A stretch of 36,530 bases of DNA from a bacterium (GTDB lineage Bacteria > Zixibacteria > MSB-5A5 > GN15 > FEB-12): contig JARGFS010000015.1 in NCBI GenBank assembly GCA_029211095.1, positions 1 to 36,530 on the forward strand, written 5' to 3'. The translations under genes and the position numbers were made by a program. Positions 1-36,530 of this stretch are shown here, piece by piece; the first letter of the stretch is position 1; each line of letters begins with the position of its first letter. The notes beneath the pieces are model-generated. The model did not search any database and was not told the DNA's origin. It worked only from the letters and a program-made list of their open reading frames with translations.

Positions 1-2
1 CG

Positions 3-176
3 GCCATGGCCGAATCATGGGATCATATTCTAATCGCCCAGTACTTCCCCACCGACATCTGGTCAACTGGAAAATCACCCGCATTCCAGTTTCATCCGGT
101 TATAGAGAACCACCTGTCAACTCTCTCCCCCGAAGAGAGATATCAAAAAGCCAAAGAATCTCAGACAGAAAACTAA
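3..176 (+). CDS. C-terminal fragment of an unidentified protein, truncated at the window edge
   Basis: Open frame from the window start, ...MAESWDHILIAQYFPTDIWSTGKSPAFQFHPVIENHLSTLSPEERYQKAKESQTEN*, stop TAA at 174-176; too short to be in the ORF track. Confidence 0.4.
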   Translation, partial: AMAESWDHILIAQYFPTDIWSTGKSPAFQFHPVIENHLSTLSPEERYQKAKESQTEN

Positions 177-202
177 ATCCGTAGGGCGCCGCGAGGGGTG
201 AG

Positions 203-2356
203 CTACTTAAGGTAAAGCATCTTCCGTGAGGCCTGCTCCTGCCCCACTTTCAACCGGTAAAAATAGACGCCGCTGGCGACAGATTGTCCATCCCGGTTCC
301 GGCCATCCCACTCCACTTCATGAGTTCCCATAGGAAAGAGCCCCGAAGCCAGTATCGCGACCTTTTGTCCCAGGCCGTTGTACACAGACAACTCAATCGG
401 CGTCGCTATCGCCAGATCAAACCGAATCCGGGTCGCGGCATTGAATGGATTAGGATAGTTTGGCTTAAGAATGAACGTACTCGGTAGCGAAGGGGGCGGC
501 TCCGGAAGTTCTTCCCGCCATGAAGGATGCTTGAAAAGATCAATCGCGCTCCCGTCGGAGACTACCATCAGATTACTATCGACATCAATCATAACGCCGG
601 GCCAGTCATTCGACCAGACAAGTTTGGGACGGTCTTCTTCCAGGGCATAAATACCAATCCCCTCATAGCCAACCGTATACAGGCTATCCCCAAAGAATTT
701 GACATCCGAGACAGCGAGATTAAGATCAAGAGTTGTCTCCACAAAAGGAGAAGAGGGATCATCCACATTCAGCCAGGTTATAGTTCTGTCCTGTATCACC
801 CACAGTTTTCCCGACCGGACAAACAGTTCCGAAGTATTCCGGAAGACACTGGTGGTGGTAAGCAAAGCCCGGGACAAATCATCCCTGATCTGGTGTACCC
901 ACATAGTCCCCTTGCTTGTGACCGTGTAAAGATTACGCCCATCGACAGCGAAACTCTCTATTCTTCCCACATAAGACCAGCGCTGTATGTACTGCACCTG
1001 GCCGGAGTTTGAGAATGCGTACGCTTCAAAGAAATTCTCTTTGGCAATAAGCAGGAATCGAAGAGAATCTGTAGCCGACAATTCACTCAGATAAAGCCGC
1101 GAAAAACCAATGGAATCGGTCGGGTAGCGTGATTCCAGAAAGAGCGGGTAGTCAGGGTCGGCCAATCCGGAATAAAGCACCAGCGAGTTTATCGGATAAG
1201 AATAGAAAACAATAAGAGAATCATTGGTCCGGACAAAATCTGAGACAGTATTCAGTTCCGGGCTGATGGTAGTGTCCTTCTCGGGTGGAGATAAATTGCT
1301 AACAGCGTACGCATCCAGCGGATTAGCTTCGCCGCCGGTGACAACCTGATTCCCGTACAGATACAGTTTCGAAATTGGGCCGGGTCGCGCATAACCCTGC
1401 GTGGGACGAGCGCTTCCTTCCAGATCGAACAGCATAAAACCTCCGACTGTCGAAGGTAAAACCAGGTTCGGACTGTTTTCGATAGTCACCATATCACCAA
1501 AGATAGAAACCTGTTCAAGCGAGATGGTGTCGGAAATGCTGAAATTGCTCTTGTCAATCAGCAGCAGACTTCGGTCGGTCACCTGGATAATCTGCCGCTC
1601 TGTCTGATAAAGCGATCGAGCCGAAGGCAACTCCATCAGAGAGTCATAAATTGATCCGGGAAAGCCGAACTGCCCAAACATGAGTCCGTCATTACTCAGA
1701 GAGACGGCAAAACTGGATTCAAATTTGAGGAACGAAGATGGCCGGTGTGGAACCCAGAGGTAATCGACAAAACCAAGTTGGTTAGGTGCCGAAACATCGT
1801 AGCGAAGAATACCATTGTACTCATCCAGGACAAACAGCTGATTGTCCTCCACCTCCAGTTGCGTAACCAGTATTCCCTTAAGACTTGAATCGGCAAATCT
1901 GGCCGTAGTGTGATCAATCAGATCATATCGTGTAATCCCATCAAACCAGCGCGATACTACCAAATCTTCCCCAATCATTGCGAAATCAGCAAAGTCAGAT
2001 TCAACATTCACCCTGCCCAGCAAGCTTACCGAGGGAAGCCTGCTCAAATCAAAATAGAGAAGCTCTCCCCCATATTCCTTGACGACCAGATAATTCCCAA
2101 ACCGTTTCATTCGCTCCGGGTTCATTGTCTCAAACAGCTGCCCCACCTGGAAATAGAGTCGTTTGTCACTATCATACTTGGAGACCACAATTCCCCGCTG
2201 CGAGCAGCCAACCACGTACTGGCCGGTTACAACCAACTGGTCAAGGCGATTCCACAGAAAGGTCTGATCGGGGGTCGATGCTCGTCCTGTCCCGCCGCCA
2301 GTCATAACCGCTATGGCAAACAGCAACAACATTCCTTTTGACAATAGCATCTTCAT
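203..2356 (-). CDS. Secreted LVIVD/beta-propeller-like repeat protein with por/T9SS-type (FlgD-like) C-terminal sorting domain
   Basis: 717 aa; N-terminal signal peptide MKMLLSKGMLLLFAIAVMTGGGTG; repeated blades; C-terminal LKPNYPNPFNAATRIRFDL...GVYFYRLKVGQEQASRKMLYLK. Confidence 0.8.
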   Translation of the reverse strand: MKMLLSKGMLLLFAIAVMTGGGTGRASTPDQTFLWNRLDQLVVTGQYVVGCSQRGIVVSKYDSDKRLYFQVGQLFETMNPERMKRFGNYLVVKEYGGELLYFDLSRLPSVSLLGRVNVESDFADFAMIGEDLVVSRWFDGITRYDLIDHTTARFADSSLKGILVTQLEVEDNQLFVLDEYNGILRYDVSAPNQLGFVDYLWVPHRPSSFLKFESSFAVSLSNDGLMFGQFGFPGSIYDSLMELPSARSLYQTERQIIQVTDRSLLLIDKSNFSISDTISLEQVSIFGDMVTIENSPNLVLPSTVGGFMLFDLEGSARPTQGYARPGPISKLYLYGNQVVTGGEANPLDAYAVSNLSPPEKDTTISPELNTVSDFVRTNDSLIVFYSYPINSLVLYSGLADPDYPLFLESRYPTDSIGFSRLYLSELSATDSLRFLLIAKENFFEAYAFSNSGQVQYIQRWSYVGRIESFAVDGRNLYTVTSKGTMWVHQIRDDLSRALLTTTSVFRNTSELFVRSGKLWVIQDRTITWLNVDDPSSPFVETTLDLNLAVSDVKFFGDSLYTVGYEGIGIYALEEDRPKLVWSNDWPGVMIDVDSNLMVVSDGSAIDLFKHPSWREELPEPPPSLPSTFILKPNYPNPFNAATRIRFDLAIATPIELSVYNGLGQKVAILASGLFPMGTHEVEWDGRNRDGQSVASGVYFYRLKVGQEQASRKMLYLK

Positions 2357-5300
2357 TTCAACAGCACCATCTTCCGCACCAAGATGCCATCATCAGTCTT
2401 CAGGCGGTAAAAGTAAAGTCCGCTGGCTAATTCGGATCCGTCGAAAGTAACCTGGTGCGGACCGGCGTCAAGGGTTCCATCCAGAACGGTTTCCACTATC
2501 TGACCCAGCAGATTGATTATTTCAAGCCTTACTTTTTGGGCCTGTGGAAGAGTGAATTGTATCAGGGTGGCCGGATTAAACGGGTTTGGGTAATTCTGGC
2601 TAAGTGTCACTTTTTTCGGCAGCCCCAGCTCCAGGTCATCCACGTTGGTTACAAATGCGGGATCCCCAAGAGGGAACTGGCTGCTGTTAAGATTGTCCCC
2701 CAGGAATCTCCCACGATTGGGGCCATCGGTTGCCTGTCCGTCAAAGTCCCAGATCATCAGCGTGGAATTATCACCTATCAAGGCCAACTCCTGCAGACCA
2801 TCATTGTCGGTATCATGAATCAGGGGGGCAAAACGGGAAGAGATCACCTGGGCCGGGAGCGATGGTGTTACAATTGGGTACCCCTCCAACAGGTTGGCTC
2901 CGTTATCCAGAACATAAAGATACTCCGAACCGGTTCCCGGCAGAAGATGTCCGGTGCGGAAAGCGATTTCCGGATATTCATCACCGGTCAGGTTCCCCAC
3001 CGAAGGTGTGGCCGCCAGTTGATTCAACTCGAAAGCGCGGCCACCAAATCCATTGTTCGAGTATGGGCTGCCATCGGAGTTAAAGATATACAAGAATGAC
3101 TTGGCGAAAGTAAAGAAAGTCATCAGAATTTCCGGGCTGTCATCCAGATCAAGATCGGCGGCGATAGGAAATGATCCAATCCAGGAATGGCGCGGCAGTT
3201 CCGTCAATACGACTGGCCAGCCGGGCAGATCAACCATTCCGTTCTTTTTTGCATACAAAACCGGTACAACCTCGGGCGTCCCACCCACATCAACCGATTG
3301 ATAGGCCAGCATGACAACTTCATGGAGACCGTCATTATCGAGATCAGCCAGGGTAGCTCCGTTGACGGCATGGGCCGGTTGGACCAGCCCGCTCTGCATC
3401 CCATAGGCTGGTCGGCCGGTTCGTCCCTCCAGAAGGATCAGCCCTCCGTAGTGGGAAGAACTAAAGCAGATGACAACCTCATTCAGATTGTCTCCATCCA
3501 GATCAGTCGCGCTTATCACCGGAGAAACACTCCCGTTGTAAACATTGGAGCCATTGGTGCTCACCCCGACAGATCCAAACAGCCCGTCCAGCGAATAGAA
3601 ATAGGGGTCGCCATTGAATTCGTACGCCATTATCTGGCCATTCCCATTAACAATCACCACGGCCGAATCTTCGCCATACCCCAGTTCGGTTATCACCGGC
3701 GTTGGATAGGCATACTGGTAAGCCGTTATTCCGGTAAACACTTTAACCGGCCAGCCGGGGACATAGCTTCCATCAGAGTTGATCGCATGGATGGCCGAAT
3801 CACTGGTGAAGATTATCTCCAGGGAGTCATCCCGATCAATATCATAGATCGCCGGTACACAGCGGGCATCTTCGCTGCTCGGGACCGGGAAGCCGGGGCG
3901 GACTATTCCATCAGACTGGTAGATGACCAGCCCCAGCGAAGTCCCCACAATCAGCTCGTTGCTGCCGTCATTGTCAAGATCGGCACAGACCGGTGTCATA
4001 CCGCCATTCCCGCCAAGCGGCTGCGGCCATCCGATTGCAAAACCGCTGGAGATATGAATTCCAACCGAATCAGAGACATCACTTCCCGGGAAGTACCCGG
4101 TCAGCGTAATCATGAAACTGCCGGTATCAAGTCCGGAGATTGTCCAGTTATAAAGAAGCGAATCAAAATGTTCGGCGGTGGATGACAGCAGCCGAACAAC
4201 CGATCCACTCTCCTTGCGATAGTCCACCGTCATAGAATCAAAGTCAGGACCGAAGGCTGACCCCCCAATTCTGACCGAATACTGGATATCTTCCCCCTGC
4301 AACGGGCTGGTCAGTTGGACACGCTGCTGGCGGACATATGTCACACTGGTTTGACTGCTGAACACCCCGCCTTGAACTTTGAGATTGAGTATCCCATTGA
4401 CCGTGGTATCATTGAAAAGGTACAGGATCGAATCCGTTGGGACACTCAGTCCCGAGACTAACAACTGCCAGTCTTCCGAACCCGCCCCCATTGAATAGTA
4501 AAGCGCCCAGGGACCCAAATACCCGGCTACCGGAGCAACTTTGACTGTTATGTCGTCAGTATACCTGTCCTTTCGGAAGGGTTCCAGAATTTTCAGCCCC
4601 CCACCGGATGCAAGGACCAGAGAGGCATCAATGTTCAGGTAGCCATGCCCGGTAATGGTATCAACACCCGGATAGTTCTCCCCCTCTCCCCAGGGATCGA
4701 CAATATCAACTGCCCCCAAAGTCAGGTACTCTTCCAAATCAGCCAGTCCCAATTGCGGTTGAAAAGCGAGAAGTACGGCGGCCGCTCCCGCCACCATGGG
4801 AGTCGCCATCGAAGTCCCATCGGCCAACAGGTAGAGTGAGTCAATAATTCTCAGGCCCGGTTCCTGCGCCCCGTACAAATCGGTACCGGCGGCTCTGAGA
4901 GAGAGTATGTCTTCGCCCGGAGCCACGATATCGACATGCGCTCCATAGGTTGAGAAGTAAGTCATCTCCCCATCAGAATTGCCCGCCCCCACCACAAACG
5001 TGGAATCAAAGGCGGCCGGGAAAAATCGGGTGTTGTCGCCGGTGTTACCCGGCGCGATACAGACAAATACTCCGTTCCGTCTGGCCAGTTCAAGCGCTTC
5101 CTTGAGCACGCCGGATTCAAACGGGGTTCCCCAGCTTATGCTGATCACTTGCGCCCCGGCGTTGATCGCGTACAGAATTCCGTTGGCGGCAACAGCGTTG
5201 GTGGCGTTCGGTCTGATCTTGACCGGCATAATCTCCGCGAACGGGGCAACACCAACCACACCGATACCATCGGCTGCTGCTGCGATTATCCCGGCGATAT

Positions 5301-6042
5301 GCGTCCCATGCCCAACTGAGTCGGTCACATCGTTGTCCCCGACCGGATCAAAGAAAGTCAACTGATCACCGGAGACATCGTAGCCGAGAGTATCATCAAT
5401 ATAGCCGTTATGATCGTTATCGATCCCGTCCGGAATTTCATCCGGATTTTTCCAGAATCGTCCCTGAAGTTGCGGATGAAAAGTGTCTGCGCCGGTGTCA
5501 ACAATCGCCACCACTACTTTGGTTGTCTCCGCCGGTGGAGAATTGTACTGATTGATCAGCCGCACGTCATTCCCCGGCGTCCCGGTCTTGGTGGTCAGAA
5601 TATCATTCTCATCACCGGGGAATCGATCAATACCAAGATATGATTGACCCGTGTTATACAGGTACCATTGATCGGAAAAGAAAGGATCACTCGGCAGGCC
5701 AAAAAATTCAATGTAGTAGTCCTGCTCAACAGACTCAACATTGTCAGCCCCCAACAAGTCGGCGATAGCGGTCTCATCCATGGTCTGGGCGGAATCATTG
5801 AAGATGAAGTAGCGATTAATCTCCTCCATCCCCCGGATCTCCGGTTTGGCAATCAGTTTGGACATCGGTCTAATTGACTGCCCCTTGGCCAGAGCCATGC
5901 TCTTGGCCAGTCCTTTTCCCGGTCGAAGCTTAACAATGAATTTCCCCGGCACCGGACCGGTGGGAAGAGGTTCAAAGGCCGCCGCAGTGCCGATCAAGAA
6001 CAGAAGCAGCGACAGAAATACTGATTGGATTAGTCTAAACAA
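2353..6042 (-). CDS. Secreted S8 subtilisin-family serine peptidase with FG-GAP/VCBS-like repeats and por/T9SS-type C-terminal domain
   Basis: Catalytic triad motifs VVAIVDTGAD, GHGTHIAGI, DGTSMATPMVAGAA; about seven D.D.D.x.E repeats (e.g. ADLDNDGSNELIVG, TDLDGDNLNEVVI); C-terminal SQNYPNPFNPATLIQFTLP...LYFYRLKTDDGILVRKMVLLK. Confidence 0.93.
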   Translation of the reverse strand: MFRLIQSVFLSLLLFLIGTAAAFEPLPTGPVPGKFIVKLRPGKGLAKSMALAKGQSIRPMSKLIAKPEIRGMEEINRYFIFNDSAQTMDETAIADLLGADNVESVEQDYYIEFFGLPSDPFFSDQWYLYNTGQSYLGIDRFPGDENDILTTKTGTPGNDVRLINQYNSPPAETTKVVVAIVDTGADTFHPQLQGRFWKNPDEIPDGIDNDHNGYIDDTLGYDVSGDQLTFFDPVGDNDVTDSVGHGTHIAGIIAAAADGIGVVGVAPFAEIMPVKIRPNATNAVAANGILYAINAGAQVISISWGTPFESGVLKEALELARRNGVFVCIAPGNTGDNTRFFPAAFDSTFVVGAGNSDGEMTYFSTYGAHVDIVAPGEDILSLRAAGTDLYGAQEPGLRIIDSLYLLADGTSMATPMVAGAAAVLLAFQPQLGLADLEEYLTLGAVDIVDPWGEGENYPGVDTITGHGYLNIDASLVLASGGGLKILEPFRKDRYTDDITVKVAPVAGYLGPWALYYSMGAGSEDWQLLVSGLSVPTDSILYLFNDTTVNGILNLKVQGGVFSSQTSVTYVRQQRVQLTSPLQGEDIQYSVRIGGSAFGPDFDSMTVDYRKESGSVVRLLSSTAEHFDSLLYNWTISGLDTGSFMITLTGYFPGSDVSDSVGIHISSGFAIGWPQPLGGNGGMTPVCADLDNDGSNELIVGTSLGLVIYQSDGIVRPGFPVPSSEDARCVPAIYDIDRDDSLEIIFTSDSAIHAINSDGSYVPGWPVKVFTGITAYQYAYPTPVITELGYGEDSAVVIVNGNGQIMAYEFNGDPYFYSLDGLFGSVGVSTNGSNVYNGSVSPVISATDLDGDNLNEVVICFSSSHYGGLILLEGRTGRPAYGMQSGLVQPAHAVNGATLADLDNDGLHEVVMLAYQSVDVGGTPEVVPVLYAKKNGMVDLPGWPVVLTELPRHSWIGSFPIAADLDLDDSPEILMTFFTFAKSFLYIFNSDGSPYSNNGFGGRAFELNQLAATPSVGNLTGDEYPEIAFRTGHLLPGTGSEYLYVLDNGANLLEGYPIVTPSLPAQVISSRFAPLIHDTDNDGLQELALIGDNSTLMIWDFDGQATDGPNRGRFLGDNLNSSQFPLGDPAFVTNVDDLELGLPKKVTLSQNYPNPFNPATLIQFTLPQAQKVRLEIINLLGQIVETVLDGTLDAGPHQVTFDGSELASGLYFYRLKTDDGILVRKMVLLK

Positions 6043-6243
6043 CTATTCGATCCCTTACCTGACTTGAGACTACAAACACTACCATACCAGGAGATCAACA
6101 AAGAGACGGCTGGTCACGGCAATTTGTTTAACCGTATTCCATTAACAAAATAGGCGGAAGCGCTTAAATGTCAAGAAGATATAGGGAGTGGCGCAGGAGC
6201 TGCAGAACAGCGCACACGCTCTTTCACGAATTTGCCAGGCAAT

Positions 6244-6270
6244 AAAAAAGCGGCAACAATTGTTGCCGCT
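6244..6270 (-). terminator. Rho-independent terminator of the nadE-asnB-ACP operon
   Basis: Perfect 22-bp palindrome AGCGGCAACAATTGTTGCCGCT; on the minus strand it is followed by TTTTTTATT. Confidence 0.8.
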
Positions 6271-6294
6271 CAAAGAAATATCCGTGGGCCGGTA

Positions 6295-6540
6295 TCAGGC
6301 AGATTTTTTCTGGATGAAGCCAATCAGATTGTCAATTGAATCAAAATTTTCCGGTACCAGTTCGGCATCATCAACACTGATCTCAAAAGTCTCTTCGATA
6401 TACTGGACCAACTCCAGAATGCCGGTAGAATCAATAATACCCAGGTCCAGGAGGGAACCGGATTCAGACAGATCCTCCGGGCTCTTACCAAGCATGAAGT
6501 TGTCGATTATGAAACTTCTGATTGACTCCCGTATCTCCAA
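6295..6540 (-). CDS. Acyl carrier protein (phosphopantetheine attachment domain)
   Basis: LGIIDSTGILELVQYIEETFEISVDDAELVPENFDSIDNLIGFI, with the DS phosphopantetheine site; likely TTG start at 6540 preceded by GAGGTG (ORF track begins further upstream at 6633). Confidence 0.85.
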   Translation of the reverse strand: MEIRESIRSFIIDNFMLGKSPEDLSESGSLLDLGIIDSTGILELVQYIEETFEISVDDAELVPENFDSIDNLIGFIQKKSA

Positions 6541-6691
6541 AATAGCACCTCGTAAACTGAATTTTGTTTTTGCTCTGAAATAGTTACCACCTACATGATA
6601 TCGGCAATTGCTAACTATCCTTGAACTCTCCACTAATGATGGAGCAGGTTAAGCCAATAACCGATCAAAGTCAAACAGAATCCCTCCGCCG

Positions 6692-8680
6692 CTACCCGGT
6701 TTTGGAATAGTCTACCCAAACCGAAAAGTCGCTCCGGTCAAGCGAATCAACCGCCCGGAAGTCGTCCACAAACTGCCAATACAAAAGCTGAGTTGAGAGT
6801 ATCCCAATAAACGACATATTGTCCTTAAACGATAGATGCGCATGTGACAATCGGGAGCACTTCTCTTTCAGTCTCTCCACAAACAGTGGGTTGAAGAGAT
6901 TGTATTTGCCAAGCATCTCCTTTGAGAGTAGTCCCGAAACATAATCCGGCGGAGAATCCTGAAAAAAGCTGTTGGAATCAGGAGCCATGTAGGGCTGCTT
7001 TACCCGCGCGGTTATCTCTTTGGGGAGTTCCTGCCGCATCGCCTTCTTGAGTATGAATTTCTCATTCAGCCCCAGAATTTTGTGCCAGGGCGGCACCCGA
7101 CATCCAAACTCGGCTACCCGATGGTCCAGAAAAGGGAATCTCCCCTCCACTCCATGAGCACAGAGCATCCGGTCCCCCTGGGACGAAAGAATATATCCGG
7201 CCAGAAGTGAACGGGCCTCAACATACTGAGCCCGGGAAAGATGGTGCCACCGCTCAAACCGATCGGGAAGATCAACTCCAAAAGCCTGCAGGGAGTCCTG
7301 CCCGGTTAGTTCATTCCGTACCTCATCGGTGAAAAAATCTTTCACTTTCGTGGTCGTGTTAATTCTCGGTATATGGGAGAAGTAATACTTGTCATACTGC
7401 GACAAACCCGCCTTGTAGAAAGTTTCCAGATAGAAACGGGCTCGCGCCCCGGACAGAGGCAAAGTGGGATATAATTTTTTCAGCAGTATCGGCCGCCATT
7501 TGGATTCCGGATTGCGCGCCCAGAACCGACGGATCAATGTCTCTTTGAAAATATCATAGCCGCCGAGCATCTCATCCGCCCCCTCGCCGGTCAAGACCAC
7601 TTTAAATCTGTTCTCACGGACCAGATTGGAGAGCATGAACAAGGGCGTTGGTGCCGTCCGCACCACCGGCTTTTCAGTGTGGAAAATTACATCGGGAAAA
7701 TTCGCGGCGATATCATCATAGGTGCAGCGAATGCTGTGATGATTGGTCCCCAGGAACTCAGCCATCTGGTTCTGATACCCGGACTCATCAAAGGCCTTAT
7801 CATGGAAGGCGATTGAAAAAGTCTCCACCGGTGTATCGGTAAAGTTTTTTATCAGCGCGGTTGTGGCCGAAGAGTCAAGCCCTCCGGACAGATACGCCCC
7901 CACCGGAACATCGGCTCGAAGTCTGAGGCGGACCGAATCGACCAGCAGCTCGTGGAGTTCTTCCGCCCAGGAATCCGATGAACGACTATGATCATACTCC
8001 TCCGGATAATCCAGTGACCAGTATCGCCTGACCTCCAACTCTCCCCCGGTTGCCCGAAAATAGCAACCGGCTTCGAGTTCACTAATCCCCTCAAACACTG
8101 TGCGGGGCGGGGCGGTAGTCCACCAGGTGAAAAGCTGATCAAGCCCGACCAGGTCAATCTCACGTTTCACCGAGGGGTCGGCAAAGATCGACTTAATCTC
8201 CGATCCGAAATAGAATCTCCCCCCCTGAATTGAATAAAACAACGGCCTTATCCCCAGCCGATCACGCGCTCCAAACAGATTGTGGCTCGAGCGGTCATAG
8301 ATTACAAATGCAAACTGCCCATTGAACCGGCTCAGGCAGTCGGTCCCCCACTGCTCATAGGCGTGGATGATAACTTCGGTATCACTATTGGTTCTGAATT
8401 TGTGGCCCCGGGCAAGGAGTTCTTCGCGCAATTCCAGGTAGTTAAAAATCTCGCCGTTAAAAGTAATCCAGAGCGATTCATCTTCGTTGGTCATCGGCTG
8501 CGCACCGCCAGAGAGGTCTATAATTGAAAGGCGCGCCTGCCCCAGTCCACAGTAGTTGTCGAAATAAGCGCCGAACTCATCCGGTCCCCGGTGTCGCATG
8601 GCATTGACCATTCGGCTCACCAGCCCGTGTTCGGGCTGAACGGCACTTGAAAGCTGCAGGTATCCGGCTATTCCGCACAT
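6692..8680 (-). CDS. asnB: Asparagine synthase (glutamine-hydrolysing) family amidotransferase
   Basis: MCGIAGYL N-terminal Cys2 GATase; HRGPDEFG; YLSGGLDSSATTAL PP-loop; EGADEMLGGYDIF. Confidence 0.93.
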   Translation of the reverse strand: MCGIAGYLQLSSAVQPEHGLVSRMVNAMRHRGPDEFGAYFDNYCGLGQARLSIIDLSGGAQPMTNEDESLWITFNGEIFNYLELREELLARGHKFRTNSDTEVIIHAYEQWGTDCLSRFNGQFAFVIYDRSSHNLFGARDRLGIRPLFYSIQGGRFYFGSEIKSIFADPSVKREIDLVGLDQLFTWWTTAPPRTVFEGISELEAGCYFRATGGELEVRRYWSLDYPEEYDHSRSSDSWAEELHELLVDSVRLRLRADVPVGAYLSGGLDSSATTALIKNFTDTPVETFSIAFHDKAFDESGYQNQMAEFLGTNHHSIRCTYDDIAANFPDVIFHTEKPVVRTAPTPLFMLSNLVRENRFKVVLTGEGADEMLGGYDIFKETLIRRFWARNPESKWRPILLKKLYPTLPLSGARARFYLETFYKAGLSQYDKYYFSHIPRINTTTKVKDFFTDEVRNELTGQDSLQAFGVDLPDRFERWHHLSRAQYVEARSLLAGYILSSQGDRMLCAHGVEGRFPFLDHRVAEFGCRVPPWHKILGLNEKFILKKAMRQELPKEITARVKQPYMAPDSNSFFQDSPPDYVSGLLSKEMLGKYNLFNPLFVERLKEKCSRLSHAHLSFKDNMSFIGILSTQLLYWQFVDDFRAVDSLDRSDFSVWVDYSKTG

Positions 8681-8723
8681 ATTAGAACTTCTCGCTCAAA
8701 GATCACCGGTCCTATCAGTCAGA

Positions 8724-9692
8724 TCAGTCATCGATATGCAGGGGCGGCAATTTGAGATACATGGTAGCATCTACCTTGCGCTGAATATTCTCGTAACCAC
8801 GCGCTGCCTGTTCGGCAGTGATCCCCAGAACTTCGGCGGCCTTTTCGGCCGGAACGTTTTTCTGCATAGCGTACCAGAGCATATCCATCCGGTAAAAGTC
8901 GAGCCCAAAATAGAAATCTTCCTGGGTAACTTCGGAACTATAAGTGTCAGTCGTCGGTGTCCGGTCCAGAATGTCGTTTGGAATACCCAGGTAGTCGGCC
9001 AACTGGAAAACCTGAGTCTTGAACAGATGGGCTATCGGTTTGATATCCGCTCCCCCATCTCCGTATTTTACAAAAAAGCCCTGTTCATGTTCATCATAAT
9101 TTCCGGTGCCAATCACGGCCCAGTTGCGCTTTTCGGCGTGGTAATAAAGAGTGGTCATACGGAGGCGCTGTTTGTAATTGGAGGCGGCTACAATCTGAAG
9201 ATAAGCTGAGACCGACATCCGCTTCTGCTTGGTCTCGCCAGCGGGAGTCTCAATAGCCAGTTCAAAAACATTGAATTTTGATTTGTCCAGAATGTTACGC
9301 GGAATCACGATTCTTGACTTGTAACCGGGACCGAATTCAGGAAAGACTGATTTGATCGCCTCGTCCCGCTTTTCATAACAGCCAAGCCCCTTGAGTCCTT
9401 CGGTAAGGTCCTCCACCATCGTCTCTATGCCAAGCTGATTACCGAGAATTCGGGCCAGTTTCTCACTGTCGGGAGAAGACTCCCCTTCCGGCATCATAAT
9501 CCCAAAGACTTTTTCAGGGCCAAAGGCACGTGTGCAGAGGGCAACTATGACCGAAGAATCAATCCCGCCGGAGATTCCAACTACCGCTCCTTTTTTTCCC
9601 ATCCGTCCGCCGACCTGCTCGACCATGGCCTGGCATATTTCATCCGCCACTTTTGCGGCATCAATCTTCAAGACATCTTTATTAAATTCCAA
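8724..9692 (-). CDS. nadE: NAD+ synthase (ammonia-dependent NadE) family protein, divergent cluster-associated type
   Basis: VVGISGGIDSSVIVALC PP-loop; GTGNYDEHEQGFFVKYGDGGADIKPIAHLFKTQV; C-terminal TPTTDTYSSEVTQEDFYFGL in place of the usual PTADLxPxQxDExxLG. Confidence 0.85.
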   Translation of the reverse strand: MEFNKDVLKIDAAKVADEICQAMVEQVGGRMGKKGAVVGISGGIDSSVIVALCTRAFGPEKVFGIMMPEGESSPDSEKLARILGNQLGIETMVEDLTEGLKGLGCYEKRDEAIKSVFPEFGPGYKSRIVIPRNILDKSKFNVFELAIETPAGETKQKRMSVSAYLQIVAASNYKQRLRMTTLYYHAEKRNWAVIGTGNYDEHEQGFFVKYGDGGADIKPIAHLFKTQVFQLADYLGIPNDILDRTPTTDTYSSEVTQEDFYFGLDFYRMDMLWYAMQKNVPAEKAAEVLGITAEQAARGYENIQRKVDATMYLKLPPLHIDD

Positions 9693-9815
9693 TGTGTCAT
9701 TCCCTGATTAATGGTTTCTATTTATCGGTACAGCTCATACAAACCATACTAACCTATTCGCCAGTATCGGCTTATTTCGTTTCTGGTTGAGCCGGGTCGA
9801 AAGGCAAAATGCGGT

Positions 9816-10646
9816 TCAAAACAGAAGCTCTTTGGCCACAGTCGACAACGCAAAACTCAGCCTGATTTTCCTACTCTCCCCTTCGCCGCTGAAGCCGGTA
9901 ATCTGGACCAGGCAGAATTTCTCATCTTCAAGCCTGATCAGGACCCAGTCATTTACTTTGACCGGAACTCTCAATTCCTCCGCCTTCAGCCCTGCCTCGA
10001 CAGTCTTGGCCCGGACGGTCTCGCGTTCCCCATTGAACGGCAAAACCGTTAGACGGTTTCTGCGCAGAAACCCGTCCAGCTTTTCCGGCGATCCCAGGTA
10101 GTCAACCCCTTTGAGACTGTGGAAATAAATATCATTCGCCAGATCATCGGCCCGGACGAACCTGTCTTTCTCAAACGAGTATCCATCATGCTCACCTTTG
10201 TAACGTATGGATAGCTCAATCTCCCCTCTTGGACCGCAGACCGCGACCTGCTCACTGGAAGACTTCGACAAAGTTATATTCGGGAAAACTGTTCTGACCG
10301 AAACGTAATATTTCCTTCCGTTCTCCAAACCGCGAGCCTCAAAATGCTCAATCCCATCCTCCGGTTCAGTGTCGCCGGCAAAAGCGGTATGATTGAAAGG
10401 CTCGACTGATTTTGGAAGAGCACCATTTCCATACTTCTCAAAGAGAGGTGACTCAGAAATGTATACATAATATCCGCTGATCAACTGGCTGCAATCCGGT
10501 TTCCAGAAGACCGTCATCAATTCATTCCCCGTCTCAACAGTCAGTTCCTTGGGCACACAGCCTGCGGGGACTTCATCGGAGACAGTACTCGGTTTACATC
10601 CCGCTATCAAGACAGCCAAGAACCCCGTCATCAGAAATAGCTTCAT
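9816..10646 (-). CDS. Lipoprotein with fibronectin type III-like region
   Basis: MKLFLMTGFLAVLIAGCKPS lipobox; ELTVETGNELMTVFWKPDCSQLISGYYVYISESP FnIII-like; start ATG overlaps the upstream stop (ATGA). Confidence 0.7.
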   Translation of the reverse strand: MKLFLMTGFLAVLIAGCKPSTVSDEVPAGCVPKELTVETGNELMTVFWKPDCSQLISGYYVYISESPLFEKYGNGALPKSVEPFNHTAFAGDTEPEDGIEHFEARGLENGRKYYVSVRTVFPNITLSKSSSEQVAVCGPRGEIELSIRYKGEHDGYSFEKDRFVRADDLANDIYFHSLKGVDYLGSPEKLDGFLRRNRLTVLPFNGERETVRAKTVEAGLKAEELRVPVKVNDWVLIRLEDEKFCLVQITGFSGEGESRKIRLSFALSTVAKELLF

Positions 10647-11812
10647 AGAATCATTAACTCCTGTTGTCTCGGGCAGAGAAACTCCGCCCCCTTCTCTGTG
10701 ACGACCACATCTTCTTCCAACCCAACACATCCAATACCGGGCAGATTGATTTCCAATTCCAGTGTAAAGACGTTATTTGCTTCGAGTGGAATTGTCGGGC
10801 TATTCCCGTACCGCTCCCATTTCGGTCCCAGTATTCCACCCCCATCATGCACATCTCGTCCCAGCTGATGACCAAGAGCGTGCTGATATTCCGGGTAACC
10901 GTTATCTCTCAACATCTCGCGGGCAATGTCATCTAATTCAAATCCTTTAACACCGGGAATTGACGCCTCCCCGGTTTCGGTAATGATGTCGTACACCATA
11001 TTGAACGCGTTGGTCAGTTCATCCGGTTCCTGTATTTCTTCGTACCGTTTGAAATAAGCCAAACGCTGGAGGTCCGAACAATACCCTTCGTAGATCACGC
11101 CAAAGTCAACATGCAACAGATCACCCACCTCTATTTTGGCATCAGAGGGAAGCCCATGTCCCGGTTCTGTTTTGTCACCGGCGTTGACAATTGTCTCGAA
11201 TGAATTTGTAACTCCTTTAGCGGCGATCTCAGCATCAATGATTGCCGCAATCTCTTTCTCTGTCATTCCGGGCTGAAATCTGGAAACCGCCGCCCCCCAG
11301 GCATCGTTGGCCAGATGAGCCGCTTTTGAAAGCCGCTCTATTTCTCCCGGAAGTTTCCTTGCCCTCAGTTTGGAAACTAACGCCTGGGCTGAGATCAAGC
11401 GGTCCCGATAAACCGTCCCCTCCAGATAATCCAGCAGCTGCAAATAGAGCCCGTGACTCAAACCATCGGCGGCAACATCATCCAAAGAATAATTGACCGC
11501 CACTGTTCCGGGGTCCAGTCGCGATAATAGCTGCTTAAAGTCCTGCTTTATCCCCTGCGTGTAACTTATTGTTTCTGTGAAATAACCTGATCGACGATAA
11601 TTCTCAGCATCAAGGTTCCCGACCAGTGCAAAACTCTCTCCGCTCCGGGTAAACGCGAAAAATGACTGCCAGGTCGCGTGATCCCCCACCACCATCGCAA
11701 GCGTTGGGTCGGCGGTCATCTTGGTTTCGCGGACGAATATCAGCCAGAGGTCGATATCCAGCTCGGCCAATATACCGCAGGCCTGCTGCCCTTTTTGACG
11801 AATTAACTCCAT
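10643..11812 (-). CDS. Xaa-Pro dipeptidase / M24 family metallopeptidase
   Basis: HVDFGVIYEGYCSDLQRLAYF, ALGHQLGRDVHDGG, FTLELEINLPGIGCVGLEEDVVVTEKGAEFL. Confidence 0.87.
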   Translation of the reverse strand: MELIRQKGQQACGILAELDIDLWLIFVRETKMTADPTLAMVVGDHATWQSFFAFTRSGESFALVGNLDAENYRRSGYFTETISYTQGIKQDFKQLLSRLDPGTVAVNYSLDDVAADGLSHGLYLQLLDYLEGTVYRDRLISAQALVSKLRARKLPGEIERLSKAAHLANDAWGAAVSRFQPGMTEKEIAAIIDAEIAAKGVTNSFETIVNAGDKTEPGHGLPSDAKIEVGDLLHVDFGVIYEGYCSDLQRLAYFKRYEEIQEPDELTNAFNMVYDIITETGEASIPGVKGFELDDIAREMLRDNGYPEYQHALGHQLGRDVHDGGGILGPKWERYGNSPTIPLEANNVFTLELEINLPGIGCVGLEEDVVVTEKGAEFLCPRQQELMIL

Positions 11813-11952
11813 TTGGCCTAAACTATCAGCAAACAGAGACTATTTCAAGCAAATTTTGACTCAAGAAGGGGGCTAAAGCTTTCGGAAATGAATCTCGATA
11901 ATTGAGGGTAAGACTTAATCTGTCTGATATTCCCTTTTGTAAGGAGGAGCAC

Positions 11953-12387
11953 ATGTACGAAAACGGTTATGAAACCGCAGCGAGTGGTGGATTTTTTGGA
12001 GGAGCTTTTGCTCTTATCTTTTTCGCCGCTGTCTATTTTTACTTCTCATTCTGCATGTACAAGATCGCGCAGAAATGTGGATGTAACGACCACGCCTGGT
12101 GGGCCTGGGTTCCGATTCTCAACGCTGTCCTGATGGTTGAGTGTGCCGGAAAGCCGGCCTGGCATTTTCTGATCCTGTTTGTCCCGATTGTCAACGTGGT
12201 AATGTCGGTTATCTGGTGGATGAAAATCTCTGAAAACTGTGGCAAACCGAACTGGTACGGCGTTCTGATGATCGTCCCTTTTGTCGGTCTGTTTGTCCCG
12301 GCGATGCTCGCTTTTGGCGGCTCATCTCCGCGCCCGCCGATGCCGCGTACTCCGCAGCAGCCGCGCACACCGGTCGGCACCCCGTAG
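11953..12387 (+). CDS. Small membrane protein, DUF5684-like
   Basis: Start ATG with strong RBS AAGGAGGAG; multiple TM segments; KCGCNDHAWWAWVPILNAVLMVECAGKPAWHF...CGKPNWYGVLMIVPFVGLF. Confidence 0.75.
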   Translation: MYENGYETAASGGFFGGAFALIFFAAVYFYFSFCMYKIAQKCGCNDHAWWAWVPILNAVLMVECAGKPAWHFLILFVPIVNVVMSVIWWMKISENCGKPNWYGVLMIVPFVGLFVPAMLAFGGSSPRPPMPRTPQQPRTPVGTP

Positions 12388-12418
12388 GAGAATTAATCTC
12401 AGGTGCCCCACCATTTAG

Positions 12419-12577
12419 GGCTTGTTGATAAAGTAGTCATTCGTTGCGTTGGGTCTTGCGGTCAACTTCAGTTGATCGTGTGACCCGACGCAGGACAACG
12501 AATTATATGGCAGGTCACAATCCGCTTGGAGCGGATCAAGACCAGCCATAACACAAATCAGGGTTTATCAACAAGCC
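12419..12577. repeat. MITE-like non-coding element with 14-bp terminal inverted repeats and nested internal palindromes
   Basis: GGCTTGTTGATAAA (12419-12432) and TTTATCAACAAGCC (12564-12577) are perfect inverted repeats; internal arms ATTCGTTG..GGGTC / GACCC..CAACGAAT and hairpin GGCAGGTCACAATCCGCTTGGAGCGGATCAAGACCAGCC. Confidence 0.6.
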
Positions 12578-12602
12578 TTTCACCGTGGGTTAGAATCCGC
12601 GG

Positions 12603-12632
12603 GTCGGGACCCTTGTGGTCCCGACTTTTTTT
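12603..12632 (+). terminator. Hairpin with T-tract (intrinsic terminator; also a member of the CTTGC-loop hairpin family)
   Basis: GTCGGGACC-CTTGT-GGTCCCGAC-TTTTTTT. Confidence 0.7.
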
Positions 12633-12760
12633 GTCCACAACCCCCCATCGGATCGGTAACTCTTCCCTCTTTTTATTCCCCTTCCCCTCGCCTGCGCCGT
12701 ACTTTAAAGGCATATTGACTCTGACTTCATAACCACTTTGCAGACCAAGGAGGTCTACAG

Positions 12761-13423
12761 ATGCGAAGAGTTACGATAATGTGGGCCGTCTGCATAGTAA
12801 TTGCCGGCAGTGCCTTCTCCCAAACGCCAATTCAAGGAGTATCGGGCAAAGGTCTGAAACTCGGATTCGGCTCCAGCCTGATGACTACTGACTACGAAGA
12901 ACTCAAAGAGCTATTTGAATTCAAAATCGGCTTTCATGGCGGGGCCTTTCTGACTTACGATCTAAGCCCGAGTCTGAGCATTCAACCGGAGCTGCTGTTT
13001 TCGGTCAAAGGAGCCACCTCCGGCGGGATTTTCCAATTGCTCAACTGGTCGGCCAACTACGTCGAAGTTCCCGTCCTGCTGAAATTCAATTTGAGTCCGA
13101 TCAGCAGCCTGAGACCGACAATCTACGCCGGACCGAGTTTCTCATACCTGATGTCAGCCGAACTGGATGTTATATTCGTTGATCCTCTTGATGTCACTGA
13201 CTACATGAAAAGCACTGATCTGGGAATCGCGATTGGATCGGACCTGAGCGTTAAGAGTTTTACTTTTGAAGTCAGGTACACAATCGGGCTTGGAACTGTG
13301 ATAGAGGCTGCCGAAAAAATAAACGCACTGACCGAAGCTGACCCGGGGGATTCCTATTATTTCCCCGAAGACCCGACGGTGAAGCACCGCTTCCTATCGT
13401 TTATGCTCGGCTACAAATTCTAA
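12761..13423 (+). CDS. Outer-membrane beta-barrel / porin family protein (PorT-like)
   Basis: Signal peptide MRRVTIMWAVCIVIAGSAFS; alternating beta-strand pattern GLKLGFGSSLMTT...FHGGAFLTYDLSPSLSIQPELLFSVKGA...FLSFMLGYKF; RBS AAGGAGG. Confidence 0.8.
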   Translation: MRRVTIMWAVCIVIAGSAFSQTPIQGVSGKGLKLGFGSSLMTTDYEELKELFEFKIGFHGGAFLTYDLSPSLSIQPELLFSVKGATSGGIFQLLNWSANYVEVPVLLKFNLSPISSLRPTIYAGPSFSYLMSAELDVIFVDPLDVTDYMKSTDLGIAIGSDLSVKSFTFEVRYTIGLGTVIEAAEKINALTEADPGDSYYFPEDPTVKHRFLSFMLGYKF

Positions 13424-13475
13424 GTGGTGCTATCCTTTTGAAATCTGGCGGAACCGCTAAAGGGTCCTGCCTTAC

Positions 13476-13526
13476 TCAACTGCATCATGTGCATCAACTG
13501 CATCATATGCATCAACTGCTTCATGG
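13476..13526. repeat. 18-bp tandem repeat, about 2.8 copies
   Basis: TCAACTGCATCATGTGCA / TCAACTGCATCATATGCA / TCAACTGCTTCATGG. Confidence 0.8.
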
Positions 13527-13553
13527 AGCTACGCGAGAATGCCAGCCCAAGTC

Positions 13554-13578
13554 TTTCCCGCGAAAGCGGGAATCCAGG
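13554..13578. repeat. dRS3-like palindromic repeat copy 1
   Basis: TTTCCCGCGAAAGCGGGAATCCAGG, matching 13994-14018. Confidence 0.75.
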
Positions 13579-13625
13579 TTCGTAGCCCGGCCCCTTGGTG
13601 AGCCCCAAGTCCAGATTTCTTATAG

Positions 13626-13648
13626 TGCAGGATCCCTGCGATCCTGCA
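13626..13648. repeat. Hairpin of the CYTGC-loop family
   Basis: TGCAGGATC-CCTGC-GATCCTGCA, perfect 9-bp stem. Confidence 0.7.
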
Positions 13649-13668
13649 AACTTCACGGCCCTCCGTAC

Positions 13669-13691
13669 GTCGGGACCCTTGCGGTCCCGAC
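13669..13691. repeat. Hairpin of the CYTGC-loop family
   Basis: GTCGGGACC-CTTGC-GGTCCCGAC, perfect 9-bp stem; near-identical to 12603-12625. Confidence 0.75.
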
Positions 13692-13993
13692 TCCTATGAA
13701 CAACGGCACCTACCTCTCTGATGAACTTTCTTCGGTCAAATGGAATTCCCCCAATATCCCCTTCATTTCTGTGATCATTACGCCTGTCCCCTATACATAC
13801 CATGAACAACCGCATCAAAACAGCAGCAATTGACAACTGCCCCAAAGCCGCATCCATTCCGAATCATCACCAAATCAACAACGCCATAGTAAAAAATGAC
13901 AAAACGAACCCATTTCGCTACAACGTAAGAGGGCCCATAGAATTACAAGAGAATTACCAATTAGCGAGTTTGTGCAGGATGCCGGAGCAAGTC

Positions 13994-14018
13994 ATTCCCG
14001 CGAAAGCGGGAATCCAGG
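13994..14018. repeat. dRS3-like palindromic repeat copy 2
   Basis: ATTCCCGC-GAAA-GCGGGAATCCAGG. Confidence 0.75.
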
Positions 14019-14178
14019 TTTCGATTTTGTTGGCTGGGTCCCCACATTCGCGGGGATTACCAGAGAAAGTTCAAAACCATCTGAAAGGGATTTTGACCTA
14101 CAGCATGGACCCAAGCCTTGGCTGGGGTGACTTAATTTGTGAAAGTGACTCAGCAATGAGAGTGACGTACTTCACAGT

Positions 14179-14200
14179 GTCGAAACCGCAGGGTTTCGAC
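14179..14200. repeat. Hairpin of the CYTGC-loop family (loop motif read on minus strand)
   Basis: Minus strand: GTCGAAACC-CTGC-GGTTTCGAC, perfect 9-bp stem. Confidence 0.65.
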
Positions 14201-14276
14201 CTGCCTGCCAACGTAAGATTGTGCTTAACCGAAGAGTTGCAGTGCCGCTCCGGTTGCAGGCAAAGCATCAAGCCAA

Positions 14277-15029
14277 CTATGTTGGACCGTCGTACTCGTA
14301 TGGGGGCGGGCCGAGCTTCCGCATCGGGCGCTCGCGCGTCATCTCCTCGTAAACATGAGCCAGAAGTCCGGGGGTGCGTGAGATTATGAAGAATCCTTTC
14401 CCCAGTCGCCAGTCAAACCCCATGTCGGAAATGACCGCCGCAATGGCCCCATCAACATTTATCGGAAGCTGCTTGCCAAGAATTTTCTCCAGTGCGCGCT
14501 CAATCGCTCTGCATAGTTTAATGTGTTTGCCGCCATATCCATTCCGGTCGGCAATCTCAAACAGCTTGGCCGTCCGTGGATCAATTTTGTGCAAGCGATG
14601 CCCGAACCCCGGCATACGCGTCTTGCTCTCTTTGAGCCAGCCAACCAGCTCGGCGGCAATTTCGGTTGCGTCACCACTTTTTTTAGCCCACTCCTGCATG
14701 ATCCGGGCTGCGTTTTCAATCGCCCCGCCATGCGTGTCCCCTATGACCAGCACTCCACCGGCCATAGCGGCATTGAGGGAGTTTCCGCCGGACATAACTG
14801 TGCGTGCCGCCAGTACCGAAGGAGGCGAAGCCCCATGATCAATGGAAGAGACCAAAATGGCGTTCATCAATTCCGCTTCGGCTTTACTCGGCAGTTCCCC
14901 TTTAAGAATCAGGTAGACCGCCTCAGCGTAGGACATTTTCTCCATGACTTCGGTGATATCATGTCCGCGCACCGCGATTTTCCCCGGACCGATATCAGTG
15001 ATGGCCGTTTTCCAGCTATTGTCAGACAT
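14277..15029 (-). CDS. Short citrate-synthase-fold protein, citryl-CoA lyase-like
   Basis: 250 aa; MSYAEAVYLILKGELPSKAE, GDTHGGAIENAARIM, MPGFGHRLHKIDPRTAKLFEIA, ISRTPGLLAHVYEEMTRERPMRKL. Confidence 0.75.
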   Translation of the reverse strand: MSDNSWKTAITDIGPGKIAVRGHDITEVMEKMSYAEAVYLILKGELPSKAEAELMNAILVSSIDHGASPPSVLAARTVMSGGNSLNAAMAGGVLVIGDTHGGAIENAARIMQEWAKKSGDATEIAAELVGWLKESKTRMPGFGHRLHKIDPRTAKLFEIADRNGYGGKHIKLCRAIERALEKILGKQLPINVDGAIAAVISDMGFDWRLGKGFFIISRTPGLLAHVYEEMTRERPMRKLGPPPYEYDGPT

Positions 15030-15050
15030 TATGAACCTCTTTGAATCTGT

Positions 15051-15896
15051 CTATTGAATACCAAGCGTCTCATTATATTTTTGTTCGGCAAAATTCAGCC
15101 AGAGTGCCTGCACCGAGTCAGTTTCGAGCGAGGTCAACCGCTTGATAGCCGCCGCAAATTCATCTTCGGATTGGTACAACTGTTCAAACGATGGTTTCCC
15201 ATACGTGTCCAGGTAAAAGGCTATGAACGATGCGGCATGTGCCGACTGATAGCGCTCGGTATTGATGTTGGAAGTAGTATCTCTTCCCAGACTATCCAGT
15301 GAGATCAGATGACCACGATCAATAAAATTGAGCACCGATTCATGATAGTTGTTACCGGAGAAATCAAACAGGGCCAGCAAACCGGACTTGAGAAAACTGT
15401 ATTTCGGTTCCTTGGCAATCCATTTGGGCAGCAGATAGTCTGTCAGCGAAACCCCGAGAAAGCTTGGCATCCAGAAGTGGATGTGATTGCTGTCGGCAAA
15501 TACCCATTCATGTCCGGTCATCTCCCTTCCCTGCCCCAGACCGGTATAGTAGTAGACATAGATTGAATCGGTCGGAACCGGGATGCCAAAAAAATTGCAG
15601 ATTTGTGCCTGGGCGGACTCGTATCCGGCCGCCGTGGATTGCATGTTTGGTTCATGCGGGTGCCCCGGCGGATAGATCATTGTGACTTTCCCAACCGTGA
15701 TACGCGACCAGTTCTGGTAAGCCGTGTCAGGTATTTCGTAATTCCCCGTACTGCCGTTGTCACATCCCACAATACATACCACCAGCAGAGACAAAACAGC
15801 CCGGTATACAAGGGGATGCCGAATTTTGCGGACTCTATTCAATCTAAATACTCTCTTTACCTTATCCGTCTCATTCATACATTCACACTGATCCAA
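15051..15896 (-). CDS. Hypothetical lipoprotein
   Basis: Hydrophobic segment plus lipobox AVLSLLVVCIVGCDNGS; no recognised domain. Confidence 0.6.
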   Translation of the reverse strand: MDQCECMNETDKVKRVFRLNRVRKIRHPLVYRAVLSLLVVCIVGCDNGSTGNYEIPDTAYQNWSRITVGKVTMIYPPGHPHEPNMQSTAAGYESAQAQICNFFGIPVPTDSIYVYYYTGLGQGREMTGHEWVFADSNHIHFWMPSFLGVSLTDYLLPKWIAKEPKYSFLKSGLLALFDFSGNNYHESVLNFIDRGHLISLDSLGRDTTSNINTERYQSAHAASFIAFYLDTYGKPSFEQLYQSEDEFAAAIKRLTSLETDSVQALWLNFAEQKYNETLGIQ

Positions 15897-15968
15897 ATAT
15901 CAAATTAATATAAGCGGGATTTGTCCGCAGTCAAAGTGATACGTTCGTTATTTTTTTCACAAAGCCGC

Positions 15969-15997
15969 TTGACTTTATAGAGCGACTGCACGATATT
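15969..15997 (+). promoter_or_regulatory. Sigma70-like promoter candidate upstream of the kor-nuo operon
   Basis: TTGACT - 17 nt - GATATT. Confidence 0.45.
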
Positions 15998-16097
15998 CAT
16001 AAACGGACAAATTCTAACGGCTTTTGGCCGTTTGATGGCTAGAACACCGGGCAAAGTGTTGAGCGAAACCTACTTGAAGATATGGTCCTGAGTTGAT

Positions 16098-16820
16098 TTG
16101 GAAGTTGAATTGAAGATATCGGCCCCTATACTCCTACCCCGGGATATTATTGTCATCGTGGGGAGCTACGGCAGCGGCAAATCTGAAGTGGCTGTCAATC
16201 TCGCTCGCCATCTGCAACTATCACAAACAGAACCGGTTTCAATTGCTGACCTGGACATTGTCAACCCATACTTCCGGTCTCGGGAAGCGATTAAAGTTCT
16301 CAACAAACTGAAAGTCAGATCTATCGTCCCGGAGGGCGGACAGTTTTATGCAGATCTCCCGATCATTCTCCCTTCCATCAAGGGTGCGATTGAAAACAAG
16401 CAAGGGAAACTGATCCTTGATGTTGGTGGTGATGATGCCGGGGCGAAAGTTCTCAGTTCACTGACCGATGCATTTCGTCCGGATGGATACGACATGTTGA
16501 TGGTGATTAATGCCAATCGGCCGTTCACCTCAAACATGGCCGGCTGCATAAAGATGATGAATCAAATTGAGGCGGCTTCACGACTGAAATTCACCGGTCT
16601 GATTTCCAACACGCACTTAATGGAACACACCACCTCAGAGACAATTGAACTCGGCCTGAAATTGTGTGGTGAAGTCAGCGGCGAGACTTCTCTGCCGGTG
16701 CGCTTTGTCTCCGCTGAACAGAGAGTCATTTCAACTATGAATATAGAGCAGATCGGTCATCCGGTTTTGGTGTTGGACCGGCTGTTGCTGAAACCGTGGG
16801 AAAAACCGGGACAAACATAA
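16098..16820 (+). CDS. P-loop ATPase of MinD/CobQ-like fold, first gene of the kor-nuo operon
   Basis: IVIVGSYGSGKSEVAVNLARHL Walker A; VSIADLDIVNPYFRSREA; LILDVGGDDAGAKVL; TTG start. Confidence 0.7.
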   Translation: MEVELKISAPILLPRDIIVIVGSYGSGKSEVAVNLARHLQLSQTEPVSIADLDIVNPYFRSREAIKVLNKLKVRSIVPEGGQFYADLPIILPSIKGAIENKQGKLILDVGGDDAGAKVLSSLTDAFRPDGYDMLMVINANRPFTSNMAGCIKMMNQIEAASRLKFTGLISNTHLMEHTTSETIELGLKLCGEVSGETSLPVRFVSAEQRVISTMNIEQIGHPVLVLDRLLLKPWEKPGQT

Positions 16821-16845
16821 CTGCCGGATTATCAAGGGATAGAAT

Positions 16846-17079
16846 ATGCCAACTGTGAAAATAGATAAAAATCATTGCAAAGGTTGCGAACTCTGTGTGA
16901 AAGCCTGTCCAATGCAGGTGCTGGCCATGTCCAAAGATATTACGGTGAAAGGTTACTTGTATGCCAAGTTGGTTGACCCTTCGCGCTGTATTGGCTGCCG
17001 CATCTGTGCCGTCACCTGCCCGGACGTAGCGATTGAAGTTCACACCAACGGTACTGTTTTCGCACTCTTTGAATATTAG
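16846..17079 (+). CDS. 2-oxoacid:ferredoxin oxidoreductase delta subunit (2x[4Fe-4S] ferredoxin)
   Basis: CKGCELCVKACPMQVL and CIGCRICAVTCPDVAIEV. Confidence 0.88.
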   Translation: MPTVKIDKNHCKGCELCVKACPMQVLAMSKDITVKGYLYAKLVDPSRCIGCRICAVTCPDVAIEVHTNGTVFALFEY

Positions 17080-17102
17080 GCCGAACAAAGGACTGAGACA
17101 TA

Positions 17103-18227
17103 ATGACAAAAGTACTAATGAAAGGTAACGAGGCAATCGCCGAAGCCGCTATCAAGGCTGGCTGCAGGGCTTACTTTTGTTACCCAATCACTCCTCAGAG
17201 TGAAGTCGCCGAGTATATGGCCAAGCGAATGCCGGAAGTTGACGGGGTATTCCTGCAGGGCGAAAGCGAAGTTGGGGTAGGAAACATGCTCTTTGGGGCG
17301 GCTGCGACCGGCCGCAGAGTATTCAGCACTTCTTCCAGTCCCGGAATCTCTCTGATGCAAGAGTCAATCTCCTATATGGCGGGGGCTCAGTTGCCGGTGG
17401 TTCTGGTCAACATTATGCGCGGCGGTCCCGGACTGGGCGGCATCCTTCCGGCCCAATCGGACTACTTCCAGTCCGTAAAGGGAGGCGGTCACGGCGACTA
17501 TAGACTGCTGGTCCTGGCCCCTTCGACTATTCAGGAAGCGGTTGATTTGATGATGCTCTCATTTCACCTGGCGGACAAGTATCGCAATCCGGTTATGATG
17601 ATCGGCGATGGCATGATTGGCCAGATGATGGAGCCAGTGGAGTTTCCGGACAAGTACGAAGAGCCTCCTCTGCCGGACAAACCCTGGGCTCTCACCGGCG
17701 CCGCCGGAAGAAAAGCTCAGGTAGTGAAGTCATTGTTTCTGGATCCGATTATGCTGGAGAAAAACAGCTGGCTCCTTCATGAGAAGTATGAGCAGATGAA
17801 GCTGAACGAGACCAGATTTGAGTTGTACAAGGTAAACCCAAAAAATGAAATCCTGATAATTTCGTACGGTACAATGGCACGAATCTGCCAGACCGCGATA
17901 GATGAGCTTGAGGAGCATGGAATTTCTGTCGGTCTTTTCAGACCGGTCTCCCTCTTCCCTTTTCCGGAGCAGCAGCTTCTGAAAGCGGCCACCCAGAAAG
18001 GGGTCAAAGCTGTTCTGACCGTTGAGATGAGTACTGCTCAGATGCACGAAGATGTTCAGAGAATAGTAATGGGTAAAACACCGACTGAGTTTTTTGGGCG
18101 GACAGGAGGCGTGGTGCCTTCGCCACAAGAAGTGATTGACCAGGTGATGGGATTGCTTGACAAGTATCCGGGCAAAAAGAAAGCCCAACACTCAGCTTCA
18201 AAGAGCAAGAAAGCGCAAGGTAAGTGA
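17103..18227 (+). CDS. 2-oxoacid:ferredoxin oxidoreductase alpha subunit (KorA/VorB-like)
   Basis: MKGNEAIAEAAIKAGCRAYFCYPITPQSEVAEYMAKRMPEVDGVFLQGESEVG...MRGGPGLGGILPAQSDYFQ. Confidence 0.92.
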   Translation: MTKVLMKGNEAIAEAAIKAGCRAYFCYPITPQSEVAEYMAKRMPEVDGVFLQGESEVGVGNMLFGAAATGRRVFSTSSSPGISLMQESISYMAGAQLPVVLVNIMRGGPGLGGILPAQSDYFQSVKGGGHGDYRLLVLAPSTIQEAVDLMMLSFHLADKYRNPVMMIGDGMIGQMMEPVEFPDKYEEPPLPDKPWALTGAAGRKAQVVKSLFLDPIMLEKNSWLLHEKYEQMKLNETRFELYKVNPKNEILIISYGTMARICQTAIDELEEHGISVGLFRPVSLFPFPEQQLLKAATQKGVKAVLTVEMSTAQMHEDVQRIVMGKTPTEFFGRTGGVVPSPQEVIDQVMGLLDKYPGKKKAQHSASKSKKAQGK

Positions 18228-18985
18228 TGGCTGACAATAGCAAGACAATCTTTGCCCGCCCCGACTCGATGACCGAGAACATCACCCACTACTGCCCCGG
18301 CTGTACACATGGTATCATTCACCGGCTGGTGGCGGAAGCGCTGGATGATTTGGGCGTGAGAGAAAAGACAGTAGGCGTGGCTCCGGTAGGATGTTCGGTT
18401 CTGGCCTATAATTATTTCAATTGTGACTTCTTAGAAGCCCCTCATGGTCGGGCACCAGCCCTGGCAACCGGATTCAAGCGTCTGCGTCCCGACATGATTG
18501 TTTTCACTTATCAGGGAGACGGTGATCTGGCCTCAATTGGCGGCAACGAGATTCTGCACACGGCCAACCGGGGCGAAAAAGTTACCACGATTTTCGTAAA
18601 CAACGCTATTTACGGTATGACGGGGGGACAGATGGCTCCCACGACTCTGCCGGGACAGATAACCACTACCAGCCCAGCTGGCAGAGATACGGTCAGTACC
18701 GGGTATCCGCTACGAATCTCTGAGCTGCTGTCTACTCTGGCCACTCCCTCATACATTGAGCGAGTGTCCGTCCACACACCAATGAATATTGTAAAGGCAA
18801 AGAAAGCCATCCGCCGCGCTTTTGAATATCAGCTGGAAGGACGCTGTTTCTCGCTGGTCGAAGTCCTCTCCACCTGTCCGACCAACTGGGGTATAACTCC
18901 GGGCGAATCGACCAAGTGGCTCGATGAGAATATGGTTCCCTTCTTCCCCTTGGGCGTTTTCAAAGAACCGGAGAATATGGCATGA
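18224..18985 (+). CDS. 2-oxoacid:ferredoxin oxidoreductase beta subunit (TPP-binding)
   Basis: YCPGCTHGIIHRLVAEALDD; HGRAPALATGFKRLRPDMIVFTYQGDGDLASIGGNEILHTANRGE; likely ATG start 18227 (TGATG overlap). Confidence 0.92.
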   Translation: MMADNSKTIFARPDSMTENITHYCPGCTHGIIHRLVAEALDDLGVREKTVGVAPVGCSVLAYNYFNCDFLEAPHGRAPALATGFKRLRPDMIVFTYQGDGDLASIGGNEILHTANRGEKVTTIFVNNAIYGMTGGQMAPTTLPGQITTTSPAGRDTVSTGYPLRISELLSTLATPSYIERVSVHTPMNIVKAKKAIRRAFEYQLEGRCFSLVEVLSTCPTNWGITPGESTKWLDENMVPFFPLGVFKEPENMA

Positions 18986-19545
18986 GTCAGTACGAAGTAA
19001 CTTTTGCCGGTTTTGGTGGACAGGGAATTATGACCGCCGGACAGCTCCTGTCTTACGCCGGAATCGCCGAAGACAAACAGGTTGTCTGGATTCCATCGTA
19101 CGGGCCGGAGATGCGGGGCGGAACGGCCTATTGTACGGTAGTTGTTTCTAAAACACGTATCGGTTCTCCCATCATCAGCAACCCGCGTTGTATCTGTGTA
19201 TTCAACCGTCCCTCATTTGACAAGTTCGAACCAATGGTCAAGGCGGGCGGGCTGCTCATAGTCAACAGCTCCCTGATCAACTCAACTTCGGATAGAGAAG
19301 ATATCAGAACCCTCTATGTACCGGCCAACGAAATGGCCATCAAGGCTGGAAATCCGAAGTCGAGCAATATCGTTGTTTTGGGGGCGTTGATTGGTGCCTC
19401 AGAAGTTGTCAAATACGACTCCATTGAGAAGACAATTGAGAAGAAACTGGGCCACAAGAAAGAGGCTCTGGAGTCTAACCTCAAAGTCTTGAAACAAGGT
19501 TATGAACTGGGCCGAAAAGCGATGAAAAAGAAGGCAAAAGTATGA
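18982..19545 (+). CDS. 2-oxoacid:ferredoxin oxidoreductase gamma subunit
   Basis: FAGFGGQGIMTAGQLLSYAGIAEDKQVVWIPSYGPEMRGGTAYCTVVVS; ATGA overlap with beta. Confidence 0.92.
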   Translation: MSQYEVTFAGFGGQGIMTAGQLLSYAGIAEDKQVVWIPSYGPEMRGGTAYCTVVVSKTRIGSPIISNPRCICVFNRPSFDKFEPMVKAGGLLIVNSSLINSTSDREDIRTLYVPANEMAIKAGNPKSSNIVVLGALIGASEVVKYDSIEKTIEKKLGHKKEALESNLKVLKQGYELGRKAMKKKAKV

Positions 19546-20000
19546 AGCACGATATTGGCAAGCTGCCTGAAATACTTGATCGGCATCCCAAGAGTCAGGA
19601 ATCACTGATTGCTATCCTTCAGGATATTCAAAAAGAGTACAATTATATTCCATGCGAAGCACTAACTGAGACCGCAACCGCTTTGAGCATTCCCCTGAGC
19701 AAAGTGTTTGCAATCTCCACGTTTTACAATGCCTTCAGCCTGACCCCTCGGGGAGAGACCATAATTCGAGTCTGTACCGGCACGGCCTGTCATATCCGAG
19801 GAGCCGAACTCATCAAAGACCAAATTGAAACCGCGTTGGGAATAAAAGCGGGGGAAACTACCCCGGACGGCAAATTTACCATTGAAGTTGTCGCCTGCGT
19901 GGGAGCTTGTGCTATGGCTCCGGTGGTGATTAATAATGAAAAGTACCATGGCTCGGTAAAAGTGAGCGGTGTCAAAAAACTTTTGAAAGTAAAAAAGTAA
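19542..20000 (+). CDS. NuoE/HydC-like [2Fe-2S] thioredoxin-fold subunit
   Basis: IPLSKVFAISTFYNAFSLTPRGETIIRVCTGTACHIRGA...VACVGACAMAPVVIN. Confidence 0.9.
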   Translation: MKHDIGKLPEILDRHPKSQESLIAILQDIQKEYNYIPCEALTETATALSIPLSKVFAISTFYNAFSLTPRGETIIRVCTGTACHIRGAELIKDQIETALGIKAGETTPDGKFTIEVVACVGACAMAPVVINNEKYHGSVKVSGVKKLLKVKK

Positions 20001-21854
20001 ATGCAGATCAAAGAAGTTGAGCATATCAAAAAGCTCCGGAACAAATATCTGGCCAGCCAGAAGAAGTTCCCCCGAAAAGTTATGGTTTGTTGTGGTACCG
20101 GATGTCTGGCAAATGGAGCTGGGAAAATCGTTGATGCCTTCACCGATGCCCTGGATAAGAGGGAGATTAAACACTTCGCGGTCGAAGCTATCAAAGAGAC
20201 CGGCTGTCATGGATTTTGCGAGCAGGGTCCCCTTGTTATTATCGAACCATCCGGTACGTTTTACACCAAAGTAAAAACCAAAGATGTAGACAAGATCATT
20301 GAGCAATCAATCGAGCGAAATGAAGTTATTGAATCACTCTTGTTTGCTGAGCCAAAGAGCGGTGAAAAGATTGAGAAATATGGTGATGTGGATTTCTTCA
20401 AGCACCAGCATCGCCTGGCTCTGAGGAATCTTGGCAAAATCTCAGCCGACAGTATCATTGAGTATATCAGCGTTGGTGGGTACAAGGCATTCGCTAAAGC
20501 GGTAACCACCATGAAACCGGATGAAATAATAGACGAAATTGTGGCTTCCGGTCTTCGTGGACGTGGCGGAGGCGGTTTTCCAGCTGGAAGGAAATGGCGG
20601 ACCTGTCGCGAAGCTGCGGCCGACACGAAGTATGTCGTCTGCAACGGAGATGAAGGCGACCCAGGTGCGTTTATGGATCGTTCCATCATGGAAGGCGACC
20701 CGCACGCTGTCCTTGAAGGGATGATGATAGCCGCTTTCGCGGTCGGGGCTGATCAGGGGTACATTTATGTCCGTGATGAATACCCACTGGCTACGACGCA
20801 TTTGCAAAAAGCAATTGAAGACTGTCAGGAGAGTGGACTTCTGGGTGAAAATATCTTAGGAAAAGATTTCTCATTCTCAATCAAAATCGCACGTGGTGCA
20901 GGCGCCTTTGTATGCGGAGAGTCTTCGGCTTTAATGCGCTCCATCGCCGGGGAGATTGGCGAACCACGGGCAAAATATGTTCGTTCCGTTATCAAGGGAC
21001 TCTATGACCAGCCGACAGTGCTGAATAACGTTGAGACTTATGTAAACGTTCCGCTCATTATTGACAAGGGTTCATCCTGGTTCAAAGGTATTGGAACTGA
21101 GAAAAGCAGTGGCACCAAAGTATTCTCGTTGGTCGGAAAAGTTCGTAATACCGGATTAATCGAAGTCGGCATGGGGACTACTCTTCGTGAGATTATTTTT
21201 GATATTGGCGATGGCATTATTGATAACCGTCCATTCAAAGCTGTTCAGACCGGGGGACCTTCGGGTGGGTGCCTTCCCGCGGAACATCTTGATCTCCCCG
21301 TAGATTTTGACACTCTCACCGAAGTTGGTTCCATGATGGGTTCCGGCGGCATGATTGTCATGGATGACAAGACCTGTATGGTGGATGTGGCCCAGTATTT
21401 CCTCGGCTTCCTGGTCGAAGAATCATGCGGCAAGTGCGTCCCCTGCCGCGAGGGTTTGTTCCAACTCCATAAGTTGATCACCAGAATCTGCGAAGGTAAG
21501 GGTGAAGAAGGTGACTTGGAGAAAATGGAACATCTTTCACAGACCGTGTTGACTGCTTCGCTGTGTGGCCTGGGAACATCTGGCCCGAACCCGTTGCTCA
21601 GTACGATTAAGTATTTCCGCGAAGAATACGAAGCGCATATTCGGGATAAGAAATGCCCGGCTGGCGTTTGTAAGAGCCTGATAAAGTATGAGATCAATGA
21701 CAAGTGCACCGGTTGCATGGCATGTATTCCTGCCTGCGGTTACGATGCGATTACAGGCGAGAAGAAAAAGATTCATATTCTCGACCAGGACAAATGCACT
21801 AAATGCGGCGCCTGTTATGCTGTCTGCAAATTTGAAGCGATAGACGTTAGTTAG
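20001..21854 (+). CDS. NuoF/HydB-like NAD(P)H:FMN subunit with N-terminal [2Fe-2S] and C-terminal 2x[4Fe-4S] domains
   Basis: VMVCCGTGCLANGAGK..TGCHGFCEQGPLV; GLRGRGGGGFPAGRKWR; CNGDEGDPGAFMDRSIMEGDPH; ESCGKCVPCREG; C-terminal CTGCMACIPAC...CTKCGACYAVC. Confidence 0.93.
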   Translation: MQIKEVEHIKKLRNKYLASQKKFPRKVMVCCGTGCLANGAGKIVDAFTDALDKREIKHFAVEAIKETGCHGFCEQGPLVIIEPSGTFYTKVKTKDVDKIIEQSIERNEVIESLLFAEPKSGEKIEKYGDVDFFKHQHRLALRNLGKISADSIIEYISVGGYKAFAKAVTTMKPDEIIDEIVASGLRGRGGGGFPAGRKWRTCREAAADTKYVVCNGDEGDPGAFMDRSIMEGDPHAVLEGMMIAAFAVGADQGYIYVRDEYPLATTHLQKAIEDCQESGLLGENILGKDFSFSIKIARGAGAFVCGESSALMRSIAGEIGEPRAKYVRSVIKGLYDQPTVLNNVETYVNVPLIIDKGSSWFKGIGTEKSSGTKVFSLVGKVRNTGLIEVGMGTTLREIIFDIGDGIIDNRPFKAVQTGGPSGGCLPAEHLDLPVDFDTLTEVGSMMGSGGMIVMDDKTCMVDVAQYFLGFLVEESCGKCVPCREGLFQLHKLITRICEGKGEEGDLEKMEHLSQTVLTASLCGLGTSGPNPLLSTIKYFREEYEAHIRDKKCPAGVCKSLIKYEINDKCTGCMACIPACGYDAITGEKKKIHILDQDKCTKCGACYAVCKFEAIDVS

Positions 21855-21864
21855 GAAGAATTTG

Positions 21865-22641
21865 ATGGTCAATATCACTATAAACGGGAAGACGGCCCAG
21901 GCCAAAGAAGGTGAGATGCTCCTGAGTGTGATCCGTCGCCTTAAGATCGATGTCCCCGCCCTCTGCCACCACGAAGCGGTCGAACCACTTGGCGCCTGCC
22001 GTCTCTGTATGGTAGAGATCACCAAGACCGAATGGGATGGCTGGAGCAAGTTTGTAACTTCCTGCCTCTACCCTGTCGAGCCGGACCTGATTGTTTCCAC
22101 CCATTCTGATCAGGTCAATGAGATTCGCCGCACGATTATGGACTTGTACCTGGCCCGACATCCTAACTCACCGGAGATTCGGAAACTGGCCGAGGAATAC
22201 GGTGTACTCAAAACCAGCTACGAAGTTCAGGTCGATGGTGACAATTGTATTCTCTGTGGCATCTGCACCCGTATCTGCGATGCGATGGGCTTTCATGCCA
22301 TTTCATTGGTCGGACGCGGACACGGCAAGACAGTCGCTCCTCCCCTAAACGAAGCGCCGCCGGATTGCACCGGATGTCTCTCCTGTGCCCTGAACTGCCC
22401 GACCAATTTCATTGAGTTCTCAGACCAGGATGACAAAAGGACCATCTGGAACAAAGAGTTTGAAATGCTGGCCTGTGTCAAATGCGGAGCCACCACAATC
22501 ACCAGGGAGTTTGCCGAACATTTGAGCAAGAACAGAGATATACCGTTTGAGTATTTTGAAACGTGCGACAGTTGCCATCGCAAGGAAACTTCGCTGACTA
22601 TGGGTCGTATCGCCGCCTGGACCAAGGAGGCCCAGTCATGA
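21865..22641 (+). CDS. NuoG N-terminal/HoxU-like iron-sulfur protein ([2Fe-2S] + [4Fe-4S] clusters)
   Basis: LCHHEAVEPLGACRLCMVEI; CILCGICTRICD; CTGCLSCALNCP; extra C-terminal CVKCG..CDSCHRKE. Confidence 0.87.
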   Translation: MVNITINGKTAQAKEGEMLLSVIRRLKIDVPALCHHEAVEPLGACRLCMVEITKTEWDGWSKFVTSCLYPVEPDLIVSTHSDQVNEIRRTIMDLYLARHPNSPEIRKLAEEYGVLKTSYEVQVDGDNCILCGICTRICDAMGFHAISLVGRGHGKTVAPPLNEAPPDCTGCLSCALNCPTNFIEFSDQDDKRTIWNKEFEMLACVKCGATTITREFAEHLSKNRDIPFEYFETCDSCHRKETSLTMGRIAAWTKEAQS

Positions 22642-23075
22642 AAAACCGCTTTATCGTTAACCCCGTCCTCTGCACCGGTTGTCGTACCTGTGAGTTGGCT
22701 TGCTCGTTTGCTCATTCGGTCGATGGACAGATGGGGCGCAGCAGGATTTATCCTCTTGATGGCGGCATGACCGACCTCTGGGTTCCGGTTACCTGTCTTC
22801 AGTGCGAAGAAGCGGCCTGTGTCAAGTCGTGCCTGGTCAACGCTCTTCGGCGTAATCCCGACACCGGTGCGATAGAACTGAACGAAGATATCTGTGTCAA
22901 ATGCATGGCCTGTATTGCGGCTTGTCCGTTTGGTTGTGCTCTCCATGACACCCAGCATGACCTGATTATCAAGTGCGATCTTTGCGGAGGTGACCCGGCC
23001 TGCGCCAAGTTCTGCCCGACCAAGGCGCTTGAATACAAACCTTTCGAGACCAAGAAGAAGAAGCTCGCCGGTTGA
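22638..23075 (+). CDS. CooF/HycB/HydN-like 4Fe-4S ferredoxin subunit
   Basis: MKNRFIVNPVLCTGCRTCELACSFAHS...CLQCEEAACVKSC...CVKCMACIAACPFGC...CDLCGGDPACAKFCPT; ATGA overlap with upstream gene. Confidence 0.85.
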   Translation: MKNRFIVNPVLCTGCRTCELACSFAHSVDGQMGRSRIYPLDGGMTDLWVPVTCLQCEEAACVKSCLVNALRRNPDTGAIELNEDICVKCMACIAACPFGCALHDTQHDLIIKCDLCGGDPACAKFCPTKALEYKPFETKKKKLAG

Positions 23076-23166
23076 CCCACATCGTGGGACTTATTCCTTC
23101 GGACAGCGACTGAGGCCTCTATTGGTCAAACAGTCACTGCTACAATAAGAATCCATAATTTCAGGG

Positions 23167-23279
23167 TGCCACGCCCAAACTTGCTTTGGGCGTCCTTCTA
23201 AATCTAATCCGGGACAAACAAGTTTGTCCCGGCCACCCGTCGGCCACCTGTCGGCCACCCATCGACTTACAGCGTGGCA
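23167..23279. repeat. Compound palindromic element: outer IR, two perfect hairpins and an 11-bp tandem repeat
   Basis: TGCCACGC (23167)/GCGTGGCA (23272-23279); ACGCCCAAA-CTTGC-TTTGGGCGT (23171-23193); CCGGGACAAAC-AA-GTTTGTCCCGG (23209-23232); GGCCACCCGTC/GGCCACCTGTC/GGCCACCCATC (23231-23263). Confidence 0.7.
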
Positions 23280-23352
23280 AAGATTGTGGATGGTAGGAAC
23301 CATTTCCTATATAATAGTAGATATTAAGACCGAAATTTTCCAATATTTTCTG

Positions 23353-23381
23353 TTGACAAAGTCAAAACTATCCGATAGAAT
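23353..23381 (+). promoter_or_regulatory. Strong sigma70-like promoter upstream of ABC exporter leader
   Basis: TTGACA - 17 nt - TAGAAT. Confidence 0.65.
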
Positions 23382-23466
23382 AGATGAAACCCGAACAGTT
23401 GAAGTTCGCAAAGTTACGATTATGGTTATGTTCGCTTAGCAACCACATTAACGAGGAACAGATTAA

Positions 23467-23559
23467 ATGATCAATCGACAGTGTCAAATGACAAATCTGG
23501 ACTCCCCGGTCGGCATTACGGCCGTGTGGCGCAATGGGCGAGCTACTATGAACAGATAG
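23467..23559 (+). CDS. Putative 30-codon leader peptide (uORF)
   Basis: ATG with GAGGA 9 nt upstream; MINRQCQMTNLDSPVGITAVWRNGRATMNR*; located between promoter and terminator. Confidence 0.45.
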   Translation: MINRQCQMTNLDSPVGITAVWRNGRATMNR

Positions 23560-23588
23560 CGCATATAGCATTACAAATGCTTTTTCAG

Positions 23589-23621
23589 CCCGTTGCACCC
23601 CAGTTGGTCAACGGGTTTTTT
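23589..23621 (+). terminator. Intrinsic terminator in the ABC exporter leader (putative attenuator)
   Basis: CCCGTTG-CACCCCAGTTGGT-CAACGGG followed by TTTTTT; 5' arm can alternatively pair with 23531-23539. Confidence 0.75.
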
Positions 23622-23676
23622 GTTTGCCTGTTGGTCTGGAACAGAAGATACAGACAGCGCGTAAGGAAATATTGAG

Positions 23677-25473
23677 ATGTTAAATACATATTTTGAAGAT
23701 GAAAAAGTAACCGGCAAGGAAAAGGACATTCCGACCAGGAAAGCCTTCCTGCACTTGCTGCCACTGCTGAAAGAGCATCGTGGAAGACTCTTCTTCTCAT
23801 TGCTGCTGCTGGCGGCAGCCACCGGACTCTCTCTGGTCTGGCCGGTTCTGCTGAAAGACGGGATTGATGGTCCGCTCAAAGAGAATGACTTCAACGCTCT
23901 CTTGATTTTGGCTTGGTGGATTGCCGGAATTCAGATAGTTACGGTCGTTATACAATATATCATGCGCGTCTGGCTTGAGATTATCGGGCAGGATGTGATG
24001 ATTGAACTCAAGGAACGACTGTTTAAACATATTCTGTCATTGGATATCTCGTTTTTTGACCGGAACCCGGTTGGTCGTTTGATGGCCAGGGTGGAGTCAG
24101 ATACGGAGTCGCTCCGCCTCCTGTTCACCAATACAGTCGTGCTGATTGTGGCCGATATGCTGTTGTTGGTGGGGCTGTATGGCGTCCTCTTCTGGTACAA
24201 CTGGCGGATGGCTGCGGTACTGGTGCTCTCGATTCCGGTGATTGGAATCCTGGTCTGGATATTCCATAAGATTACCACCCACAGGTTTCTGGAAGTTCGC
24301 AAGCGGATGGCCGAAGTTACCGCCACCCTGACGGAGTTCCTGCATGGGATGTCTATCGTTCAGGTTTTCCACCGGGGAGATTATGCCCGGGGTCGGGTGT
24401 TCAAGGTGAACGAGAGCAAGTTTAGCGAAGACGCTTATGTGAATATTGCGGTCTGTCTCTTTTTCAACACGGTCTTCTTTTTTGAGTATGTCAAGATTGG
24501 ACTGGTGCTGATTCTGGGACCTGCCTTTGGCATGACCTTTGGCCTGATGATCATGTTCCTGCTATATATCTGGCGTTCGTTTGAGCCAATCTTCCGAACT
24601 TCGGAGCAGCTTTCCAACTTCCAGAAAGCGGTGGCGGGAGCCAAGCGGATATTTGCTCTGCTGGACGAAAAGCCAAAACTGATGGACCCGGTTCGTCCTC
24701 TCCCTTGGCCAGGCTTGAAAAAGAGCATCCGGTTTGAGAATGTCTGGTTCTCCTACAATGATGATGAGAACTGGGTTATGCGCGATGTGAGTTTTGAACT
24801 GCAAGTGGGCACTTCGCTGGCCCTGGTCGGAGTGACTGGTGGAGGGAAGTCTACCGTCATCTCGTTGCTGCTGCGATTGTATGATCCGCAGGAGGGACGG
24901 ATTACAGTTGATGGGATCGACATACGGGAGATGGCCGTGGCCGACCTCCGAAGTCACTTCGCGCTGGTGTTGCAGGATATAATCCTCTTCCCCGGCGACA
25001 TAATCTCCAATATCGGTCTTGATGCCGCGGAGGTCACCGATGCGAGAATCCGGGCGGCTGCAAAAACGGTCGAGGCTGACCGGTTTATTGAACGTCTGCC
25101 AGATGGGTACCAGACCGAAGTATCCGAGAAGGGCTCTAACTTCAGCCGCGGAGAGCGACAGTTGCTGTCGTTTGCCCGAGCGCTGGCGGTAGACCCGGAT
25201 ATTCTGATTCTGGATGAGGCGACCAGTTCGGTTGATCCGGACACGGAACGTCAGATTCAGAATTCGCTCGATACTCTGATGGAGGGTCGCACCTCGTTAG
25301 TGGTAGCGCACCGTCTGGCCACGATCCTGAACGCCAATCAGATACTGGTGATTCGTCGTGGTGAGATTATCGAACGCGGAACACATACTGAGTTGATACT
25401 GCAAAGCGGATACTATTCGAGATTGTTCCACTTGCAGTTTAAGCATAAGAATGGAGTTGCAGCTAATGCATAG
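23677..25473 (+). CDS. ABC exporter half-transporter (permease + NBD), subunit 1 of heterodimer
   Basis: N-terminal TM domain; Walker A GVTGGGKST; DILILDEATSSVD; AHRLATI; signature FSRGERQLLSFARAL. Confidence 0.92.
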   Translation: MLNTYFEDEKVTGKEKDIPTRKAFLHLLPLLKEHRGRLFFSLLLLAAATGLSLVWPVLLKDGIDGPLKENDFNALLILAWWIAGIQIVTVVIQYIMRVWLEIIGQDVMIELKERLFKHILSLDISFFDRNPVGRLMARVESDTESLRLLFTNTVVLIVADMLLLVGLYGVLFWYNWRMAAVLVLSIPVIGILVWIFHKITTHRFLEVRKRMAEVTATLTEFLHGMSIVQVFHRGDYARGRVFKVNESKFSEDAYVNIAVCLFFNTVFFFEYVKIGLVLILGPAFGMTFGLMIMFLLYIWRSFEPIFRTSEQLSNFQKAVAGAKRIFALLDEKPKLMDPVRPLPWPGLKKSIRFENVWFSYNDDENWVMRDVSFELQVGTSLALVGVTGGGKSTVISLLLRLYDPQEGRITVDGIDIREMAVADLRSHFALVLQDIILFPGDIISNIGLDAAEVTDARIRAAAKTVEADRFIERLPDGYQTEVSEKGSNFSRGERQLLSFARALAVDPDILILDEATSSVDPDTERQIQNSLDTLMEGRTSLVVAHRLATILNANQILVIRRGEIIERGTHTELILQSGYYSRLFHLQFKHKNGVAANA

Positions 25474-27265
25474 AAATAAATTCATATGGCTTTGGCAGTA
25501 CTATCGCCGGCACTTTTATTTGCTGGCCGTACTACTGATTTTCACGCCCATCCAGGCTGTCTTCCAGGTGGCGATACCGCGAATGTACGGATTCGCGGTA
25601 GACTTCCTGCAGGCGGGCGAGATTCCGGATGACTGGCTGGCAAAATTGGTGGCCAGCGGCGGAGAGTCGGTCGGGCTCTCCACTCTGACCGCGTTCGGCT
25701 GGGCCTTTATCCTGCTCGGCCTGATCTCGGTGATTCTGTACGCTTATGTGCAGACGCATCGAGCCTGGATGAACTGCCGCCTGGAGATGGAGTTTCGACA
25801 GGATTCATTCTCGCATACAACTTCCAAGGGACCGGACTTTTTTAACAAATTCCGAACCGGTGATTTGGTAACGCGTATGACCGACGATGTGGCGGAGAAG
25901 CTCTCCTGGTTTGCCTGCTCGGGGATATTCCGACTGTATGAGGCGATTCTGAACATCGCGTTCATATTGGTGATGATGATAATGATTGATCCGGTCCTGA
26001 CCCTGTGGACAGCCGGACCATTGCCGATCTTGATTCTGGTTTTCTTCTTTTTCTCAACGGCGCTGGACAAGCAATATGATCATCTCCAGACCCGTATTTC
26101 CCGGTTCAATGATGTCATTGAGGCCTGTTTTTCCGGGATTCGGGTGGTGATGGCCTACGGGCGGGAAAAAGCTCAGAAGAGCAAGTTCCATGAAGCTGCT
26201 GCTGATCGGCGGCAGGCCGAGATACGAACGGTCAAGATTGTCGGCGTAGTGGAATCTCTCTGGTTCTATATCTGGCAATTTGCGCTGGTGATTGTAATGG
26301 TCGCCGGTGGATACATGGTGATCAACCGTGGTCTGTCATACGGAAACATGGCTGTCTTCATTTACTATGTCGTCTGGTTGGTTTTCCCCATGTTTGATAT
26401 CGGGCAGTTTTTGGTGAAATCACGCCAGTCGGCGGTTTCCATCACGCGCCTCAGGGAGCTTGAAGATATGAAGCCAATGGTGGCTGACACCTCTCTTGCC
26501 CACCGCAATGGTGATATCAAGGGAGGATTGTCCTTTGACAAGGTGAGCTTTGCTTTCCCGGAATCTGATCGGCAGGTGATTGAAGATGTTTCTCTGGAGG
26601 TTGCTCCGGGTGAGACAGTCGCGCTGGTTGGCCGAATTGGATCCGGCAAGACATGGCTGGTGAATATGCTTCCCCGTCTGGTAGACCCTTCGGGAGGGAC
26701 GATCACTCTCGATGGACGGGATTTGCGCCAGTTCAGTCTGGAGGACCTTCGGAGAATTATCGGCTATGTTCCCCAGGAGCCGGCCCTGTTCAGTGACACG
26801 GTTCGGAACAACATCACCTTCGGACGGACCGAGATATCGGACGATGAGTTGAACTGGGCGGTCGAAGTCTCCCAGCTCAAAGAGGAGGTGGCGCAGTTCC
26901 CGGAGGGGCTGGAGACTTCAATAGGAACGCGCGGCATGTCTATCTCCGGCGGTCAGAAACAGCGGCTCGGGCTGGCTCGGGCGCTGGTTGGAAAACCAAA
27001 AATCCTGGTGCTGGATGATTGTACTTCGGCTCTTGATTCTCGGACCGAGACCGCGCTTTGGGATCGGCTGCATGAAGTAATGCCGGAGATGACATCGATC
27101 CTGATTACGCATCGGCCGGACCAGTTGCAGAAGGCTGACCGCATTTTTGTTCTCGATGATGGACGCCTGGTTGAGTCCGGACATCATGATGAGTTGATGG
27201 CCGGTAAAACGCTGTATGCTTCGATATACCGTAAATACCAGCTTGAAGCCCAGGTGAATCAGTAA
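25451..27265 (+). CDS. ABC exporter half-transporter, subunit 2 of heterodimer
   Basis: Overlaps subunit 1 (alternative ATG at 25466); Walker A GRIGSGKTWLVN; signature ISGGQKQRLGLARAL; Walker B ILVLDDCTSALD. Confidence 0.92.
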   Translation: MELQLMHRNKFIWLWQYYRRHFYLLAVLLIFTPIQAVFQVAIPRMYGFAVDFLQAGEIPDDWLAKLVASGGESVGLSTLTAFGWAFILLGLISVILYAYVQTHRAWMNCRLEMEFRQDSFSHTTSKGPDFFNKFRTGDLVTRMTDDVAEKLSWFACSGIFRLYEAILNIAFILVMMIMIDPVLTLWTAGPLPILILVFFFFSTALDKQYDHLQTRISRFNDVIEACFSGIRVVMAYGREKAQKSKFHEAAADRRQAEIRTVKIVGVVESLWFYIWQFALVIVMVAGGYMVINRGLSYGNMAVFIYYVVWLVFPMFDIGQFLVKSRQSAVSITRLRELEDMKPMVADTSLAHRNGDIKGGLSFDKVSFAFPESDRQVIEDVSLEVAPGETVALVGRIGSGKTWLVNMLPRLVDPSGGTITLDGRDLRQFSLEDLRRIIGYVPQEPALFSDTVRNNITFGRTEISDDELNWAVEVSQLKEEVAQFPEGLETSIGTRGMSISGGQKQRLGLARALVGKPKILVLDDCTSALDSRTETALWDRLHEVMPEMTSILITHRPDQLQKADRIFVLDDGRLVESGHHDELMAGKTLYASIYRKYQLEAQVNQ

Positions 27266-27273
27266 CGGTGCAC

Positions 27274-27304
27274 AAAAAAAGCCCGGACGAGAAATTATCC
27301 GGGC
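27274..27304 (-). terminator. Intrinsic terminator for the small minus-strand gene (convergent with ABC operon)
   Basis: Minus strand: GCCCGGA-TAATTTCTCG-TCCGGGC-TTTTTTT. Confidence 0.75.
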
Positions 27305-27347
27305 CCTTATATAGAATAGATTGGCGGAGACGTTTTTGTAAGTCTGG

Positions 27348-27596
27348 TTAAATAGCCGCGAGCAATTTGACTACGCCGACGACCAATCCGACTACGATTA
27401 GAATCGGGAGCAGAATGCCGCCGACAACAGCGACAAATCCAATTACGAGGCCGATAAACCCGGCAATCAGTCCGATGAGACCGCCGACCAGGCCGAAAAT
27501 GGCACCGATAATGCCACCGAGTAGACCGAGAACTTTAAGGCCCAGCAGTATCACGAGGATTGAGCCGACAAAGAGCGCTAAAAAGAATTTTCCCAT
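27348..27596 (-). CDS. Small glycine-zipper-like hydrophobic membrane protein
   Basis: MGKFFLALFVGSILVILLGLKVLGLLGGIIGAIFGLVGGLIGLIAGFIGLVIGFVAVVGG...; internal start with AAAGG RBS preferred over 27647. Confidence 0.6.
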   Translation of the reverse strand: MGKFFLALFVGSILVILLGLKVLGLLGGIIGAIFGLVGGLIGLIAGFIGLVIGFVAVVGGILLPILIVVGLVVGVVKLLAAI

Positions 27597-27831
27597 ACCT
27601 TTATCCCTTGAATTCGCGTTGAACTGTCTGCTTTTGAATACGGTCACTCAGCCAAAAAGTTGCGCGTCGGGCGGGCGGGTTCACAGAACTTTAGCCGCCA
27701 CACCTAAGCGTATGAATTACTTGCTTATAGGTCCGACAATGAGAATAGTTGATCCGATTGAGAAAGAGTGTATCTTATGCGACAATTGGATTTCCAAAAA
27801 CAGAACTGCTTCCTAATAGCCGGAGTCTTAG

Positions 27832-29520
27832 ATGACCATAGAAAATGAGAACAACACGAACTTTATCAAAGAGATTATCAAGAAAGACCTGAACTCCGGC
27901 GCGAACGACGGCCGGGTGGCGACCCGGTTTCCGCCGGAGCCAAACGGATTCTTACATATCGGCCACGCTAAGTCTATCTGTCTTAATTTCGGGCTGGCCG
28001 AAGAATTCAAGGGACTCTGTAATCTCCGGTTTGATGATACCAATCCGACCAGGGAAGAGACTAAATATGTTGAGGCGATTAAGGAAGACGTTCGCTGGCT
28101 CGGGTTTGACTGGGAGGACAGGCTTTATTTTGCTTCTGATTACTTTGATCAATTGTATGAATTCGCCCTGCATCTGGTCAATAGCGGCAAGGCCTACGTC
28201 GATGACCTGAGTGCCGATGAGATTCGTGAATACCGGGGAACGCTTACTGAGCCCGGCCAGGACAGCCCTTATCGGGAACGTACGGTCGATGAGAACCTTG
28301 ATCTTTTTGAGCGGATGCGAGCCGGAGAGTTTGCCGATGGGAGCCATGTGTTAAGAGCCAAAATAGACATGGCTCATCCGAACATGGTCATGCGTGATCC
28401 GACAATCTACCGGATTCGTCGCGCTCACCATCATCGGACCGGCGACAAGTGGTGCATTTATCCGATGTATGATTTTACTCACTGCCTCAGCGATGCTATT
28501 GAAGGGATCACTCATTCAGTTTGCACCCTTGAGTTTGAAAACAATCGTGCCCTTTACGACTGGTTTATCGAGAACGTCAATACCAAGCATACTCCACATC
28601 AGTACGAATTTGCTCGGCTGGAACTTACACATACCCTCATGAGTAAACGGAAGCTGCTCAAGCTGGTTGAGGACGGGATCGTGGTTGGCTGGGATGATCC
28701 CCGTCTGCCAACAATCGCGGGAATCCGTCGTCGGGGTTATCCGCCGGAAGCTATGCGCACGCTGGCCGAGCGGGTGGGCGTTGCCAAAAAGCGGGACACT
28801 ATGGTTGAGTACGGCTTTCTGGAACATGCGGTACGTGAGAATCTCAATCTGACAGCCAATAGAGTCATGGCCGTGCTCGATCCGCTCAAGCTGGTCATAG
28901 AAAACTACCCGGAAGATAAATCTGAGACCTTTGAAATTGTAAACAACCCCGAAGATGAGTCAGCCGGAAGTCGACAAGTCCCATTTTCTCGCGAAGTATA
29001 TATAGAGCGCGGGGATTTCATGGAAGAGCCGCCCAGGAAGTTCTTCCGCCTCTCCCCCGGCCGTGAAGTTCGCTTGAGAGGAGCCTATTTGGTGACGTGC
29101 GAGTCAGTCGTCAAAGACCCGGACACAGGAGAAGTTGTCGAACTGCGCTGCAAGTATGATCCGGAATCACGGGGCGGCGACGCACCGGATGGTCGCAAAG
29201 TTAAAGGGACGCTCCATTGGGTCTCGGCAAGCCATGCCGTTGAAGCCGAAGTCAGACTGTATGATCACCTCTTCCTGCGTGAGAATATGAATGATATCCC
29301 GGAGGGATCCGAGTTTACGGATTTCCTCAATCCGGATTCCCTTACGGTTGTAAAAAATAGTAAACTTGAACCATCCGTCGCAAACGCCTCCGCCGGAGAC
29401 AGATTTCAGTTCTTGCGCCACGGCTATTTCTGCGTGGATAGTGAGGATTCCGAGCCGAACAAGCTGGTCTTCAATCGGACGGTATCGTTGCGTGATAGCT
29501 GGGGCAAAGGGAGGAAGTAG
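27832..29520 (+). CDS. glnS: Glutaminyl-tRNA synthetase
   Basis: [91 protein letters not shown]. Confidence 0.95.
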
Positions 29521-29575
29521 AACTCAAGGCTGAATTGTCGGGACCATAAAAGACAGTATCTACGTGATCTCAATA

Positions 29576-29598
29576 GGCGGGATCGGAGTGACTCCGCC
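29576..29598. repeat. Intergenic hairpin between convergent genes
   Basis: GGCGGGATCGGAGTGACTCCGCC (inner CGGAG-TGA-CTCCG, outer GGC/GCC with asymmetric bulge). Confidence 0.4.
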
Positions 29599-29611
29599 CT
29601 GCAAGTAATAA

Positions 29612-32041
29612 TCAAGTCCACGCTTTTCGGTTAGCCATCAGCAAATAAGCCATCAAGTATACTATCGCGGCCAGAATCAGCGCGGCGGTAAATCCAAACT
29701 CCATCGCAAACATGACCACGAAAGTAGCGCCAAGAACCGAAGCTGCACCGTTGACGGCAAAACCCCAGTCAACCAGTTCTCCAACTTTTCGAGACGCTTT
29801 GGGGAAAGGCATTCCCATAAAGAAACCGAGCGGAGTAATCAGAAGCGCCGTTACTACGGCCCGCCAGAATATCGGCAGTGAAATCAGCATCCCGGTCAAA
29901 CTTCCGAACAGGAAAATATCGAGCAGCAGCCAGATAAAGATCCCAAAGAACGGGACAGCATCGTTGAATTTTGAGGAATACCTGCTGCCCACGCCCGAAC
30001 TCACTAACAGGGTCAAAAGAACCGTTGCGATAGAGTAGATTGAAGCGCCGATGAAGAGAGCATACTTCTGGATCAGGACGATCTCAATCATCATGAAGCC
30101 GAGACCAATCGCAAAATAGAACAACCAGGGTGTGGCTCTCAGTTTTTCCCTACTCATCCAGTAAGGCAACAACGTGAGCGGAACAACGATAATAATCGTC
30201 ACCAGCATAATGATGACCATGACGAGTTTTGACAGAGGGAAACCGCGGAAATCAACCCACTGGTGTATTTTTGTAAGTCCCTCGCGAGAGAAATTTTTCC
30301 AAAGACCCATCTGGGCAACAAAAGGACGATTATCGGTGGCCGGTGATAGATCCACCCTGGAGCTGTCCGCCTGCCTCTCCCAACCGTTGAGAACAATCTG
30401 ATTGATGCTGTTGTCGGCAATAGAATCGACCGGAGGATAGAGCAGGTGGATCTGCTCCCACTTTTCTTCGGTAAGCGGACCGTAGGCGTAGTAGCGGAGA
30501 CTGTCGGTCAGGGGACGTTTTGAGAAAAGCAAAAGGTTACGATGCATCTGGGGCAGATCGTATATGGCAAAATGATCAAGCGGATCGGCCACTCCTTCGC
30601 TCTTGAGAGCATCAATAACGCTGCTCACCAGACGGGGCATGTATACCTGATGCTCCATGGAAAGAAAGCCGCTATCCGACAGAGCGTTCCAATAGTCCTG
30701 GAAAGCTTCGGTAGTGAAAATATAGTTCTCCGCAAAGGCAAAGGAGCCGGAGCCAAGCGCGGCCCAGGTATTGGAACTTAGCGAGTAAATCAGGTCAAAC
30801 TTATTCTCGAATTGCCTGATGTACGTCCGGGCATCTTCGGAAACAACCGTAACCCTTGGGTCCTGATAGATGTTGCCAGAAAAGTCGTTCAAAGTAACTA
30901 TCTCAAACGGCAGCACCCGGGTTGTATCCTGCACCAGTTCGGATGCCGAAGAGGAGTCTGAGCTGAGCGTGTCGGGAGCGGAACTGTTGACAGAAGCTGA
31001 GTCTTGAATTGAGTCTGTCTCCGACTCCGAACTTTGTTCCGGTTCCGGTTCTGGTAGAGATGGGGGGAGATAGCCACAGGAGTCACCATGGGTCATCATG
31101 TAGTTTATATGCGGGTTGACTTCGACAGCATGGATCTCGACCGCCCCTTCGGCCAACGCCTGCAATACATCTCCTCCCCCGCCGGAACCGAGCGACAGGA
31201 AGGTGCAGGAATCAAACTGATTTATCAGATAGGAGACATTGATCGACCATTCATTGTCGGTGGTGTCATCGGCGTCCCATACTCCATCAAAGGCAAAGAC
31301 AGGAGAGTTGGCCACATTATCAATATTTATCCCGCGCGCTTCGGGGCCGTAGTCGAATAGTTTAATCTTGGCCATCGCATCCCAGTGTTTGTAAATGACC
31401 GGCGCCCGCTCTTGTCGGTCGGGCTCAAGTAAAGAGACAGAATTGATCACGGCAACAATCAGGAGGCCGGCTACTATCAGGGGGAGAATCCGCAGCCATG
31501 ACGGGGCGGCCAGAATACCGGCTAGCAGGATGGGCGCGGCAATCAGGAAAGCGGCGGCCGGAGTTCCGATAGAGTTCATCAGGAGAATGGCCAGCAGAAC
31601 GCCGCCAGCCGCTCCGATCAGATCGGCCATGTATAGTGATCCGATTTCGCGCACATGACTTTTGAACAGGATGGCAAGGGCCATTCCACCCAGTATGAAT
31701 GATGAGCTTAGCAGAAAGATGGTGACAACGAGTTTCCCCAGCATGAGCCAGCTTGTGAACAGGGCGGAGAACTCCAGCCCAAGTTTGAACACGAGGACGG
31801 GACCAACAATTCCCATCAGGGCAGCCAGGGAGAGATAGACAGCGACAAGGTTTTTGCGAGACAAGCTCGGGAACAGCCGAACCAGTAATGCCCCCTCGCC
31901 CAGCCCTAAGATTGCCAGCGACAATACGAGAAAGGCGAAAGTGTAGAAGAACTCGGCCGACATCAGGCGGGTCCAGGTAAGTTCCTGAGCGACCAAGCTG
32001 GCCGATAAAAGCGCAACTATCCAGAGCTGTTTGTAATTCAT
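29612..32041 (-). CDS. Polytopic membrane protein fused to spermidine-synthase-like (SAM-dependent) domain
   Basis: Multiple TM helices on both sides; CTFLSLGSGGGGDVLQALAEGAVEIHAVEVNPHINYMM; VVSEDARTYIRQFENKFDLIYSLSSNTWAALGSGSFAFAENYIFTTEAFQDYWNALSDSGFLSMEH. Confidence 0.85.
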   Translation of the reverse strand: MNYKQLWIVALLSASLVAQELTWTRLMSAEFFYTFAFLVLSLAILGLGEGALLVRLFPSLSRKNLVAVYLSLAALMGIVGPVLVFKLGLEFSALFTSWLMLGKLVVTIFLLSSSFILGGMALAILFKSHVREIGSLYMADLIGAAGGVLLAILLMNSIGTPAAAFLIAAPILLAGILAAPSWLRILPLIVAGLLIVAVINSVSLLEPDRQERAPVIYKHWDAMAKIKLFDYGPEARGINIDNVANSPVFAFDGVWDADDTTDNEWSINVSYLINQFDSCTFLSLGSGGGGDVLQALAEGAVEIHAVEVNPHINYMMTHGDSCGYLPPSLPEPEPEQSSESETDSIQDSASVNSSAPDTLSSDSSSASELVQDTTRVLPFEIVTLNDFSGNIYQDPRVTVVSEDARTYIRQFENKFDLIYSLSSNTWAALGSGSFAFAENYIFTTEAFQDYWNALSDSGFLSMEHQVYMPRLVSSVIDALKSEGVADPLDHFAIYDLPQMHRNLLLFSKRPLTDSLRYYAYGPLTEEKWEQIHLLYPPVDSIADNSINQIVLNGWERQADSSRVDLSPATDNRPFVAQMGLWKNFSREGLTKIHQWVDFRGFPLSKLVMVIIMLVTIIIVVPLTLLPYWMSREKLRATPWLFYFAIGLGFMMIEIVLIQKYALFIGASIYSIATVLLTLLVSSGVGSRYSSKFNDAVPFFGIFIWLLLDIFLFGSLTGMLISLPIFWRAVVTALLITPLGFFMGMPFPKASRKVGELVDWGFAVNGAASVLGATFVVMFAMEFGFTAALILAAIVYLMAYLLMANRKAWT

Positions 32042-32153
32042 CGATCGATCTGCCTTTTCGAAATAGTGGTGTGCCGCATCTGCGTTATCATACTTGTAGG
32101 TTACGGATCAGAAATGGGAATGTTCAAGCAAAAAGTCTATTTGACGCTTTTGA

Positions 32154-33299
32154 TCAGGAACTCAATTTGGAACGGCCGGGTATGAGCGAGGCCATCAGCA
32201 TATCCACAAAGACAATGGCCGCTCCGGCAATGAAAGTAGTCTGATAACCATAGGCGTTCCACATGACGCCGCCAGCTACCGGAATTACTACGGCGGTGAT
32301 ATGATTGGCTGTCATTCCGAACGAGAGGCAGTTGGTGACATCTTCCGAAGGGGCAATTTTGCGGAGATAAGAACGCAGGGCAATGGAAGAACCAAATAGA
32401 ACGTTGTCGACCAGATAGAGCCCAATCAGAACAGGCAGGAAAGTTATATAGGCGTAGCCGGTAAAAATAATCACAAGCAGTAGGGAGCTGGTAACCAGAA
32501 CCAGTTTCTCCCCCCAGCGGTCACTGACCGTTCCGAGGAGACGATGGGTAAAAATGGTGATACCGCTATTGGCCAGCATGATCAGGGAGATAGTCTGGAT
32601 ATCAAGAGAGTGATTCTTAACAAGCAGGTAGATCGCAAAAGTCGTGAAAACGTGTCTCCGGCATCCACGAAGAAATGAGAGAGAGTAGTACAACCAGTAT
32701 TTGCTCTTGAGTTTCAGCGTGCGGCTCTCTTCTTTCCCCCGGTTTGATGGCAGGGCTACTATCAGATACAATCCTACGGCTGTCACCAGTCCACCCATCA
32801 GGTAGAAGGCGGAGCGAAAATCAAGATAGACCGTCAGCAGGAAAATCAATCCGGCCCCGCCCAAGCCGGCCATTGATTCATAAGAGCGAAGCCGCCCCTG
32901 GATGCGGCCGAGTTCATGGTTGCCGGAGAGGACTAACAACTGGGAAGAATTGGTCGGTTCAAAATAATGAAAGCCGAATGACATTACCACCGTGGCGACA
33001 CCAAGCATCACCAGCGAAGGAGATGCGCCACACAGGAGCAGTCCCAAGCCAAGCAGGACGATTGAAAAAGCAGCTATCTTGGACTCGGTGAAGCGAACCG
33101 CCAGCGCTCCAACTCCAAAAGCAAGCAGCCCGGGGACTTCACGCACGGCCTGGATAATGCCGACTTCGGTAGCCGAAGCATCAAATACTTCGACCGCGAA
33201 ATTGTTGAACAATATCCGCCAGGCGTAGAAGCCGGTCCAGACGGTCAGCGATGAAAAGACAATCGTCTTAAATGAAACTCTATTGATACCAAACGCCAT
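32154..33299 (-). CDS. MFS transporter
   Basis: 381 aa with about 12 hydrophobic segments; VSDRWGEKLVLV cytoplasmic-loop motif. Confidence 0.8.
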   Translation of the reverse strand: MAFGINRVSFKTIVFSSLTVWTGFYAWRILFNNFAVEVFDASATEVGIIQAVREVPGLLAFGVGALAVRFTESKIAAFSIVLLGLGLLLCGASPSLVMLGVATVVMSFGFHYFEPTNSSQLLVLSGNHELGRIQGRLRSYESMAGLGGAGLIFLLTVYLDFRSAFYLMGGLVTAVGLYLIVALPSNRGKEESRTLKLKSKYWLYYSLSFLRGCRRHVFTTFAIYLLVKNHSLDIQTISLIMLANSGITIFTHRLLGTVSDRWGEKLVLVTSSLLLVIIFTGYAYITFLPVLIGLYLVDNVLFGSSIALRSYLRKIAPSEDVTNCLSFGMTANHITAVVIPVAGGVMWNAYGYQTTFIAGAAIVFVDMLMASLIPGRSKLSS

Positions 33300-33352
33300 A
33301 AGGAGAGAGTATAACTTGTTGCGGTCGGAATGTCTTGTAGAAAACCCAGGAA

Positions 33353-33864
33353 CTAGTCTGTTGCGGTGAGGTCGAGGGCCATGGCGAAAGTCTCGCGGTG
33401 GTAAGGGAGTGGTCCCAGTTCGTCAAGCGCGACTTCCTGAAAGCCAATTCGTCGATAAAGCCGATTGGCCGGTGCCAGCAGTTTGCTGGTGGCAAGGATC
33501 AGGGTCGTCGCTTTCAAGGTGTGGGCTTTCTCAATGGAGACTTCGACCAAAAGGCGCCCGATCCCTTTTCCCTGATGAGTCCGGGTAACACCAAGTTTGG
33601 CCAGTTCGAACTTGGTGTCGGAATGTTTTAGCAGAGCGCAAACACCGACCGGCTCAGTCCGTCAAGCGCAACCAGAACAGAGCCGCCTTGATTGATTATA
33701 TGCTTCCTGGGGCCACTGAGTACGATTTTATCGTACGGCTCCACCTCAAAGAACTCTTCAAGCCACTCATAGTTGAGATCGCGGAAGGCCTCGGCATGCC
33801 AGTCTTCGAAATCGGCAATGATGTTCTGGTTTCCAGAAGCGGTTTTGTTTTCGTTGTCATTCAT
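33353..33864 (-). pseudogene. GNAT N-acetyltransferase disrupted by a frameshift
   Basis: N-terminal frame MNDNENK...PYDKIVLSGPRKHIINQGGSVLVALDG; after ~33655-33661 the sequence continues in another frame as EPVGVCALLKHSDTKFELAKLGVTRTHQGKGIGRLLVEVSIEKAHTLKATTLILATSKLLAPANRLYRRIGFQEV. Confidence 0.75.
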
Positions 33865-33900
33865 AATTTCTTCTACAGATTTATGGGGCAAGAGCTCCCA

Positions 33901-34024
33901 TTTGTCGCAACCGCATCGGTTTTAACCAACGTGACTTATGTACAATGCTCATTTGTCGAAACCTGCAAGGGGATTTCGACCTACAGAGCCTTTCGTATTT
34001 GTCGCAACCGCATCGGTATTGACC
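33901..34024. repeat. Cluster of three related hairpin-type repeat units, including a 20-bp perfect direct repeat
   Basis: TTTGTCGCAACCGCATCGGT at 33901-33920 and 33998-34017; middle unit TTTGTCGAAACCTGCAAGGGGATTTCGAC ending at 33980. Confidence 0.7.
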
Positions 34025-34037
34025 GACAATACTGCTA

Positions 34038-35711
34038 TCAGCTTTTGACCAGTTTCTTGTAGCGGCTGCGGCGGTCCTGTAGAGATTTGCCGCCATGTTT
34101 CTCCCGCCATTCAAGATAATCATCAAAGTTACCCTCAAACCAGTGGACCTTCCCTTCCCCTTCAAAAACCATCAGATGCGTGCAGATACGGTTGAGGAAA
34201 AAGCGATCATGGCTGATGACCAGAACACAGCCCTTGAATTCCAGAATGGCTTCTTCGAGCATGCGGAGCGTGTTAACATCAAGATCGTTGGTCGGTTCAT
34301 CCAGAAGCAGCATGTTGCCGCCAACTTTGAGGACCTTGGCCAGATTGGCCCGGTTCTGCTCACCGCCGGAAAGTTTGTCGACACTCTTCTGCTGATCCGA
34401 GCCCTTGAATCCGAACATTGAAAGATACTGCCGGATTGGCACTTTGCGCGGGCCAAGTTCTATCTCTTCGGCCCCTCCGCCAATCTCTTCCACCAGCCCG
34501 ATCTCTCCGGTTAGCGCCTGTCGCTCCTGATCGGTATAGGCAAGTGAGACGGTGGAGCCGATAGTAATCTCCCCTTCGTCCGGTTTCAGATCGCCGGTAA
34601 TCAGCCGCATAATTGTGGTCTTACCAGAGCCATTGGGACCGACAAGTCCGACAATTGCTGAGCGGGGCATTTTGAAAGTAACATCATTGACAACTTCGGT
34701 GTCATTATATCCCATGGCAACCTTCTCAAACTCCAGCACCTGGCTGCCGAGATCAGGTCCGGGAGCAATCTGTATAACGACTCCCTCACCGAGAGATGAA
34801 TTATTTTTGGCGACCATTTTCTCATAATCTATCATTCGGTTGCGGGAGAGTTCGCGCCGCTCGTTGTTGCTCATTTTGATCCAGTCCAGTTCGCGGGTCA
34901 GTGATCTCGCCCGGGGACTGCCCGCTTTCTCTTTGGCAGCCAGAGCGGTAATTTTCTGTCCCAACCAGGAGGAGTAGTTCCCTTCCCAGGGGATTCCGGA
35001 ACCGTTGTCCAGTTCCAGTATCCATTTGGTAATATTGTCCAGAAAATAACGATCATGGGTAACGACGATGACGGTGCCGGGGTACTCCCGAAGCTGCATT
35101 TCCAGCCATTGAATTGTTTCCGCATCAAGATGATTGGTCGGCTCATCTAGCAAAAGAAGGTCCGGTTTTTCCAGAAGCGCTTTACAGAGAGCGACTCTTC
35201 GTTTTTCACCGCCGGAGAGAGTGCCTATAATGCGGTCATCATCCGGAAGACAGAGGGCATCGGAGGCCATTTCTATCTGGTGGTCCAGATTCCAGGCATC
35301 GGAAGAGTCAAGCTTGTCCTGCAATTCCCCCATTCGGTCCATAGCCTTTTGCATCTCCTCATCGGAAAGCTCTTCCCCCATTTTGGCCGTTACTTCATCG
35401 TACTCAGCCAGCATCGCCGTTGTCTCGGAAAAGGCGGACTTGACTGCCTCGCGCACGGTGATCTCTTTGTCAAGGTCCGGATCCTGAAGCACAATACCGG
35501 CGGTATAACCGGGGGTGATGAACGCTTCGCCGGTGAACTCCTGATCCAGTCCGGCCATGATGCGAAGTACGGTTGACTTACCGGAACCGTTCTCTCCCAC
35601 GATACCAATTTTGGCGCCGGGATAGAAGCAGAGATTTATGTTCTTCAGGACCTGTTTCGTCCCGTAGGATTTGTTCAGTCCGAGCATTGTGTAAATATAC
35701 TGTTCAGCCAT
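34038..35711 (-). CDS. ettA: Energy-dependent translational throttle protein EttA (ABC-F)
   Basis: Tandem NBDs: GENGSGKST, LSGGEKRRVALCKALLEKPDLLLLDEPTNHLD; GPNGSGKTT, LSGGEQNRANLAKVLKVGGNMLLLDEPTNDLD; MSNNERRELSRNRMIDYEKM. Confidence 0.93.
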   Translation of the reverse strand: MAEQYIYTMLGLNKSYGTKQVLKNINLCFYPGAKIGIVGENGSGKSTVLRIMAGLDQEFTGEAFITPGYTAGIVLQDPDLDKEITVREAVKSAFSETTAMLAEYDEVTAKMGEELSDEEMQKAMDRMGELQDKLDSSDAWNLDHQIEMASDALCLPDDDRIIGTLSGGEKRRVALCKALLEKPDLLLLDEPTNHLDAETIQWLEMQLREYPGTVIVVTHDRYFLDNITKWILELDNGSGIPWEGNYSSWLGQKITALAAKEKAGSPRARSLTRELDWIKMSNNERRELSRNRMIDYEKMVAKNNSSLGEGVVIQIAPGPDLGSQVLEFEKVAMGYNDTEVVNDVTFKMPRSAIVGLVGPNGSGKTTIMRLITGDLKPDEGEITIGSTVSLAYTDQERQALTGEIGLVEEIGGGAEEIELGPRKVPIRQYLSMFGFKGSDQQKSVDKLSGGEQNRANLAKVLKVGGNMLLLDEPTNDLDVNTLRMLEEAILEFKGCVLVISHDRFFLNRICTHLMVFEGEGKVHWFEGNFDDYLEWREKHGGKSLQDRRSRYKKLVKS

Positions 35712-35816
35712 GAGGCTCCTCTATTTCAAGATGGTCTATAGTCTATTCTAAATCTGGAAACGAGAATATAAGGTGGTCCGGGGAAGGATTCAATCAGAAT
35801 TACGTGAAGTAATCGA

Positions 35817-35859
35817 GTGTCAGGTCACAGTCCGCCGGGGGCGGATCAAGACCTGACAC
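35817..35859. repeat. Two-level hairpin, homologous to the hairpin inside the 12419-12577 element
   Basis: GTGTCAGGTC-acaGTCCGCCGGGGGCGGATCAA-GACCTGACAC; perfect 10-bp outer and TCCGCC/GGCGGA inner stems. Confidence 0.75.
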
Positions 35860-36020
35860 AACTTGGAGGGCCACTTCAGGCAGTCCAGAGCATGCTCTCT
35901 GTGGGATAGAAGTCCAAGACGAAAGTGTTATTGTAGAACGGTGAATAGAAACCGTCGGATCACTTTGTATCTTCTGGAACAGATGAGGGTCCGGCCAATT
36001 CTGTTGGACTCGTCAAAAAG

Positions 36021-36530
<510 letters not shown>

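Follow-up and report, generated by a model that had tools for sequence, protein, structure and literature searches.

A probable bmrB-like ribosome-mediated attenuator ahead of a heterodimeric ABC exporter operon in Candidatus Zixiibacteriota

Two adjacent ABC half-transporter genes in the window (the whole stretch of DNA analysed, 36,530 nucleotides) are preceded by a promoter, a short upstream open reading frame (uORF) and an intrinsic terminator. The window derives from a Candidatus Zixiibacteriota MAG, and same-genus and related contigs also belong to Candidatus Zixiibacteriota. The original prediction had proposed a promoter, a 30-codon uORF with ribosome-binding site, a 9-bp antiterminator and a terminator, and all of these are present in the sequence where they had been placed, including the antiterminator pairing of GCAATGGGC (23531-23539) with GCCCGTTGC (23588-23596). 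The leader additionally contains a weak strand 1 upstream of the uORF, which had gone unmentioned. We consider it very likely that the locus represents a ribosome-mediated transcription attenuator that is bmrB-like yet laid out in its own way, and that it controls a heterodimeric type IV ABC exporter operon. Its elements are as follows:

23353 to 23381, forward strand: sigma-70-type promoter TTGACA-17-TAGAAT (TTGACA 23353-23358, 17-nt spacer, TAGAAT 23376-23381; 11 of 12 positions match)
23386 to 23390, forward strand: GAAAC, presumed transcription start (found in 43 of 70 leaders, 58-90 nt 5' of the uORF)
23443 to 23446, forward strand: strand 1 (putative anti-antiterminator), weak in the window; CCAC opposite GTGG at 23526-23529, adjoining strand 2
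23453 to 23457, forward strand: Shine-Dalgarno sequence GAGGA for the uORF, from the sequence
23467 to 23559, forward strand: uORF of 30 codons, MINRQCQMTNLDSPVGITAVWRNGRATMNR, from the sequence; orthologous leaders carry uORFs too
23531 to 23539, forward strand: strand 2, the antiterminator strand within the uORF, GCAATGGGC, from its pairing with strand 3, covariation and fixed position relative to the uORF stop
23588 to 23596, forward strand: strand 3, common to antiterminator and terminator, GCCCGTTGC, from its pairing with strands 2 and 4 and covariation
23589 to 23621, forward strand: intrinsic terminator CCCGTTG-13 nt-CAACGGG-T6 (strands 3:4), from the sequence and covariation across 36 leaders
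23677 to 25473, forward strand: ABC-1, half-exporter of the BmrD/TM288/TmrA type with degenerate signature NFSRGE, from structure matches; ATG at 23677
25451 to 27265, forward strand: ABC-2, half-exporter of the BmrC/TM287/TmrB type with Walker B LDD replacing LDE, from structure matches

In a 3-kb promoter scan (22000-25000), the listed promoter was by far the top match. The terminator arms are CCCGTTG (23589-23595) and CAACGGG (23609-23615), with the T6 tract ending at 23621. It is absent from the list produced by a simple terminator scan because its 13-nt loop exceeds the 8-nt loop limit of that scan. The window thus contains an intrinsic terminator ahead of a structural gene, an antiterminator whose formation would exclude it, and a translatable uORF with a ribosome-binding site between promoter and terminator. 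Statistics from this single leader are modest, both for the fold of the whole leader (z = -1.5) and for the 2:3 duplex compared with shuffled uORFs (p = 0.02).

The original prediction had also named the pump as a heterodimeric ABC exporter, an assignment backed by PDB matches and a degenerate NBD motif. In the PDB comparison, ABC-1 matched TmrA, BmrD and TM288, and ABC-2 matched TmrB, BmrC and TM287, with the top scores for both going to eukaryotic ABCB proteins. The degenerate signature NFSRGE was found in all 30 ABC-1 orthologues, and ABC-2 lies directly 3' of ABC-1 in 29 of 30 orthologous loci. The locus therefore shows the two adjacent half-transporters and single degenerate ATP site of a heterodimeric type IV ABC exporter. 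No NCBIfam equivalog scored above its cut-off for the exporter. The pump is described as a putative heterodimeric type IV exporter resembling TmrAB, BmrCD and TM287/288.

To learn how widely the arrangement occurs, we compared the regions upstream of ABC-1 homologues. Such homologues were present in 61 of 61 relatives. With the threshold for close homologues set at E <= 1e-140, they occurred in 98 of the 133 genomes sampled for the class, the same set serving as the phylum sample. Ninety-one upstream regions were read, and 88 of these were readable after L165, which lies inside the gene, and the masked L161 and L162 had been left out. In 83 of the 88 orthologous leaders, a promoter, a uORF of about 25 codons, an antiterminator strand inside the uORF, the stop codon, a terminator and the ABC gene follow each other in this order; a leader was counted when uORF, antiterminator strand and terminator were present, and L122 was counted with the uORF end only. 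Because it is shared this widely, the arrangement in the window is more than chance. It occurs in ten families (f1-f5, f9, f10, f15, f16 and f18). The original prediction would be contradicted by orthologous loci without a terminator, a uORF or the pairing. Such loci were sought, and the exceptions were confined to two groups: three f17 loci (L144-L146) have no leader, and in genus g27 (L116, L171) the uORF ends early, upstream of strand 2, and is followed by a weak terminator, so that the switch looks decayed or changed there. A TTGACA/TATAWT-like promoter stands at the same place in most orthologous leaders, with a median of 78 nt between the -10 element and the uORF ATG.

A CM built from these leaders gave essentially one match per genome, at ABC-1. 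Those of the additional matches that were examined proved to be a second copy of the leader in G028, leaders rich in Trp, and weak matches. The second copy (L172, G028:C1:815200-818800) duplicates the entire leader and precedes a truncated ABC-1 paralogue of that genome.

The orthologous leaders also allowed the uORF to be characterized, and the ribosome-binding site, frame, length and spacing kept among them back the view that it is a genuine element of the leader. An SD-like tetramer precedes the uORF in 65 of 70 leaders (23.1 expected), and uORF lengths are mostly 22-31 codons with a mode of 25. The distance from the end of strand 2 to the uORF stop is 18 nt in 42 of 70 leaders and mostly 9, 12 or 15 nt in the others, while the distance from the stop to strand 3 has a mode of 24 nt and is mostly 22-30 nt; in the window, the terminator starts 29 nt past the stop, compared with about 24 nt in other leaders. 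Given the known footprint of a ribosome, one that has reached the stop codon would only just leave strand 2 uncovered. The peptide itself is much less constant. In close pairs, uORF length was equal in 17 of 18 while the peptide drifted, and pN/pS of the uORF was 0.58, a value that includes RNA constraint. The peptides of L001 and L002 are about half identical, with ABC-1 at 91%. It suggests that translation matters more than the peptide, the reading frame being kept and the peptide hardly so. No run of regulatory codons was found in these uORFs, in contrast to the Trp-rich leaders ahead of trpE (L173, L174).

Covariation supports two competing helices. Among 36 diverse leaders, 93.8% of cells in the 2:3 helix were paired, with 26 double-changed cells against 9.7 expected (sd 2.4; reached in 0 of 500 shuffles; shared ancestry uncorrected), and sliding the helix by 1-3 columns reduced pairing to 34-56%. 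The 3:4 helix in the same leaders had 98.8% paired cells and 10 double changes against 2.3 expected, again uncorrected for shared ancestry. As strand 3 is used by both helices, compensating changes run through strands 2, 3 and 4, for example GCGACGGG / CCCGTCGC / CGACGGG in L024 and L027 versus GCGGCGGG / CCCGCCGC / CGGCGGG elsewhere. The central pair of 2:3 was then counted over 70 leaders, strand 2 being chosen by consensus alone. The strand 3 and strand 2 bases were C-G in 48 leaders, T-A in 10, T-G in 10, C-C in 2 and C-A in none; T thus occurs with A and C never does (Fisher 6e-7), the T-A pair being found in families f1, f4 and f18, with counts uncorrected for shared ancestry. Swapping strand 3 between species weakened the 2:3 duplex from -19.28 to -16.35 kcal/mol (sd 0.32; 9 sd). 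Families f2 and f3 show the same kind of pairing through other sequence and are individually less significant. Covariation of both helices on the common strand 3 bears out the predicted mutual exclusivity of antiterminator and terminator, and the location of strand 2 inside the uORF agrees with the proposal that a translating ribosome would cover it. Comparison among leaders shows the leader elements, their tight spacing and the predicted competition of 2:3 with 3:4, and it supports the original interpretation as a putative ribosome-mediated attenuator.

Strand 1 is a less pronounced element, with a median position of -27 to -15 from the uORF ATG. Pairing of strand 1 with its own strand 2 was better than with swapped partners (p 0.0002 overall, and also within f1); within f4 and the remaining families the direction was the same, without significance. 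Flanking control regions gave no such signal against strand 2 overall, and the first uORF codons, used as a control, gave p 0.0035 in the small set of other families. In the window, the 1:2 duplex of -14.5 kcal/mol is weak (p 0.06). Ensemble folding of 70 leaders gave 1:2 at 0.72 without a ribosome, 2:3 at 0.93 with an early-stalled ribosome and strand 4 not yet made, and 3:4 at 0.97 when a ribosome occupied strand 2. In full-length leaders with an early-stalled ribosome, 3:4 (0.68) was on average favoured over 2:3 (0.28), so antitermination would have to be kinetic. For the window leader in the same state, 2:3 was favoured (0.91).

In the mechanism that we propose, RNA polymerase would start from the promoter at 23353-23381 and produce a leader RNA containing the short uORF, in which strand 3 could pair with either strand 2 or strand 4. 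A freely moving ribosome would cover strand 2 as strand 3 emerges, 3:4 would form and transcription would end. With no ribosome on the RNA, strand 1 would tend to take strand 2, allowing 3:4 to form again, a step that is probably weak in the window. A ribosome stalled or slow early in the uORF would instead part strands 1 and 2 and leave strand 2 free, which could then form 2:3 before strand 4 exists, and polymerase would continue into ABC-1 and ABC-2. The uORF would thus report ribosome speed and not one amino acid, so that cells would produce the pump during translation stress, for example that caused by ribosome-targeting antibiotics. We infer from these leaders that the uORF is translated, that slowed ribosomes most likely cause the switch to turn the pump on, and that translation stress is the natural inducer.

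Several other explanations were weighed against this mechanism. A nascent uORF peptide might, together with one drug class, stall the ribosome at a set codon, as with macrolides at R/K-x-R/K, a motif known for macrolide-dependent stalling. This motif occurs at residues 2-11 in 17 of 79 uORFs (6.8 expected from a within-segment shuffle), and a C-terminal R-G-G-R recurs. However, 62 of the 79 uORFs are without the motif, whose excess may stem from residue preferences at codons 3 and 5 or from nucleotide preferences close to the uORF start. Strand 2 dictates R-G-G, and in some leaders it is read in another frame (A-A-G). The divergence of the L001 and L002 peptides described above also argues against a specific arrest peptide. 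Having considered it, with the R/K-x-R/K excess as weak support, we find such a leader rather unlikely. An amino-acid attenuator of the trp or his type would have the identical four-strand layout, and the CM built here also recovers the Trp-rich leaders ahead of trpE; yet a single-codon run is missing, the excess of Gly and Arg coincides with strand 2, and the operon encodes an exporter instead of a biosynthetic pathway, making this option very improbable.

The uORF could also be incidental to a metabolite riboswitch or a protein-binding attenuator. Conserved motifs in the 5' UTR could serve as binding sites, namely GAAAC (43/70 leaders vs 2.8 expected from shuffling, 58-90 nt upstream of the uORF) and, further down, CGTA (44/70 vs 7.3 expected), as could a TGTGA-N6-TCACA palindrome present in about a third of the leaders. 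Against this stand the ribosome-binding site, frame, uORF length and stop position kept in ten families, together with an Rfam scan of the whole window that gave zero family matches at gathering score (riboswitch, T-box and others); in leaders without the palindrome, structure between strands 2 and 3 does not clearly exceed the chance level. We regard this possibility as quite unlikely. The modest statistics of the window alone (z -1.5) would be compatible with a plain terminator and a chance ORF, an explanation that is contradicted by conservation, covariation and tight spacing over ten families and has a practically negligible probability.

Ribosome-mediated attenuation of an exporter operon is best compared with the bmrB leader of the bmrBCD operon in Bacillus subtilis, where translation is required for lincomycin-induced read-through and removal of the terminator abolishes control (PMC4191407). 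Both leaders combine a leader ORF, translated in bmrB and presumably so here, with an intrinsic terminator, a predicted antiterminator and anti-antiterminator, and a heterodimeric ABC exporter (PMC4191407). The bmrB analogy drawn in the original prediction is therefore apt in mechanism, but the layout differs: bmrB has 53 codons and its terminator lies inside the coding sequence (PMC4191407), whereas the leaders described here have about 25 codons and a terminator about 24 nt past the stop, outside the reading frame. The subunit order is also reversed relative to bmrBCD, and the phylum is different. PatAB, an ABC exporter of Streptococcus pneumoniae, is likewise preceded by an attenuator (patA) for which a terminator, an antiterminator and an anti-antiterminator are predicted; in the parts of that report available to us, no leader peptide is described and the inducing signal is not established (PMC4319486), while a uORF is present here. 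The trp leader shares four mutually exclusive strands and a uORF, ribosome position choosing between terminator and antiterminator. It differs from the present leaders, which have no regulatory codon run, and in which strand 2 is wholly within the uORF, strand 1 is upstream of the uORF start and the stop is 18 nt beyond strand 2. In E. coli, ribosome-targeting antibiotics of several classes are sensed by the toiL uORF of topAI via stalling at different places, as would be the case in our proposal, but toiL acts on translation with Rho-dependent termination (PMC12121999), in contrast to the intrinsic terminator here. A survey from 2010 reported that many ABC transporters are preceded by attenuators, among them a multidrug exporter of lactobacilli (PMC2965389), and our literature search for Zixibacteria and attenuator found no such paper. 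The mechanism class is already known, and the leaders described here would be a new member of it that has its own layout and spans the phylum.

Bacillus provided a first described case of a multidrug ABC exporter under leader-peptide attenuation, and the same principle would now be found in an uncultured phylum. Coupling of pump synthesis to ribosome speed would accordingly have arisen, or been kept, well outside Firmicutes, and the exporter family may serve in translation stress. Such a switch would imply transcription-translation coupling in Zixiibacteriota. Furthermore, about eighty natural variants provide material for testing how far apart uORF, antiterminator and terminator need to be in such switches. 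In f2 genomes, trpE is preceded by Trp-rich uORFs (WWWW) with a terminator after them (L173, L174), and L175 has a Trp-rich uORF ahead of a short ORF. These are likely trp attenuators in Zixiibacteriota; judging from their sequence, the trpE leaders with a terminator make coupled attenuation plausible in this phylum.

About a third of the leaders have the TGTGA-N6-TCACA palindrome over the uORF stop; it is absent from the window. It was observed in L003, L012, L017, L024, L137 and about 25 more leaders, with a spacing that is nearly always 6; its TGA is usually the uORF stop, and in L138, L139 and L157 the palindrome follows shortly after the stop. It may represent a Crp-type site or a pause element. 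A general role as an RNA pause hairpin was rejected, as hairpins between strands 2 and 3 do not clearly exceed chance where the palindrome is missing. Genome-wide, the pattern gave 73 sites against 13 for a reversed control in 7 genomes, and most sampled sites were inside open frames according to a crude ORF test. A Crp-type HTH (PF13545) scored above cut-off in 3 of 4 genomes, one of these matches being only partial, and none was found in G009. One could go further and picture a peptide-independent, phylum-wide gauge of ribosome speed tied to one core exporter, with evolution keeping the geometry of the uORF: a length of about 25 codons, six codons between the end of strand 2 and the stop, and a strand 1 lying immediately 5' of the start. 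In about a third of species, a protein at TGTGA-N6-TCACA over the uORF stop would in addition stall RNA polymerase so that the ribosome catches up. We hold this extended scheme to be unlikely.

Two further features were observed near the leader in the window. A perfect palindrome, CCGGGACAAACAAGTTTGTCCCGG, at 23209-23232 is followed by CGGCCACC repeats, between the upstream operon and the leader promoter. A tiny ORF, ATG-TTC-GCT-TAG, at 23428-23439 lies immediately 5' of the ribosome-binding site of the uORF, and an ATG with a stop within a few codons was seen by eye, without counting, at the same place in many leaders.
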